DNA of 64,000 nt from Phycisphaerales bacterium (GTDB lineage Bacteria > Planctomycetota > Phycisphaerae > Phycisphaerales > SM1A02), in contig JAQWNP010000011.1 in NCBI GenBank assembly GCA_029268515.1, forward strand, positions 1-64,000, in the 5' to 3' direction. The translations under genes and the position numbers were made by a program. Each line of letters starts with the position of its first letter. Position 1 is the first letter of the stretch. This document shows, piece by piece, positions 1 to 64,000 of the stretch. Below the pieces are notes generated by a model that was not told the origin of the DNA, searched no databases, and saw only the letters and a program-made list of their open reading frames with translations.

Positions 1-2
1 CG

Positions 3-2276
3 GACGTGGCGGGGGCGGATTTCACGGGCGCAGCGATTGGTCTCCTCAGCGAGCACGTCTTTGAAGGAACGCACACTGCGATCAACGAGCAGTTTGCTGA
101 TCAGCCACTGGTACGGGCGCAGTTGCTGCAATCGCTGGCAGACACGCTTCGCGAACTTGGCCTGCTCGAAGAGGCGACTGGTCCACAGGAAACTGCGCTC
201 CAACTACGCAGTGAACACCTGGGCGATGAGCATCCTGAAACGCTGACTTCGATTACCGAAATGGGCAACTTGCTCGGAAACCAAGGCAAGTACGAAGAGG
301 CTTTTGTCTACTACACCGAGGCACTAGAAGGCAAGCGCCGCCTCCTAGGTGACGAGCATCCTGACACACTCACCTCAATCAAAAACATGGGCCACTTGCT
401 TTACTGGCAAGGCTATTACATCGAGGCACTCCCCTATTACATCGAGGCCCTTGAAGGCAGCCGCCGCACGCTGGGTGATGAACATCCCCATACGCTTGGG
501 TCGATCAACGCCATGGGCAACCTGCTCCGGGTACAAGGTAAGTACGACCAGGCAGAGCTGAACTACACTGAGGCGCTTGACGGTCGCCGCCGCCTTCTGG
601 GCAACGAGCATCCGGAAACGCTTGTTTCGATTGACAACATGGGCTCCCTGCTCTTGGAACAAGGCAAGTACGACGAGGCAGAGGTGTACGTTCTCGAGGC
701 ACTAGAAGGCAAGCGTCGCGTCCTGGGTAACGAGCATTTTACCACGCTGAACTCGATCAGCGACATGGGCGCTCTGCTCGAAAGACAAGGCAAGTACGAC
801 GAGGCGCAGGTGTACTACACCGAGGCGCTAGAAGGCAGTCGTCGCGTCCTGGGTAACGAGCATCCTGACACGCTGAATTCGATCAGCAACATGGGCGCCG
901 TACTCTCTAACCAAGGCAAGTACGACGAGGCAGAGGTGTACGTTCTCGAGGCACTAGAAGGCAAGCGTCGCGTCCTGGGTAACGAGCATTCTGCCACGCT
1001 GAACTCGATCAGCAAGATGGGCACCCTACTCTCTGACCAAGGCAAGTACGACGAAGCGGAGGTGTACGTTACCGAGGCGCTAGAAGGCAGTCGTCGCCTC
1101 CTAGGCGATGAGCATTCTGCCACGCTGAACTCGATCAGCGACATGGGCGCTCTGCTCGAAAGACAAGGCAAGTACGACGAGGCGATGCCGTACTACGTGG
1201 AGGCTCTGGAAACTCGCCGCCGCACCTTGAGTGATGAGCATCCTGAAACGCTGAACTCGATCAACGCCATGGGCAACCTGCTCCGGGTACAAGGCAAGTA
1301 CGACGAGGCGATGCCGTACTACGTGGAGGCTCTGGAAATTCGCCGCCGCACCTTGGGTGATGAGCATCCTGCCACGCTGAACTCGATCAACAACATGGGT
1401 GGGCTGCTCTTGGAACAAGGCAAGTACGACGAGGCACAGGTGTACCTGACCGAGGTGCTAGAAGGCCGTCGTCACGTCCTGGGTGACGAGCATCCTGACA
1501 CGATTAGCTTGATCGGCAACATGGGCATCCTACTCTACGAACAAGGCAAGTACGACGAGGCAGAGGTGTACTTTCTCGAGGCGCTAGAAGGCCGTCGTCG
1601 CCTCCTGGGTAACGAGCATCCTGACACGCTGAGCTCGATCAACAACATGGGCCTCTTCCTCCAATTCCAAGGCAAGTACGACGAGGCAGAGGTGTACTTT
1701 CTCGAGGCACTAGAAAGCAAGCGTCGCGTCCTGGGTAACGAGCATCCTGCCACGCTGAACTCGATCAGCAAGATGGGCACCCTACTCTCTGACCAAGGCA
1801 AGTACGACGAAGCGGAGGTGTACGTGACCGAGGCGATAGAAGGCATACGTCGCCTCCTAGGCGATGAGCATCCTGCCACGCTGAGCTCGATCAGCAACAT
1901 GGGCGCCGTACTCTCTGACCAAGGCAAGTACGACGAAGCGGAGGTGTACCTGACCGAGGCGCTAGAAGGTTACCGCCGCGTACTGGGTGATGAGCATTCT
2001 GACACGCTGACCTCTATGTACCACATGGGCGTCCTACTCCATGACCAAGGCAAGTACGACGAGGCAGAGGTGTACTACACCGAGGCACTGGAAACTCGCC
2101 GCCGCACCCTGGGTGATGAGCATCCCGATACGCTTCTTTCGATCAAGAGCATGATCAAACTCCACGACGCCTGGCATGAAGCAGAGCCAGACGGCGGCCA
2201 TGACGCCACGGCCGCCCAATATCGAGCCCAGCTTGATGCCATCGAAAACAATTCCAAACAGCCCGAAGCCCCGTAA
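3..2276 (+). CDS. TPR-array protein (kinesin light chain-type repeats), 5' truncated
   Basis: The reading frame is already open at the window edge and its first possible start (GTG at 6) lacks the context of a true start, so this is the C-terminal part of a longer protein. It holds 15 complete 42-residue tetratricopeptide units of the kinesin-light-chain type (GKYDEAE..Y.EALE.RRR.LGDEHP.TL), one degenerate leading unit and a short charged tail. The segment before the repeats (EHVFEGTHTAINEQFADQP) resembles the linker I know from planctomycetal Ser/Thr kinases with C-terminal TPRs, so a kinase domain upstream is plausible but unseen. TPRs mediate protein-protein contacts. No signal peptide or membrane segment is visible in this part. 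Confidence is high for TPR, low for the kinase link. Confidence 0.9.
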   Translation, partial: DVAGADFTGAAIGLLSEHVFEGTHTAINEQFADQPLVRAQLLQSLADTLRELGLLEEATGPQETALQLRSEHLGDEHPETLTSITEMGNLLGNQGKYEEAFVYYTEALEGKRRLLGDEHPDTLTSIKNMGHLLYWQGYYIEALPYYIEALEGSRRTLGDEHPHTLGSINAMGNLLRVQGKYDQAELNYTEALDGRRRLLGNEHPETLVSIDNMGSLLLEQGKYDEAEVYVLEALEGKRRVLGNEHFTTLNSISDMGALLERQGKYDEAQVYYTEALEGSRRVLGNEHPDTLNSISNMGAVLSNQGKYDEAEVYVLEALEGKRRVLGNEHSATLNSISKMGTLLSDQGKYDEAEVYVTEALEGSRRLLGDEHSATLNSISDMGALLERQGKYDEAMPYYVEALETRRRTLSDEHPETLNSINAMGNLLRVQGKYDEAMPYYVEALEIRRRTLGDEHPATLNSINNMGGLLLEQGKYDEAQVYLTEVLEGRRHVLGDEHPDTISLIGNMGILLYEQGKYDEAEVYFLEALEGRRRLLGNEHPDTLSSINNMGLFLQFQGKYDEAEVYFLEALESKRRVLGNEHPATLNSISKMGTLLSDQGKYDEAEVYVTEAIEGIRRLLGDEHPATLSSISNMGAVLSDQGKYDEAEVYLTEALEGYRRVLGDEHSDTLTSMYHMGVLLHDQGKYDEAEVYYTEALETRRRTLGDEHPDTLLSIKSMIKLHDAWHEAEPDGGHDATAAQYRAQLDAIENNSKQPEAP
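243..2132 (+). repeat. 15 tandem 126-bp (42-codon) TPR units
   Basis: In-frame tandem array of exactly 15 x 126 bp, with units starting at 243, 369, 495 and so on to 2007. Many units share long identical nucleotide stretches; for example unit 7 (999-1124) and unit 13 (1755-1880) are nearly the same. A partial sixteenth unit (from 2133) degenerates into the C-terminal tail. Similarity at a six-unit offset (3 with 9, 4 with 10, 6 with 12, 7 with 13) indicates block duplication within the array. Confidence 0.92.
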
Positions 2277-2400
2277 AGGCTGGCGTATTGGTTACTTTCT
2301 TGATTGCTCATAGCCTGCTTGCCGCTGAAAACCACGTTTAAGCCGCTTTCAGAGCCCTGAGACCAGTCACAGAAAATTTATCTCTTTTTTCCAACTAATC

Positions 2401-2421
2401 GTTTCACCTCCAGCGTGAAAC
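2401..2421. other. perfect 7-bp inverted repeat
   Basis: GTTTCAC, a 7-nt spacer, then GTGAAAC, in the 364-bp gap between the TPR gene and the first nitrilase gene. No T-tract follows on either strand, so it is not a classic terminator; it could be an operator or RNA hairpin. A second 8-bp inverted repeat (AGTGGGTC 2435-2442, GACCCACT 2469-2476) and a pyrimidine-only-like CT tract (about 2487-2525) lie just downstream. No small gene is convincing in 2277-2640. Confidence 0.4.
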
Positions 2422-2555
2422 TGACGCTTGTACTAGTGGGTCAGGGAGGCACAACGGTGACTGACTGAGACCCACTTCAAAAGACTTTCTTCTCTCTTCT
2501 CGATTCTTCTCTCTTCTCTCTCTGTGCCCCAATGGTCTTCTCAGCCATAGAACAG

Positions 2556-2590
2556 ACAACAACGCCGGCCAAACAGGCTGGCGTTGCTGT
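2556..2590 (+). terminator. long hairpin, probable terminator or leader structure
   Basis: Left arm 2556-2570 and right arm 2576-2590 form a 15-position stem around a 5-nt loop, with one G-U pair and one mismatch, and a GC-rich core (AACGCCGGCC/GGCTGGCGTT). Only a short T-run (TTT) follows, so termination efficiency is uncertain. It sits 50 nt before the nitrilase start at 2641 and could end transcription from upstream or act in the leader. Confidence 0.5.
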
Positions 2591-2640
2591 TTAACGGAAC
2601 ATCTAAAGCACTTCTGTCTCCAGGCTCTACCATATGAGAC

Positions 2641-3441
2641 ATGACGATCGCCGCAGCAGTACAAATGGAACCCGCCTTTGGCCAAAGTCAGCGCAATGTG
2701 CAAACAGCACTTGATCTCATCGAGGCCGGCCCCCCAGCCAACCTCTATGTCTTACCTGAGCTTTTTCACTGCGGTTATGTCTTTACCAGCCAGGAAGAAG
2801 CCGCCGCCTTGGCCGAGCCTGTCGATGGCCCCACCGTCAGCGCCCTACAGCAAGCGAGCGCCGAAAGGCAATGCACGATCTTTGCAGGTCTTGCTGAACG
2901 TGATGATCAGACGATCTACAACAGCTCAGTCTTGATCGATCAAGGCCAGGTGCTCGGCACCTATCGCAAGATTCACCTCTTTGATAAAGAGACGCTCTGG
3001 TTCACACCCGGCGCCGCCCCACCGCCGGTCTATCAAACCAGCAGCGGACGACTGGGTCTGATGATCTGCTTTGATTGGATCTTCCCTGAAACAGCTCGCA
3101 GCTTAATGCTCAATGGAGCGCAGATTCTTTGCCACAGCGCCAATCTGGTATTGCAATGGTGCCAAAAGGCAACCGTCACCCGATGTGTTGAGAACCATGT
3201 GTATACCGTGCTTGCCAACCGCATCGGTACTGAATCACGCGGCGGCGACACCTTGACCTTCACTGGCGCCAGCACCATCGTTGATCCCAACGGACAAGTC
3301 CAAGCCGCCGCTCCAGAAGCGAAGGCAACCGTGATTACTGCGGAGATCGATCCTGCTCTTGCCGATGACAAGACCATTGGTCCATCAAAGATCAACAACC
3401 TACTGCGTGATCGCAAGCCAGACTTATATTTTCAGCAGTAG
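2641..3441 (+). CDS. carbon-nitrogen hydrolase (nitrilase superfamily)
   Basis: A 266-residue cytosolic amidohydrolase of the nitrilase superfamily, full length for the family. The Glu-Lys-Cys triad is visible: E40 in VLPELF, K110 in TYRKIHLF, and C143 in MICFDWIFPE. These residues hydrolyse non-peptide C-N bonds through a cysteine acyl-enzyme. The layout suggests an omega-amidase or small-amide hydrolase type (compare YafV/Nit2), but the substrate cannot be read from sequence. The last 50 bp overlap the 3' end of the convergent PD-(D/E)XK-like gene. A second, more distant family member lies at 4270-5148. Start is the ATG at 2641; no strong ribosome binding site is evident. Confidence 0.88.
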   Translation: MTIAAAVQMEPAFGQSQRNVQTALDLIEAGPPANLYVLPELFHCGYVFTSQEEAAALAEPVDGPTVSALQQASAERQCTIFAGLAERDDQTIYNSSVLIDQGQVLGTYRKIHLFDKETLWFTPGAAPPPVYQTSSGRLGLMICFDWIFPETARSLMLNGAQILCHSANLVLQWCQKATVTRCVENHVYTVLANRIGTESRGGDTLTFTGASTIVDPNGQVQAAAPEAKATVITAEIDPALADDKTIGPSKINNLLRDRKPDLYFQQ

Positions 3442-4192
3442 CCATTGGCCGATGCGTCTCCGATAACCGAGAACGTAACTGTGCATTTTCACGGGTCGCT
3501 GCCACGGCAATATTCGCCAGCATCCGCTGTCGCATGGGCGCTTGGCAAGCAAGTTGCTCCGCAGTCACCCGAAGTACCGGCGCGGGCCAGCTGATAGGAC
3601 TGCGATCATCAGCAACAGTTTCGCTTAACTCAAACTCCAATAGGCCCCAACCCAGTGGCAGTTCCAGCGGCGCAATCATGCCGGTCGGCGCTGCAATCAA
3701 AAGTTGATCCGCTAAGCAATAGCGCGTCATCAAAGCAAATTTAGCATGGCCATAGAGGGCTCGCTCGACCTTCATTAACGCTTGGCGCACATGATCTCGT
3801 TGCTTATCTGAAACCCAATGCGAGTGACGGAAGAGCAGCGACTGATCACCCTGGGTTTTGCCAAAGAAGAGTAGCGATTGCCCCGCCTCCATGGCCCGCC
3901 CTTCTGCGAGCAACTGCCTTCGCTGGCGAAGCAAGCTTTCGGCGCCACGACGGTCGCGAATAAAGTCAGCCCGCGACTGCTTACATTCGATGATGATGGT
4001 CCGACCTGGTTTTGGCCGCCCAGCAAAACCAGCGACATCTGCACGGTAGCGCGAGATCGGACAGCGCACCTCACAGGCCACCGCAGCATAGCCCTGTTGA
4101 CGTGCGTAGACTGCGGCAGAACGCTTGAGTTGATGATGCTGGTGACTTTCCACAATAAGACCCTCCGAATGGTGTCGCTGATCATCCCCCAT
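3392..4192 (-). CDS. PD-(D/E)XK nuclease-like protein, function unknown
   Basis: 266 residues from the ATG at 4192 (a TTG at 4219 would add nine). The segment RYRADVAGF followed about 17 residues later by IIIECKQSRADF fits the core of a PD-(D/E)XK fold: D52, E69 and K71 are the likely metal-binding and catalytic residues, with an upstream Glu (E41). The rest (a possible helical region, then GLLEFEL) carries no family I can name. Such small nucleases act in DNA repair, restriction or phage-type functions, but no partner gene is nearby. The 3' end overlaps the convergent nitrilase gene by 50 bp. Fold call is moderate; function unassigned. Confidence 0.6.
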   Translation of the reverse strand: MGDDQRHHSEGLIVESHQHHQLKRSAAVYARQQGYAAVACEVRCPISRYRADVAGFAGRPKPGRTIIIECKQSRADFIRDRRGAESLLRQRRQLLAEGRAMEAGQSLLFFGKTQGDQSLLFRHSHWVSDKQRDHVRQALMKVERALYGHAKFALMTRYCLADQLLIAAPTGMIAPLELPLGWGLLEFELSETVADDRSPISWPAPVLRVTAEQLACQAPMRQRMLANIAVAATRENAQLRSRLSETHRPMATAENISLACDHAVGC

Positions 4193-4269
4193 CAACTCAC
4201 TTCGGCAGTTTTGGACCAATCACTCCCAGCTTGGGCGAAAGAGGCGAAAACCGGCTACCTTGATGTTCT

Positions 4270-5148
4270 ATGTCACCACTGCAATTGGCACTGATCGCTG
4301 ACGTCTTCTATCAAGATGATGGGCAAGAGCGCCTTCTTGCTCGCCTCGAGCAAGCCAAGGCTGCGGGCGCCGACCTAGCGGTGCTTCCTGAGCTTCCCTT
4401 GAACCCTTGGTCAGCGGCTACCAAAAACCAAATCGACCATGATGCCGAGCCTCCTTTGGGGCCGCGCCATCAAATTCAAGCAGATGCCGCACGGCAAGTT
4501 GGCATTGGCTTGGTGGGCGGCGCTATCGTGCGCGATCCAGAAACTGACAAACGCTACAACACCGCACTTGTGTTTGATCATTCTGGAACGCTTGTGGCGA
4601 GCTATCAGAAAGTACATATTCCAGAAGAAGCCGGGTTCTGGGAGTCGAGTCACTATGAATCGGGAACAGCCGCTCCACAACGAATCGATGCCTTTTCGAT
4701 GCCGCTGGGGATACAGATATGTTCAGACAACAACCGCCCCCAGGGGTGCCAGCTACTGGGCGCCCAAGGCGCTCAGCTCATCGTCTGCCCCCGAGCGACC
4801 GAGGCTGCCACGTATTCCATTTGGAGGCCCATCTTTGTGGCAAACGCGCTGACCACCAGCACCTTTGTAGCCTCTGTAAACCGCCCTGCACCTGAACAAG
4901 GCGTTCCAATTGGAGGTCCATCAGTCGTGGTCGACCCCAGAGGTCGTATTATTCTTGAATCCCATGAGATGGTCTCAATAATTTCAATTGATCCTGAAGT
5001 ATGCCAGGAGGCACGGCAAGCCTATCCTGGATACCTTGATATTCGCTGTGATCTCTATGCCGATGCATGGTCAGATCTCGCCAAGACGAAAAACGTCATT
5101 AAATCACGCTGGAGCATTCCTTCGCCCCCAGCAAGTTCTGTTTCCTGA
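4270..5148 (+). CDS. carbon-nitrogen hydrolase (nitrilase superfamily), second copy
   Basis: 292-residue nitrilase-superfamily amidohydrolase with the triad E41 (VLPELP), K114 (SYQKVHIPEE) and C151 (GIQICSDNN). The lysine context and the KVHIP segment resemble the N-carbamoylputrescine amidase / beta-ureidopropionase branch, although the substrate is not determined by this. It is clearly diverged from the enzyme at 2641-3441, so this is not a recent duplication. It is followed after 9 bp by the repeat protein at 5158, suggesting co-transcription. The start ATG at 4270 is well placed relative to the conserved N-terminal strand. Confidence 0.85.
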   Translation: MSPLQLALIADVFYQDDGQERLLARLEQAKAAGADLAVLPELPLNPWSAATKNQIDHDAEPPLGPRHQIQADAARQVGIGLVGGAIVRDPETDKRYNTALVFDHSGTLVASYQKVHIPEEAGFWESSHYESGTAAPQRIDAFSMPLGIQICSDNNRPQGCQLLGAQGAQLIVCPRATEAATYSIWRPIFVANALTTSTFVASVNRPAPEQGVPIGGPSVVVDPRGRIILESHEMVSIISIDPEVCQEARQAYPGYLDIRCDLYADAWSDLAKTKNVIKSRWSIPSPPASSVS

Positions 5149-5157
5149 GAGGTATTC

Positions 5158-6465
5158 ATGAACACGCACCAGATCCATGAACAAAGAATCGAAGCCCTCG
5201 AAAGGCAATTGATCCAATCACGACGGCAACATCGCCTCCTGATTGGCTTGGGTGGAATGGCTCTTGTTGGAATGGCCACCATGGCCGCCACCATGCCTCG
5301 CAATGCCGATGTCATTCAGGCTCACCGGCTCGAAATCCTAGACCAAAATGGCGGCTTACTTGCTGCCATTGGGACTGACAAAAATGGTGGCCGACTCGAT
5401 CTATGGAATAGTTCCGGTGGTAACGTGCTGCGTGCATCCGTTAATGGACATGGCGGTGATTTGGCCATCTGGAACAACCTCGGCGGCACAGCGATGGGCG
5501 CATACACCACTGAGTCTGGAGCGACCTTAGGTTTATGGAATGGGCAAGATCAGCGTGCCATTACACTTGCGTCAACCGAATCAAACGCCAGCATCAGCGC
5601 CAATGTTGGCGGCCACAGCGCTGAACTGTCCGCCTCGGATCATCTCGCCATGACTTCAATTGCAAATCCCGGTGGCGCCCGGGCAATGCTCGGCGCGAGT
5701 GGCGCACTGAATTCTGTCGACATGACACTACAAGGGCCAGGTGGCACAACCGTCTCGATGAGCGCTGCCCATGATCAAGGCACCATTTCACTGGGGCCAT
5801 CACGATTGAGCCCCGCAGCGGCATTGATCTCAGAAAATGGCACTGCACGGTTTGAAACCCGCCATGAAGATGGTCAGATCACAACCATGCTCGGACATGA
5901 AACTGATGGTGGCATTCTGACACTCAATCATACAGACGGACAACACTTAACAGGCATGGCTACTGCTGAGGGTGGCCAACTCCAACTCGGGGCCTCAGAC
6001 AATTCGGCAGCTGTGGCATTGATTGGCGCTCCTTCGGGCGGACGCATCGACCTGACCAACAGTCAGGGCGATACGGTATCGAGTCTTGGGGTTGATGATA
6101 CGCAGGGCGGCTTACTGGAGATTCGCAATCAAGGTCAAAAAATTGCTGCTGCAATATCCACCGCCAAAGATGCTGGTGCAATTGCCCTCATGGATAAACG
6201 GGGACAAAGAGCTTTTGCTATTGGGGTTGGCCCCGCAGGCGGCATCATGAACCTCATTAATGAACGCGGCGTGCCAGTTGTGCTGCTAGGGCAATCTCCA
6301 AATAATCAGGGTGGTGCAATCATCGTCAATAACCAAGGTGGCAACCAGGTCGTTTCGGTGACCTGTGACAGCGATGATGCTGGCGCTATTCGGGTCATGG
6401 ATGCTGAAGCGAAGAAGTACAACACCGTGCTACCGCGGAGTCGCCCTGGCATGAGTGGCCAATAA
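5158..6465 (+). CDS. membrane-anchored protein with 22-24-residue glycine-rich repeats
   Basis: 435 residues that I cannot assign to a named family. A charged, probably coiled N-terminus (about 1-24) precedes one hydrophobic segment (about 25-46), after which the whole protein is built of 22-24-residue units following GG.L.L.N..G..V...G, for example GGRLDLWNSSGGNVLRAS and GGDLAIWNNLGGTAMGAY. Spacing is regular near both ends (units from about residue 77 and again from about 295) and blurred in the middle. The regular Gly and alternating hydrophobics suggest a beta-solenoid or similar all-beta repeat outside the cytoplasmic membrane. A GAGAGG ribosome binding site precedes the ATG. It probably shares a transcript with the upstream nitrilase gene. 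Confidence 0.7.
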   Translation: MNTHQIHEQRIEALERQLIQSRRQHRLLIGLGGMALVGMATMAATMPRNADVIQAHRLEILDQNGGLLAAIGTDKNGGRLDLWNSSGGNVLRASVNGHGGDLAIWNNLGGTAMGAYTTESGATLGLWNGQDQRAITLASTESNASISANVGGHSAELSASDHLAMTSIANPGGARAMLGASGALNSVDMTLQGPGGTTVSMSAAHDQGTISLGPSRLSPAAALISENGTARFETRHEDGQITTMLGHETDGGILTLNHTDGQHLTGMATAEGGQLQLGASDNSAAVALIGAPSGGRIDLTNSQGDTVSSLGVDDTQGGLLEIRNQGQKIAAAISTAKDAGAIALMDKRGQRAFAIGVGPAGGIMNLINERGVPVVLLGQSPNNQGGAIIVNNQGGNQVVSVTCDSDDAGAIRVMDAEAKKYNTVLPRSRPGMSGQ

Positions 6466-6631
6466 GCTCAATACCGGCCTGACAAAAGTAAGAGACCGTA
6501 CAGATCCTCCCCTCTTTGATCATCAATGGTCAATTTCAAATCCTGCGCGGACAGCTGCCCTGATCTGAGGTACGTTCAAGAGAGCCCACCGGCGCCCCTG
6601 GTTGGCGGGCATCGATGGAGGAAATGGAGAT

Positions 6632-7114
6632 ATGGAATCTGCAAGGAAGCAACCTGCGCTGCGACTGGTCCGCCCAACTGGATCAGCCGCTATCAGTCAA
6701 TCCAGCAGTGGCAGACTGAGCGTTGGCGCTGCGCCAGTTGAACACCATGATCCAACCACAGCTGTTGGCCAGGAAAATTGGGCTGCGGCTCAACTATCAG
6801 CCAACGACCCCAGATGGGTTCTCGCCCTCCGCACGGTGGCCGAACTCAATGGACCAATCTTGACCAGTGAAGGACGACATCGCGTGCTTCGCAATGCTCA
6901 GTCGCTTGGCATTCGCTCTTTTGATGCTAACCTCATTATGGCCTTGGTTCAGGATCGTGCTCGTCGAGGCGAGTCAATTGACCAAACCTGCGGCGCCCTC
7001 AAGTTGATTGCAACACCAGCCGCTCAACGGAAACCGCGACTCCCTTGGGTTGCGCTCGTTGGCGTTGTGCTTTCAGTAGAAGCTTTTGGCATCTGGCTGC
7101 TCTTAGGCATCTAA
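6632..7114 (+). CDS. small protein with C-terminal membrane anchor, unknown
   Basis: 160 residues from the ATG at 6632, which is preceded by GGAGG at 6617-6621; a TTG at 6602 would lie upstream of that ribosome binding site and is less likely. The N-terminal half is polar and low in structure. A middle region (DPRWVLALRTVAELNGPIL to about QDRARRGESI) looks helical, and residues about 137-159 form one hydrophobic segment ending in WLLLGI, so the protein is probably tail-anchored with its bulk in the cytoplasm. No family is recognised. It ends 7 bp before the convergent rnc gene. Confidence 0.6.
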   Translation: MESARKQPALRLVRPTGSAAISQSSSGRLSVGAAPVEHHDPTTAVGQENWAAAQLSANDPRWVLALRTVAELNGPILTSEGRHRVLRNAQSLGIRSFDANLIMALVQDRARRGESIDQTCGALKLIATPAAQRKPRLPWVALVGVVLSVEAFGIWLLLGI

Positions 7115-7121
7115 TCAAACA

Positions 7122-7880
7122 CTATTCTGCTTCGGGGACCAGGTGAACCACGCCTGTTTCGTCACGAGTCGCGGCATCAAGCTCAAGCAAGGTCGCTAAG
7201 GCGGCCTCTTGCTCTGCCTGCTTTTTGGATGTTCCCCAGCAGGAAGAAAATCGGCGCGCCCCTATCTCAACCGCAACTTCAAAGGCCTTTGCATGATCGG
7301 GGCCTTTTTCATCAAGCACGATATATTGCGGCGTGAGCTCATAAACCCGCTGCGAGAGCTGCTGCAACACAGACTTAAAATTAGACTGATGCCCAGATTC
7401 TGCCGCAGCATGAATTCGTTTCTTTAGATTGTTCGTGATCATTTGACGTGCTGGTTCAAGGCCACCATCGATATAGATGGCGCCAATAAGCGACTCATAA
7501 ACAGCGGCGAGTACTGAGCGAGGCAAGCCACCGCGACCAACCATCCCCTTACCCATACGCAAAAGCTGTTCGAGCCCCATCTCCTCTGCGACATCAGCAC
7601 ACTGATTTCGGCTCACGACTAATGATTTAATTTTGGTCATGTCACCTTCAAGAAGATCAGGGAAGGTCTCATGTAGATACTCGCAGACCACAAGCCCTAG
7701 AACAGCATCCCCAAGAAATTCAAGCCGCTCATTACTCTCATGCCTTATGTCAACCAAAGAAGCATGAGTTACCGCACGCTCAAGAAGCGCCTGATCGCGG
7801 AATGAATAACCCACTAATTCCTCTGCCGATGAAATATCAGCTTTGTCCATCCAGAATTCCCTTCCAGCAGTCACAGCCAT
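7122..7880 (-). CDS. rnc: ribonuclease III
   Basis: 252 residues: an endonuclease domain carrying the signature NERLEFLGDAVL (50-61) followed by a double-stranded RNA-binding domain (about 165-240). It cleaves double-stranded RNA during rRNA and mRNA processing. E51, D58 and E129 match E. coli E38, D45 and E117, but the position matching the metal ligand Asp114 appears to be Ala126 (AAVYESLIGA). The DNA codon is GCT, so this is not a translation slip. An internal ATG at 7850 is an alternative start. It converges on the tail-anchored protein gene. Confidence 0.95.
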   Translation of the reverse strand: MAVTAGREFWMDKADISSAEELVGYSFRDQALLERAVTHASLVDIRHESNERLEFLGDAVLGLVVCEYLHETFPDLLEGDMTKIKSLVVSRNQCADVAEEMGLEQLLRMGKGMVGRGGLPRSVLAAVYESLIGAIYIDGGLEPARQMITNNLKKRIHAAAESGHQSNFKSVLQQLSQRVYELTPQYIVLDEKGPDHAKAFEVAVEIGARRFSSCWGTSKKQAEQEAALATLLELDAATRDETGVVHLVPEAE

Positions 7881-8229
7881 TTCTGACTTGCGACCACTGA
7901 TTCATTGCGGCCAGATTGCGGCCAGAAATGCCTCAGCAGCATCATATTGGCCCGATTCTAAAGCCTTCTGGATGTGCTCTAGAGACACCCAATGCCTGAA
8001 ACCCCAAATCCAAAAACGGGGATGCCCCATCGAGGAAGGCTAGGCTTAGGAGGGTCCGAAAAGCTCACTCAGACGACCTTTTCAGTCTATCGACTCGGTC
8101 TCCCTATAGGTCTCATGAAATCCTGGGTTCCTCAGCTTTCCTTGACCCAAGAATCCTGTTACCCTGCCACGCCGATTAGAAAGTGCCCCGCGAGCGAGTT
8201 GCTCAACTGGCGGGCAGGAGTATTTTGTC
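7881..8229. other. intergenic region before rpmH
   Basis: About 350 bp between the divergent rnc and rpmH genes. It contains an 11-bp tandem duplication (ATTGCGGCCAG at 7904-7914 and 7915-7925). I see no convincing ORF, tRNA, DnaA box cluster or terminator. It presumably carries promoters for both genes. Confidence 0.4.
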
Positions 8230-8364
8230 ATGGCCATGCATTACCCAAGACGAGTGAGCCGCATCAAGAAGGCTCGACAATCCGGTTTCCGGGCACGCAT
8301 GAAGACCAAGTCTGGCCGTCGCATTATCAATAGTAAACGACGCGTTGGCCGCAAAGTCTCCTAA
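8230..8364 (+). CDS. rpmH: 50S ribosomal protein L34
   Basis: A 44-codon gene encoding a strongly basic peptide; the core RIKKARQSGFRARMKTKSGR and the ending RVGRKVS are diagnostic of L34, a late-assembling protein of the large ribosomal subunit. AGGAG at 8216-8220 lies 9 nt before the ATG; a second ATG two codons later (8236) is possible, since L34 usually starts M-K/H. In most bacteria rpmH is followed by rnpA; here the next gene (aroK) is on the opposite strand, so rpmH stands alone. Confidence 0.93.
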   Translation: MAMHYPRRVSRIKKARQSGFRARMKTKSGRRIINSKRRVGRKVS

Positions 8365-8435
8365 TCGCATTACCAATCGTAAGACCATGCCAGGGCAGGA
8401 GCAGCAGAAAACCAGCTGTGTCTGTTCAATAGCGC

Positions 8436-8978
8436 TCACCATGCCCTCGAAATAATGCACTGAATCACAGATTCAGCCGCCTGAGCCATCGAAGTACCAT
8501 CAGAACAGAGCTTCCAATCGGCAATCGCTTCGTAGACTGGCTTTCGCTCAGCGAGAACGGCAGCCACCTCCTCAACAACATCAGCCCCAGTCAAACTGGG
8601 GCGATCATCTCCCTCAGCCTGCGCCCGCTGGAGCCGAGCGGTTAGCGTCTCCAAAGAGCAATCCAAGTACACCAAAACAGCTTGACCAGCGAGCTGCGCT
8701 TCCAAAATGCGCTGCTTTGCTTGTGGAATCATGACGACCCCACCACCGAGCGAGACAATTTGATCGCTGCCCAACAGCACTCTTTTAAGAACCTTCATTT
8801 CACCATCACGCCAAGCTTGTTCGCCCAGCTCAGCCCACACCTCTGTCACGGTCGGCTGTTGGAACAAATCAAGAACCAGTGAATCAAGATCGACTAAGGG
8901 CCGGCCAAGACTCCGAGCCACAATCCGACCGATTGAAGTCTTACCACTCCCTCTTGAACCTGTGAGCAAAATGTTCAT
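8436..8978 (-). CDS. aroK: shikimate kinase
   Basis: 180 residues, the standard length. It phosphorylates shikimate at the 3-OH in the chorismate pathway. The Walker A loop GSRGSGKTS (7-15) is clear, with D32 in the shikimate-binding DLDS segment, R57 in the substrate-binding helix, the GGG loop at 78-80, and R126 in DDRPSL of the lid. It converges on rpmH with about 70 bp between them, and the Fur-family gene lies upstream in the same orientation 39 bp away. Nearest homologues could also be annotated aroL; the two cannot be told apart here. Confidence 0.92.
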   Translation of the reverse strand: MNILLTGSRGSGKTSIGRIVARSLGRPLVDLDSLVLDLFQQPTVTEVWAELGEQAWRDGEMKVLKRVLLGSDQIVSLGGGVVMIPQAKQRILEAQLAGQAVLVYLDCSLETLTARLQRAQAEGDDRPSLTGADVVEEVAAVLAERKPVYEAIADWKLCSDGTSMAQAAESVIQCIISRAW

Positions 8979-9017
8979 CCCAGTTCCGCTCTCCTCGCGA
9001 AAGATAAAACAAACATA

Positions 9018-9473
9018 CTATTCCTGGTCTAATCTAACTTCGTCTTGAACTGTTCGCCCATGCAATTGCACAGAGATAGCATCAATTGACACACCCATCT
9101 TGCGTTCAATGCGTTCCAGTACTTCTGACCTAACACGCTCTAACAGAGCGTGCCCAAGATCATCTGGCACATCCTCAAGTGTTGTTTCACGTCCTTCCAC
9201 TTTGAGGTGCACATGCTCACTAATATTCGCGTCGTAGCGACAGCCACCATCTTTCATTGGCATACGCTGTATTAAACCTGCGTCATGAAGCGCTTCCAAC
9301 GTGTTATAAACGGTAGCCAGACTCAGACGGGGCATTTCATGCTGAACTTCTGCGTAGAGCTGTTTTGCTGTGGGATGGCTGCGCATCGATCTTAATGTCG
9401 AATAGATCGCCTTCCGCTGCCGTGTCCACCGGCCCGCCCCTTCAGGCAGAGAATATTTGTTTGAATGGGCCAT
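9018..9473 (-). CDS. Fur-family transcriptional regulator lacking the CxxC zinc site
   Basis: 151 residues from the ATG at 9473 (a GTG at 9485 adds four). The winged-helix half is typical (HPTAKQLYAEV, LSLATVYNTLEALHDAGLIQ), followed by RYDANISEHVH at the regulatory metal site. The dimerisation half has no CxxC pair, and the only cysteine is in GGCRYD, so the structural zinc of PerR/Zur/most Fur proteins is missing. The cognate metal or signal (Fe, Mn, peroxide) cannot be decided. It is divergent from ilvC across about 120 bp that probably carry both promoters. Confidence 0.87.
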   Translation of the reverse strand: MAHSNKYSLPEGAGRWTRQRKAIYSTLRSMRSHPTAKQLYAEVQHEMPRLSLATVYNTLEALHDAGLIQRMPMKDGGCRYDANISEHVHLKVEGRETTLEDVPDDLGHALLERVRSEVLERIERKMGVSIDAISVQLHGRTVQDEVRLDQE

Positions 9474-9599
9474 CTGCCTCCACACAGGGGTACCAACCAG
9501 GCATCACTGCTTCATCGTGACTGAACCACTATTATTGTACTGATCACTCTAACAGGCCAGACCTTTTTCAATGCTAACTTGAAGAGACTCACCTCAACC

Positions 9600-10616
9600 A
9601 TGCCTCTAAACACTCTACAAGGCCCCAAACAGATCAATATTGACGCTCTGAAGGGCCAGAAGATAGGCCTCATTGGTTTTGGAAATCAAGGCCGCTCCCA
9701 TGCGCTCAACCTCCGTGATAGTGGCCTCGAGGTCTGCATTGGCGCCAGAGAAAAATCGATGACGCGAGACGAGGCGGCCGAACTTGGTTTTACCGTCAGT
9801 GGTATCTCTGAAACAGTCGCCGCCAGCGATCTTGTCATTCTCTCGCTCCCTGATGAGGTGCACCAAGAAGTATTTACGAACACGATTGAGCCCGCACTCC
9901 AAAGTGGCTGCGTCATCGGTTTTCTACATGGATTCTCTGTGCACTTTGGACTCGTTAAGCCACCCAAGGATGTCGGCGTCGTAATGGTGGCGCCTAAAGG
10001 ACCAGGCATTGCATTACGAATGCGATTTGAAGAAGGCCTTGGGCTACCTTGCCTGCTCGCAGTCCAGCAAGAATCACCCGCTGGCAATGCCAGAGCGATG
10101 GCGCTGGCCTGGGCCGCTGGGCTCGGCGCTGCCAATGCGACGGTCGTAGAAACAACATTTGGCATCGAAGCTGAGACGGACCTCTTTGGAGAACAGGGCG
10201 TCCTCTGCGGCGGGCTCCTCGCGTTGCTTCAATCTGGCTTCGAAACACTGGTCAAAGCTGGCTATCCACCTGAAATTGCATATCTGGAATGCTGCCAGGA
10301 AATCAAGCAAATTGCTGACCTGGTCTTTGAAAAAGGCGTGACCGAGATGCTCAAAGCAATCAGCAACACCGCAGAATTTGGACTCATCAAAGGCCATGAG
10401 ACGATTAGGTCAGAGCAATTAGCGCCAGGCATGCAAAATCTCCTGGACTCAATCAAAGATGGAAGCTTTGCCCAGGCGATGCAGCAACAACACGCTGATG
10501 GAAGCAAGGAAATTCATCGCAATCGCCAGGAGATCGCCGCAAGTGAAATGGAATCTGCTGGCAAAACGGTACGAAGCTGGATGCCATGGCTCAATAATGC
10601 AAAGCCATCAGAGTAA
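9600..10616 (+). CDS. ilvC: ketol-acid reductoisomerase (class I)
   Basis: 338 residues from ATG 9600 (TTG 9579 would add seven). It converts acetolactate and acetohydroxybutyrate to dihydroxy acids in valine and isoleucine synthesis. The Rossmann loop GLIGFGNQG, the segment GFLHGFSVHFG, and the metal-binding TDLFGEQGVLCGG are all present; the length fits the short class I enzyme. No other ilv or leu gene is adjacent, so the pathway is dispersed. The loop after the first strand (GAREKSMTRDEA) is the region that normally sets NADPH preference, and its Arg is consistent with that. Confidence 0.95.
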   Translation: MPLNTLQGPKQINIDALKGQKIGLIGFGNQGRSHALNLRDSGLEVCIGAREKSMTRDEAAELGFTVSGISETVAASDLVILSLPDEVHQEVFTNTIEPALQSGCVIGFLHGFSVHFGLVKPPKDVGVVMVAPKGPGIALRMRFEEGLGLPCLLAVQQESPAGNARAMALAWAAGLGAANATVVETTFGIEAETDLFGEQGVLCGGLLALLQSGFETLVKAGYPPEIAYLECCQEIKQIADLVFEKGVTEMLKAISNTAEFGLIKGHETIRSEQLAPGMQNLLDSIKDGSFAQAMQQQHADGSKEIHRNRQEIAASEMESAGKTVRSWMPWLNNAKPSE

Positions 10617-10683
10617 ACAACGACACCTTCCCTGTTCTAAACTCCCCACTCCAGCAAACAGAACGCTGCGATAGACCAATACT

Positions 10684-11775
10684 TTGACTGTACTTGATGC
10701 CATTATTCTTGGAGTTGTTGAGGGTATTACGGAATACCTACCAATCAGCTCAACTGGCCACCTGATTATTGTCGCCAACCTTTTGGGGCTGGATCAAACC
10801 GCCCAAATCAAGGAGGCGGTGGACACCTATCTGATTGCGATTCAGGGCGGCGCGATCTTAGCAGTCGTCCTCCTTTATTGGCCACGGCTCCTTCAAATGC
10901 TCAATGGCCTGCGCGGCCGCGATCGCAATGGCCTGAAACTTTTTATCAATCTGGCAATTGCCTTCCTACCTGCTGCCATTATGGGCGTCCTACTCGCAAG
11001 TGCGATTGAGTACTGGCTCTTTAGGCCAGTGCCAGTATTACTTGCATTGGGCCTTGGTGGTGTGGCAATGATCATCGTCTCACGCTGGCAAAAGTCTCAC
11101 TACAAGCTCGTCGATAGCGACAGCGATCAAGCCCAGAATATGTTTACTGAGCTAGACGCACTTTCCTGGAAACAATCGCTCTTCATTGGCCTTTTACAAT
11201 GCGGCGCCCTTTGGCCTGGAACCAGTCGCTCCATGATGACTATTCTTGGTGGCCTTTTTGTAGGCCTTCGGCCTCGCCATGCTGCTGAATTTAGTTTTCT
11301 CTTGGGGCTACCAACGCTGACTGGCGCCTGCGTTTACAAACTCTTCGGCCACTTCTACAAGCCCGGCCCCAGCCTCTTTGAAACCCTGGGCCCGATCGCA
11401 GTCATTGTTGGCTTTGTTGCAGCAGGCCTCTCAGCCGCGTTGGCCATTCGATGGCTGGTGGGCTATCTCAACCGCCATAGTTTTGCGATCTTCGGTTGGT
11501 ATCGAATTGGGCTGACGGTGATTATGACGGGCCTGATACTAGGTGGAATCATTGCCATAGAGCAGCCCGAGGAACAAGCACCCTTCTCACCAGTCGCTCA
11601 GGGCAGCACCATGACAATGCCAACACCAATGACCAACAGACCAAACATAATGCGCAGCTGGCGACCGGGCACTTTATTGGCTAACCGAGCGCCCAAGAAC
11701 GCCCCCAAGATTGAGCCGCCACCTGCAGCTGGAAGTGCTGGCCAGAACACATACCCCAGCGTTCCGGGCACATGA
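10684..11775 (+). CDS. uppP: undecaprenyl-diphosphatase (UppP/BacA) with antisense-derived tail
   Basis: An integral membrane enzyme that recycles undecaprenyl diphosphate for peptidoglycan and glycan synthesis. Signature VEGITEYLPISSTGHLI at the N-terminus supplies the catalytic Glu pair, and PGTSRSM supplies the second active-site segment. Start is the TTG at 10684, supported by alignment to the family N-terminus; no clear ribosome binding site. The family ends around residue 285 (GLILGGIIAIE); here the frame continues about 75 residues of polar, proline-rich sequence antisense to the 3' end of the TSUP gene. The tail is probably a by-product of stop-codon loss. Confidence 0.92.
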   Translation: MTVLDAIILGVVEGITEYLPISSTGHLIIVANLLGLDQTAQIKEAVDTYLIAIQGGAILAVVLLYWPRLLQMLNGLRGRDRNGLKLFINLAIAFLPAAIMGVLLASAIEYWLFRPVPVLLALGLGGVAMIIVSRWQKSHYKLVDSDSDQAQNMFTELDALSWKQSLFIGLLQCGALWPGTSRSMMTILGGLFVGLRPRHAAEFSFLLGLPTLTGACVYKLFGHFYKPGPSLFETLGPIAVIVGFVAAGLSAALAIRWLVGYLNRHSFAIFGWYRIGLTVIMTGLILGGIIAIEQPEEQAPFSPVAQGSTMTMPTPMTNRPNIMRSWRPGTLLANRAPKNAPKIEPPPAAGSAGQNTYPSVPGT

Positions 11776-12395
11776 ACATCAGACCACCCCGTCATAATAA
11801 AAGCAATGGTGCCAACCACAGCAGCACATGGCGTAAAGCTTGAACTAGTGCCACTGACTTTGGCTTGCGGCAATCCCTCGTAGGTCAACCAGGGCACACT
11901 GAGCGCGCCACCGCCAACACCAAGTAACCCAGATTTAAACCCTGCGGCAGATCCAATCGACGCGCAAACCTTCCGACTCGGCATCGGTCGCTGGCGTGGT
12001 GTCACCTTAAACCCAAAGATCATTAGGTAAGAAACGATAAACATGACGACGCCAAATATTAACTGAAGCACTCGACTGTCTAATTGATCTGAAAGTATTG
12101 CTCCAACAATCACCCCAATGCTCATGCCCAAGATAACGCGCCGTGTGATAAGCCACACAATGTTCCCTTGACGTGCATGCGAAATAACGCTGCCAGCCGA
12201 AGTCGCGATCATCACACAGAGCGAGGTTCCCGAAGCCACTTGCATCCGTATTTCCTCTGGAATGTCTAAAAGCAGAAAGATCAACAAAAGCGTCGGCACC
12301 ATGATCATGCCACCACCGATACCAAGCATTGCAGCGATCCCCCCAATCACAATGCCGCTTAGAACCATGAGTGCTAACGCAATACCTAAATCCAT
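11598..12395 (-). CDS. TauE/SafE (TSUP) family membrane permease
   Basis: 265 residues with about eight hydrophobic segments and the two GxxxGxLGVGGG-type motifs of the family (AAMLGIGGGMIMVP near the start, KSGLLGVGGGALSVPWL in the second half). TSUP proteins export sulfite, sulfoacetate or other small sulfur or organic anions; the substrate here is unknown. Its 3' end overlaps the convergent uppP frame by 178 bp. Its start codon lies inside the left copy of the 97-bp repeat, and a short remnant of the same start exists at 14833-14874. Confidence 0.88.
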   Translation of the reverse strand: MDLGIALALMVLSGIVIGGIAAMLGIGGGMIMVPTLLLIFLLLDIPEEIRMQVASGTSLCVMIATSAGSVISHARQGNIVWLITRRVILGMSIGVIVGAILSDQLDSRVLQLIFGVVMFIVSYLMIFGFKVTPRQRPMPSRKVCASIGSAAGFKSGLLGVGGGALSVPWLTYEGLPQAKVSGTSSSFTPCAAVVGTIAFIMTGWSDVHVPGTLGYVFWPALPAAGGGSILGAFLGARLANKVPGRQLRIMFGLLVIGVGIVMVLP

Positions 12396-12457
12396 TGATA
12401 AACGCTTCCTTGATTCAACCTTGCATCAAAATCACGACGAACGTGAAGTGTCGCCAA
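12361..12457. repeat. 97-bp direct repeat, copy A (left flank of glycan cassette)
   Basis: Matches 14840-14936 at 91 of 97 positions in direct orientation, with an uninterrupted identical run of about 40 bp. Copy A contains the first codons of the intact TSUP gene and, on the same strand, a decayed copy of the last ligA codons (GDTSRSS then stop at 12434-12432, against GNSSPSS in ligA). Confidence 0.93.
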
Positions 12458-12471
12458 CATAACATAGCTAT

Positions 12472-13446
12472 TTATATACCAACGAGCCGTAACCGAAGAC
12501 GATCTAAGTGGTCATATCGACCAACCCCAATACGCGGCAGCGCCGTAGCAGGCGCCTCCGGAAACACCAACCGGTCCTCTAGGATCGTTGCAGAAGAAAA
12601 GCCCTGTGCCTGTAAAATGTTCATCAGCTCTGGGGTATAATTGCCGTTTGGATAGGCAAAATGATGAACAGGAAGGCCGGTCCAAGACGTCAGTAAATCG
12701 CGGGACCGAACAATGCTGGTCTCAGCGTCTTGCAAAGGCAACTGATCAAGCAGCTCATGACCATGGCTATGCGCCCCGATCGTGATCATCGGATGCCGGG
12801 CCAAGCTTTGAAGTTGTGGCAAGGTCATCGGCTCAAGGGGCGCAAACCCCGTGGCCTGCGATCCCACTTGGCCCACAACCTGATCGGCCAATGCATCGCG
12901 CTGTCTCGTTGGTTGTTCTTTGATTGCCTCCAAGATCGGTCCAATTTGCTGCCAACGCTCTTTGCCCCGTACCGGTCCAACTGTCCAACGACTCAGCCCT
13001 TGCGGTGTCAAATCAATCGTTAGCGGGCCCGCGACCTGCAAGGCGTTCATAATCCGGTCAAACCAATATGCGACGCCGGTTTCGATCTGAGATGTCGCCA
13101 CATAAACCGTAACAGGCAGATTTTCGGCTTCCACCACAGGTAACAAATGATCGTAAAGCCCGCGTTCACCATCATCAAAGGTCAGCACAACACGCGGCCG
13201 AGACCCCGAAGCGCGTTCTAAAAGCGCCTGATCAAGCGTGATGATGTCGTAATCTTCTCTCAGCATCGCGATCTGTGCGAGAAAAGCTTCAACCCCTAAA
13301 ACCGTCCAAGCATCCAGCTGTTCCGCCATCGGCCGCAAGGTGTGGTAACACAGCAGTGTTATTGGATCACCGCGATGGGCCCGGCGCCTGAGGACGCTAT
13401 AGACCGGCCGGGTTGCCAGACCCCATAGGGCCGCACGCTTCAGCAT
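12472..13446 (-). CDS. polysaccharide deacetylase family protein
   Basis: 324 residues from the ATG at 13446, four bases after the stop of the upstream glycosyltransferase; a longer frame upstream overlaps that gene and is rejected. The NodB-type core is visible: VVLTFDDG (metal-binding Asp pair), IGAHSHGH (H-x3-H, metal ligands) and HFAYPNGNY. Such enzymes remove N- or O-acetyl groups from extracellular or membrane-linked glycans. No signal peptide is seen, suggesting cytoplasmic or intermediate action, as in many exopolysaccharide clusters. Coupled with the GT4 gene it forms a two-gene cassette between direct repeats. Confidence 0.88.
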   Translation of the reverse strand: MLKRAALWGLATRPVYSVLRRRAHRGDPITLLCYHTLRPMAEQLDAWTVLGVEAFLAQIAMLREDYDIITLDQALLERASGSRPRVVLTFDDGERGLYDHLLPVVEAENLPVTVYVATSQIETGVAYWFDRIMNALQVAGPLTIDLTPQGLSRWTVGPVRGKERWQQIGPILEAIKEQPTRQRDALADQVVGQVGSQATGFAPLEPMTLPQLQSLARHPMITIGAHSHGHELLDQLPLQDAETSIVRSRDLLTSWTGLPVHHFAYPNGNYTPELMNILQAQGFSSATILEDRLVFPEAPATALPRIGVGRYDHLDRLRLRLVGI

Positions 13447-13450
13447 CACA

Positions 13451-14659
13451 CTAATCACCCAATCTAGTTTGAAATTTTCCCCGCAGCCGCGCCGCTTCTG
13501 TTGTGACATCATGCATACGTTGCACGCGATCAAAACCTGCCTCGGCAAACTGACTGATTTCACTTTGAGACATATCGGCACAGGCACACATCGCTTCTAC
13601 GAGAGGGGCCACCTGCCCAGCTGGAACAAGCCATCCCGTTTCTCCATCTCGGACCAGCTCTGGAATGCCTGCTATATATGTTGAAATCACTGGACGGCGA
13701 CCTGCCATTGCCTCCATGATCACCACTGGCAATCCTTCGGTGAAGCTTGGATGCACCAAGGCTCGTGCACCTTGCAGTTCCTGTTGCACCTGATCAGACG
13801 TCACCCATCCGGCCAGCCGCACAGACTTTGCCAACCCAAATTTCGCAATACGCGCTTCGATTTGGGCGCGCATCGGACCATCCCCCGCCAGCACAAGACG
13901 CGCCTCAGGAATGCGCGCATGCACCTCTGCAAAGGCATCCAAGAGAACAAAATGCCCCTTTTCCGGACTGAACCGCCCCACACTCAGAAATACCGGTGCA
14001 TCTGACGGTGGAGTCGCGGGTGCGGCAAACCGTGATTTTGCCAGCCCGCACCTGACCACTTCGACCTTCTGCCATAGGGCGTAGGGAGTGTGATACATGA
14101 TCTGGCTGGCAATATACGCGCAAGACGCCGCAACAAATTCTGCATGTTCAACCTTGATCGGAAGGGCTTGATGTTTGGGATCGTCAAGGAACTCTTTCCC
14201 ATGAATTGTGAAGCTATACCGCGGACCACCAAGCGCCTTGATCAGACAGGCAATCTCGGCAGGATTTGTTCCAAAATGCGCATGGATATGCGTCACATCG
14301 CTTTTTTTCAGCCAAGTCAAAATACGGCAGGCGTGTGCTAGATAAATCAGATGGAATGGCCAAGACCTTTCATGGTTTCGTGACATGCGCAGCGCCAATT
14401 TTAAGGCCCGCGCAAACGCCCACGGACGGCGCAGCAGCACACGAACCGTTGACATCGCAAGGCCCTTTATACCGTGCCGAAGCGTGTGACGGGTTTTATC
14501 AAGCTCTGCCAAGTCAAGCGGGTCAACAAGTTCACTATCCCACCCGCGCAAAGCCAGACGGATTACCTCAACACCTTCGGCTTCCAGTGCGTGAATTTCC
14601 CGCCGAATAAACGTGTGACTTACCGTTGGGTAGAGATTGACTAAATAGGCAACATGCAT
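13451..14659 (-). CDS. GT4-family glycosyltransferase (colanic acid/exopolysaccharide type)
   Basis: 402 residues from the ATG at 14659, which gives the typical start MHVAYLVNLYPTVSHTF; a TTG at 14698 adds 13 residues unlike the family. GT-B fold: the C-terminal half has FLSVGRFSPEKG, LVLAGDGP and the nucleotide-sugar motif HPSFTEGLPVVIMEAMAG (EX7E). The overall pattern matches WcaL-like enzymes of exopolysaccharide assembly. First gene of the cassette; the deacetylase follows after 4 bp. The style of both proteins suggested proteobacterial relatives to me, which together with the flanking repeats argues for acquisition; that is inference. Confidence 0.9.
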   Translation of the reverse strand: MHVAYLVNLYPTVSHTFIRREIHALEAEGVEVIRLALRGWDSELVDPLDLAELDKTRHTLRHGIKGLAMSTVRVLLRRPWAFARALKLALRMSRNHERSWPFHLIYLAHACRILTWLKKSDVTHIHAHFGTNPAEIACLIKALGGPRYSFTIHGKEFLDDPKHQALPIKVEHAEFVAASCAYIASQIMYHTPYALWQKVEVVRCGLAKSRFAAPATPPSDAPVFLSVGRFSPEKGHFVLLDAFAEVHARIPEARLVLAGDGPMRAQIEARIAKFGLAKSVRLAGWVTSDQVQQELQGARALVHPSFTEGLPVVIMEAMAGRRPVISTYIAGIPELVRDGETGWLVPAGQVAPLVEAMCACADMSQSEISQFAEAGFDRVQRMHDVTTEAARLRGKFQTRLGD

Positions 14660-14839
14660 CGTGAAAGCGAGGCTCCTGATTGACGCGAGAAGGTCCAATT
14701 GCTAGCGCACATTAAGTCAGATCATGGGCTACTTCGCAACCTAGCACGATGTTCGCTTATGCCACTGCCGCATATGAAAGGGAATCCCCGATACGGCGAT
14801 CGACGATCTGATTGGGAATATCGCCCCCAAAAACCACTA

Positions 14840-16974
<2,135 letters not shown>

Positions 16975-17625
16975 TCATTCATCACCCGGCAGTGGCGTGG
17001 CCGAATCTGCACCAACAGGTTGCCACATACCACGAATCCAGGAAACACCATTTTTCAGTGGTGTAAACTCATAAGTCAGAATCACACTGTCGTAGGGCAA
17101 ACTCACTGCTTGCGGTGACATCACTCTTCGTGTCTCCCCAACTGCAGCATAACCCGACGCAACGATTTCAACTTCCTCGCCTAATTGAATACCGATCATC
17201 ACCTGGCCACCAGAGATTTCTGCACCGACGTGAGCCATACGGGTTTTTGGTGATATCGGGAATGAAACTTCAAACTGTGCGCCCACCGGAAAATCAGTCA
17301 CTGCGTAGGCGGTTCCCTTGGGCATATTGCCCACCGGTGATGGACTCTTGTCTCCGCTCGCCTTGGTTGGCACAAAGCTCACATTCATCGTTGGAAAACG
17401 AACAACGCTGGATGCACCCGCTTGGCTAATCGTTGCATCCACCAGTGCGGCTCGATCTTGTGCTGACACATCGGTGGAACTCGGCATCGGTGGCGCCTCA
17501 TAGCCACTGACAACTGGTGAATTGATGGTGACCAGCACCATGACGACAAGCGTGCCCAGGCACACAACAAAGCTCCCAATCCAGGCCAGGATATTGGCTG
17601 CACTCAAGTGCGATTTACTGCTCAT
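16975..17625 (-). CDS. single-span membrane protein, unknown
   Basis: 216 residues from ATG 17625, preceded by AAAGGA; the frame is open further upstream but that part lacks coding character. A short polar start is followed by one hydrophobic segment (about 11-33: ILAWIGSFVVCLGTLVVMV), then an extracytoplasmic domain with YAVTDFPVGAQFEVSFPISP and a Gly-rich strand pattern. No known family is recognised. It lies upstream of ligA in the same orientation and is divergent from dacB across 265 bp that should carry both promoters. Confidence 0.65.
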   Translation of the reverse strand: MSSKSHLSAANILAWIGSFVVCLGTLVVMVLVTINSPVVSGYEAPPMPSSTDVSAQDRAALVDATISQAGASSVVRFPTMNVSFVPTKASGDKSPSPVGNMPKGTAYAVTDFPVGAQFEVSFPISPKTRMAHVGAEISGGQVMIGIQLGEEVEIVASGYAAVGETRRVMSPQAVSLPYDSVILTYEFTPLKNGVSWIRGMWQPVGADSATPLPGDE

Positions 17626-17890
17626 ATGGCATTCCTTTCTACAGCCCGCAATGATCAGACGAGCAGAAGATAGCAGGCACAACGGCTTTCTGTGGGCCAC
17701 AATTCGATTCCAGGAAACTTCAATTTTTCTCAAATCCAACAACAAGGCCTCCATCTCAACCAATTCGCCCCAATCCGCCGATAGAAGAGCCACCCAGGAG
17801 CTGGATCGTCTGGCCCTGGTGATGGGCCCTGAGCTCATCCTCGAAATTCGGGGCAGAACCCTGCCTGGCGAGACTCATTCGGAGGTCATT

Positions 17891-19411
17891 TTGAGCGTAT
17901 CGATTGCATTCCAGAGATCTCACAACTCAATCAGCCGCCTTTGGGCTGCCAGTTTCCTATCAATTGCTTTATGTTCAACAGCGTGGGCTGATCTCGCAGG
18001 CGAGATCGCCGCTTGCATCGATCGAGCCAACTTGGGCAAAGCAACCATTTCAGTCTCAGTCGTTGATGCCGATACTGGTCGTCGTCGAGCCAGCCACCAT
18101 GGAAGCAAGAGCATGCTCCCGGCGAGCAATATGAAAATCCTCACCACGGCTGCAGCACTTGACACACTGGGGCCTCAATTCGAATTCCAAACCAAGTTAA
18201 TCTGGGATGGCAAAAAACTAATGGTGGTCTCAGATGGTGACCCCTCGCTCGCTGATCCCGAACTGGCTGACGAGCTGCGAAGAATCAACTCCAATTGGGG
18301 ACAACCCGACGCACTGGTCAACGCATGGACTGAGGCAATCAGTAGGCACCAAATTGGCCAAATCGACCAGCTGGTTATCGACGACCGTATCTTTGACCGG
18401 CAGCTCAGTCATCCAGACTGGCCTGCCAATCAGCGACTTCGTCATTACCAAGCACAGGTCAGTGGATTCAACTATCACCTCAATGTATTGCACTGCTACC
18501 CACGACCTGCTGGCACCGGCAGGAATGATGTATCACATGTTGAACCCAAGAGTCCTTGGCTGAGACACACCGATAAGACAAGAGCAGATCGTTCTTCAGA
18601 TGCCCCCTCTGGCATTGCGGTCACCCGACCAGACACTTCGAATACGCTCACCTTCACTGGTAATGTCAAGTATGTCCAGCGGGATCCACTGCGTGTCACG
18701 ATGCATGATCCACCAAACTTCTTCGCTGAGCTACTCGCCCATCGGCTTACCGCCAGTGGCACGACCGTCAAGCAAACAACCACAGCGACAGCTTCACATT
18801 TGCCGGCTCGCGGCACCCTCATCGAGCCAATTGCAATGACACCATTGGCGACTGTACTAACACGATGCAACAGGGACAGTGAAAATCTCTACGCTGAGGC
18901 ATTACTCAAACGCATTGCCTTCGCCACCACCGGCAAACCCGGCACATGGCCAACTGGCTGTGCCGTTATTCGATCCACAATACTCAATCGTATTCCCAGC
19001 TACAGCGGCCCTCTCGTTGTCGCAGACGGCTCAGGACTCAGTCGCCGCAATCGCGTATCGGCGCAGCTCATGACCAGCTTGCTTCATTCTATTCATCAAG
19101 ACGACCGCGTCGCATCAGTGTTTCTTGAAAGCTTAGCGCTGGCTGCCTCAAGTGGCACCATGAAGAAGCGATTCAGAAGCTGTGATCTGCATAGCGCCAT
19201 GGTACGAGCAAAGTCTGGTTACATCCGAGGCGTCTGCTCACTTTCTGGATATGTCACGGCACCCAACGGTCGCACTTGCTGCTTTAGCATTCTCATTAAT
19301 GACCTCCAGAAACCACTGGGAACGGCGCAACGTTTTCAGGAGAAAATCGTGGCCCTCATTGCGAAAGATCTGAGTACATCCCAGTCATTGACAGCCGTCG
19401 AAGGTGGATGA
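17891..19411 (+). CDS. dacB: D-alanyl-D-alanine carboxypeptidase/endopeptidase (PBP4, peptidase S13)
   Basis: 506 residues from TTG 17891, chosen because GGAGG (17881-17885) sits 5 nt upstream and the start yields a proper signal peptide (cleavage near CSTAWA-DLA); the frame runs open far upstream without support. The penicillin-binding motifs are present: SxxK as S79-N-M-K82, SxN as S330-E-N, and KTG-type as K441-S-G. It acts in the periplasm on peptidoglycan cross-links. Residues between SxxK and SxN form the extra domains typical of the S13 family. Convergent with the TlpA-like gene downstream (39 bp). Confidence 0.9.
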   Translation: MSVSIAFQRSHNSISRLWAASFLSIALCSTAWADLAGEIAACIDRANLGKATISVSVVDADTGRRRASHHGSKSMLPASNMKILTTAAALDTLGPQFEFQTKLIWDGKKLMVVSDGDPSLADPELADELRRINSNWGQPDALVNAWTEAISRHQIGQIDQLVIDDRIFDRQLSHPDWPANQRLRHYQAQVSGFNYHLNVLHCYPRPAGTGRNDVSHVEPKSPWLRHTDKTRADRSSDAPSGIAVTRPDTSNTLTFTGNVKYVQRDPLRVTMHDPPNFFAELLAHRLTASGTTVKQTTTATASHLPARGTLIEPIAMTPLATVLTRCNRDSENLYAEALLKRIAFATTGKPGTWPTGCAVIRSTILNRIPSYSGPLVVADGSGLSRRNRVSAQLMTSLLHSIHQDDRVASVFLESLALAASSGTMKKRFRSCDLHSAMVRAKSGYIRGVCSLSGYVTAPNGRTCCFSILINDLQKPLGTAQRFQEKIVALIAKDLSTSQSLTAVEGG

Positions 19412-19450
19412 TTTTTCGCCTCCAACACCTCGCATCATAAAACCAACTGT

Positions 19451-20743
19451 TCAGCCATCCGCTGCAAGCGATTGCTCGACTTCTTGAATAAGCTTCTCAC
19501 CAATATCAGGCGAAAAGCCGCTGTGATGAGCAATGATTTTTCCTGCACGGTCAATGACGAATGTCGAAGGAATTCCTGAGACACCCCACGCCTGAGCTGT
19601 CTGACTTCCTTCATCAAGCAATACCGTGAGATCAAGCCCAAGCTGGTCCCATACCGCATCAATGGCATCACGACGTTGTACGCCACGATGCCGCTCCATG
19701 GTATTGACTGCGAGCACCACCAGTGGCTTATCCTCTTGCCTGGCCCATTCAGCAACTTCCTGTAAATGTGGCAAGGCCCGACGGCAAGGTCCGCACCAGG
19801 TCGCCCAGAAATCCACGATGACGATTTCACCGCGTAAGTCAGCCAGATTGACGAGCGGACCAGTGAGCATTGGCAATTCCAATGCCGGCGCGGTGTCACC
19901 AGCTGCAACAGCCACACCACCATTGACATTCATTTTTGCTCCCGGTCCCAACGAAGCCACCAGATCGGTCCGCTGCCGGCGCTCTGGAGAGAATTGAAGT
20001 GCATCATCCAGTACCGTTGAATCCACTGCTTCGACTTGATGACGCTGCCGATAGATCAACACACTATCCGCCGCTACTTGTGGGCCAGCGGACATTCGAA
20101 GCGTGCTTTCCTTGAGGAGCCCTGTCTTTGGATCAATGGATAATTCTAAATGCCGACCTATTCCAGTAAAGACAATTGTCTTTTTCGTAATCTCACCCTG
20201 TTCATTTGTTTCAATATCAGTCGCATCCAGCTTCATTGCTCCCTGACCAGGCGCCATCCGCGCAAACATATCAGGACTGACCGACTGGGCCAATAACAAC
20301 TCAACATGGGGATCTGGAATCGAAAGCCACAAGTCTCGCAGTGCCGCCGCGAGCTGGGCACCTTGATCTGCCTGGCTAAGTGAACGCTGATAAAACCGAC
20401 CTTCAGTATCTTGATGCGTGATGGTGATCTGGCCTGGCTCGACCCGTGTGACGTATCCACCAAAAGTAGCGACCGCCCGACCATGAGCATCACCAATCCA
20501 AGTGATTTGCTTCACCTTGGCACGACCCTCTTGGCCCTGTGACTGAACCACCACCTCAATCTCAGTCTGCACCTGCCATGGCCCTTGATCACGATAAGTG
20601 GTGACCAACTGCGCAAGGGCAGCATCCATTTGATCTTCCTGTCCAACGGCCGTCTCAACGCCCACGGCGGCAAGAAGGAGCACGGGACCCAACATACATA
20701 AGCGGAATATTCGCAACCACAGCCTCCTCATTGGCAATGCCAA
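19451..20743 (-). CDS. TlpA-like thioredoxin with large N-terminal secreted domain (copy 2)
   Basis: 430 residues. A signal peptide or anchor (about 12-35) is followed by a 230-residue domain resembling outer-membrane-lipoprotein-sorting (LolA/DUF2092-like) beta structure, then a thioredoxin fold with FWATWCGPCRRALPHL and the cis-proline GIPSTFV. The CPC-type active site is intact, so a role in periplasmic thiol reduction (for example cytochrome c maturation) is plausible. It starts 3 bp after the end of a paralogue with the same architecture; the two form an operon. Substrate unknown. Confidence 0.85.
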   Translation of the reverse strand: MALPMRRLWLRIFRLCMLGPVLLLAAVGVETAVGQEDQMDAALAQLVTTYRDQGPWQVQTEIEVVVQSQGQEGRAKVKQITWIGDAHGRAVATFGGYVTRVEPGQITITHQDTEGRFYQRSLSQADQGAQLAAALRDLWLSIPDPHVELLLAQSVSPDMFARMAPGQGAMKLDATDIETNEQGEITKKTIVFTGIGRHLELSIDPKTGLLKESTLRMSAGPQVAADSVLIYRQRHQVEAVDSTVLDDALQFSPERRQRTDLVASLGPGAKMNVNGGVAVAAGDTAPALELPMLTGPLVNLADLRGEIVIVDFWATWCGPCRRALPHLQEVAEWARQEDKPLVVLAVNTMERHRGVQRRDAIDAVWDQLGLDLTVLLDEGSQTAQAWGVSGIPSTFVIDRAGKIIAHHSGFSPDIGEKLIQEVEQSLAADG

Positions 20744-20746
20744 AGA

Positions 20747-21988
20747 TTACTTACTTTCTGCAAGAGCCTCACTGATTGCTGTCTTCCAGAGCTTCAAATT
20801 ATCAGGACTATATCCCTTGTGCCGCCAAGCAACTTTTCCGTCCTTACCAATAATCACCGTGTCGGGAATCGATCGAATGCCCCAGTCACGGCTGACCGGG
20901 CTACCCGTTCCCAAAAGAGCGGGCATTGTAAAACCGTTCTTCTTCCAGTACTCCGAAACCGCTTTTTCAGTCGCCGTTGGAGTCATGCGTTCCATAATAT
21001 CTACGGCATAGACCTCAACAGCACCGCCTTGCGACTGCGCCCATTTCGAAAGCTCTTCGAGCATGGGAAGTCCACGTTTACAGGGGCCACACCATGTTGC
21101 CCAGAAGTCCAAAAGAACAACTTTTCCCTTGAGCTCGCTCAAGGTCACTTCATGACCATCGAGTGACTTGAGCTTAAAGTCCGGCGCGACATCATTGACT
21201 GCCACAGGCGCCAAGAGCTCTCCAATAGATTCAACGATCCGCTGCTCACTTGTTGCACTCTTGACAAGATCTTGTGGAAGCTTGTCCATGATGGTGGACT
21301 TGATCACAAATCGTGTGACATAGTTCGTGTTTTCATCTTGCGTTCGCACGATGATCCCAGTTGGAAGATTGGTCAATGGTGAAATGGTGACCAACATTGA
21401 AGCCGGCTTCTGATTCTGCGAGCCCTCACCGGCGAGTTCGACTTCATACTGCATCACCTGCGTGTCGGTACTGGTATCTCCTGAAGCAACAACCTGGAGT
21501 TTGTTTATTTGCCCCTGTGACATTGCCTCCAATGCATCACTCATCGGAGCACCCTCATGCATCAGCAACTGAAAGACAACCGGTAGGCCGCCCAAGTCTG
21601 CCTGAATCGACTCCATCAATGAGCCCGCCTGTGGTCTCACCAGAATACGGCCAGGTCGACTATCTGCTTTGGCGTGAAGTGTCCCTTGATGAATGCGCAC
21701 CGCTCCACCATCAAACTCATAGAGAAGATCTTCTTGACCGCCAAAAGCAAAGCGATAAGTCTTGCTATCGATGGTGCCGCCTGTCCTACTCTCTTTTTTG
21801 TAAAACTCGTTTGTAACGGTGACCACTTCACTAATGGCAGGCGCTTTTCGATAAGCTTCTTGCATATCATTGAGCCATGCTTCGCCTCGAACAATAGCGG
21901 CCTCGGTCTTCTCTCGTTCATCAGCGCTGACCCCACCAGACAACGAGAGAACAAGGACCGTAAAACAAATACCTGACAGTGCTTTCAT
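20747..21988 (-). CDS. TlpA-like thioredoxin with large N-terminal secreted domain (copy 1)
   Basis: 413 residues from ATG 21988, supported by AGGAG 6 nt upstream and by the signal peptide it exposes (GICFTVLVLSLSGGVSA). The N-terminal secreted domain (about 30-265) aligns in layout with that of the downstream paralogue; the C-terminal thioredoxin domain has LLDFWATWCGPCKRGLPML and cis-proline RSIPDTVI. First gene of the pair; the second starts 3 bp after its stop. Sequence identity between the two is modest outside the thioredoxin core, so the duplication is old. Confidence 0.87.
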   Translation of the reverse strand: MKALSGICFTVLVLSLSGGVSADEREKTEAAIVRGEAWLNDMQEAYRKAPAISEVVTVTNEFYKKESRTGGTIDSKTYRFAFGGQEDLLYEFDGGAVRIHQGTLHAKADSRPGRILVRPQAGSLMESIQADLGGLPVVFQLLMHEGAPMSDALEAMSQGQINKLQVVASGDTSTDTQVMQYEVELAGEGSQNQKPASMLVTISPLTNLPTGIIVRTQDENTNYVTRFVIKSTIMDKLPQDLVKSATSEQRIVESIGELLAPVAVNDVAPDFKLKSLDGHEVTLSELKGKVVLLDFWATWCGPCKRGLPMLEELSKWAQSQGGAVEVYAVDIMERMTPTATEKAVSEYWKKNGFTMPALLGTGSPVSRDWGIRSIPDTVIIGKDGKVAWRHKGYSPDNLKLWKTAISEALAESK

Positions 21989-22071
21989 ACCAGACTCCTG
22001 AATGCATGATGAGATCGACCTAGGAAAGAAACGTTGCTTCCAGATAGTAGCAACCGACTTCATGGAACACT

Positions 22072-22533
22072 CTATAGACGCTGAAACAGTTCCTTTATTG
22101 CCAGTCCCAGTGTGGGATGTACGAATTCAGGGTCAATTTCATTGAGCGGCCCCAACACAAACAAACGCTGGGCCAATCTGGGATGGGGCAGAGTCAAGGC
22201 TGGATCATCCATGACGACTTGACCAAAAAACAAGACGTCTAGATCAATGATTCGAGGCCCATTACGTACATCCGTGGTCCGATCCCGCCCCATCTGATGC
22301 TCGATGTCAAGACAGTGCTCCATCAGCTCTAAAGGCTGCAGCTGGGTTTGGACCAGCGCTGCACAATTCAAATAGTTTGGCTGCGGCGGACCTACTGGCT
22401 CTGTTTCGATCACCGTGCTGCATCGAATCACATGACAAAGACCGTTGGCTTGGAGTTTTTGAAGAGCCTGTTGAATAACGGCCTCTCGGTCCCCGAGATT
22501 ACTGCCTAGTGCAATATGCGCCTGGCCTGTCAT
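22072..22533 (-). CDS. folK: 2-amino-4-hydroxy-6-hydroxymethyldihydropteridine pyrophosphokinase
   Basis: 153 residues, full length for HPPK. It transfers pyrophosphate from ATP to the pterin in folate synthesis. Conserved parts: IALGSNLGDRE, ETEPVGPPQPNYLN and the signature GPRIIDLDVLFF with LPHPRLAQRLFVL. The ATG at 22533 overlaps the cinA stop as ATGA, so translation is probably coupled to cinA and the longer frame upstream is rejected. No folP or folB is adjacent. Confidence 0.95.
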   Translation of the reverse strand: MTGQAHIALGSNLGDREAVIQQALQKLQANGLCHVIRCSTVIETEPVGPPQPNYLNCAALVQTQLQPLELMEHCLDIEHQMGRDRTTDVRNGPRIIDLDVLFFGQVVMDDPALTLPHPRLAQRLFVLGPLNEIDPEFVHPTLGLAIKELFQRL

Positions 22534-23828
22534 AGCGAATGCCCCGACACTTCCCAAAGAAGTGGCTCAGCAGGCTCAATACCAAGCAGGTACAAGCGGC
22601 AAATCTGCAAAGCCGCATTAACAGTACGCTCACGCACCTGGCTCCGGTGTCCAGAAAAGCAAAACTGCCTCACGGCCACATGTTCAGGATCAGATCGCCG
22701 ATCACACAATCCAATGAAGACCGTGCCCACTGGCTTGCTTGTCGAACCTCCTGTCGGACCTGCAATACCTGTCACGGACAGCGACAAATCACTTCCTGCC
22801 AATTGACAGGCTCCTTTGGCAAGACCAATAGCCACTTCTTGAGAAACGGCACCGGGCCCTCCATCTTGCATGAGCGTTGGATCAACACCTAACTGCGTAC
22901 ATTTCATCTCATTGCGATAAACGACCCACCCACCAACATACCAAGCACTTGAGCCTGCCACATCAACCAGTGATTTACCAATCCAGCCACCTGTACAAGA
23001 CTCTGCCGTGGATATCGTGAGCTTTTTCTCGTCAAGCAATTCCCCCACGACCTTCGACAATGACCGATCCTCACAACTGAAAGCCCAAGGTGACCACGCC
23101 TGCTTAATCCTTTCGACACACGTCTGCACCATCTTTGAAGCGACATCAGCTGAACCCTGCGCTCGCGCCACTGCATGCAAAATCCCATTACGAGCCGTTA
23201 GTCCAACACTTGGCATTTGCCCGCGATCCATCAGAGAACCCAGCCGCTCGCCAGCCAATGCCTCCGGCATACCAAAGGCAAAGACGCCGCCCGAAATATT
23301 GACCAATGCATCGGCGTCACCACGAAGAATCACATCCCTGACATCGTTGAACATCGTCTGCATTTCAATGGGAGGCCCCGGCAACGCCAGGACTTGAGCA
23401 CCATTAATCTCTCCGAGCAACCCAGGTGCTGTACCGCAGGTATTGCGAACACATTTCATACCATCTGGGCGCATTGCCTGACTACGGTTGCTGTCAGGCA
23501 TCTCCGTACCACGATCAGAAAACCACTCTTGGAGCGAAGCCAATGCCTCTTTGTCTTCCTTGAGTGGACCGCCGCCAGCTGCCGCAAGTGCTTCCCGGGT
23601 TAAATCATCAGCTGTTGGCCCCAAACCCCCTGTGACAATGACCAAGTCAGACATTGCCGCCAACTGACTGATCGCTGTTGAAATTTGATCTTCGTGATCA
23701 CCGACAAGGCGGGTCTCATAAACAATCACACCATGCATTGATAGCTCACCAATGAGCCAAGGCGAATGTCTATCTTGAGATGAGCCAGCAAGCAGCTCGT
23801 CACCAATAATCAACAATCCCGCCTTCAT
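22530..23828 (-). CDS. cinA: CinA-family nicotinamide-nucleotide amidohydrolase
   Basis: 432 residues with both CinA halves: an N-terminal MoaB/MogA-like domain (IIGDELLAGSSQD, VTGGLGPTADDLT, ALPGPPIEM) and the C-terminal PncC amidohydrolase (STAESCTGGWIGKSL, YRNEMKCTQLGV, SVTGIAGPTGG). In well studied cases the protein has ADP-ribose pyrophosphatase and NMN deamidase activities in NAD recycling. It follows pyk after 21 bp and couples to folK through a 4-bp overlap. Confidence 0.94.
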   Translation of the reverse strand: MKAGLLIIGDELLAGSSQDRHSPWLIGELSMHGVIVYETRLVGDHEDQISTAISQLAAMSDLVIVTGGLGPTADDLTREALAAAGGGPLKEDKEALASLQEWFSDRGTEMPDSNRSQAMRPDGMKCVRNTCGTAPGLLGEINGAQVLALPGPPIEMQTMFNDVRDVILRGDADALVNISGGVFAFGMPEALAGERLGSLMDRGQMPSVGLTARNGILHAVARAQGSADVASKMVQTCVERIKQAWSPWAFSCEDRSLSKVVGELLDEKKLTISTAESCTGGWIGKSLVDVAGSSAWYVGGWVVYRNEMKCTQLGVDPTLMQDGGPGAVSQEVAIGLAKGACQLAGSDLSLSVTGIAGPTGGSTSKPVGTVFIGLCDRRSDPEHVAVRQFCFSGHRSQVRERTVNAALQICRLYLLGIEPAEPLLWEVSGHSL

Positions 23829-23849
23829 ATCAACACTGCTCCAAGCACT

Positions 23850-25340
23850 TCAGACTGTCGCATCGCTACCGACCGCATGCACGATGATTCTATTGGTTTT
23901 TCCTGACCGCCCCACCGGCTTGCCTGTCATGATGACACAACGGTCGCCAACAGACACCCAACCATGCTCTTGTGCAATTGAATCAACAAGCGCGACGAGC
24001 TCATCAACACTCCCTGGCTGGGCAATCCGAATTGGAATCACACCGCGTAACAAACACAATTGCCGCGATACATATTCTTGTGATGTCATCGCAAGAATTG
24101 GAACAGAAAGATTGCTTTGACTGAGGCTGAGCGCTGAAAGTCCACGTTCTGACCAGACCGCAACGAGTGACGCACTAATGTCTTGGACAATGGTGTGCAC
24201 ACCATGAGCGAGCCCAACAAGCGTATCTCGCTTACGTAGCACCTGTGGAGCAGCCGATACTGGAGGACATGTTGAAATAAATGCTTCCATTGTTTCAGCA
24301 ATGCGTCGCATCTGTTCAACCGCCAATGCTGGATACTTTCCCACTGCTGTCTCACCTGACAACATCACCGCATCGGCCAACTGAGCAATAGCATTCGCAA
24401 CATCGCTCGCTTCAGCTCGAGTTGGTGTGGGATGCTCGATCATCGACTCCAGCATCTGCGTTGCCACAATGCAGGGCTTCCCATTTGCGTGCGATAATTC
24501 AAGAAACTGACGTTGCAACACTGGCACTTGCCGACAATCCAATTCAACACCAAGGTCGCCGCGAGCAATCATGATTGAGTCCGTCACTGCGAGAATCTCT
24601 TGAAAATTCTCCACCGCCTGCTTGGTTTCGATCTTAGAGACAATGGCCAGTGGTTCTCGAACTGGTTGACAGCACTGCCCCTCTTCTTCTAACAGCGATC
24701 GCAGACGGTTCACATCATCTGCATTTCGCACGAAGCTCATGCCAACAAAATCCAGGCCATTTTGCACGGCCCAACTCGCACACTGCCGATCTCGTTCACT
24801 CAATGAGTCGACACTCAAGTCTGTATCAGGAAGGTTAATTCCTTTATGCGAAGAAATCCTGCCCCCTGCAGTCACGCGGCAAGAAACCCGATCAGGCGAC
24901 GTCTCAATAATCAGCATTCGAATTAAGCCATCAGCAACCAGTAGACGATGTCCAACATGAACGTCCTCACCAAGCGGACGATAGGTGGTTGAAAATACAT
25001 AATCATCGACTGCGGCCGCTGGACCTTTGTGATCACGATCAAAGTGTATTAAGTCACCAATCTCCACGTCAAAACCATCACCTGGCACTTCTCCCACGCG
25101 AATCTTAGGGCCTGGAAGGTCACCTAAAATAGCGACAGGGTAACCCATGCTCGCTTCAACTTTTCGTATCGATGAAACGGTCTTGGCATGGTCGTCAAAA
25201 GATCCATGACTGAAATTGACACGAAATACTGATACGCCGGCCTCGAGAAGCCGACTGATCATCTCTGGATTGGAAGATGCAGGACCAAGCGTTGAGACGA
25301 TCTTTGCTAATGGTCGAATGCGTTGTGGTGAGCCACTCAT
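23850..25340 (-). CDS. pyk: pyruvate kinase
   Basis: 496 residues. It converts phosphoenolpyruvate and ADP to pyruvate and ATP. Key segments: VFRVNFSHGSFDDH, LGDLPGPKIRVG, the catalytic-lysine strand IVSKIETKQAVENF, IMIARGDLGVEL and MLSGETAVGKYP. The C-terminal allosteric domain is complete but ends early after the VGRSGKTN segment, as in many bacterial forms. It is in line with the solute-binding protein upstream (22 bp) and cinA-folK downstream, probably one transcription unit of unrelated functions. Confidence 0.96.
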   Translation of the reverse strand: MSGSPQRIRPLAKIVSTLGPASSNPEMISRLLEAGVSVFRVNFSHGSFDDHAKTVSSIRKVEASMGYPVAILGDLPGPKIRVGEVPGDGFDVEIGDLIHFDRDHKGPAAAVDDYVFSTTYRPLGEDVHVGHRLLVADGLIRMLIIETSPDRVSCRVTAGGRISSHKGINLPDTDLSVDSLSERDRQCASWAVQNGLDFVGMSFVRNADDVNRLRSLLEEEGQCCQPVREPLAIVSKIETKQAVENFQEILAVTDSIMIARGDLGVELDCRQVPVLQRQFLELSHANGKPCIVATQMLESMIEHPTPTRAEASDVANAIAQLADAVMLSGETAVGKYPALAVEQMRRIAETMEAFISTCPPVSAAPQVLRKRDTLVGLAHGVHTIVQDISASLVAVWSERGLSALSLSQSNLSVPILAMTSQEYVSRQLCLLRGVIPIRIAQPGSVDELVALVDSIAQEHGWVSVGDRCVIMTGKPVGRSGKTNRIIVHAVGSDATV

Positions 25341-25362
25341 GCCTTTGCTTTACTCCCTCTAT

Positions 25363-26919
25363 TCAGCCCTGCTGCTGAGCCATTTCAATAATCCGCTCAC
25401 AGTTCTCTCGTACAAAGACACCAAATTGCTGACGAAGCATATCAGCGGGATCTGCATTGAGATTCCACATGCCGTCAGGCCACCAGGCCCCCTTCATAAT
25501 TAAGCCTGTTGACTCATCCGAAACATTTTTCAGATAACCACGGTTGATGACGGGCAAGTTCGCTGAATCTGCGAGCGACAAGAGCTTGCCATCTGGCGTC
25601 AACACGCTTGGCATTGAATCGAATAACTCCAACATCTGCTTGAGTTCGGGATCGCTGACATCGGCTGCCGTTACGAAACCCAATTCCGTCGGAAATCCTG
25701 GATGATTAATGATGGCTGCCCACGCCTCTTCAAGTTCGGTACCTGAATCAATGGCCATCGCACCGAAAATGATGGCAATGAATGACCGAGCATCTGAAAT
25801 TGGATGTTCGATTGGTGTTGCCATTTCAAATGGGTTGACTTGATCGACGAAACGACTCATGTATTGCTGATACATTCCGCGCAGGGCGGGAAGTCGACGC
25901 AACTCAAATTGCAGTGGCCCAAGCTCATCACTTGAATCGTCATCAACACGAAACTGCCACATCGCCTGGCCTTGGTCAGAGAGGGCAAACTGCACAAAAC
26001 GTCTCGCCAGCTCTGGGTGAGGCGGGTTATGAAGCATTGAAATTGGATCTGCATCAATCAGTGTCTTGCCGGCCGGATCGATATAACCAATTCGATCATG
26101 ACCTGTGGCTTGCCGCACTGCTTGGGCCTCATACCGACCAAAAAAGTCAATACAGACACCCATCGCAGCATCACCCTGACTGACTTCAGTTGGAACTTTC
26201 AATGAACTTGCAGCAATACTCCTTGCGTTGGCCGCAGCCCGACGAAGAATTTGCCAGCCACGCAACCACCCCTCACGCTGTAAGATTGCCTCAAAGGCGG
26301 TTGTCACTGAGCCTGACTGAGCTGGATTCACAAGAGCAACCCAAGACAGCAGCTCAGGCTGAGCAAGATCAACCCAGGTGGTCGGATCTTTTAGGTTCAA
26401 TTTCCTTAGAACATCGCGGTTGTACACAATACCGAAGGCAGAGAGCGCCGCTCCAAACCAATAACGCTCAGGATCATAGAGCCGACCGCCACCAATCTCG
26501 TTGGGACCGTAAACCGAATCCAGCCAAGATTGTTCAAAGTCGATCGGTGCCGTAATTGATTGGCCAGCAACACCTTTTTTGAGTTTGCTGTGTTCGTAAG
26601 AGCCCCCACCAAAAACGAGATCTGCCTCGCCACCAGGCGACTCACCTCGCTCGATCGAACTCGTAAACTGAGACACAAGCATCTTACGAATTTCACTTGT
26701 ACCACCAGGCACGCTCCATGCAATTCGAGCTGGCGTGCCATAGTGCTCTTGGTGCCACTTTGAAAACCCTTGCTCAAACTCATAACGAATCTGTTCGTTA
26801 TGGGGTGTCATGATCACCAATGTGGGAATGTTCTCATCGATTTCACCGACTTTGGGCCGGAAGGCAAACGGTACGCCTAACAGCACAAGGAAAACAATAA
26901 TGACGATGAACTTACTCAA
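25363..26919 (-). CDS. membrane-anchored ABC-type solute-binding protein
   Basis: 518 residues from a TTG at 26919, 20 nt after the pyrF stop; longer forms would overlap pyrF by about 100 bp. An uncleaved hydrophobic N-terminus (SKFIVIIVFLVLLGVPFAF) leads into a periplasmic binding protein of the iron/2-aminoethylphosphonate class 2 type (FGGGSYEHSKLKKG, FGIVYNRDVLRKLNL, AMGVCIDFFGRYEAQA, DPISMLHNPPHPELARRFVQF). No permease or ATPase gene lies nearby, and the C-terminal 150 residues exceed the family norm. Ligand unknown. Confidence 0.8.
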   Translation of the reverse strand: MSKFIVIIVFLVLLGVPFAFRPKVGEIDENIPTLVIMTPHNEQIRYEFEQGFSKWHQEHYGTPARIAWSVPGGTSEIRKMLVSQFTSSIERGESPGGEADLVFGGGSYEHSKLKKGVAGQSITAPIDFEQSWLDSVYGPNEIGGGRLYDPERYWFGAALSAFGIVYNRDVLRKLNLKDPTTWVDLAQPELLSWVALVNPAQSGSVTTAFEAILQREGWLRGWQILRRAAANARSIAASSLKVPTEVSQGDAAMGVCIDFFGRYEAQAVRQATGHDRIGYIDPAGKTLIDADPISMLHNPPHPELARRFVQFALSDQGQAMWQFRVDDDSSDELGPLQFELRRLPALRGMYQQYMSRFVDQVNPFEMATPIEHPISDARSFIAIIFGAMAIDSGTELEEAWAAIINHPGFPTELGFVTAADVSDPELKQMLELFDSMPSVLTPDGKLLSLADSANLPVINRGYLKNVSDESTGLIMKGAWWPDGMWNLNADPADMLRQQFGVFVRENCERIIEMAQQQG

Positions 26920-26938
26920 GATAAATACCCAATGCGAC

Positions 26939-27820
26939 TCAACGCAATCCCACCATGCTACCGATCTCATCTGCGAACCGTCGTGCTTCCTGGCCAACTG
27001 CTTCCTGCCACGACTGCCCCTGCTGAATATCGGCATAGATCACTGATCGACTTGCTGTCACAACAGCGCCTTTTCCCTCTCTTGTAAAGCAGTTACGAAC
27101 GGTTTCCGCGCTGCCACCTTGAGCACCATAGCCTGGCACAAGAAATATCTGCTGAGGCATCAGCGCTCGCAGTTTGGCTGCGCTTTCAGGACAGGTCGCC
27201 CCAACGACAGCGCCAAGCGCACTAAAACCAGATTGGCCAACATACTTCGCACCCCATTGAGCGACGCAAGTAGCCATGACCTCAGCAATGGTCTGTCCAT
27301 TGGCCATCGCCGTTTCCTGAAATTCCGTTGCTGATTTATTTGAGGTGCGAACCAATGCAAAACATCCGCCCCCCGTCGCCAGAAAGGGCTCAATACCATC
27401 CAAACCCAGATAGGCATTGGCAGTGATCCAATCTGCATGCATCACACCGAAGGCAGCATGTGCATAGTGCTCTGCTGAGATACCGATATCGCCCCGCTTG
27501 GCATCCAAAATGACAATCAGATGACGCTCCCGAGCTGCGGCAACCATTTGTTCCAAGATATCAACGCCGGGCGCACCATACCTTTCGAAGCAAGCCGCTT
27601 GAAATTTGACCGCAGGAACAACGCCTGCCACTGCATCCAATACGCCTTGACAAAAGTGCCCTATTGCTGCAACCGGAGAACGATCCTGGAGCGACTTTGG
27701 CAAACGCTCCAAGACAGGATCGATCCCAACGCAAACTGGAGCAGCTAATGTCGTTATGGCATCAGTCATTGCATCACTGTGATGCATCTGCTGTGAACTT
27801 GAAGTGCCATTTGTTTGCAT
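26939..27820 (-). CDS. pyrF: orotidine-5'-phosphate decarboxylase (subfamily 2)
   Basis: 293 residues from ATG 27820 (later ATGs at 27787 and 27769 are possible). It makes UMP in pyrimidine synthesis. The longer subfamily 2 form is recognised by PVCVGIDPVLERLP, AVKFQAACFERYG and the catalytic ILDAKRGDIG, plus LVRTSNKSATEFQ and the phosphate-binding LVPGYGAQGG. The gene precedes the solute-binding protein by 20 bp; no other pyr gene is adjacent. Confidence 0.95.
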   Translation of the reverse strand: MQTNGTSSSQQMHHSDAMTDAITTLAAPVCVGIDPVLERLPKSLQDRSPVAAIGHFCQGVLDAVAGVVPAVKFQAACFERYGAPGVDILEQMVAAARERHLIVILDAKRGDIGISAEHYAHAAFGVMHADWITANAYLGLDGIEPFLATGGGCFALVRTSNKSATEFQETAMANGQTIAEVMATCVAQWGAKYVGQSGFSALGAVVGATCPESAAKLRALMPQQIFLVPGYGAQGGSAETVRNCFTREGKGAVVTASRSVIYADIQQGQSWQEAVGQEARRFADEIGSMVGLR

Positions 27821-28002
27821 CAAAGAGTCCTTCCTCACTGCGCCTGCCAACCGAGGTCCACGCGCCGGCTGTCGCTGGGACATAGCCTACATGATGCGAA
27901 CCATGGTCAGTGCTGAGATTTCCAGTAGTGATGGTTGGTATTGCATGTTTTGTGGCCATGCTGGGCAGACCATGATCTGAAGAGCACTTGATTCCCAAGA
28001 AA

Positions 28003-28413
28003 ATGAGTCCAGATGACCGTGTCCAGGCTCCTAAATTGCCAATCAGCCATCTCAGCCAGCGTGATAGCAATCCCCACCGATACAATAAGTTCGTGAAAGA
28101 AGCACCAATACACCTCGACCTGAATCGCCAGCAAGGCCTGACCATTTCTTGGCCTGATGGCCATGACTCGTTCTACCCCATCGCCTATCTCAGACGCATG
28201 TCACCCTCAGCTGACGCCAAACAAATTCGTGAAGAGCTGAAGCAGAATCCATTGACGGTGCTGCCTGCCACCAACAGCCAGGAACCACTGACCGCAGAGA
28301 CTGCCGAACTGGTTGGCAACTACGCCGTTCGAATTCGATTTTCTGATGGCCACGATACGGGCCTCTTCTCATGGCGATACCTTCGCCAAATTGATCCGGA
28401 CACAAACTCATGA
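28003..28413 (+). CDS. DUF971 domain protein
   Basis: 136 residues from ATG 28003 (a TTG at 27988 would add five). Two copies of the motif W/F-x-DGH-D-x(4)-Y/S-L-R occur: ISWPDGHDSFYPIAYLRRM and IRFSDGHDTGLFSWRYLRQ, diagnostic of DUF971, the domain found at the N-terminus of gamma-butyrobetaine hydroxylase and in stand-alone proteins linked to Fe-S or Mrp/ApbC genes. The function of the stand-alone form is unsettled. Its stop overlaps the next start (ATGA), so the two are translationally coupled. Confidence 0.85.
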   Translation: MSPDDRVQAPKLPISHLSQRDSNPHRYNKFVKEAPIHLDLNRQQGLTISWPDGHDSFYPIAYLRRMSPSADAKQIREELKQNPLTVLPATNSQEPLTAETAELVGNYAVRIRFSDGHDTGLFSWRYLRQIDPDTNS

Positions 28414-28955
28414 GTCAACATCTGACCCATGCACTTCGACCTATCACCAAACCGATCGATTTGACCGGCCTCGATATTCCTCATCCCGCTCCCTTTCTTT
28501 GCTCAATGACGGTCAATGCCAAACTACTCTCGGAAACAATCGCCCATCTTTCAAATATTCAATATGTTTCACTCATTGATCGCGCCGCAGAATTGGCCGC
28601 AGACGCCGCCGGCTTCTGCCGAACGAGACTCCTCGAGGAAGATCGAATGTGGTTTGTTGCACGCCATGAAATCGATTACATCAAAGAAGTCATCGGTGGC
28701 CAAGAACTGTTTATTGCGACATGGGTTCGCAATGTCCGGCGTGTCAAGAGTTGGCGCCAAACCCTCATGTTCATCGCTTCTCCAGATACTACTGATGCGA
28801 GAGAGAAGCCAAATATAATCGTCTGTCGGGCGGCCACGCTCTGGGTCCTCGTCAACCTCTCTTCACGCAAACCGATGTCAATGGATCAAGAGATGATTGA
28901 TCGCTTTGCACCTGTTGAGATGGATACCAGAAGAACTTTACTTGAACTTGAGTGA
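28410..28955 (+). CDS. hotdog-fold thioesterase-like protein
   Basis: 181 residues. Segments FVARHEIDYIKEVIGGQELFIATWVRNVRR and a following strand (SWRQTLMFI) match the beta strands of 4HBT-type acyl-CoA thioesterases, in which the Asp before the YxxP-like turn is catalytic; here it appears as EIDYIKEV. An N-terminal extension of about 65 residues precedes the fold. Substrate unknown. It overlaps the DUF971 gene by ATGA and the following glycosyltransferase by GTGA. Confidence 0.65.
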   Translation: MSQHLTHALRPITKPIDLTGLDIPHPAPFLCSMTVNAKLLSETIAHLSNIQYVSLIDRAAELAADAAGFCRTRLLEEDRMWFVARHEIDYIKEVIGGQELFIATWVRNVRRVKSWRQTLMFIASPDTTDAREKPNIIVCRAATLWVLVNLSSRKPMSMDQEMIDRFAPVEMDTRRTLLELE

Positions 28956-30076
28956 GCCTTATGCACGTTGCGATGCTCATGGATCCCGAACGTATCTTGG
29001 CTGAGTATCCGATGCTCAATCGCCTCTGTATCGGAATGATTGACCAGGGCGTGCGCGTGACAAGAGTGATTCCAGATGATCCAATGACGCCTGCAATCAT
29101 TGCAAGCGAGCGACGCATTGCACTGGCACCTCGTATTGAAGTACCAATACCAATTGCACCCTGGATGCGCCGCAATCGTGCCGCTCGAGTCACAGCAGCG
29201 CTCGAACGTCAACCGCCCGATCTCATCTATGCCATCGGCGAGCAAGTCACTGGCCTGGCAATGGACATTGGCCAGAACCTTGAACGACCTGTGGTGCTCG
29301 ACATTTGGAGCTCGCGCGTTGCCGCTCGTATTCCAAGGGGCAGGTCTGCCCGGCCCTTGGCGGCCTGTGTTGCTGCCACCGAACCATTGCTCAACCTGGC
29401 AGCTCAACGATTCGATGGACATCATGTCCACCTGGTACCAATGGGCATACCCATGAGTAGTGATTCTGGCCCCGGTTCCCAACTGCCAAATGCTCGCAAG
29501 AATTGTCCAGGCATGACGCCGATTGCTGTGATGGGTACGGCCCACAACGATATTCCAGCCTATCGCGCCATGCTAGGCGCCGTGAGGCGATTGCTTGATG
29601 AGTATCCAGATCTCCACCTCTTTCTCGAACTTCGTGGACCGCGCGCCCATGGCATCTGGCAGATTGTGCAACAGCTAGATTTGCTATCCCACGTATCCAC
29701 GCTGCCCGACGCACAACTCTACCGGGCCCTCCTCACACAGTCAGCAGTTCTCCTGATGCCCGATCCAGCTGGTGAAGTGCGCACACTGATGCTTGAAGCC
29801 ATGTGGCAAGGTGTTCCAATCGTGACACGCGAAGATCCCTATCTTGACATGCTCCAGGAAGATGTTTCCGCCTTACTCTGCCAAGCTGGAGATATTGAAC
29901 ATTGGACACGACAGATCAAACGACTGTTGAGTGACGATGTGCTTCGCACCCGACTGACTTCAACCGCACGGGCCATGGTCAGCCAACAAAATCGAACGAC
30001 AGATCAAGTGATGACCCTCATTGAGTGCTTGGATCTCGCAGCACATGGCGGCGTCCATCAGTTCCCAGGCAGCTAG
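28952..30076 (+). CDS. GT4-like glycosyltransferase
   Basis: 374 residues from GTG 28952, chosen because it overlaps the previous stop as GTGA; ATG 28961 is three codons later. GT-B organisation: an N-terminal half starting MHVAMLMDPERILAEYPMLN and a C-terminal half with IAVMGTAHNDIPAYRAML, LLMPDPAGEVRTLMLEAMWQGVPIV (EX7E-like) and ALLCQAGDIEHW. It likely transfers an activated sugar to a lipid or surface glycan. Coupled to DUF971 and hotdog genes, an unusual trio. It is followed by a structured region and a strong terminator. Confidence 0.83.
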   Translation: MSLMHVAMLMDPERILAEYPMLNRLCIGMIDQGVRVTRVIPDDPMTPAIIASERRIALAPRIEVPIPIAPWMRRNRAARVTAALERQPPDLIYAIGEQVTGLAMDIGQNLERPVVLDIWSSRVAARIPRGRSARPLAACVAATEPLLNLAAQRFDGHHVHLVPMGIPMSSDSGPGSQLPNARKNCPGMTPIAVMGTAHNDIPAYRAMLGAVRRLLDEYPDLHLFLELRGPRAHGIWQIVQQLDLLSHVSTLPDAQLYRALLTQSAVLLMPDPAGEVRTLMLEAMWQGVPIVTREDPYLDMLQEDVSALLCQAGDIEHWTRQIKRLLSDDVLRTRLTSTARAMVSQQNRTTDQVMTLIECLDLAAHGGVHQFPGS

Positions 30077-30091
30077 CCATACGCAATAAAC

Positions 30092-30293
30092 GGCCCTTTG
30101 GAGCAAGCTATCCCGAAGCTTGCCCCCATATTTGCGCCAAAAATAGCGCTCCACTGGGCTAGGTCAATTGCGGAGAAAAAATATGGCGAGATGGAGGCCT
30201 GTGGTCCGACACCATTCCAGGTCACTGCAAGGGCCCATAACTTGATCTTTCTCCCCTCCGCCCCGTTGGTGCATCTGTACCAACGGGGTTTTT
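30092..30293 (+). ncRNA. candidate structured small RNA or 3' UTR RNA
   Basis: Five nested or adjacent helices can be drawn by eye. P1 pairs GGCCCTT 30092-30098 with AAGGGCC 30229-30235 and closes a multibranch containing: P2 GCAAGCT/AGCTTGC (30103-30109/30117-30123, 7-nt loop); P3 CCATAT/ATATGG (30126-30131/30181-30186) enclosing CTCC/GGAG (30149-30152/30172-30175); P4 GGCCTG+TGGT/ACCA+CAGGTC (30196-30205/30211-30223, UUC bulge, one G-U). A 10-bp terminator hairpin follows. No ORF covers it. It matches no RNA class I know (not tmRNA, RNase P, SRP; 6S unproven). Confidence 0.5.
30261..30293 (+). terminator. rho-independent terminator
   Basis: Perfect 10-bp stem CCCCGTTGGT/ACCAACGGGG around an 8-nt loop, followed directly by TTTTT. 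It ends the transcript of the DUF971-hotdog-glycosyltransferase operon and/or the structured RNA before it. Confidence 0.92.
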
Positions 30294-30346
30294 CTAGCAA
30301 ACGACGCCCCGCTCAGAGCAGGACCAAGCATGTTTTAGTCCCCAAG

Positions 30347-30376
30347 TTGCCCTGATACTAATGCGATTGCTACACT
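30347..30376 (+). promoter_or_regulatory. possible sigma-70-type promoter for small lipoprotein
   Basis: TTGCCC (30347-30352) and TACACT (30371-30376) with an 18-bp spacer, lying after the terminator and 90 bp before the lipoprotein start. Suggestive only. Confidence 0.3.
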
Positions 30377-30467
30377 TTTAGTGCTTGAAATGCAGGGAGC
30401 CCAATAGCAGTAGCGCCCTTGCTCATCTTATGACGGATACTCTTCCTTCTTGATCCAGGAGACCCTT

Positions 30468-30740
30468 ATGATCACACGAAAGTCCACAGGACTCTTTATT
30501 CTTACTCTCTCAGCAGCGCTCGCTGTTGGCCTCACTGGCTGCGGCAAAGGCAAGGGAACGGGCGGGTCAACACCCCCACCAGGCACAACCACATCGCCAA
30601 ATGGAGGCTCCGCTTCTTCAGGTGGAACGCCAACCAGAAACCCCAATGCTGCACCAGTCGCACCAGTTGGAACGTCGAGCAACGCGAATACCCAATCACC
30701 CCCTCCAGGAATGACTGGCGGCGCTGGACGAGGCAACTAA
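30468..30740 (+). CDS. small low-complexity lipoprotein
   Basis: 90 residues from ATG 30468, with AGGAG (30457-30461) 6 nt upstream. A signal sequence ends in the lipobox LTGC (lipidated Cys at about 25), and the mature part is almost entirely Gly, Ser, Thr, Pro, Asn and Ala, without predicted fold. It is probably a small surface or periplasmic lipoprotein; function unknown. It has its own possible promoter and a strong terminator, so it is likely monocistronic. Confidence 0.75.
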   Translation: MITRKSTGLFILTLSAALAVGLTGCGKGKGTGGSTPPPGTTTSPNGGSASSGGTPTRNPNAAPVAPVGTSSNANTQSPPPGMTGGAGRGN

Positions 30741-30791
30741 TTAAGCTGACTCTTCACGCGCAAGCATTATTCTTATTTGAATAAAGCAATG

Positions 30792-30821
30792 AATTGGCCG
30801 GTTTCGACCGGCCAATTTTTT
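30792..30821 (+). terminator. rho-independent terminator
   Basis: Perfect 10-bp stem AATTGGCCGG/CCGGCCAATT with a 6-nt loop TTTCGA, followed by TTTT. It ends the lipoprotein transcript and separates it from the convergent aminotransferase gene. Confidence 0.92.
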
Positions 30822-30853
30822 GCGCGGCTGCGACGCACTGAAGATCCAGCTGC

Positions 30854-32005
30854 CTAGCGCTTCAACATTAAACGTCGCAAGATTTCAAGCCCTTGCGCCA
30901 GACGCTCGTCATCGATCGCAAAGCTGATTCGAAAGTGTGTGTCTCGATGGCTAAAGATATGACCTGGAATCACGATCACATTTTCTGCCATGGCCCGATC
31001 TGTAAACTCGGTTGCAGTCTCACCAAGTTCAGGTGGCACCTCAACAAAGGCATAAAATGCACCACTGGGATGAGTCAGATTGGTCACAGATGACAGAGCC
31101 TCAACAACCATATCTCGCTTTTTCTCATACGCCGTGATGAATGGCGCAAGATCAACTGATCCAATGGCACTGATACTGGCCTGCACAATCGACGGGGTAC
31201 ACACAAAGGTGTACTGCTGAAGCTTCGCCATCTCATCAATTAAGACCTTGGGCCCAGCAGCATATCCCAGGCGCCATCCAGTACACCCGTACGTTTTTCC
31301 CATACCGCGAATCAACAACATCTCTTGCGTACGATGCGCGGGCGTGGGAAAGCGACCATTCTCCAAGCCATCGCTAAAAGTGAAGGCGTCATAGATCTCA
31401 TCCGAGATCAGAACGAGGTTATGAGCACGGCATAACTCTTCAAGATCGATGAGCTCAGCTTCGCTAAGCACCACACCACTGGGATTCCCCGGGGAATTAA
31501 CAATGACCAATTTGGTACGGTCGGTAATGAGCGGCTCAACACGATCAGCCGTCATACGAAAATCGGGGTAGGTATCCACATAAACTGGCTTACCACCCAT
31601 CATCTCTGCCAGTGCAGGATAAATAACGAAGTAGGGATCAGGCATGATCGCCTCATCACCTTCATCGAGTAGCGCCATAAAAGCCAAGGAAATGGCCCCA
31701 GTCGTACCGCTTGTGAGTATCAGCTCTGTCGTTTCACTTGGGATCTCCCATCCAATGTCTGAACGCAGATGGGCTGCAAGCAAAGCTGTTGGTGCATCAG
31801 CACCTTGGGTCATCGTGTAACCATTTTGACCATTATCAATAGCCGCTTTGACCGCTTCTCGCATCGGCGCTGCCACCTCAAAGTCTGGCTGGCCAATCGA
31901 AAGATTAATTGGATCAAACAGTCGAGCAGAGCGCTCAAAGGCGCGGCGTATCCCCGAAGCATCAAGCGAGCGCGCCCGCTTGCTGATAAGACCTTGCAAA
32001 TCCAT
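30854..32005 (-). CDS. class I/II pyridoxal-phosphate aminotransferase
   Basis: 383 residues, aspartate-aminotransferase superfamily. NLSIGQPDFEV near the start, LTSGTTGAISLAF (phosphate cup), IVNSPGNPSGVVLS, LISDEIYDAFTF, the Schiff-base lysine in RGMGKTYGCTGWRLGYAAGP, and FRISFA with the carboxylate-binding Arg are all present. Substrate may be aspartate, an aromatic or a branched amino acid; sequence by eye does not decide. The small basic protein gene is upstream in the same direction (38 bp). Confidence 0.9.
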   Translation of the reverse strand: MDLQGLISKRARSLDASGIRRAFERSARLFDPINLSIGQPDFEVAAPMREAVKAAIDNGQNGYTMTQGADAPTALLAAHLRSDIGWEIPSETTELILTSGTTGAISLAFMALLDEGDEAIMPDPYFVIYPALAEMMGGKPVYVDTYPDFRMTADRVEPLITDRTKLVIVNSPGNPSGVVLSEAELIDLEELCRAHNLVLISDEIYDAFTFSDGLENGRFPTPAHRTQEMLLIRGMGKTYGCTGWRLGYAAGPKVLIDEMAKLQQYTFVCTPSIVQASISAIGSVDLAPFITAYEKKRDMVVEALSSVTNLTHPSGAFYAFVEVPPELGETATEFTDRAMAENVIVIPGHIFSHRDTHFRISFAIDDERLAQGLEILRRLMLKR

Positions 32006-32043
32006 TGTTCACCTTCTCGCCTACTGAATCAGCGTAAGAGCAA

Positions 32044-32277
32044 TCAGCTCTTTTCCTCGCCACCCTCAGCTGGGGCATCCTCATCATCGGTCGTCTTCTT
32101 TTTCTTTGCCGTTACGACAAGACGATGTGCCACCTTAGGAAGATTCAGCGGTGAGTCTGAGGTTGCATCGAAGCTCCCCTCGCTGGTTAGCTGCGCAATG
32201 CGCTCAGCCCGCGTTAAAACATTTCGATGCTGGTTTAAGCCCGAGGGCTTTGTCTTGAGACTTCGATCAAGGCTCAT
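32044..32277 (-). CDS. small basic protein of the PVC superphylum (TIGR04137-like)
   Basis: 77 residues from ATG 32277 (another ATG at 32286). MSLDRSLKTKPSGLNQHRNV followed by LTRAERIAQL, then LPKVAHRLV and a Lys-rich stretch, match the short basic protein I recall as conserved across Planctomycetes, Verrucomicrobia and Chlamydiae; its basic charge and ubiquity have suggested a ribosome-associated role, which is not proven. The acidic C-terminal tail (DDEDAPAEGGEE) is an addition. Useful as a taxonomic marker for the window. Confidence 0.85.
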   Translation of the reverse strand: MSLDRSLKTKPSGLNQHRNVLTRAERIAQLTSEGSFDATSDSPLNLPKVAHRLVVTAKKKKTTDDEDAPAEGGEEKS

Positions 32278-32308
32278 GGCTGTCAATTCCCTTCACATGC
32301 ACCTGGTA

Positions 32309-33112
32309 TCAACTCGCCGAGCGATAAAGGCTCGGGTATGCATCACTCAGATCACGCCCGCCGCCCGCACGCTTCCACGCACGCCCGGCTTTATGAATGT
32401 CGCTCTCGAGTTCGAGCACCCAGGGGTCATTTCGCTGAGTCGACTCGAAGCCCGGCACCGCGATCACACGGTGGAACCGATCATTCTTGCCTGGAACGAC
32501 GTAGGTTTCAAGCCCCCTGGTGCGACAGAATTCAGCGAGAGCCACCATTTCTTCTCCATGCCACTCAGCGAGGACAAAGTAGTTCAGCCCTGAAACCCTT
32601 AAATCGCTCTCAATGGGCCCCCAAGCCGCCTCAATGTTGCCATTGTCCCCAAGACTCTCATCTCCTGCAGCCCCAGGCAGTGGTGGCACCAATATTGAGT
32701 TTGTTGTTGTGGCCAATGGATCAACGACTGAAAGCTGACCACCAGCTGCGATCATCTGGCCTGAATCAGAAGCAGTCCCTGTCATCTGTGCAATAGCAAC
32801 ATCGCGGCCGCGACGGTGACCAATCATGTAACTCATCAAGACAACCACCAAAACAAGTACCGCGACTGCCACCACAATACCTGATGGCACACGAAGCGCT
32901 GAACCGGCCATCAACCAGCTTGAACCACCATTTGATGACGATCCTTGGGTCGTTACAGAAGGTTTTGATTGCACCGGCCGCACTTGTTTATGCACCGCTC
33001 GATGACCTTTGCGGCGTGCTGGAGGCGCGGGCATGCTCTGCCCCCCATTACCTGCGGAACGCTTGCCTATGACCTCATAGAGTGCCGGACCTCTTGATTT
33101 CTTACGTGTCAT
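32309..33112 (-). CDS. single-span membrane protein with possible SPOR-like domain
   Basis: 267 residues. A basic, Pro/Ser-rich cytoplasmic N-terminus (1-75) is followed by one membrane span (about 76-97: VPSGIVVAVAVLVLVVVLM), a linker, and a compact C-terminal domain (about 170-230: GLNYFVLAEWHGEEMVALAE... TYVVPGK..FHRVIAVPGF) whose pattern resembles a SPOR-type peptidoglycan-binding fold. That fold assignment is tentative. It is next to the small basic protein gene, as an in-line neighbour 31 bp upstream. Confidence 0.55.
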   Translation of the reverse strand: MTRKKSRGPALYEVIGKRSAGNGGQSMPAPPARRKGHRAVHKQVRPVQSKPSVTTQGSSSNGGSSWLMAGSALRVPSGIVVAVAVLVLVVVLMSYMIGHRRGRDVAIAQMTGTASDSGQMIAAGGQLSVVDPLATTTNSILVPPLPGAAGDESLGDNGNIEAAWGPIESDLRVSGLNYFVLAEWHGEEMVALAEFCRTRGLETYVVPGKNDRFHRVIAVPGFESTQRNDPWVLELESDIHKAGRAWKRAGGGRDLSDAYPSLYRSAS

Positions 33113-33233
33113 CGGAGTCCTCCTGACGACTTAAAACTGCATCCATGCGTTCGATTACATCTTACAAAGACTAGTCTACCGCGATAAATCGAGACAAGTA
33201 CCAGTCAATTCAACCTGATCATTGGGCTTCAGT

Positions 33234-33623
33234 TTACTGATCCGAGGTCGCAATAGCACTCGCCACTGCATACATCGGCGTATGACTCAAGCTAACTAAC
33301 CATTTTGAGATACCGCGTTCTTGAGCAATCTCTAAACAGCGTCCATGCAGCTCTACGCTGGGTGCACCGCTGATCGCACGCTGAACGCCGATATCCGTCC
33401 AGAGCATCCCAGAAACAAGGCCTGTGCCCAATGCTTTGAGGACCGCCTCTTTGCAGGCAAAACGCACGGCATACCTTTCAGCCCGCCTTCGCTGAGCATG
33501 ATCTGCATGAATACGCTCTTCTTGGGTGAAACAGCGGTGGGTAAAACGCGTTCCATGGGCGTCTAAAAGCCCTTGGATTCGCTCTACCTCAACACAATCG
33601 ATGCCATGTCCGACAACTGCCAT
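33234..33623 (-). CDS. acpS: holo-[acyl-carrier-protein] synthase
   Basis: 129 residues, normal length. It transfers 4'-phosphopantetheine from CoA to ACP. The signature pair VGHGIDCVEVERI (metal-binding Asp) and RFACKEAVLKALGTG (metal-binding Glu) is complete. It stands alone, 120 bp from the membrane protein gene downstream and divergent from the SRPBCC gene. Confidence 0.94.
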   Translation of the reverse strand: MAVVGHGIDCVEVERIQGLLDAHGTRFTHRCFTQEERIHADHAQRRRAERYAVRFACKEAVLKALGTGLVSGMLWTDIGVQRAISGAPSVELHGRCLEIAQERGISKWLVSLSHTPMYAVASAIATSDQ

Positions 33624-33729
33624 CGCTGCATCCTACCCCCCTTAGAGCAATGACGTCACGAAGCAATGGCATCACTTGCTCTCAGCAGACGGCACCGCAA
33701 AAAGGGCCCCTTCCACATACAATGAGCTG

Positions 33730-34185
33730 GTGAAAGCAATTGCTCTAGAGATTGAGATTAATGCTCCCATCGAACAGGTGTTTGCCATCTTCACAGATAT
33801 TCAACGATGGCCAGAGATGATCCAGAGCATGACCAAAATCGAACTGCTCACCGCTGGGCCCGTCGGCCGAGGAACGCGTTTCCGAGAAACACGACAGCTG
33901 TTCAAGAAAGAGGCTCACGAAGATATGGAGTTCACTGAGTTTCAGCCGCCAAACAGATACGTCCTTGAAGCAACTTCACACAGCACCCATTACATCTCTA
34001 CCTTTACATTCAGAAAGAACGATGATGGGGCCACCTCTCTGCGCATGACCTTTGTAGGCAAGCCACAGACACTGATAGCCAAAACCGTTGGAAGCTTCTT
34101 ATTTTTCTTCTTCGCAGGCATGACCAGAAAGATACTGGCGGCCGACCTCAATGCGATCAAAACAACCATTGAACAAGACTGCTAA
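33730..34185 (+). CDS. SRPBCC (START/polyketide-cyclase-like) family protein
   Basis: 151 residues from GTG 33730; the frame upstream (TTG 33676) overlaps the probable promoter zone and is unlikely. ALEIEINAPIEQVFAIFTDIQRWPEM is the typical first strand and helix of the fold, with YISTFTFRKNDDGATSLRM and a hydrophobic last helix (AKTVGSFLFFFFAGM) that may touch the membrane. Such proteins bind hydrophobic ligands; the ligand is unknown. It converges on the TIM-barrel gene with 25 bp between them. Confidence 0.8.
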   Translation: MKAIALEIEINAPIEQVFAIFTDIQRWPEMIQSMTKIELLTAGPVGRGTRFRETRQLFKKEAHEDMEFTEFQPPNRYVLEATSHSTHYISTFTFRKNDDGATSLRMTFVGKPQTLIAKTVGSFLFFFFAGMTRKILAADLNAIKTTIEQDC

Positions 34186-34210
34186 CGACGAGCCTCAACG
34201 AACGACTGTT

Positions 34211-35053
34211 CTACCCCGCGTGTGAGGCCCATGCTTGCTGGGTCTGAATCAAGCCCGCCCAAGGATCTGGCCAGCCCCGTGCGCTGACAACCACTGGGCG
34301 CTCAAACCCATTGACAGCCAAGGCCACCTTCAGCGCCAGTAAGTCGAAGCAGCGGGCGCCATCTTCCAGTGGACGGGTAGTGCCATCTGGATTCTGATCT
34401 CCCAGACGCAGTCCCAGTAGTCGGTCACCAGCGGAGTGAACTGCTTTCACAGGATCTCCACCGTTTTGCAAGACGGCCAGACAATCGACACCTCGCATCA
34501 CCAGATCACGCTCAGCCCACAAGCCATCAGTGCGAAAGTCAATCAAGGGCACACCGCGATGAGCAGCCCTTTCGATCACTGCAACAACACTCGAAAGCTC
34601 CTGAGCGGAGTCCTCCGACACGGCAGTACCATCGCTTGCTGGTTCATGCTTGCCTTGAACTTTGCCAAGAGCTGGAAAGTGAACGCCTAAACCCACAGCA
34701 CCAAAACCTCCAGATGCTGTGGACAGATCGCCTGCCAAGTCAATCGCATCCATCAGGTTTGAGACCACCTGATCTACATGAACAGGGTCGTGGAACAATG
34801 CAGGGGGAAAAAATGCATCCAGACCCGCCAAGACCAGGCCGCGTTGGCGCAGCAATGAAATCAAACCACGCCGTGATGACGAGTCGAGTGCTCTTGGATA
34901 AAAAGCAGGCTGGTCAATTCCCAATTCAAGCGCTGAAAACCCCGCTTCTGCCAATCGATCTATGACCGCACGTGGCGAACGCCCCAAGGTACTCAGGGTT
35001 GGGGCTAATGGGATAGCGTTGGCGATGTCATCGAAACCTGACACACCAAGCAC
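34211..35053 (-). CDS. sugar phosphate isomerase/epimerase-like TIM barrel protein
   Basis: 280 residues from a GTG at 35053. The pattern resembles the xylose-isomerase-like TIM barrel (AP_endonuc_2): a helix-strand start FSALELGIDQPAFYPRAL, a middle strand GVHFPALG, LIDFRTDGLW, and an ending LRLGDQNPDG and PVVVSARG. The usual metal-binding His/Glu set is incomplete to my eye (DFRTD replaces the E-x-H segment), so catalytic function is uncertain. No pathway neighbours. Confidence 0.55.
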   Translation of the reverse strand: MLGVSGFDDIANAIPLAPTLSTLGRSPRAVIDRLAEAGFSALELGIDQPAFYPRALDSSSRRGLISLLRQRGLVLAGLDAFFPPALFHDPVHVDQVVSNLMDAIDLAGDLSTASGGFGAVGLGVHFPALGKVQGKHEPASDGTAVSEDSAQELSSVVAVIERAAHRGVPLIDFRTDGLWAERDLVMRGVDCLAVLQNGGDPVKAVHSAGDRLLGLRLGDQNPDGTTRPLEDGARCFDLLALKVALAVNGFERPVVVSARGWPDPWAGLIQTQQAWASHAG

Positions 35054-35104
35054 CCTAACGGATCAAGCGTCACTTCGCTCTAGGCATGGTCGTTTGGGAG
35101 AGCC

Positions 35105-35611
35105 ATGCCTGGTCGGATACGATCTCGTGACCAACCCATGACCAGTCACACCAATATCTCCCCTTCGCCAGATGATGTCGCACTGATTCAAGGACCACTC
35201 TGCGCGAATATTGACTCGGCCGGTGAGCCCAATCTTGGTGGTGAAGTCATTTTTCTTGGTCGCACGCGACATGAAGTACATCCAACCCACGGAACACTCA
35301 AGGCGCTGACCTACAGCGCCTATGAATCAATGGCGATCTCACAACTCAATGAACTCGCCGCCCAAGCCAAACAACATCACGGAGCCACTTCAGTGCGAAT
35401 CCATCATGCCTTGGGGCATGTCGCACCCGGAGAAATCAGTGTGTATATACAAGTTCGATCTGGACATCGAGCAGAAGCATTCACCGCCTGTCGCTGGCTT
35501 ATTGATGAATTAAAACAACGCGTCCCAATTTGGAAGCAGGAAATCTGGGAGGCGAAACAGACATGGGTAACTGGCACACCGCCTGCACAACCGGAGGCTC
35601 CCACAAAATGA
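35105..35611 (+). CDS. moaE: molybdopterin synthase catalytic subunit
   Basis: 168 residues (an internal ATG at 35138 could be the start). It inserts sulfur into precursor Z to make molybdopterin. Conserved parts: GGEVIFLGRTRHEV, LTYSAYESMAI, HHALGHVAPGEISVYI, HRAEAFTACRWLIDELKQRVPIWKQEIW with the catalytic lysines. No moaD or other moa/mog genes are near. The stop overlaps the next start as ATGA. Confidence 0.92.
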   Translation: MPGRIRSRDQPMTSHTNISPSPDDVALIQGPLCANIDSAGEPNLGGEVIFLGRTRHEVHPTHGTLKALTYSAYESMAISQLNELAAQAKQHHGATSVRIHHALGHVAPGEISVYIQVRSGHRAEAFTACRWLIDELKQRVPIWKQEIWEAKQTWVTGTPPAQPEAPTK

Positions 35612-36189
35612 ATGCGTTTCTTGCATCTTGTTACTGGTTAGCACTGACGATCTGGATTGCGGCGATCCTCGCTCCTGCCGCCGCTGGCATGGCGGTCTTT
35701 CGTGTGCTCCCACAACTCAATGGCACCTTCCCTGAATTCACCGCTCTAGCGACTGCCAATCAAGCGGCGATTGCCGGAGGGCATATTGTCAATCCACTTT
35801 TCATTTTCTCTAATGTTGTACAACTTATTTGCGCAGCTATCGCAATATTTTCACTTGGCATTGAACAACTTTACTGGCGACCAGCCCACCACTCCCGCGC
35901 CGACTACGTTCGCATTCCAACACTGCTCACGGCAACCGTTTTGATACTGGTTGAAATATGCATTTTGGGACCAATCGCCAGAGAACATCTCTATGCCTAC
36001 TGGAATGCAGTCCAAAGTCATTCGATGGACCTTGCCAATCAGGCAAAAAGTGCATTTGATGCCTTACATCCCGTCGGAACAACGCTCTACGCAATTACCT
36101 TTGGCCTCCTACTGATAACAGTTGTGGCCTCGGCCGTGGCATACACGCCTTCACACTCAAGCCTCCTGGGCACCGGAAACAATTCCTAA
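35608..36189 (+). CDS. four-span membrane protein (DUF4149-like)
   Basis: 193 residues from ATG 35608, which overlaps the moaE stop (ATGA) and is preceded by GGAGG; the longer frame lies inside moaE. Hydrophobic spans at about 5-30, 60-80, 105-125 and 165-190, with the pattern PAAAGMAVFRVLP early, consistent with DUF4149. Function unknown. It lies between moaE and nth, 5 bp from the latter, so these three probably share a transcript. Confidence 0.7.
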   Translation: MNAFLASCYWLALTIWIAAILAPAAAGMAVFRVLPQLNGTFPEFTALATANQAAIAGGHIVNPLFIFSNVVQLICAAIAIFSLGIEQLYWRPAHHSRADYVRIPTLLTATVLILVEICILGPIAREHLYAYWNAVQSHSMDLANQAKSAFDALHPVGTTLYAITFGLLLITVVASAVAYTPSHSSLLGTGNNS

Positions 36190-36194
36190 ACGCC

Positions 36195-36884
36195 ATGCCA
36201 AATCAACGTCGCCCTCGATCTTCTGAGCCTCCGACAGTCACCACTGCCCAGAAAGCTCGGGCCAAACGCATCCTCCAGGCACTCCGCAAAAGATATCCAG
36301 ATGCCCATTGTGAACTGACTTACACAACAGCCCATGAACTGCTCGTGGCAACAATACTGTCCGCCCAATCGACTGATCGTGCCGTTAACAAAGTGACGCC
36401 AACACTTTTCAGTGCCTTTCCTAGCCCCCTTGACTATGCGAAAACAACACCTGAGAAAATTCAACCCTTGATCAAGACGATTGGTCTTTTTCGCAACAAA
36501 GCCAAGTCTATTCACGCCTCTATGACACGCATACAGGAAGTATTCGATGGGCAGGTACCGAATAATATGCAAGACCTTCTCACACTACGCGGCGTCGCTC
36601 GCAAGACTGCCAACGTGGTCCTAGGAAATGCTTACGACATCAACGTTGGCGTCGTTGTTGACACGCATGTTTCTCGTCTGGCCAATCGATTTAACCTGTC
36701 GCAACAGAGTCGCCCTGATTTAATTGAGCAAGATCTCATGGCACTTTTCCGGCGCGATGACTGGACCGACCTCAGCCATTTGTTAATTTTTCATGGACGC
36801 CAGGTCTGCAAAGCTCGAGGCGCCACCTGTCGGGATGACGCCATCTGTAAGCACTACTGCTCTAACGCTTCGTCTTCGTGTTGA
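36195..36884 (+). CDS. nth: endonuclease III with unusual iron-sulfur cysteine spacing
   Basis: 229 residues. A DNA glycosylase/AP lyase for oxidised pyrimidines. HhH motif LLTLRGVARKTANVVLGNA with catalytic K137, and D156 in VVVDTHVSRLANR. The C-terminal cluster cysteines are C205-x6-C212-x5-C218-x3-C222 (then C229), where the family has C-x6-C-x2-C-x5-C. The reading frame through this part is clean. The last 23 bp overlap the 3' end of the convergent lipoprotein gene. Confidence 0.92.
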   Translation: MPNQRRPRSSEPPTVTTAQKARAKRILQALRKRYPDAHCELTYTTAHELLVATILSAQSTDRAVNKVTPTLFSAFPSPLDYAKTTPEKIQPLIKTIGLFRNKAKSIHASMTRIQEVFDGQVPNNMQDLLTLRGVARKTANVVLGNAYDINVGVVVDTHVSRLANRFNLSQQSRPDLIEQDLMALFRRDDWTDLSHLLIFHGRQVCKARGATCRDDAICKHYCSNASSSC

Positions 36885-38439
36885 CCCACTCCACCGTGCC
36901 AAATCCTGCAGGGCTTGCGTAGGCCGCCCCGCGCCCAGAAAGAAGCGGCTGCAACGCATGAATTGGACCAGGCAATGGCATTGACTCAACCTCAACAAGC
37001 GAAAGGGATGTTCCTGCTAATTGAGGCGCCTCCTCGTCGATACTGGCTGCATCCGGAGTGTCCCTTGAGGAAACCCCACCGGTGTCTTGGACCTGAAGCA
37101 CGATAATCCCATCATCATGCCCGACCCAAAAGTCGCCTTCGACAGAAACAACCGTCGACAACGTACTGCCTGACGGCGCCGCCCAAACATACTGGCGTTG
37201 AGCATCTTCGAGGACTGCTGTCTTTCCATCAGCAGCCAGCTTGAGCCGCATCTCATTGATCACTGCTTCACGTACGGGCCCATACAACTCTTCTTTGGGC
37301 TCAGGCCATGGCACTGCATCATTGGTTGATGCTTTATAGAGCCAATATCCCTGCCCAGAACCAGCAAGAATGTGACGCCCATCGGCGACCGCATAAGCAA
37401 GGCCTCCAGGCGAACGCACCACATTGAAAAAAGTATCTCCAGGGCCAAGCTCATCGGTACCAAAGCGATAAAGGCTTCGACCAAACGAACCAACCACCGC
37501 AATATAATTATCTGCAACCGGCATGATGTCTCGCGCGCCACGGACAGGTATATGGCTCTGACGGATTAAGTTGTCACCTCGCAAACGAAAAACGTCAATA
37601 CCACCATCGCCAACCACCCAAATGGAGTTATCAAAGAACCGAACTGAGTAAACTCGGCCGAGATGAAACAACGTTGCATTACCGCTTGTCGATAGATCTC
37701 CGCTACCAGGCACACCGCCAGCATCGTGTACTTCTCGCATGCCCTCAGACATCACTCCAACAAGGCTTCCTTGACGACCTTCACGAACAAAAAGGAAACG
37801 GCGCTTTGGATCAAGAACGCCTGGCAGACGATACAGCTGAGTCGCGGATCCGAGGTAGGTCCCATTTTCTGCATCAACAATACGACGGCCAACACAGACC
37901 ACTGCCCGACCATCCACAAAAACCATCCTGCTTGAGCAACCCTCTAGCGACTGCACCTGACTACCACTGGCAGCTTCATCAATTCGACGGACGCCTTCGT
38001 CCCCCGAAACCCACACTTGATTGCCGCGCGTTGTGAGGTAGCGAGGCCTCAAACCCAACTTTTCTTTATCAATCCGCGTCAAAATTTTTGCTTTACGAGG
38101 GTTGGCGACATCAACCTCAATCACCGATACGCCATCCATGACCACCCACAATCGATCATCGACAATGACCATATCCACTGCCTGCGACCACAAACCTGGC
38201 TCAGATAATGAGATTGTTGCAATTTTCACTGCTGTCACAGGATCAATGATCAACAAATCACTACCTGCCAACTGGAGCCAAAACGCGCGATGCATTTCTG
38301 CACGATGGTGGTTACCACCTGCAGTATTTGTCACATGAAGGTCTCTACCTTGATCAAGGTTGTTCCTGGAGGTCTGTGCACAACCCATCACCAGCAAGAA
38401 CACCAAAAGAGTTACGATATGGGCTGCCCTATTCATCAT
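36862..38439 (-). CDS. large lipoprotein, beta-propeller-like, unknown
   Basis: 525 residues. The signal peptide ends in lipobox LVMGC (Cys about 20). The mature part is a series of strand-rich repeats such as LWVVMDGVSVIEVDV, VWVSGDEGVRRIDEA and IWVVGDGGIDVFRLRGD, about 40-50 residues apart, resembling a beta-propeller of WD/PQQ/NHL type. No catalytic motif. Probably an envelope scaffold or binding protein. Its 3' end overlaps nth; recX is divergent 62 bp upstream. Confidence 0.7.
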   Translation of the reverse strand: MMNRAAHIVTLLVFLLVMGCAQTSRNNLDQGRDLHVTNTAGGNHHRAEMHRAFWLQLAGSDLLIIDPVTAVKIATISLSEPGLWSQAVDMVIVDDRLWVVMDGVSVIEVDVANPRKAKILTRIDKEKLGLRPRYLTTRGNQVWVSGDEGVRRIDEAASGSQVQSLEGCSSRMVFVDGRAVVCVGRRIVDAENGTYLGSATQLYRLPGVLDPKRRFLFVREGRQGSLVGVMSEGMREVHDAGGVPGSGDLSTSGNATLFHLGRVYSVRFFDNSIWVVGDGGIDVFRLRGDNLIRQSHIPVRGARDIMPVADNYIAVVGSFGRSLYRFGTDELGPGDTFFNVVRSPGGLAYAVADGRHILAGSGQGYWLYKASTNDAVPWPEPKEELYGPVREAVINEMRLKLAADGKTAVLEDAQRQYVWAAPSGSTLSTVVSVEGDFWVGHDDGIIVLQVQDTGGVSSRDTPDAASIDEEAPQLAGTSLSLVEVESMPLPGPIHALQPLLSGRGAAYASPAGFGTVEWVNTKTKR

Positions 38440-38501
38440 CTCAGGATACCATCATCAACACGTCCTGATCTAATTGCACATACTTCAATCTGGAGATCTC
38501 A

Positions 38502-39224
38502 ATGACAATCCCCTCTCACCGACTATCTCCATCAGATTCTATCGGTGCTCAAGACATGCCAGAGGTCACGCTGGTCTTTAGTCGCCATCGCAATGACCCT
38601 GCTTTTTTAAAGGTCCAACTGGGAGATCTCAAACTGGGGAAAGTACACGAGAGCGAAATCGCTGACATGAATTTGACCAACCGAACGGTCTACAAAGGCG
38701 AAGAATTCGAAAAGATCAAGCTCTTGATTACGCGTCGCCAAGTTCGGCACAAGTCCATGGCACTACTCGCAAGAAAACCATGGTCAACCAATGCTTTGAG
38801 TGACAGGCTGAAAGAGAATTCCTTTGATCCACAAGCAGTCGAAATGGAGATCGCCTACCTCTCTGAAGAGGGTTGGCTCGATGATCAGAAATCTGCTGGA
38901 CTGATACTCGAATCGCTCACCGAAAAGAATCCGACGAGTCGCACATTGGCTGAAAAGAAACTTAAAGAAAAGGGGTTTGATGAAGAGGCAATCTCTACCG
39001 CCCTTGATCATTACTACGCCAAAGTTGATCTTCCCGAAATACTGAAGAATATGGCCATTGAGCGACGAGCATTATTACTTAAGACACACCCCGACTTGTC
39101 GGCACAAAAACAAGCGCAACGCATCGCCAGCCAAATCGAAAGGCGTGGGTTCGACGCAGAAAGCATACAAACCGCAATGTCACAAGCTGGGTTTGAACTC
39201 GAAGAGCCAATGAGCGACGCTTAA
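38502..39224 (+). CDS. recX: RecX family regulatory protein
   Basis: 240 residues from ATG 38502, preceded by GGAG. RecX inhibits RecA filament growth. The three-helix repeats are visible: RHKSMALLARKPWSTNALSDRL, YLSEEGWLDDQKSAGLILESL, TSRTLAEKKLKEKGFDEEAIS and QAQRIASQIERRGFDAESI. An N-terminal 55-residue beta-like extension resembles that of long RecX proteins. recA is not in the window. Confidence 0.88.
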   Translation: MTIPSHRLSPSDSIGAQDMPEVTLVFSRHRNDPAFLKVQLGDLKLGKVHESEIADMNLTNRTVYKGEEFEKIKLLITRRQVRHKSMALLARKPWSTNALSDRLKENSFDPQAVEMEIAYLSEEGWLDDQKSAGLILESLTEKNPTSRTLAEKKLKEKGFDEEAISTALDHYYAKVDLPEILKNMAIERRALLLKTHPDLSAQKQAQRIASQIERRGFDAESIQTAMSQAGFELEEPMSDA

Positions 39225-39270
39225 GAAAAATAAAACAGGACACTTTCAAAAGTGATATAGGCCCTTGGAA

Positions 39271-39606
39271 ATGTCAGCAAAACCACTGGAAATAATACCT
39301 TCTGATGTAGCTCGATTGATACAAGATGACACCACACTGGTCATGCTTGATTGCCGGACCGACGAAGAACGCCGTATTGCAACCATTGATCAGAGCACCC
39401 ATATCCCCATGAACGAGATACCGGATCGTATTGATGAGCTGAGTCCATACATGGATGCGCCAATGATTGTGTATTGCCATGGCGGCAAGCGATCATTGGC
39501 AGTCACCGCTCTACTCCGCACCAAGGGTTTCAAGAACGCCCAGTCACTTTGTGGAGGCATCGATCGCTGGTCACAAGAAGTTGATTCCTCGATCCCTCAA
39601 TACTGA
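39271..39606 (+). CDS. rhodanese-like domain protein
   Basis: 111 residues from ATG 39271 (TTG 39265 is an alternative). A single rhodanese domain with VMLDCRTDEERRIATI, IPMNEIP and the active-site loop YCHGGKRS with a catalytic cysteine, then GGIDRWSQEVD. It can carry persulfide sulfur; stand-alone forms serve in thiosulfate transfer or as sulfur carriers. It is in line between recX and cdsA, gaps about 40 bp. Confidence 0.9.
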   Translation: MSAKPLEIIPSDVARLIQDDTTLVMLDCRTDEERRIATIDQSTHIPMNEIPDRIDELSPYMDAPMIVYCHGGKRSLAVTALLRTKGFKNAQSLCGGIDRWSQEVDSSIPQY

Positions 39607-39647
39607 CCACTCGATAGCAAGATCGCTGCGACAGAGAATCAATCACC

Positions 39648-40499
39648 ATGCTTCGCTACCGACTCATCACTGGACCAATCCTGATTATTGCGTTGCTTGG
39701 CGTTGTTTGGTTTGACTGGGCCATGCAGTGCCAAAACGCACCTCCAGGGCTTGTGCTGTATCTGCTTGCGGTGCTCGTGACACCTCTTGCAGCCCATGAA
39801 TTCACAACCTTGCTCCGCGCGACTGGACTAAAAGCTCAAACCTGGCTGAATACCACCGTGGCATGGATGGGCCTCAGCCTCACTTTCTGGTGGCCCCACG
39901 GCATTGATTCGGCCAATGGTGTCGCCCTCATTGTGTCCATCATGGCATTGATTTCTGTCGTGAGCGCGATCACCTTTACAAGAGGACAAACGACCGAAGG
40001 TGTCATTGCGAGCATTGGCGGAACATTATTCGTATTTGCCTACCTTGGCTGTCTCGCTGGGCTTCTGCTGGCAATTGCACACGGACACTCCGCCTGGTGG
40101 GTTGCTGGCGTGGTAGCCATTACCAAAGCATGTGACTCAGGGGCCTACTTCACGGGCCGAGCCCTTGGAAGACACAAAATGATCCCCTGGCTAAGTCCTG
40201 GTAAGACCTGGGAAGGCGCCATTGGCGGCGTCTTGGCGGCGATTGGCGTTGCAGCACTCCTGATCGCGGCCAATGATGCCTGGCTGGATACCCCACTGCC
40301 TTGGTGGATGATTCCTGCACTTGGCTTGGGGCTTGCTATCTCTGGACAACTTGGCGATCTCATGATGAGCCTCCTAAAGCGAGGGGCGAGGCTCAAGGAC
40401 AGCTCGAACATTCTGCCCGGACTTGGTGGACTGCTCGATGTCCTCGATTCACCCTTACTCGTTGCTCCAGTGGCCTATTGGCTTCTGACCGGCTTTTAG
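39648..40499 (+). CDS. cdsA: phosphatidate cytidylyltransferase
   Basis: 283 residues with about eight membrane spans. It makes CDP-diacylglycerol, the branch point of phospholipid synthesis. The signature is present at the C-terminus: SLLKRGARLKDSSNILPGLG followed by GLLDVLDS. Earlier KACDSGAYFTGRALG and LSPGKTWEGAIGG also match. The gene is not next to uppS or dxr, its usual partners, but between the rhodanese and CdsZ genes. Confidence 0.94.
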   Translation: MLRYRLITGPILIIALLGVVWFDWAMQCQNAPPGLVLYLLAVLVTPLAAHEFTTLLRATGLKAQTWLNTTVAWMGLSLTFWWPHGIDSANGVALIVSIMALISVVSAITFTRGQTTEGVIASIGGTLFVFAYLGCLAGLLLAIAHGHSAWWVAGVVAITKACDSGAYFTGRALGRHKMIPWLSPGKTWEGAIGGVLAAIGVAALLIAANDAWLDTPLPWWMIPALGLGLAISGQLGDLMMSLLKRGARLKDSSNILPGLGGLLDVLDSPLLVAPVAYWLLTGF

Positions 40500-40636
40500 A
40501 TTTCTCCTAAAAACTTTCTTGGCGCGTTCTTGACACGCCTTGTATTGTCCCCATGGCATCTAGGATGCTAGACTTATGGGTCTACACGCAGCGTGCGTGG
40601 TATTTGTTTTGACGCCGCTCACAACTGGAGCTCTAC

Positions 40637-41392
40637 ATGCCACTGATGGAAGATCTGCTGAAGCTCAACGATGTTGATCGAGAGATGCGACAACTGCAGG
40701 GGCAACTTAATACCGCAACACGCTACTTCAATACCCAACAGCAAAAAGTAGACGAACTTGAGCAACGCATCCAGGAACTAAAAACACGATGCAAACAGCA
40801 CCAGGCATCTGCAGGTAATTTTGAGATTGAAGTCCAGGCAATCAATGAGCGGATGGACAAGCTTCGTGAAGAGCTCAATAGCGCCGTCACAAATAAACAA
40901 TACACAGCATTGCTTGCCGAACTCAACACCATCAAGCTGCAACGCAGTGAAGTTGAAGATCAGATTCTCAAAGAGATGAATGCCATCGAAGAGGCGAATT
41001 CTGAAATAGCAGTGCTCAATGAGCAGGCCACAGAACGAACGACTGTACGTGATCGTGCGAAAGACCAACTTGATACACGCAACGATCAACTAAAGTCAGG
41101 AATTGATGATCTGAAAACGCGACGAGCAGAAGCAGCCGAAGGCATTGATCCAAAGGCCATTTCCGTCTTCGATGAAGTTGCAGACATGTACGAGGGCGAG
41201 GCGATTTCAGAAGTCGCTGAACTCAATCGCCGCCATCGCGAGTATGCGTGTGGCGAATGCAACATCCAAGTACCGTTCGAACAAGTATCACTGCTTCTCA
41301 GTGGAAGCAATAGTCTCGTGCGATGCCCTGCATGCTTTCGTATCTTGAGTATTCACGAAGATCTTCGAGTTGGACTCGTTGGCAAGAAGTAG
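40637..41392 (+). CDS. coiled-coil protein with C-terminal zinc ribbon (CdsZ-like)
   Basis: 251 residues: a long coiled coil (about 10-170, rich in E, Q, K and heptad hydrophobics) followed by a C4 zinc ribbon, YACGECNIQVPFEQVSLL to VRCPACFRIL. This is the arrangement of the C4-type zinc ribbon proteins (DUF164/CdsZ), which are widespread and of unclear role; in Chlamydia CdsZ has been tied to type III secretion ATPase regulation. Preceded by a 137-bp gap with a TTGACA hexamer (40530-40535) but no good -10 box at standard distance. Confidence 0.85.
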   Translation: MPLMEDLLKLNDVDREMRQLQGQLNTATRYFNTQQQKVDELEQRIQELKTRCKQHQASAGNFEIEVQAINERMDKLREELNSAVTNKQYTALLAELNTIKLQRSEVEDQILKEMNAIEEANSEIAVLNEQATERTTVRDRAKDQLDTRNDQLKSGIDDLKTRRAEAAEGIDPKAISVFDEVADMYEGEAISEVAELNRRHREYACGECNIQVPFEQVSLLLSGSNSLVRCPACFRILSIHEDLRVGLVGKK

Positions 41393-41477
41393 CTCAAGCA
41401 CGCTCACCATTAATGAACCTAAATGAGCCTTGCGCCGCACATGCGTCTGTCGTGGCTGATATGAATCTGCCTATTTC

Positions 41478-42017
41478 TCAGGATGCCTCATCTTTGGAAC
41501 CATCGTCTTGGCGAAGATGCTTTGCCGAAGGAAAAAGATCTGTTTGATTTGGCAGATTTCGTGGCCGGCTCTTGAGCTCTGAGAGCTCTTCTGCAAATTC
41601 ATCGAGTGAATGAAAGGCGTGATACTCGCTGGCATACCGGATATAGGCGATCTCATCGAGCTCGCGAAGGCGAGCCGCCACCCGTTGACCAATTTCGTCA
41701 CTTGGCACCTCTTGAGAAAACTCCCTGTGCACAGCCTCCTCGACCGCTTGTGCCAGCGCCTGTTTATCTGCCTCAGGAATAGGCCGCTTGCCGCAGGCTG
41801 CCTGGATACCCCCAAGAATGCTCTGCATCTCAAATGGCACGCGAGATCCATCACGCTTGATCACCATCAGTCGGGCAGTCTTCTCTACCCGCTCATAAGT
41901 CGTGTACCTCTTGGCACACCCCTCACACTGGCGGCGGCGGCGTACCGTCACGCCTCCATCAGAAGCACGAGAGTCGATGACTCGATCATTATCCTCACCG
42001 CAATATGGGCAGATCAC
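41478..42017 (-). CDS. nrdR: transcriptional repressor NrdR
   Basis: 179 residues. It represses ribonucleotide reductase genes in response to ATP/dATP. Zinc ribbon MICPYCGEDNDRVIDSR and CEGCAKRYTTYERVE, followed by the ATP-cone (VIKRDGSRVPFEMQSILGGI to IAYIRYASEYHAF). The C-terminal 30 residues are an unstructured extension. No nrd gene is in the window. It converges on cdsZ and is divergent from thrS, with 216 bp between. Confidence 0.95.
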   Translation of the reverse strand: MICPYCGEDNDRVIDSRASDGGVTVRRRRQCEGCAKRYTTYERVEKTARLMVIKRDGSRVPFEMQSILGGIQAACGKRPIPEADKQALAQAVEEAVHREFSQEVPSDEIGQRVAARLRELDEIAYIRYASEYHAFHSLDEFAEELSELKSRPRNLPNQTDLFPSAKHLRQDDGSKDEAS

Positions 42018-42233
42018 AATCGCATCTCCGTTAAAGGACCTTATTCTCTATCCGCTGGCTGGCGTCAATCTCGCCCACTGCTTGCCACCGGGTATGCCAT
42101 ACACTGAACGTCTGTGGTATCTTCAGATCCCAAGAACAGAACGTCAATGGGTAGTATCGACCAATATCGACCCAATCTGATGGTAATCGCCAATACAGCC
42201 ACTTAACCCTCCTATTACAGTGCCCTAATACCC

Positions 42234-44321
42234 ATGCCAGTCATCACACTGCCAGACGGATCCGAAAGAAGCTTCGATAGCACCACCACCCCATTAGCGG
42301 TGGCGGCCGATATTTCGCCCAACCTCGCCAAGGCGAGTATGGGCGCCCGCATTGACGGTGCCCTGTGCGAAGTGAATACACCCATCGAACAAGATGCCAA
42401 AATTGAACTCATCACGCTACCAAGAGGCAAGGCGCCACCGAGCGATGATTTGCTCTACCTCATACGCCATAGCTGCGCCCATGTCATGGCGGAAGCAATT
42501 GAAAAACTATATCCCGGTGTTCAGTTGGTTTACGGGCCGCCTCTTGACAACGGCTTTTACTACGACATTTCAGTACCACCTGGAACCACAATCAGCAGCG
42601 ACGACTTTGAAAAGATCGAAAAAGAGATGGCCAAGATCATTGCTGAAGATCGTCCATTTACACGGGTAGAGATGGCCGTTGATGCTGGCATCGAGAAGCT
42701 CACTGGGGAGAAAAATAAGTTCAAGCTTGATAATGCCCAAAGAGCGATCGAGGCAGGTTCTGATGAACTGACCTGGTACGTCACAGGAGAGCCTGATCAA
42801 AACTGGGAAGATCTCTGCCGAGGGCCGCATGTTCCGACAACTGGAGCCATTGGCGCTTTCAAGATCATGTCATTGGCATCAAGCTACTGGAAGGGCGATG
42901 CCAATTCAGACAAACTGACACGGGTCTATGGCACCGCCTTTGCCAATCAAAAGCAGCTCGAAGCACATCTTGAAATGCTTGAAGAAGCAAAACGGCGTGA
43001 CCACCGTGTATTGGGTCGGCAGCTGGGACTTTTTCAGATCGATGAAATGGTTGGCCAAGGCCTTGTTCTTTGGACACCGAAAGGTGCGGTTCTCCGCAAT
43101 GAGCTCCAGCGTTTTATTGGCGAGGAACTCAGACGCCAAGGCTATCAAGAGGTCTTCACGCCCCATATTGGAAAACTTGATCTCTACCGCACTTCAGGAC
43201 ACTTCCCCTACTACCAAGATAGCCAGTACCCACCACTGATCGATCAAGAACAGTTAGAGCAACTTGCTGAAGAAGGTTGCTCCTGTGCTGAACTGGCCAA
43301 CCGAATGCGTGATGGCGATATCGATGGATACTTGCTCAAGCCAATGAACTGCCCCCACCATATTCGCATTTTTGCAGGTGAGCCACGAAGCTATCGTGAC
43401 CTACCGCTTCGGCTCAACGAGTTCGGAACAGTCTACCGATGGGAACAGTCCGGCGAACTTGGCGGCATGACGCGCGTACGCGGCTTTACCCAAGATGATG
43501 CACACCTATTTTGTACTGAAGAACAAGTTGCCGAAGAAGTAGCCGGCTGCCTAGAGATTGTAAAAATCATCTTCGCTACGTTAGACATGACTGACTACCG
43601 AGTACGCGTAGGCTTACGTGACCCCGACAGTGACAAGTATGTCGGCGATCCCGCCAACTGGGAAAAGGCCGAGCAAGCATGTCGGGAAGCAGCCGCTTCT
43701 CTGGGCGTCCCCTTCTCAGAGGAGTTCGGCGAAGCAGCCTTCTATGGCCCCAAAATCGACTTTGTCGTACGTGATGTGATTGGTCGCCAGTGGCAGCTGG
43801 GCACCATTCAGGTTGACTACAACCTCCCCGAGCGTTTTGATCTCTCCTACATCGGTGCCGACAATGCCAAGCATCGCCCGGTCATGATTCACCGTGCACC
43901 ATTTGGCTCTTGGGAGCGATTTATAGGCGTGCTGATCGAACACTTTGCGGGCTCTTTTCCAACTTGGCTCTCACCGGAGCAAGTGCGCGTTTTGCCGATT
44001 TCTGACAAATCTAGCGAATACGCACAGACCATTTATGCAGCGCTCAAGAACCATGGTGTGAGGTCCACGATCGATGAAAGTGCTGAACGCATCCAGGCCA
44101 AAATCCGCAATGGTATTGATAAGCGGATCCCTTATCTGCTCATTGTGGGGCCTCGCGACCAAGCTGCTGGAACCGTCAGTGTCAGAGCCAGGGGGCAACA
44201 AGGCGATCTCGGCAGTATCCCAAGCGAGACGTTTTTGACCAATATCAGAAAAGAAATCGAATCTCGCGGCCAAAGCGATGTCATCTCATCATGCTTCAGT
44301 AAGGCATCCAAAGGCGACTGA
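42234..44321 (+). CDS. thrS: threonine--tRNA ligase
   Basis: 695 residues: TGS domain (1-62: VITLPDGSERSFDSTTTPLA), editing domain with HSCAHVMAEA, class II catalytic core with KPMNCPHHIRIF (zinc-binding Cys and His), RLNEFGTVYRWEQSGEL (motif 2), APFGSWERFIGVLIEH (motif 3) and the anticodon-binding domain. It is longer than E. coli ThrS mainly through an insert near residues 325-355 (DQEQLEQLAEEGCSCAELAN). It is followed by infC across 399 bp, the familiar thrS-infC order. Confidence 0.97.
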   Translation: MPVITLPDGSERSFDSTTTPLAVAADISPNLAKASMGARIDGALCEVNTPIEQDAKIELITLPRGKAPPSDDLLYLIRHSCAHVMAEAIEKLYPGVQLVYGPPLDNGFYYDISVPPGTTISSDDFEKIEKEMAKIIAEDRPFTRVEMAVDAGIEKLTGEKNKFKLDNAQRAIEAGSDELTWYVTGEPDQNWEDLCRGPHVPTTGAIGAFKIMSLASSYWKGDANSDKLTRVYGTAFANQKQLEAHLEMLEEAKRRDHRVLGRQLGLFQIDEMVGQGLVLWTPKGAVLRNELQRFIGEELRRQGYQEVFTPHIGKLDLYRTSGHFPYYQDSQYPPLIDQEQLEQLAEEGCSCAELANRMRDGDIDGYLLKPMNCPHHIRIFAGEPRSYRDLPLRLNEFGTVYRWEQSGELGGMTRVRGFTQDDAHLFCTEEQVAEEVAGCLEIVKIIFATLDMTDYRVRVGLRDPDSDKYVGDPANWEKAEQACREAAASLGVPFSEEFGEAAFYGPKIDFVVRDVIGRQWQLGTIQVDYNLPERFDLSYIGADNAKHRPVMIHRAPFGSWERFIGVLIEHFAGSFPTWLSPEQVRVLPISDKSSEYAQTIYAALKNHGVRSTIDESAERIQAKIRNGIDKRIPYLLIVGPRDQAAGTVSVRARGQQGDLGSIPSETFLTNIRKEIESRGQSDVISSCFSKASKGD

Positions 44322-44720
44322 TGCCAGAAAAAAACCCACTACTTGCCGGATCTTGCCAGAAGCTGTTTGAATGGCTGCAATAGGCAAGCTAGTCTATCCG
44401 CTGTGGCATTGGGACGAAATGACGACTCAAGCCAGTAGGCAGTATCAACGCACCGCGCGAAGATCTGCATTTTTTTGCCAAGTACAGGATCATGCATCGA
44501 TGCACATCGAGGCAATGACAGGGACAATCATGAGCCATCTCAAAGTATGAGACCGTTTTTGACTGATTGTCTTTTGGGCCAACTTCACATTGAACCTTGG
44601 GGCGTGAACGCACCAGGTCCCGGTCACGTGACCACGTCATCCATATTTTGGAACGACGCTTCTTGTGATTGCGCTGTACTGATTACTTGCAGAACCACTT
44701 CTTAGAAAAGGACCCTGACT
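44322..44720. promoter_or_regulatory. thrS-infC intergenic region, probable infC leader
   Basis: A 399-bp gap without a convincing ORF. It contains a perfect 12-bp palindrome GGTCACGTGACC at 44622-44633, about 90 nt before the infC start. Such a long gap inside a normally tight gene pair suggests its own promoter and leader regulation. rpmI and rplT, the usual partners after infC, are absent. Confidence 0.4.
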
Positions 44721-45500
44721 ATCGCTCGCCGACGCTACTTTAGACCCAACGAAAACTTCCGAAGCGCCCCGACCATTAACGATCGAATCCGCGCTTCCCA
44801 TGTCCGACTCATTGACGAAAACAACCAGATGTTTGGTGTCGTCCCTATTGCAGAAGCACTCCAGCTCGCGCAGCAAGCTGGGCTCGATCTTGTGCAAGTC
44901 TCTGGGGAATCAGATCCACCCGTTTGCCGCATTCTCGACTTTGGCAAATACCGCTATGAGCAATCAAAGAAAGAAAAGGCCAATCGCGCCCGCTCTAAAG
45001 CGCTCGAGCTCAAAGAGGTTCGCCTCGGCCGTTCAATGAAGATTGATCCCCATGATCTTGAGATCCGTCTCAATCAAGCTCGCAGATTCCTGGTCGATGG
45101 ACACAAGGTACAAATCGTTCAAAATTTTAAGGGCCGTGAGGTCATGCACCGAGATCGTGGGCATGAGCGCATGAAGTACGTCATGGAGAGCCTTGAGGAC
45201 ATTTCCAAGGTTGAGTCAACACCGAAGATGGCTGGCCGCCGCATGATGATCATGCTGGCACCAGACAAGACCAAAATCCAACGCTACAAGCAGGCTCAAG
45301 ACGCGAAGGCCGATGCAGCCGCGCTCTCTGACCCCAAGAAGAAAAAACGAGAAAAGAACGCCTCGGCGACAGAACCTCATAAATCCACTGCAGAAGTTGT
45401 TGTTGAACCCCCTGCCGAAGTTGCTCCTGAGGTCCCTACTGAGGTCCCTGCTGAGGTTGCAAAGGATGGGGACACAATCGCTACAACTGCAGACAAATAG
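44721..45500 (+). CDS. infC: translation initiation factor IF-3, AUC start codon
   Basis: 259 residues if started at ATC 44721. The N-terminal coding sequence extends upstream of the first ATG (44829) and reads IARRRYFRPNENFRSAP then TINDRIRASHVRLIDENNQM, which is the expected IF-3 N-terminus. A stop (TAG 44703) bounds the frame; between it and the homology only CTG 44715 and ATC 44721 can start, and AAAAGGA (44706-44712) lies 8 nt before the ATC. AUU/AUC/AUA starts are known for infC and allow autoregulation. The core (CRILDFGKYRYEQSKKEK, IVQNFKGREVMHRDRG) is complete. The C-terminal 60 residues are Lys-rich, then Pro/Glu/Val repeats. Confidence 0.9.
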   Translation: MARRRYFRPNENFRSAPTINDRIRASHVRLIDENNQMFGVVPIAEALQLAQQAGLDLVQVSGESDPPVCRILDFGKYRYEQSKKEKANRARSKALELKEVRLGRSMKIDPHDLEIRLNQARRFLVDGHKVQIVQNFKGREVMHRDRGHERMKYVMESLEDISKVESTPKMAGRRMMIMLAPDKTKIQRYKQAQDAKADAAALSDPKKKKREKNASATEPHKSTAEVVVEPPAEVAPEVPTEVPAEVAKDGDTIATTADK

Positions 45501-45528
45501 CTTCTACAGAAATTTCTTGCTGCAGAAG
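45501..45528 (+). terminator. weak hairpin after infC
   Basis: CTTCTACAG/CTGCAGAAG arms with one mismatch and a 10-nt loop directly after the infC stop. The nearest T-run is about 17 nt farther, so terminator function is uncertain. Confidence 0.3.
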
Positions 45529-45594
45529 AGTCTCAACAAATTGCCTTTTTCAGTTTGACCTGAACATTCCACCACCGAGCGCATTAGAGTCTGC

Positions 45595-46359
45595 ATGACC
45601 AGATACGCACTCATCTCGGATATCCACGGGAACAGCAGCGCCTTACTTGCGGTGCTCAACCGTATCGCGACCCTGAACGTAGATCAAATCATCTGCCTTG
45701 GCGATGTCGTCGGCTACGGTCCAGAGCCAGAACGTTGTATGGATCTCGTAACGACCACTTGTGACGTCTGCGTCCGAGGCAACCATGATCATGGCATCAT
45801 CGACCCTGAAGTATCAATGGCCTTCAATGAAGTCGCACAGTGCGCGTTGGATATGTCCAGAGAGTGCCTTCAGTCTTTACATATTCAAGCAATCATCGAT
45901 ATGCCCGAGTTTGTTGAGCTAGAGCATGGCATCTTGTGTACACATGAAACACCATCACTAGGTGAACACAGTTACATTCAAGATGCCGCGAGTGCTGCCA
46001 ATGCATTTCAGCAATCTGATTGTCGAATTGCACTTGTAGGCCATACCCACGTTCCAATGCTTTTCTCATATGACACAACCCTGAGCGACAAGACAGTCTC
46101 TCCAAGTGACATTATCGCCCATCTCCCTCGCCCACACACACCATTAGAGTTGAGCCCTGACCTTCGCTACATCGCGAACCCGGGCTCAGTTGGACAACCA
46201 CGTGATTGTGATCCGCGAGCTTGCTTTGGTGTACTGGATAGCGATGAGTGGACCTTCACAATTCACCGTGAAGAATATGACATAGCAGCCACGCAACGCA
46301 TCTTTCATTCAGCGGGCCTGCCCAGCATCTTGGCCGATCGCTTGGCTGTTGGCGCCTGA
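45595..46359 (+). CDS. calcineurin-like metallophosphoesterase
   Basis: 254 residues. The two-metal site is complete: SDIHGN (D-x-H), GDVVGYGPEPE, VRGNHDHG (GNHD), ETPSLGEH and VGHTHVPM (GHTH). This matches the YfcE/MPP-like group of cytosolic phosphodiesterases; a substrate cannot be named. It starts 95 bp after infC and converges on the MATE gene with 7 bp between. Confidence 0.9.
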   Translation: MTRYALISDIHGNSSALLAVLNRIATLNVDQIICLGDVVGYGPEPERCMDLVTTTCDVCVRGNHDHGIIDPEVSMAFNEVAQCALDMSRECLQSLHIQAIIDMPEFVELEHGILCTHETPSLGEHSYIQDAASAANAFQQSDCRIALVGHTHVPMLFSYDTTLSDKTVSPSDIIAHLPRPHTPLELSPDLRYIANPGSVGQPRDCDPRACFGVLDSDEWTFTIHREEYDIAATQRIFHSAGLPSILADRLAVGA

Positions 46360-46366
46360 TCAATCT

Positions 46367-47914
46367 CTACAACTTGCGATTGGCCCAACCACCATTGAGA
46401 AATCTCGCACCGAAGAGCACGGCTCGAACAGCCATTTCACCACACAAGGCATACCACACGCCTTGAATGCCCAGGCCCATCGCCACCCCCAAAATCCAGG
46501 CGGCAGGCAAACGCACCAGATAACTTGAGAAGGTTGTAATCAGGAATGTCCACAGCGTGTCACCACACCCACGCAAGGCTTGCCTGACCACCATCGAAAT
46601 GGCGAAGAAGATCTGGGTTGCACCTGCAATTTTTAGCAATTCAGGGGTGTATTCAAGAAAGACTGGCTCATTTGATACTAACTTGGTCAACATGGTTCCA
46701 CAGAAAAAGAAGACCACGCCTAGCGCACACATAATGATGGCGCCAATGATGACGCATGCAATCGTGGCACGTTTCGCCATGGCTGCATTTTGAGCGCCTA
46801 AGTACTGACCAGCCAAAGCACCCGCGGCAACACCCAAGGCGAAGCCAGGCAAAAAGCTAAATGACTCCCATTGCACCGCAATAATGTGAGCGCCCTGTAG
46901 GCCCTCCATCGGCTTGCCGTCTTCACCTTGTTTGATTGCAATTTCACCAAGGAAACCAAGGATAAAGAGGTTGGCAGTCCACATTGCCAAGCCTTCAAAA
47001 AACATTGGAATTCCAACCCGTGCGACGCGTCCCAACATCGAAGGATCAAACGACATATCACTGGATTTCAATCGCAGGTCTCTGATGCCTCGCTTCAGCA
47101 CGATCAGTGTAAAAATACCACCAAACACATAAGCGACTGTTGTCCCCAAGGCGATACCAGCAACACCAAGATCCCATCCCAACGGGCTGACAAAGTCTTG
47201 CCCTATCGTGGCCCCTGAGAACAACCAGGACAAAACGACGTTGATGATGTTGACCAGCACCATGACCAAGAGAGGCCACAGTGCTTCACCCGCACCATGC
47301 ATGCACATACCGCCGACCATCAGTATGCCTGTGAGTGGCATCACATAAGCAAGAATACGAATGTACTCGGTACAAAATTCTGACGCCCGACCTTCAAGCC
47401 CCGAAGCGGAAGCAATCATTGGCGCCCCAAGCCACATCACCACCGCAACCACCAGCCCCCAGAGCATGCTCAATAAGATTGCCTGGCCTAAGGCACGATG
47501 TGCCATTGCTCCATCGCCGCCACCAATACCTCGCGCAATCAAGGCCTGACCACCAATACCCAGGCCACCCATTGCAATACCAATAAACCAACCGATATAA
47601 GACGCGACACCGAGACCATCCATCGATTCCACTACGATTTCTGGCGCCAACCTGCCCGCAAGTAACTTATCTACCAAACCCACGACTGCTGCCATTAAAT
47701 TCTGAAGAAGTACAGGCGTGGCCAAGATCCAGATGGCGTTTGGCAAACTTCGGCCAGCCAAACGCCCTGAGGCTATTCGACCAACGGTATCAGCCACCGC
47801 TTCTGCTTCAGCCACAGGAAGATCGCTGGCAGGCAAATCATCACAATCAGCTAATGGCGGCTGCCACTGCTGCGGGTTTGGATCATCATCAAAATCGCTT
47901 GGAGGTTGAGTCAC
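46367..47914 (-). CDS. MATE family efflux transporter
   Basis: 515 residues from a GTG at 47914. About 12 membrane spans in two halves with the family pattern: PVLLQNLMAAVVGLVDKLLAG at the first span, GIGGQALIARGIGGGD in the first half, and LGAQNAAMAKR with LRGCGDTLWTFL in the second. It would export drugs or cationic metabolites with Na+ or H+. The 55-residue cytoplasmic N-terminal extension rich in Asp, Pro and Ala is longer than usual. Confidence 0.9.
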   Translation of the reverse strand: MTQPPSDFDDDPNPQQWQPPLADCDDLPASDLPVAEAEAVADTVGRIASGRLAGRSLPNAIWILATPVLLQNLMAAVVGLVDKLLAGRLAPEIVVESMDGLGVASYIGWFIGIAMGGLGIGGQALIARGIGGGDGAMAHRALGQAILLSMLWGLVVAVVMWLGAPMIASASGLEGRASEFCTEYIRILAYVMPLTGILMVGGMCMHGAGEALWPLLVMVLVNIINVVLSWLFSGATIGQDFVSPLGWDLGVAGIALGTTVAYVFGGIFTLIVLKRGIRDLRLKSSDMSFDPSMLGRVARVGIPMFFEGLAMWTANLFILGFLGEIAIKQGEDGKPMEGLQGAHIIAVQWESFSFLPGFALGVAAGALAGQYLGAQNAAMAKRATIACVIIGAIIMCALGVVFFFCGTMLTKLVSNEPVFLEYTPELLKIAGATQIFFAISMVVRQALRGCGDTLWTFLITTFSSYLVRLPAAWILGVAMGLGIQGVWYALCGEMAVRAVLFGARFLNGGWANRKL

Positions 47915-47945
47915 TTCAATGATTGTAGGGACTCAGATCAATTAT

Positions 47946-48911
47946 TCATGGCGTGACAAGAACCTTGCCAGATTCACCCGAAGCCGCCATCTGGAGAATT
48001 TTAGAACCATCGTTCAATCGCATGCGGCGTCCGATCAAACTAATCACATCAAACCGCTCTTCAAGGAGCGATCGCAACGCTTCACCGAGTGGACCTTGGT
48101 CAGACCCAATGGCATGAATTTCTTTCCTAACCATCAAGCCCAAATCAATACCGCGAGCCCCAGCGACTTGAGCCTTAAGCACCAGTTGCCCACGTGGGCG
48201 AAGGAGCGCCATGCTGAGTCCAAACCCCGCAGATGTTCCTGAGCAGTCCACAACAACATCCTGATCAGATCGGCGACCAATTTCACCGATCGGCCGGTGC
48301 TTAATACCCCAACGTTCACAAAGTGCCATGCGCTCTGGATTTTGACCCACGACACGTACCGAAGCATTCAGTGGCTCTAAGGCTTGAGCCACAAGCAATC
48401 CGCTCGTCCCATCCCCGACCACTGTGATGTAGGGTCGATCTTGTACAGTGATTTGCCGGGCCACTTGCAGCGCTTCTGCCACACTAATCGCGAAGACTGC
48501 CCGGTCATCATCAAGACCCTCTGGCACCACACGGCAATTGCTTCCCGGCAATACAAACCAATCAGCGAGACAACCATTTCGACCTCGCGATCCCATGACC
48601 GTTCGGTTTTGACAATGCCCCGCAATGCCACCTCGACACAATTCACATTTTCCACAACGCGTTGCGATCTCACAAACCACGCGCTGCCCAATGAGGTTTT
48701 TATCTCCATTTGGGCCAACCGCCTCAACACGCCCAACACATTCTCGACCAATCACACCTTCGAAGGGCAACTCGCCACGTGCAATACAGAGATCTGTCCA
48801 ACTCACGCCCACCACAATCGGTGCGATCAATACTTCATCACCCGTTGGTTCAGGACAAACAAGCTTCGGATCAAGGCGCACCCCGTCCTCTCCAGAGAAA
48901 AGTGCACGCAT
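47946..48911 (-). CDS. MDR (alcohol dehydrogenase-like) protein lacking catalytic zinc ligands
   Basis: 321 residues from ATG 48911, 4 bp after the stop of the HEAT-repeat gene. Medium-chain dehydrogenase fold with the structural zinc cysteines C86, C89, C92, C100 (CGKCELCRGGIAGHC) and a Rossmann segment VVGDGTSGLLVAQAL. At the catalytic site the usual Cys (GICGTD) is Ser37 (GVSWTD) and the usual His of GHE is Arg56 (GRECVG). A zinc-dependent alcohol dehydrogenase reaction is therefore doubtful; a reductase or non-zinc function is possible. Confidence 0.8.
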   Translation of the reverse strand: MRALFSGEDGVRLDPKLVCPEPTGDEVLIAPIVVGVSWTDLCIARGELPFEGVIGRECVGRVEAVGPNGDKNLIGQRVVCEIATRCGKCELCRGGIAGHCQNRTVMGSRGRNGCLADWFVLPGSNCRVVPEGLDDDRAVFAISVAEALQVARQITVQDRPYITVVGDGTSGLLVAQALEPLNASVRVVGQNPERMALCERWGIKHRPIGEIGRRSDQDVVVDCSGTSAGFGLSMALLRPRGQLVLKAQVAGARGIDLGLMVRKEIHAIGSDQGPLGEALRSLLEERFDVISLIGRRMRLNDGSKILQMAASGESGKVLVTP

Positions 48912-48915
48912 GGTC

Positions 48916-49824
48916 TTATTTGCTACTGGCGTCATCTTCGTTCCCGTCTTGGCCCTGCTGCTCTTGCTCTTCATAAGTTGAACGAGTGCTACTGGGCTTC
49001 AAACCCGCTGGTGATGCAGGCTTTTCTTCGTAGCGTGAATACCAGAATGCCAGTGTTTCCAGGAAGGAATCATCACGCGTATAAGTGGGATAAAGGTAAT
49101 CCACCCTGTTTTCAAAGGGATCTTTACCGGCTTGACTATTCGCTGCTTCATACCAACTCAGCCATGCAGAAGAGTCCATGCCGAAGTCTTGTCCCGTGAT
49201 GGATCCAAGCGACTTAATAGCTGCTAGGTTCACCGCCAATTCAGGTGCGTCAAGCGCTCGAACCAGCCCATGGAACACGCGTGTCTGTGGATATTGCCCA
49301 AGGGCCAATGCGGCCTCGGTGCGGACATCACTCTGTGACTCCTCTTCATTATTCAACGTGACTAAAAGAGGCCCAACAACAGATTCATTATGGAGACGCT
49401 GGAGTCCTTTCGCCGCCTCCCATCGCACATGTAACTGATCGCTCTTTAAATAGGGCGCTATCAAGAGCGCATCCTCTGAAGAGCCATGCCTGGCAAGGGC
49501 TTTGATTGCGACCGCTAACACGATGGGATCCTGCTCAGTGCGAACGCGTTCTCTATACAACTTCACGTAGAGTTCCGAGCCGCCGAATGGTGCATTGGCA
49601 AGGTCGAGCGTGCCTATCCGGCGCTTATCTGGATCATGCGGATCCATCGCCTCCATCGCCGCCTGGGTAGGCGACTTAGGGGTCAGCACACCTTGGATAC
49701 TGTTGACGTCATTGATACAGCCCACCAGGCTCCCAACGAATAGTCCAAACCCGCAGGAGACGCCAATCAATCGACCAAATCGTCTCGCGTGCACACGCTG
49801 TCGAACGAGTCTGCATTGCATCAT
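48916..49824 (-). CDS. HEAT-repeat lipoprotein
   Basis: 302 residues from ATG 49824, with AAAGGG upstream. The signal region ends in lipobox LVGC (SLVGCINDV). HEAT-like helical pairs follow: VLAVAIKALARHGSSEDALLI, VRWEAAKGLQRLHNESVVGPL and RTEAALALGQYPQTRVFHGL, each about 35 residues. The C-terminal 60 residues are polar with Gln/Glu-rich ends. HEAT repeats serve as protein scaffolds; no partner is evident. In line between the membrane TPR-like gene and the MDR gene. Confidence 0.75.
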   Translation of the reverse strand: MMQCRLVRQRVHARRFGRLIGVSCGFGLFVGSLVGCINDVNSIQGVLTPKSPTQAAMEAMDPHDPDKRRIGTLDLANAPFGGSELYVKLYRERVRTEQDPIVLAVAIKALARHGSSEDALLIAPYLKSDQLHVRWEAAKGLQRLHNESVVGPLLVTLNNEEESQSDVRTEAALALGQYPQTRVFHGLVRALDAPELAVNLAAIKSLGSITGQDFGMDSSAWLSWYEAANSQAGKDPFENRVDYLYPTYTRDDSFLETLAFWYSRYEEKPASPAGLKPSSTRSTYEEQEQQGQDGNEDDASSK

Positions 49825-49861
49825 CAATATCCCTTTCAAACCGCAATCCACATACTTCGTC

Positions 49862-51028
49862 CTAAGAAAGATCAAGTGCTGGGTGCGGCGAACCTGTTCC
49901 AGATTCGCCCTCCTCTGCTCGAACCCGCAAGACTTCAGCCATGGCACGAACCTCATTGGCCATCTTGGAATTTGGAAACTCTAACGTGATTTGCTCACCA
50001 ATCTCCAAAGCCCGCGACCACTGTTTATCACTCACCGACATCTTGAACTGAAGAGAGAGGTTCTCCCGATGCTTATCGACCACTGCCCGAGCAATCTCTT
50101 GTAATCTCTGAGCATCTTCTTTACTGACAAAATGATCGAGTTGACGCAAAATCGCCATGGCCTCCGAAACCTCTTGGCGGTCAAGGGCGATGTCGAGCTG
50201 CTGCTCAAGTTCGCGTTGATAATGCTGCCTGGCAGCAAGGACACGTAGATCCAGTTCTGGAAGCAGGTGAGACTCTGGGTACAAACGTCGAATTCGATTC
50301 GCCTGCATATCGGCTTCATGCCATTGCTGACGATTTAAGAACGCATCTAATTCTGCAAAAGCCGCCTCAATCTCTTGCTCTTGAACTTGATGACGATGCT
50401 CGAGAATAGCGGTGCGAAAGGACTCTGCCTCTTGGATAAAACCAAACAAACTCGCCATATCATCACACAGAATCAATGCTGCGTTGTAGGCGCCACGTGA
50501 GATATCTTCCCGAATAGTACGCCGTAGCAGATCGATCTCTCGTTCTCGATACAAGGCTCTCTTCGTCGAATCAGATAGCATTGCGTTCTCATGAATATGA
50601 GAGAGTAGTTCCATTGCCTGGGCACTCATAACCGAGCTGCCTTCAAACGTTGCATCTGCTTTGACACTTTTAATTTCAGTCGCCATCAACATCGAAAATG
50701 CTGAAAGTGCCGCAACTAAAATACCTGCTCCGATATAAATTGGCGTCCCAAGCATGCCACCCACGACCAAGAGCACGGCTGCTGTCAACCACAATCCAAC
50801 TAATGTTGCTGCATGCGGACAACCAGCCAGCAGCGATAAGGGGCTGATGACAACCAAGATGACACCACCAATAATCAGGGGCAGCCCCCATTCAACTGGG
50901 CTGGTTTCACTCGGTAGTATGGCAAGGGCAACAATGAGTGCTGCAAGACCACAAATGCAAGGCATCACCCACAGCAGATGCATGTGAAAGTGATTCCCCC
51001 GCCGCGATTGGGTCTTACGTGCCATCAT
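49862..51028 (-). CDS. membrane protein with helical C-terminal repeats, unknown
   Basis: 388 residues. Three to four hydrophobic spans occupy about 15-120 (LLWVMPCICGLAALIVALAI, WGLPLIIGGVILVVISPL, TAAVLLVVGGMLG, AGILVAALSAFSMLM), followed by a largely helical cytoplasmic part with TPR-like units (AFLNRQQWHEADMQANRIRR, DRQEVSEAMAILRQLDHFVS, SDKQWSRALEIGEQITLEFP). No named family. Upstream of the HEAT-repeat lipoprotein gene by 37 bp; the pair may act together in the envelope, which is inference. Confidence 0.65.
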   Translation of the reverse strand: MMARKTQSRRGNHFHMHLLWVMPCICGLAALIVALAILPSETSPVEWGLPLIIGGVILVVISPLSLLAGCPHAATLVGLWLTAAVLLVVGGMLGTPIYIGAGILVAALSAFSMLMATEIKSVKADATFEGSSVMSAQAMELLSHIHENAMLSDSTKRALYREREIDLLRRTIREDISRGAYNAALILCDDMASLFGFIQEAESFRTAILEHRHQVQEQEIEAAFAELDAFLNRQQWHEADMQANRIRRLYPESHLLPELDLRVLAARQHYQRELEQQLDIALDRQEVSEAMAILRQLDHFVSKEDAQRLQEIARAVVDKHRENLSLQFKMSVSDKQWSRALEIGEQITLEFPNSKMANEVRAMAEVLRVRAEEGESGTGSPHPALDLS

Positions 51029-51106
51029 TGGCTACTGTACCCATACTCATGGCTCACCGCACCCCGAACTCGCTCAAATCCACCAACCAGCACCGAAAAG
51101 AACACT

Positions 51107-51769
51107 ATGCCTGGACCAATTCTTACAACCTTCACACTTGGCCCCTTTCAAACCAACTGTTTTATCGTGACCCCTCCCCAGGAAAGCAAGCCAACCAAGA
51201 AGTGCTGGATTTTCGACTGTGGGTTTGATCCTCAGCCCATGCTCGAGCATATTAAAGATAGGCAACTCGAACCTGAGGCCGTCTTCCTCACCCACTGTCA
51301 TAGCGATCATATTGCTGGACTCGACTTACTTCGCAGCCAGTGCGGGGACCTCCCCGTTTGGTGCCATCCAGCCGAAGCCCAGTGGTGCACCGACCCGATG
51401 CTGAATCTATCTGGTTTCATTGATCAACCAATCACAGTAGCGGCCCCCACCGACATGCTGACACCAGGCCAAGATCTGATACTGGACGGTGAAACGTGGA
51501 ACGTCTTGCATACCCCAGGGCATAGCCCAGGAAGTGTGACATTTGTCCATTCGGAGAGCCAACAAGCAATTGTTGGTGACACACTGTTTGCTCAGAGCAT
51601 CGGCCGCTTTGATTTTCCAACCTCAGATCCAACCGATCTCAAAGCAAGCTTGTTTGATGTCTTGATGAAATTACCTGATGAAATCGCCATTCACCCAGGG
51701 CATGGCCCGTCAACAACGATCGGCATTGAGCGAGCCACCAATCCATTTCTCAAGAATGCTGGTTGGTAA
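51107..51769 (+). CDS. metallo-beta-lactamase fold hydrolase (glyoxalase II-like)
   Basis: 220 residues from ATG 51107; the frame upstream lacks coding character. Metal-binding HxHxDH as THCHSDHIAG, then HTPGHSPGS, VGDTLFAQSIGRFD, and the final HPGHGPST. This is the small GloB-like hydrolase group, typically acting on thioesters such as S-lactoylglutathione or similar bacillithiol adducts; substrate uncertain. The start is 79 bp from the divergent membrane protein gene. Confidence 0.9.
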   Translation: MPGPILTTFTLGPFQTNCFIVTPPQESKPTKKCWIFDCGFDPQPMLEHIKDRQLEPEAVFLTHCHSDHIAGLDLLRSQCGDLPVWCHPAEAQWCTDPMLNLSGFIDQPITVAAPTDMLTPGQDLILDGETWNVLHTPGHSPGSVTFVHSESQQAIVGDTLFAQSIGRFDFPTSDPTDLKASLFDVLMKLPDEIAIHPGHGPSTTIGIERATNPFLKNAGW

Positions 51770-51852
51770 GCAACGAAGTCACAGCCTGCGATTCCGAATA
51801 AGGGCTTTTGTTAAGTCACGCTCTGTGACAACCACTCCTCACCGACAGTCCA

Positions 51853-53712
51853 TTATTGAACTTCACTGTCCGAATGATCTACTGAGACCGATCGCATCTG
51901 TTGTTCAATCCACTGGTCAATGCGTTCTTCAAGAACCCAAAGTGGTACCCCTCCATCACGCAACACAGCATCATGGAAGTGCCGCACATCGAAGTCGCTC
52001 CCTAAACGGGCCTCAGCCTTGTCACGCAAGTTACGAATGGCAATCTCGCCAATCTTGTAACTCGTCGCTTGGGCTGGCCAAGTGATATACCGATCGACTT
52101 CCACTTCTATATTGTGCTCACTGAGCGCTGTATGCTCAGCCATAAAGTCAATTGCTTCCTGACGTGTCCATCCAAAAGCGTGCAAACCAGGATCAACCAC
52201 AAGCCGACATGCCCGCCACATCTCATAGGTGAGCTGCCCGAAGCGAGCATAAGGATCTTCATACAATCCCATCGGCTCTCCCATTCGTTCTGCATAAAGC
52301 GCCCACCCTTCACCAAAGGCGTTAAACCATGCATCCGTTCGGAATTCTGGAACGTCCTGCATCTCCTGCGCCAAAGCTATTTGATGATGATGGCCAGGCA
52401 CCGCTTCATGTAAAGCAAGTGCGACCATCTCGTAGGTTGGCCGCTGCTTAAGATCCCATGTATTGGCATAGAAGTTTCCCGCAAAACCATTCGCTGGCGA
52501 ACCAGGCTGGTAATAGGCGGTGGTTTGAGTTGGTGCCGCAAAATCAGGAATTGGCAACACGCCGTACGAAAGCCGGGGCAAGGTCGCAAAGAGCTCCGGC
52601 ATCTTTCCATCAATCTGCTTACAGATATCGCGATATCGCATCAGCAATTGCTCGGGTGTCTCACAGTAAAAACGGGGATCCGTACGAAGGTAGGCGATGA
52701 ACTGCTTAAGACGATCCTTATCACTCAATTGAGATGCTTCTGGATAGCGTTCTATAAAATCACTACTTGCAATGACCTTTAACATTTCTTGCCGGATACG
52801 TTGCACTTCAGACTGGCCGATCTCGTAAATTTCTTGAGCCGTCAGATCTGTCGTCGTCATTGCCCTGAGCTGCTGTTGATACCACGCTGCTCCATCTGGC
52901 AATTCATGAGCCCCCAAAGAATCCCGACAAGCAGGCAAATACGATTGGCCAACAAAGTCTTCCAATCGCTGCACCGCCAACTGCGCTGCTGGCAATGAAG
53001 TACTTTCAAAGCGATCGCGTAGCCGCTGTGATGTTGCTTCATCCATCCATTCTGGAACTTCTTGGAGCGGCAAACGAAGCGAATCAAATCCGCCGGGTTC
53101 TAAAACACGTCTTATCTGGGCATGAATATCAATCATGTTGGCCTTGGTGACCGTGCGACCAGAGGCCATCCCCTGTCGCATTCGCTCGATCAACGCATCG
53201 ACCTGCCGAGGCTGTTGTTCAAGCCGAGCAAGATACCCTTCATAATCCTCAAGCATTTCAAACGGCGTATTGATTGCCATCATTGGTATCTGTTGATGAA
53301 TGCCCGATCGAGCATTGAGAGGCACCTCATACATTTTGAATGGATGGGCCTTTAGTCGAGAGGTTAAGAGCGCCTCAAATACCTGATAGTTGATGCGGTC
53401 TTGCTCTGAAAGCGTGTCTATATCAATCATCTTAAGTTGATCGTAGAACGCCTGCCTTTTTAAATGCCGGGCCTCAAGACCTGCGATGCTGAGATCGGTC
53501 ACACGATCAACACCAGACCGATCACCCTCCGACAAAGCTGACTCCGGAAAAACTTCGAAGGACCAAGCTCGCTCAGCTGCAAACAATTCTGCAAGGCGCT
53601 CAGCATTGTTCTTTTGTGCCACCGATACAGGATCAGGGGCCAAAGAAACAAATGAGAAGGTGCTATCACAACAAAGGCTGCACAACAGTATTAACACGAC
53701 ACCCATCGACAT
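51853..53712 (-). CDS. DUF885 family zinc metallopeptidase
   Basis: 619 residues from ATG 53712, supported by AGGAGAGG about 9 nt upstream; the first residues form a signal peptide (VVLILLCSLCCDSTFSF). The zinc motif HEAVPGHHHQ with a downstream Glu-rich helix (GEGWALYAERMGEPMG) is the hallmark of DUF885, a family of secreted or lipoprotein peptidases related to M32/M2 types. The C-terminal ALRDLRDKAE-like region ends in GGVPLWVLEERIDQWI. Substrate unknown. Confidence 0.88.
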   Translation of the reverse strand: MSMGVVLILLCSLCCDSTFSFVSLAPDPVSVAQKNNAERLAELFAAERAWSFEVFPESALSEGDRSGVDRVTDLSIAGLEARHLKRQAFYDQLKMIDIDTLSEQDRINYQVFEALLTSRLKAHPFKMYEVPLNARSGIHQQIPMMAINTPFEMLEDYEGYLARLEQQPRQVDALIERMRQGMASGRTVTKANMIDIHAQIRRVLEPGGFDSLRLPLQEVPEWMDEATSQRLRDRFESTSLPAAQLAVQRLEDFVGQSYLPACRDSLGAHELPDGAAWYQQQLRAMTTTDLTAQEIYEIGQSEVQRIRQEMLKVIASSDFIERYPEASQLSDKDRLKQFIAYLRTDPRFYCETPEQLLMRYRDICKQIDGKMPELFATLPRLSYGVLPIPDFAAPTQTTAYYQPGSPANGFAGNFYANTWDLKQRPTYEMVALALHEAVPGHHHQIALAQEMQDVPEFRTDAWFNAFGEGWALYAERMGEPMGLYEDPYARFGQLTYEMWRACRLVVDPGLHAFGWTRQEAIDFMAEHTALSEHNIEVEVDRYITWPAQATSYKIGEIAIRNLRDKAEARLGSDFDVRHFHDAVLRDGGVPLWVLEERIDQWIEQQMRSVSVDHSDSEVQ

Positions 53713-53760
53713 AAACAATGCCTCTCCTATCAAAGCTGTAAGGACTGAGAATCGCTGCCG

Positions 53761-55821
53761 CTAGTCGTCTGTGTGATCGGGCTTGTACAAAGCGACAACC
53801 TCAGCCTGCACATTTGGAGGCGTCTGTTCATCATGGCTGTATTCCATGGTGTAGCTCCCTGCGCCAGCGGTCATACTTTTGAGCTGACTGCTATAAGTCA
53901 TCACTTCAGCAAGCGGAACTTCAACCTGCACACAGGCAACATTGCCAGGCAACATGTCAGTACCTTGAATACGCCCACGCCGCCCTGAGATATCCGAGGC
54001 AATATCGCCAATCTGTTCTGCTGGCACTGTAATTTCCATCTTGACAAAGGGCTCAAGCAAGACCGGATTCGCTTGCTGAATCGCATCAATAAAGGCGCGC
54101 TTACCAGCGGTCACAAATGCAACCTCTTTAGAATCGACCGCGTGAAACTTACCGTCGTAAACACTGACAGAGATATTGGTCATTGGATAGCCCGCCACCG
54201 CACCATCAGTCATACACTGCCGCACGCCCTTCTCAACAGCTGGCAGAAACTGTTTCGGAATTGATCCACCAAATGTGTTGTCAAGAAAGATCAGGCCCCG
54301 ATCGATTCCATCCTCTTCACCCGTCAATGGCGAAACACGCAAATAGACTTCACCGAACTGCCCAGAACCACCGGTTTGCTTCTTGTGACGGTGATGGCCC
54401 TCAGCTTTGCCATAAATCGTCTCTTTGTACGCAACCTTCGGCATACGGGTTTGGACCTCAACGCCGTAATGATCTTTGAGCATTCGCAGCTTAATGCGCA
54501 TGTGCTGCTCGCCAATACCTCGAAGCACGGTCTCTCGCGTTGCTTGAACTCGATCAAGCGCCAGCATCGGGTCTTCCGCCAGCATTTTTGCCAGCGCATC
54601 ACCCAATTTACCTTCGGCGCCCTTACTAGAAACTTCAATTGCCTGGCCAAACATCGGCTCTGGCAACTCAAGCGGGCGCAAATGTAAATCCGTTCCAATT
54701 GTTCCATCATGCATCACAGAGTTGAACTTCAGCTCCTCTATTTTTGCAAGCACCCCAATGTCACCTGCGATGATCTTAGCGGTCTCAGAGCTTTCTTTTC
54801 CTTGAGCCTTCAGAACATGTGCGGTCCGGATTGGCTTTCGCTGATCATCAACGTGGGGTGAAACATTTGAACTAATCTCACCTTGATGCACCTTGAAATA
54901 AGCAAGCCGACCGACGTATGGATCCGATGAGACTTTGAAGACATGAGCAATCAGCTGCTTACTCGCGTCTGCCTCCGCCACAATATCTGCTCGCTCACCA
55001 TCTTCACCTGTGCATTCAAATGAACGGGGGTTTCCTTGCAGTGGGCTCGGACATAGCGTGGCAAAGACATCAAGAAGCTCTTTGACACCAACGTTTTCTC
55101 GAGCACTCACAAATACAACCGGAATCAATGTTGCCTCGCGCATGGCCTGCTCGAACCCAGCATGAAGGTCTTCCATGCTGACCTCACCCTGCTCCAGATA
55201 CTTCTCCATCAAGGCCTCATCACATTCAACCACCTGCTCGATCAAGTTGGTGTGAAACTTAGATATCTCACCGAGATCGCTATCGCCACTATCGTTGGTC
55301 AAGCAATTAATCACTTCCGTCCCACCCGATGCAGGCACATTAATCGGCTGACATGCCATGCCATACGTCTCACGGATTGCTGCCAGCACTTGACCAAGAT
55401 CATCACCCTGATCAATTTTATTAATAATGATCAGCCGAGGCATATTGCGCTGCTCACAGACTTTCATGATGCGCCTTGTAATTGAATCGACACTCTTGCC
55501 GGGATCAATCATGATGGCAACGGTCTCTACCGCTGGAACAGAACTAATGGCTTTGCCAATGAAGTCGGGACGGCCAGGCGTATCAATCAAATTAATATGA
55601 GCGTTACCATGACTGAAGTGGACCAACGACGTGTCTAACGAGCATTCGAATTCATGCTCAAGATCACTGAAGTCGGAAACTGTATTTCCTTCTTCGATTT
55701 TTCCGATACGACCAATGACCCCCACCTCGCCAAGCAATGCCTCTGTCAGCGTCGTCTTACCAGCTGTGCTGGTTCCGGTGAGAGCGATGTTGCGAATATC
55801 TGCGGTTGTATAACTGGCCAT
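53761..55821 (-). CDS. elongation factor G-like GTPase (paralogue)
   Basis: 686 residues, ATG 55821 preceded by AGGAGAG. Domains of EF-G in order: GTPase with TSTAGKTTL (G1), INLIDTPGRPDF (G3), IIINKID (G4); domain II; domain III-V with HHRHKKQTGGSGQFGEV and LPGNVACVQVEVPLAEVM. The switch II His of EF-G (DTPGHVDF) is Arg here (DTPGRPDF) and the P-loop His is Ser. This places it with EF-G-like paralogues (PRK12740-type) of unsettled function rather than the main translocase. The DUF885 gene follows 27 bp after. Confidence 0.88.
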   Translation of the reverse strand: MASYTTADIRNIALTGTSTAGKTTLTEALLGEVGVIGRIGKIEEGNTVSDFSDLEHEFECSLDTSLVHFSHGNAHINLIDTPGRPDFIGKAISSVPAVETVAIMIDPGKSVDSITRRIMKVCEQRNMPRLIIINKIDQGDDLGQVLAAIRETYGMACQPINVPASGGTEVINCLTNDSGDSDLGEISKFHTNLIEQVVECDEALMEKYLEQGEVSMEDLHAGFEQAMREATLIPVVFVSARENVGVKELLDVFATLCPSPLQGNPRSFECTGEDGERADIVAEADASKQLIAHVFKVSSDPYVGRLAYFKVHQGEISSNVSPHVDDQRKPIRTAHVLKAQGKESSETAKIIAGDIGVLAKIEELKFNSVMHDGTIGTDLHLRPLELPEPMFGQAIEVSSKGAEGKLGDALAKMLAEDPMLALDRVQATRETVLRGIGEQHMRIKLRMLKDHYGVEVQTRMPKVAYKETIYGKAEGHHRHKKQTGGSGQFGEVYLRVSPLTGEEDGIDRGLIFLDNTFGGSIPKQFLPAVEKGVRQCMTDGAVAGYPMTNISVSVYDGKFHAVDSKEVAFVTAGKRAFIDAIQQANPVLLEPFVKMEITVPAEQIGDIASDISGRRGRIQGTDMLPGNVACVQVEVPLAEVMTYSSQLKSMTAGAGSYTMEYSHDEQTPPNVQAEVVALYKPDHTDD

Positions 55822-56125
55822 GAAAGTGATCTCTCCTCAATTCATCCTGCACCAGCGGATGAGTTCGTGAACACTGTGGCAGCCGACCAGACAAGCCGGC
55901 CGATTCTGCTGTGGAGGTAGAGCGGTATGAGCCTTGAGTCCCACCTTGGCTCACCTCATGATCGGTTTGGTCAATATACCAAGGGCTCTGAACTCTCACT
56001 CGATAATGCGACATAAACCAATCAATGATGCCAGCATCGCACCACAATTCATGATAGAAAATCAAATCCTTACACAAAGAAGGCCCTAAACCACTCGCCC
56101 CTACAAAGAAGTACTGCCATCGCCC
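55822..56125. other. intergenic region, no recognised gene
   Basis: About 300 bp between the divergent EF-G-like and trmL genes. A reverse-strand open frame crosses it but continues far into trmL antisense and shows no family features, so it is not called. It should contain both promoters. Confidence 0.4.
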
Positions 56126-56638
56126 ATGACTCAAACCTGGCTCAATATTGTCCTTTTGAATCCAGAAATTCCCAACAATACGGGAAACATTGGGAGAACT
56201 TGTGCTGCCACAGGTTGCCGGCTGCATCTGATTCATCCTCTGGGCTTCGATCTCTCTGAGAAGGCGCGCCGCCGCGCTGGCCTCGATTATTGGCCACTCG
56301 TTGACTGTATCGAGCATGCCAGTTTCAATGCCTATCTTGAACACGAGCAACCGAAACGGCTGTGGCTTTTGACCACACATGCAACGCGCCCACTATGGGA
56401 AGCAAAGATCGATGCCGGAGATCACTTTCTCTTCGGCAAAGAAACAGCAGGCGTACCGCAAGAGATTCATGATCTTGTCAAAAACAAATGGGGCGAGAAT
56501 GCTCGCCTCACGCTACCAATGGTGAATGATCCACGTGCTCGAAGCTTAAACCTTGCAACGACCGTTTGTGGCGTCGTGTACGAAGCAATGCGTCAGATTC
56601 AACCTGATATCACAACACCACCACACTCGTCACATTAA
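56126..56638 (+). CDS. trmL: tRNA (cytidine(34)-2'-O)-methyltransferase
   Basis: 170 residues, SPOUT fold. It methylates the ribose of the wobble base in tRNA-Leu. Segments LNIVLLNPEIPNNTGNIGRT, LIHPLGFDLSEKARRRAGLDYW, FGKETAGVPQEI and NDPRARSLNLATTV match TrmL (YibK) closely, including the knotted SAM-binding C-terminus. It converges on glyA with 3 bp between the ends. Confidence 0.95.
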   Translation: MTQTWLNIVLLNPEIPNNTGNIGRTCAATGCRLHLIHPLGFDLSEKARRRAGLDYWPLVDCIEHASFNAYLEHEQPKRLWLLTTHATRPLWEAKIDAGDHFLFGKETAGVPQEIHDLVKNKWGENARLTLPMVNDPRARSLNLATTVCGVVYEAMRQIQPDITTPPHSSH

Positions 56639-56641
56639 ATT

Positions 56642-57910
56642 TCAGTGAGGCAATGGAAATGTGTCACACAACGCATGCACTTCGTCGCGCACTTCTTTCG
56701 TAAGCTTTTCATCGCCACTTGCCAGCATGACGCGATCAAGTAGATCTGCAACAATCTCCATCTCTTTGACACCCATGCCACGCGTCGTGAGCGCTGGTGT
56801 TCCAAGACGGAGACCACTGGTCACCATTGGTGGCCTCGGATCATTTGGAATGCCATTTTTGTTCACAATGATGCCCGCATCCTCAAGCCATTGCTCAGCA
56901 TCAGCACCAGTCAACGTAGCGCTTCTTGGCTGAAGATCAACCAACATCAGGTGATTATCTGTACCACCACTACAAAGGCGATAGCCGCGCTGGACCAGCG
57001 CTGCCGCCAACGCTTGCGCATTTTCAACGACCTGCTTGCTATAGGTCTTGAAAGAATGATCAAGGGCTTCCTTGAACGCGACTGCTTTTGCTGCAATGAC
57101 ATGCATCAGCGGCCCACCTTGCGAGCCAGGAAAGACCTTTCGATCAACCTTTTTAGCAATTTCCTCATCATCACAGAGCACCAAGCCACCGCGCGGGCCT
57201 CGTAACGTCTTGTGGGTTGTTGTTGTCACAATATGTGCATGCGGAAACGGTGATGGGTGCACACCAGCGGCCACCAAACCTGCAATGTGCGCGATGTCTG
57301 CCATCAACACTGCTCCAACCTCATCGGCAATCTCACGGAATCGAGCAAAGTCAATCACACGGGAGTAAGCAGAGTAACCACAGATAATCATCTGAGGTTT
57401 ACATTCGCGCGCCTTGGCAGCAATGACATCGTAGTCGAGACATTCTGATTTTGGATCAAGGTCATAGTCAACGATGTTATAAAAGGTGCCCGAGAAATTC
57501 GGCTTGAGCCCATGACTAAGATGACCACCAGACTTAATCGGTAAGCTCAATATGGTGTCACCCGGTGCGCACATTGCCATGAATGCTGCGACATTCGCAT
57601 TGGCTCCACTATGTGGCTGAACATTTGCATAACCGCAGCCAAAGAGCTGTTTCGCTCGCTCTCTTGCAAGATCTTCAATTTGATCGTGAAACTCACAACC
57701 GCCGTAATAACGTTTGCCGGGGTAACCCTCGGCATACTTATTGGTCAGCCACGAACCCATGGTCCGCATGACTGCACCAGAAACATGATTTTCAGATGCA
57801 ATTAATTCCAAAGTTGTTGCCTGGCGGTTGGCCTCAAGAGCCATAAGCTCTGCAACATCGGGATCAAGAGCGGCCAGTTGTTCGACCAGTTTCGCGTCTG
57901 AAGCGTGCAT
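56642..57910 (-). CDS. glyA: serine hydroxymethyltransferase
   Basis: 422 residues from ATG 57910, which has AGGAAA upstream; ATG 57943 would add 11 residues and has no ribosome binding site. It converts serine and tetrahydrofolate to glycine and methylene-THF. [11 protein letters not shown], the PLP region [20 protein letters not shown], the Schiff-base lysine in [15 protein letters not shown] and LKTYSKQ-type helix are all present. Normal length for the bacterial enzyme. Confidence 0.97.
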
Positions 57911-58051
57911 GATGGTTTCCTGCTGAAGTATATTATTTGCCATGTCGCTATCCTAACCGACCCCCTCCCCTAGGTAACATGCATCAAGTGCCTTAAGACA
58001 CCCCGATTTTTACCGAAATCTTTATCCTCTCCTGAGTGAGCACCCTGCCTG

Positions 58052-58630
58052 ATGACCGATTGCTATATCAGCTGCAAAACGCCGGTTGGATACTACCGGC
58101 TGTATGCCGCCGACCAATTGGCAGCAAAGGGGCAGCTCAGACCCTTCAGGGCGACTTGGGTTGAGAACGATTTGGAAGTCCCGGCAGCATGGATCGCTCA
58201 TGATGAAATGCTGGCAGAGACCACCAAGATGATTCAAGCCTATCTACTTGGAGAAGATATCGACCCTGCACTGGCTCCATTACCCACGCCGGTGGGTCCC
58301 AAATTTCACCAAAGCTGTTGGGAAGCCCTTCGCACGGTCGGCCGAAGCGAGTGCATCACCTACGGGCAACTCGCCGAATTAGCAGGTGGGCATCGTAACC
58401 AAGCCCGCGCCGTGGGGGCAGCGATGCGAAGCAACCCGCTTCCACTGATCGTCCCTTGCCACCGGGTACTCGCTCAAGATGGAGCCAAATATCGCCTGGG
58501 TGGATACATGGGCGAGCACGAGAACAAATCAAGAGATAGTCTACCACTACAAATTAAACGTTGGTTGCTAAGTCTTGAGGGCACCTTCGATACAAACGAG
58601 ATTTTATTGGAGCGACGCGAATGCGCCTAA
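58052..58630 (+). CDS. methylated-DNA--protein-cysteine methyltransferase
   Basis: 192 residues, O6-alkylguanine-DNA methyltransferase. The acceptor C136 is in IVPCHRVLA; helix-turn-helix with TYGQLAELAGGHRNQARAVG (Arg finger) and the Tyr in KYRLGGYMGEHENK also match. The N-terminal 60 residues are a degenerate RNase-H-like domain, as in Ogt/MGMT. The end overlaps the UDP-glucose dehydrogenase gene by 10 bp, so the two are likely co-transcribed. Confidence 0.94.
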   Translation: MTDCYISCKTPVGYYRLYAADQLAAKGQLRPFRATWVENDLEVPAAWIAHDEMLAETTKMIQAYLLGEDIDPALAPLPTPVGPKFHQSCWEALRTVGRSECITYGQLAELAGGHRNQARAVGAAMRSNPLPLIVPCHRVLAQDGAKYRLGGYMGEHENKSRDSLPLQIKRWLLSLEGTFDTNEILLERRECA

Positions 58631-59946
58631 CAATGGTGGGAACTGGATACGTTGGGCTTGTGACAGGCACATGCCTCGCAGAATCTGGCAACGATGTTTG
58701 TTGCCTTGATATAGATCCTGCGAAGATCAAACTTCTCAAGCAAGGACACTCCCCTATCTATGAACCTGGGCTCTCAGAAATGCTGACCCACAACATAGAA
58801 AGTGATCGCTTGAAGTTTACGACGAATACGAGCGAGGCATACAGTCATGCAGAGGTCATCTTCATCTGTGTCGGAACCCCCACCGATGCAAAGGGTGGCT
58901 CCGATCTATCAGCTGTCTTTGCTGTTGCACGTACGATTGGTGAAGCACTCGACCAAAGGCCCGAGTCAGATGCCCCTATTCTTATCGTGGTGAAGTCGAC
59001 TGTGCCTGTTGGGACAACCCATCAAGTACAAGAAATTATCAGCTCTTGTACAAAGAGACCTTTTCTGATTGCCAACAATCCTGAGTTCCTAAAAGAAGGC
59101 GATGCGATTAGTGATTTCTCAAAACCTGATCGTGTGGTTTGTGGCATTGAGGAACCACGCACAGCGACTCTGCTCGAGCAAATCTACCAACCCTTCGTTC
59201 GACAGGGCCACCCCATTATTATGATGGACATCCTTTCATCAGAGATGGTCAAGTATGCGTCCAATGCAATGCTGGCATGCAAAATTAGTTTCATCAACGA
59301 GATGGCTCATCTTTGCGAACTCTACGGAGCTGATATTTCAAACGTGCGACAGGGTATGTGTAGCGATCATCGCATCGGCAATCAATTCTTCTATCCAGGC
59401 CTTGGATACGGCGGATCATGCTTCCCAAAAGATACGCTTGCTGTCATGCGAATGGGCGAAGAAAAGAACTGGCATTGCCAACTCAACACCGCAGTGCATG
59501 AAGTTAATCAAGCACAGCGGCAGCGCTTCTGGAATCGCATCGAGTCGGTGATGGGCCGTGATTTAAAAGGCAAGAAGATTGCATTCTGGGGCATCTCCTT
59601 CAAGCCACAAACCGATGATATTCGTGAAGCACCAGCGATCAACCTGATTCAACTGGCCATCAAAGCCGGGGCAACCGTCATGGCGTATGACCCTGTGGCA
59701 GGCCCCAATCTTAAAGCCCAACTGCCCCAGGTTGCTCAAGCCAAGGATCTCTATGCGGCCGCAGAAGGTGCCCATGCAGTCATCGTGAGTACGGAGTGGA
59801 ATGAATTTCGCACGCCAGACCTGAAACGGGTACGAAAAACCATGGCTGAGCCACTGCTTTTCGACGGTCGCAACATCTTTGATCCTCACCAAATGAAGGC
59901 AAGCGGATTCGAATATCACTCGATTGGACGGACTTCAATAAGCTGA
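58621..59946 (+). CDS. ugd: UDP-glucose 6-dehydrogenase
   Basis: 441 residues. It oxidises UDP-glucose to UDP-glucuronate for surface polysaccharide. The Rossmann start MVGTGYVGLVTGTCLAESG, the hexamer-building KFISFINEMAH-like helix (CKISFINEMAHLCE), and the active-site C267 in GYGGSCFPKDTLA are clear; the C-terminal UDP-binding domain (FWGISFKPQTDDIREAPA) is complete. It could be a UDP-mannose or UDP-N-acetyl variant; UDP-glucose is the commonest. It starts inside the alkyltransferase gene end. Confidence 0.93.
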   Translation: MRLTMVGTGYVGLVTGTCLAESGNDVCCLDIDPAKIKLLKQGHSPIYEPGLSEMLTHNIESDRLKFTTNTSEAYSHAEVIFICVGTPTDAKGGSDLSAVFAVARTIGEALDQRPESDAPILIVVKSTVPVGTTHQVQEIISSCTKRPFLIANNPEFLKEGDAISDFSKPDRVVCGIEEPRTATLLEQIYQPFVRQGHPIIMMDILSSEMVKYASNAMLACKISFINEMAHLCELYGADISNVRQGMCSDHRIGNQFFYPGLGYGGSCFPKDTLAVMRMGEEKNWHCQLNTAVHEVNQAQRQRFWNRIESVMGRDLKGKKIAFWGISFKPQTDDIREAPAINLIQLAIKAGATVMAYDPVAGPNLKAQLPQVAQAKDLYAAAEGAHAVIVSTEWNEFRTPDLKRVRKTMAEPLLFDGRNIFDPHQMKASGFEYHSIGRTSIS

Positions 59947-59989
59947 AATCCGGCCAACACAAACACATAAGTTGTTCTTGATAAATACC

Positions 59990-60442
59990 TTATGGTTTTA
60001 TAGTGATCTTGTACTTACGTGTATCCGCAGGCGCCTCGCTACCCTCCCAGCTCCGCTGATAGGCGATTTCCACGATCGCATCACCGGCAGCAATCGCTTT
60101 GAGCTCCCACCACTGTTGTCCAGGAACGCCCACCCTCTGTACCCCCGTTTCCTGAGGCGGCAACTGAAAGCCTGAATCTTCCATCTTCAGCAGCGCTGCA
60201 TCCAAAGGAGTCGCAAGTTGCCACTGGAAACCCGTTGTGGGATTGGACTTAGCCCAAATCCAGAAGTTCTCACCAACACGAACTGTTACCTCGCTTGGTG
60301 AATCAGGCGACTTGGCCATCTCAGCTTTCAGCTGCGAACCACTCTGTTGGTGATGATCACATCCACCAACAAGAACCATCAACAGAACCACCGAAAAGAT
60401 GCCCAACAAGATCAGTACACGTAGAAAACAACCAGTACCCAT
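59990..60442 (-). CDS. chagasin-like (I42) protease inhibitor lipoprotein
   Basis: 150 residues. A signal peptide ends in lipobox LVGGC (Cys about 28). The mature part has the inhibitor loops of family I42: the L4 loop NPTTGFQW, GVPGQQWWELKAIAAGDAIV and YQRSWEGSEAPADTRKYKI. Such proteins block papain-like cysteine proteases; anchored as a lipoprotein it would protect the envelope from host or competitor proteases or regulate an own protease. It converges on ugd and is divergent from coxB. Confidence 0.85.
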   Translation of the reverse strand: MGTGCFLRVLILLGIFSVVLLMVLVGGCDHHQQSGSQLKAEMAKSPDSPSEVTVRVGENFWIWAKSNPTTGFQWQLATPLDAALLKMEDSGFQLPPQETGVQRVGVPGQQWWELKAIAAGDAIVEIAYQRSWEGSEAPADTRKYKITIKP

Positions 60443-60587
60443 ATCACCATCTCCATTAAGCTTGTCGCCAGTGACTCATCACACTCAGCTTTGGATCATA
60501 CGCTGAGAACCAATGCCTCTAAATGAGAACAGTTCTCAATTACTTTTCAGGCGATCTTAATCGCGCTTTGAAGTGCCTTGCAGGCAG

Positions 60588-62192
60588 ATGAACAGCAACT
60601 TAGACTGCCTCCCAATGCAGATGCAATTGAGGTTTGCCGGGAACAAACGACAAAGGCCAAAAAGCCCTCAGCGGTTGGCTGGTTTTGGGAAAGCAAGACC
60701 CCTCTGCAATGCACTGCTACTTCTGCCTGCAATCCTTACGATACTGACCGTCCTGATGGGCGCAGACACAATCGTGGCTGAGCCTGATCCTCTTGCAGCG
60801 ATGTATGAAGAAAACCTTCCAGGCGCCAATGCAATCGAACAAAACATGTTTGATACTGGCGGTAGCCCTGCTCGCGAAATTCGCGACTACTACTACTTAC
60901 TATTAGGCATCATCGCCATCATCTTTGTGTTTGTCTGGGGCGTCCTTCTCTACACGATCTTTCGCTTCCGAGCCCGCAAAGAAGATGAGGGCAAAGAACC
61001 ACCACAGAACTACGGCAGTGATCCTGTAGAAGTTGCCTGGACTGTGGCCCCGATGATCATTGTGTTCATTCTTTTCCTGATCACCCTTCGCAGCATTCTG
61101 GTCATCGATAAAACTGAGCGACCACCTGATTCAGTTCACGTCCGCGTGATCGGGCATCAATGGTGGTGGGAATTCATCTACCCTGAAATCAAGACTGCTG
61201 AAGGGCTTCCACTGGCAACAGCCAACGAACTGCATATACCTGCGGGCAAAGACATCTGGTGCACACTCGAATCACAAGATGTGATCCATAGCTTTTGGCT
61301 CCCTTCGCTTTTCGGTAAAAAAGACTGCGTCCCCAATCACGAGAATTTCATTTGGTTTCACGTAGATGATCCAGGGTGGTATGACGGCCAGTGCGTTGAA
61401 TATTGCGGCGCCCAACATGCCAACATGCTCATCCGTGCATATGCACATGAAACTGAAGAATCGTTTAATCAGTGGGTCGAGAAACAATCTCGTAACGGCA
61501 ACAACTTCAACAGTTTCTCACAATTCAAAACATGGCTTGACAATCAAACCAAAACTGAGCCAGCCTATTACAGCGCTCAGCTTCAAGCTTGGAACAGGGA
61601 TATTCCCAATTGGATTCCATTTAGAGACTGGCTCGCGACGCAAAAGAAAGCTTCAGACAACGAGACCATCAAGGAGTGGCTTGCTGACGCAAAGTCTGAT
61701 GATGCCAAGCGTCTCGCGGCCCAACGAAAGAAGAATGAACAAGGCTCGGGCGATGTGATGCGATGGACATTCCGGTCGTTCCGTGCATTGATGCCAAATG
61801 AAGATGTCGATGAATTCAGCCTGAGGACCAATCCACCAGATATCGCTTGGGAAACCATTCGCCCTTGGGCTGAGCAATATGCATTCGTTCAATGGCAAAT
61901 CGGCCACGATGATTTTGCAAAAATGGCCTGCATCAACTGCCATACCATCCGCCAGCCTCCAGGAATTACGCCACAGGCAAACGGTATCTTCGGGCCAGAT
62001 CTCACCCACCTGATGAGCCGAACAGTCATCGGTTCGGGTGCTGCAGCCAATACACCAAGAAACCTATTGAGCTGGGTCCAAAACCCACAAGTCATTAAGC
62101 AGGACTGCCTCATGCCAGACATGCGCATTCCTGAAGATCACATCTGGCACGTCGTGGGCTATCTACGCACGTTGCGGTATCAAGAAAACTAG
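60588..62192 (+). CDS. coxB: cytochrome c oxidase subunit II fused to cytochrome c, with insert
   Basis: 534 residues from ATG 60588 (ATG 60615 possible). Two membrane spans (first after a signal-like LLLPAILTILTVLMG, then IIAIIFVFVWGVLLY and IIVFILFLITLRS), the CuA domain with HQWWWEFIYPEI, the ligands CVEYCGAQHANM, and a C-terminal cytochrome c with CINCH. Between the CuA and heme c domains lies an unusual segment of about 130 extra residues (about 61490-61900) with Trp-rich helices. It begins the oxidase operon; ctaD follows after 9 bp. Confidence 0.95.
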   Translation: MNSNLDCLPMQMQLRFAGNKRQRPKSPQRLAGFGKARPLCNALLLLPAILTILTVLMGADTIVAEPDPLAAMYEENLPGANAIEQNMFDTGGSPAREIRDYYYLLLGIIAIIFVFVWGVLLYTIFRFRARKEDEGKEPPQNYGSDPVEVAWTVAPMIIVFILFLITLRSILVIDKTERPPDSVHVRVIGHQWWWEFIYPEIKTAEGLPLATANELHIPAGKDIWCTLESQDVIHSFWLPSLFGKKDCVPNHENFIWFHVDDPGWYDGQCVEYCGAQHANMLIRAYAHETEESFNQWVEKQSRNGNNFNSFSQFKTWLDNQTKTEPAYYSAQLQAWNRDIPNWIPFRDWLATQKKASDNETIKEWLADAKSDDAKRLAAQRKKNEQGSGDVMRWTFRSFRALMPNEDVDEFSLRTNPPDIAWETIRPWAEQYAFVQWQIGHDDFAKMACINCHTIRQPPGITPQANGIFGPDLTHLMSRTVIGSGAAANTPRNLLSWVQNPQVIKQDCLMPDMRIPEDHIWHVVGYLRTLRYQEN

Positions 62193-62201
62193 CCGACCTA
62201 T

Positions 62202-63881
62202 ATGAGCACCATGAGCCATCCACCCTCGACCCCTAATTTGATCAAGGACCGTCCGTCTAAGGTGACGACGTTGCATTCCTGGATTATCACGGTCGACCAT
62301 AAGAAACTCGGCCTCATGTATTGCATGACCGCCCTGCTCTTCTTCGTCATTGCTGGCTTCGAGGCAATGATGATCCGGTGGCAGCTGTTCATTCCAGACA
62401 ATGACATCATTGTCACGCAGGTCTATAACGAATTCATGACCATGCACGGCACCACGATGGTCTTCTTCGTTGGCATGCCCATGCTTACTGGCTTTGCAAC
62501 CTATCTCATTCCATTAATGGTCGGCGCCCGTGACATGGCGTTCCCACGCCTCAATGCGCTTGGCTTCTGGCTCACCTTCTTTAGTGGCATCCTGCTTTAC
62601 TCAAGCTTCTTTATGGCACCTGCCCTCTATGCGTCTGGCGCCGCTCCAGATTTTGGATGGTTCGCGTACGCACCGCTGACAGCCAAGACGTTCGATCGTG
62701 GCCACACTGTTGACTACTGGATCTTTGCAATAACACTCAGTGGCTTTGGCACGATGATCGCTGGCACGAACATCATTACCACAACACTATGCATGCGTTG
62801 TAAGGGCATGAAGCTTTCGAAGATGCCTTTGTTTGTCTGGATCATGCTCACCGATGCCGTGCTGATGGTGGTGGGCATTCCACCGCTCACTGCGGCGCAA
62901 GCCATGCTACTGATGGACCGTGAACTGGGCGCCCACTTCTTTGATGTCAACGCAGGTGGCTCTGCCATTTTCTGGCAACACCTTTTCTGGTTCTTTGGCC
63001 ATCCGGAGGTCTATATTCTCATCTTGCCGGCATTTGCGATTGCTTCGGAAGTGATCCCGGTGTTCTCGCGCAAGGTTATTTTTGGCTATCCGTTAATGGT
63101 TGCTGCAACCGTAGGCATTGCGTTTATTGCGCTCGGTGTATGGGTGCACCACATGTTCGCTGTTGGATTAAGCCCTGCTATTAATGCAATTTTCAGTGGC
63201 ACCACATTCTTAATATCAATACCAACTGGCATTAAGATCTTTACATGGATGGCAACCATGTATGGCGGACGTTTGAAATTCGATACGCCAATGCTCTTCC
63301 TCACAGCCTTCCTTGGACTGTTCACTGTTGGTGGTCTCACCGGCATTACGCTCGCTTCAGTACCAGCTGACTGGCAACTTCACGACACCTATTATGTGGT
63401 TGGCCACTTCCATTATGTCCTCTTCGGCGGCCTCATCTTTGCCGTCTTTGGTGGCATGTACTACTGGTATCCCAAGGTCACTGGCCGGCTGATGAGTGAA
63501 AAGCTAGGAAAGTGGAACTTCTGGATCTTCTTCATCTCGTTTAACCTCACCTTCTTCCCGATGCACATTGCCGGCTTACTCGGCATGCCCAGACGTATCT
63601 ATACCTACGAAGCTGGACATGGCTGGGAGCTCTGGAACATGCTGTCTTCAGTTGGCGCTTTCATGCAGATGATTGCGGTTGCGATATTCGTTTGGAATGC
63701 CATTGCCTCACTCAAACGAGGCAAAGTTGCAGGGCCAGATCCTTGGGATGCATGGACACTTGAATGGGCGACCACGTCACCACCACCTGAATACAACTTC
63801 GAAGAAATACCAACCGTGCGAAGCCGAAGACCGCTCTGGGATCTCAAGCACCCAGAAGATCCAGATTGGAAGTACGAATGA
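62202..63881 (+). CDS. ctaD: cytochrome c oxidase subunit I
   Basis: 559 residues, 12 membrane spans. Catalytic heme-copper subunit. Heme a ligand in FMTMHGTTMVF, CuB and cross-link ligands in FWFFGHPEVYI and GVWVHHMF, the K-pathway Lys region TSLISIPTG-like (TFLISIPTGIKIF), and the heme ligands in HDTYYVVGHFHYVLFGG. All active residues seem present. Its TGA overlaps the next ATG, so subunit III is translationally coupled. Confidence 0.97.
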   Translation: MSTMSHPPSTPNLIKDRPSKVTTLHSWIITVDHKKLGLMYCMTALLFFVIAGFEAMMIRWQLFIPDNDIIVTQVYNEFMTMHGTTMVFFVGMPMLTGFATYLIPLMVGARDMAFPRLNALGFWLTFFSGILLYSSFFMAPALYASGAAPDFGWFAYAPLTAKTFDRGHTVDYWIFAITLSGFGTMIAGTNIITTTLCMRCKGMKLSKMPLFVWIMLTDAVLMVVGIPPLTAAQAMLLMDRELGAHFFDVNAGGSAIFWQHLFWFFGHPEVYILILPAFAIASEVIPVFSRKVIFGYPLMVAATVGIAFIALGVWVHHMFAVGLSPAINAIFSGTTFLISIPTGIKIFTWMATMYGGRLKFDTPMLFLTAFLGLFTVGGLTGITLASVPADWQLHDTYYVVGHFHYVLFGGLIFAVFGGMYYWYPKVTGRLMSEKLGKWNFWIFFISFNLTFFPMHIAGLLGMPRRIYTYEAGHGWELWNMLSSVGAFMQMIAVAIFVWNAIASLKRGKVAGPDPWDAWTLEWATTSPPPEYNFEEIPTVRSRRPLWDLKHPEDPDWKYE

Positions 63882-64000
63882 GTGCCTCTGAATATCCTCC
63901 AGTCACAAGCGTCAGCGCCGCGGCTGTTCAGATGGCCGGCGATGACGGCACTGGCCGCCCTTCGCATCGCCTGGTCGGCATGATCTGCTTCCTCGCAAGT
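63878..64000 (+). CDS. ctaE: cytochrome c oxidase subunit III, 3' truncated by window end
   Basis: First 41 codons only. The reading frame starts at ATG 63878, overlapping the ctaD stop as ATGA. After a polar start (MSASEYPPVTS) it reaches HRLVGMICFLAS, which fits the beginning of subunit III where HRxGMxLFLASE is conserved. The gene continues beyond 64000. Identification rests on this motif and the operon position. Confidence 0.8.
   Translation, partial: MSASEYPPVTSVSAAAVQMAGDDGTGRPSHRLVGMICFLAS

Follow-up and report, generated by a model that had tools for sequence, protein, structure and literature searches.

A conserved C/U-rich tract and its terminator as the 3' end of a probable small RNA gene family in the Phycisphaerae

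Introduction

What is encoded between the stop codon of a glycosyltransferase gene (30076) and the start of a small lipoprotein gene (~30470) in the Phycisphaerales bacterium assembly GCA_029268515.1? The DNA analyzed here (hereafter referred to as the window) is a stretch of 64,000 nucleotides (contig JAQWNP010000011.1, positions 1 to 64,000), in which the local gene order is GBBH-like_N protein, thioesterase-like protein, glycosyltransferase, the putative small RNA (sRNA), small lipoprotein and aminotransferase. An earlier note on this intergenic interval described a candidate multi-helix RNA of about 200 nt, with nested pairing across 140 nt (helices P1 to P4) and a perfect 10-bp terminator, and considered that it might be an independent sRNA, a 3' UTR-derived sRNA or a cis-regulator.

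Folding of the region upstream of the terminator

The helices proposed upstream of the terminator are as follows:
30092-30098/30229-30235, + strand: arms of P1
30103-30109/30117-30123, + strand: arms of P2
30126-30131/30181-30186, + strand: arms of P3
30092-30235, + strand: P1/P2/P3 multibranch, unsupported as a conserved structure (comparison with genome G001)
30196-30205/30211-30223, + strand: arms of P4, a candidate 5' hairpin of the sRNA with the loop CCGAC (G000 versus G001, two sequences only)

All the arms were present as described. The region from 30080 to 30300 folded at -84.3 kcal/mol, with a z score of -4.19 relative to shuffled sequences (0/200 as good), but this excess was mostly that of the terminator, because the terminator region alone (30245-30297) had a z score of -6.9, whereas the multibranch segment without the terminator (30086-30240) had z scores of -1.99 on the + strand (9/200) and -2.01 on the - strand. 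Values of about -2 on both strands are marginal and indicate no strand specificity. The minimum-energy fold of 30080-30300 differed from the proposed multibranch; P1, P2 and P4 did form once the segment was folded without the terminator.

A genome from the same genus (G001, locus L009/L002), with a glycosyltransferase 89% identical to that of the window, retained all 12 pairs of the terminator and eight of the 10 pairs of P4 (two pairs were changed on both sides, in a comparison of two sequences only). Fewer pairs were kept in P1 (3/7), P2 (3/7) and P3 (1/6). As P1-P3 are broken within the genus, they are chance or lineage-specific pairings, and this multibranch was rejected. The claim of a closed structure with nested pairing across 140 nt is also difficult to reconcile with stop-to-core distances as short as about 45 nt in other genera of the family (see below). 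The comparison thus supports the terminator and perhaps P4 (30196-30223), the only upstream helix to be partly kept, which may constitute the 5' hairpin of the sRNA, but not P1-P3.

A C/U-rich core ahead of variable terminators

In a DNA search of 60 relatives, it was mainly the 3' end of the region (30245-30293) that was matched, repeatedly and strongly. The earlier note had overlooked an invariant tract located here, CUUUCUCCCCUCC, ahead of the terminator. In the window, this core is the 13-mer CTTTCTCCCCTCC, with the inner core TTTCTYCCCTCC, and it directly adjoins the terminator hairpin. The features of this 3' end are:
30244-30246, + strand: GAT, a short conserved approach ([C/G]A[T/G] in the family; column information)
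30247-30259, + strand: C/U-rich core CUUUCUCCCCUCC, anti-Shine-Dalgarno (anti-SD)-like, a predicted single-stranded seed (order-wide conservation)
30260-30289, + strand: intrinsic terminator hairpin GCCCCGTTGGTGC-ATCT-GTACCAACGGGGT (terminator scan, covariation)
30289-30293, + strand: T-run, the expected 3' end of the transcript (sequence; T-runs also follow the hairpin in other copies)

The terminator is indeed a perfect hairpin followed by a T-run, with a stem of 12-13 bp rather than the 10 bp initially reported.

A search with GATCTTTCTCCCCTCC (≤1 mismatch) identified about 96 sites, distributed over 73 of the 151 genomes searched from the order, versus a single site for the reversed control; a chance CU tract was rejected on the basis of this almost empty control. 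At E≤0.001, a covariance model of the core and terminator (R1, built from 23 sequences) matched 144 of the 201 genomes searched from this order; the weakest of these matches may correspond to the terminator only. Copy number per genome ranged from one to a few, with a single strong copy (E value of 7.7e-22 with the covariance model) in the genome of the window. Two units were found in tandem, about 180 nt apart, in one genome (L236; G052:C111:12089 and 12273).

Elsewhere in the class, beyond this order, variants carrying TTTCTTCCCTCC or TTTCTCCCCTCC were found ahead of other terminators. A phylum-wide search for the exact 13-mer plus a T-run yielded only scattered matches with other layouts, and thus no clear spread beyond the class. 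The exact window-type core and terminator start had no match in viral contigs, and a phage or mobile origin was rejected. In two members of the distant family f78 (L101 and L102; G365:C6:47757 and G343:C177:11106), CTTTCTCCCCTCC overlaps a CCTTTCC..GGGGAAGG hairpin followed by a T-run; these matches may reflect a distant relative, convergence or chance.

The core was TTTCTCCCCTCC in 94 and TTTCTTCCCTCC in six of 100 non-redundant copies; these copies were collected with that same pattern, and independent evidence of invariance is provided by the DNA search, the pattern counts and the covariance-model search. The position immediately before TTTCTCCCCTCC/TTTCTTCCCTCC was a C in 89 of the 100 copies, with [C/G]A[T/G] ahead of it. 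The information content of the three positions preceding the first C of the core was 0.29, 0.82 and 0.92 bits, with background values beyond them.

The terminator covaries: in an alignment of 23 sequences, 94.6% of cells were paired, and two-sided changes were observed for nine of the 12 pairs, with none of 500 shuffles performing as well. Several classes of terminator sequence were distinguished: GCCCCG (the window type, and the commonest), GGAAAG/GGAAAA (second copies in family f1, with relatives in f9 and f108), GCGCGT (f4), GGACGG and ACCCCG (f2), and TTACCCCG (f99). The core remained fixed while the terminator changed class, including in the GGAAAG-type paralogs present within the same genomes; no GGAAAG-type copy was found in the genome of the window. 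A constant core, replaceable terminators and paralogs in one genome point to selection on the core. The tract was absent from the only other strong terminator detected in the window, and the possibility of a general terminator feature was rejected on these grounds.

The conserved, accessible seed expected of a trans-acting base-pairing sRNA has a counterpart in this invariant core, which was predicted to be unpaired more often than with shuffled leaders (mean unpaired probability of 0.77 versus 0.72; 70 of 100 copies more open, p = 0.001), although the effect was small. For a longer window transcript, the predicted fold has some of the core paired with the leader. The reverse complement of the core, GGAGGGGAGAAAG, includes the Shine-Dalgarno (SD)-like sequences GGAG and GGGAG.

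Promoters and gene context

Relative to dinucleotide shuffles, sigma-70 scores peaked at sites in which the -10 element ended 39-51 nt before the core (combined z score of 5.2). This peak was strong in families f6 (z = 4.5) and f4 (z = 4.2), and weak in f1 (z = 1.7). In family f2, the -10 element ended closer to the core, at a distance of 3-15 nt (z = 6.0, three copies). Examples include TTGACC-17-GATACT (L065) and TTGTCA-16-TATACT (L072 and L085). When the 130 nt upstream were searched without regard to position, the excess of sites was only modest (26% versus 12% at a score ≥8). Considering the features of a trans-acting sRNA gene, the terminator is present and the promoter is significant in f2, f4 and f6, whereas no sigma-70 site was found on the + strand upstream of the window copy.

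The upstream gene was co-oriented for 44 and divergent for 15 of 59 classifiable copies, the classes being based on open reading frames rather than on a proper gene caller. In family f1, the gene ahead of the unit is often co-oriented, its stop codon lying as little as about 45 nt from the core in some genera, and the unit is often close to orthologs of the genes neighboring the window copy. In f6, it is often preceded by a ROK-like sugar kinase gene (annotated by eye). The gene context varies from family to family, and the RNA is thus not tied to a single gene.

Promoters at set distances, together with divergent upstream genes for 15 of the 59 copies, argue that the unit is an sRNA gene in its own right and not a decoration of a 3' UTR, at least where they occur, and the status of an independent gene is well supported by sequence in several families. 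The f1 units could be 3'-UTR-derived, given the lack of a clear promoter for the window copy and the weak f1 peak, and such an origin is possible for the window copy itself. Thus, of the possibilities raised initially, the independent sRNA is favored by evidence beyond that then available (conservation of the unit across the order and the class, promoters at set positions and the absence of an Rfam match). The 3' UTR-derived sRNA may apply to the window and f1 copies, but conflicts with the divergent genes and set promoters found elsewhere. A cis-regulator of the downstream lipoprotein gene is disfavored, as that gene is preceded by the terminator and the neighbors are not the same in all families.

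Proposed mechanism and alternative explanations

The conserved element is real and very probably represents a new sRNA family, the function of which we infer from its sequence. We consider it probable that the 3' end of the region belongs to a class-wide family of trans-acting, Hfq-independent sRNA genes with an unstructured anti-SD seed. The transcript would end in the invariant, mostly unpaired CUUUCUCCCCUCC followed by the intrinsic terminator, and, in many lineages, would be produced from a sigma-70-like promoter of its own, as an RNA some 55 to 100 nt long. The C/U tract would pair in trans with several mRNAs at their purine-rich ribosome-binding sites (GGAG/GGGGAGAAAG), possibly in more than one register for GGAG-type sites, and this pairing would block translation initiation and/or trigger decay, without Hfq. 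Hfq was found in none of 21 genomes sampled, the control genomes being positive. An antisense mechanism at SD sequences is suggested by the sequence and predicted accessibility of the core; transcription in this organism, the pairing itself, the direction of the regulatory effect and the 5' terminus of the window RNA are likewise predictions. So widely conserved a family, in bacteria for which the Hfq search was negative, would provide a concrete handle on post-transcriptional control in planctomycetes. A broader version, which we put forward tentatively, is that of an ancient class-wide Hfq-independent superfamily in which a linear anti-SD tract, the sole fixed part, is combined with a freely evolving terminator; it would have paralogous genes in many genomes and serve as a global translation regulator in competition with the ribosomal anti-SD sequence.

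The tract and terminator might instead end the upstream mRNA (here, that of the glycosyltransferase), serving stability, termination efficiency or the release of a processed sRNA. The position of f1 copies shortly after co-oriented genes and the window copy without a clear promoter of its own are consistent with such a 3'-UTR element, but the divergent upstream genes, the fixed promoter distances in f2, f4 and f6 and the change of neighbors between families make it an unlikely general explanation. It is quite improbable that the tract is a binding site for a protein (cold-shock-type, S1-like, Rho/NusG or another pyrimidine-binding protein) with the RNA serving as a sponge for it or as an element for pausing or termination, and not as an antisense regulator. 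A pyrimidine-rich, largely unstructured and invariant tract adjoining a terminator would suit such a site, as would the lack of Hfq in the order sample and of a conserved mRNA partner in the target search. However, the tract is missing from the other strong terminator of the window, each genome has only one copy or a few, and the sequence of the tract is fixed base by base, as for a pairing seed. A large closed multibranch RNA (P1-P4) of 140-200 nt, acting as a structured non-coding RNA or cis-regulator, is very improbable: the z score of -4.2 for the whole region and the formation of P1, P2 and P4 without the terminator are outweighed by the z scores of about -2 on both strands, the loss of P1-P3 within the genus and the existence of genera in which the available space is too short.

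For the favored trans-acting sRNA, the number of GGGGAGAAAG-N-ATG sites in 121 genomes exceeded that of the reversed control, but this excess is not discriminating, because purine-rich sequences are expected before ATG in any case and some matches are the antisense strand of the sRNA itself. In genus g19 (L183 and L184, two genomes), a secreted-protein gene has GGGGGAGAAAG as its SD sequence, with 10 bp of complementarity to the core; when followed through the genus, a complementary SD was present in some orthologs only, in weaker versions, and was not consistently conserved.

Comparison with known RNAs

No Rfam family was detected at the gathering score over the window, and there was no relevant match for 29900-30500 (E≤10) or for 12 other loci of the family (E≤1). 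Membership of an Rfam family, including that defined by the RsaE/RoxS covariance model, was rejected on the basis of these searches, and the initial impression that the RNA resembled no nameable class was borne out. AbcR-type/alpha-r sRNAs are trans-acting regulators with anti-SD regions; their sequence and architecture differ from those of the Phycisphaerae unit, which has no Rfam match. Hfq-dependent sRNAs require a protein not found in any of the 21 genomes sampled from the order.

RsaE/RoxS, an sRNA of Firmicutes, has a duplicated UCCCC seed motif that pairs with SD sequences (PMC9217828). It resembles the Phycisphaerae unit in being a short sRNA with a terminator at its end and C-rich seeds pairing with SD sequences (PMC9217828), but the unit described here has a single 13-nt CUUUCUCCCCUCC adjoining the terminator (30247-30259), belongs to an unrelated phylum and has no Rfam match to RsaE. 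The CcsR or "cuckoo" RNAs and SmelA075/SmelA099 share with it a constant anti-SD sequence (CCUCCUCCC in these RNAs), diverging stems and multiple copies (PMC3927594; PMC10253847). In SmelA075/SmelA099 from Alphaproteobacteria, CCUCCUCCC is carried in hairpin loops (PMC3927594), and the CcsR RNAs share a transcript with a DUF1127 gene (PMC10253847). The motif of these RNAs lies in the loops of several hairpins in a row, whereas the Phycisphaerae core is predicted to be linear, 5' of the terminator, and the units are scattered genes with the sequence CUUUCUCCCCUCC. The linked DUF1127 gene often found with the cuckoo RNAs is absent from the immediate neighbors of the window copy. On the best reading, the unit would, if the proposed mechanism is right, work like RsaE/RoxS or the CcsR/cuckoo RNAs, yet belong to neither, and it would then join RsaE and the cuckoo RNAs as another, independent instance of C-rich anti-SD seeds. 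No previous report of an sRNA family in the Phycisphaerae was found in the literature searched, most subscription papers being outside its reach.

Other sequence elements upstream of the core

A second, weaker conserved element was detected upstream of the core:
30204-30209, + strand: GTCCGA, a conserved hexamer (enriched relative to dinucleotide shuffles)

This hexamer was present in 18 of 84 copies, versus 2.1 expected from dinucleotide shuffles. It lies some 20-110 nt ahead of the core, in the window (30204-30209) and in L074, L086, L138, L152, L003, L030, L031 and L033, for example, often as TGTCCGATTT in family f4. As the corresponding loop forms in some copies only, a constant hairpin-loop element was rejected; GTCCGA may belong to the promoter or to the RNA itself. 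Finally, CGAATAAC was enriched about 40-60 nt before the core in the f1 copies L051, L052, L053, L059 and L060, and is possibly a lineage-specific promoter element.
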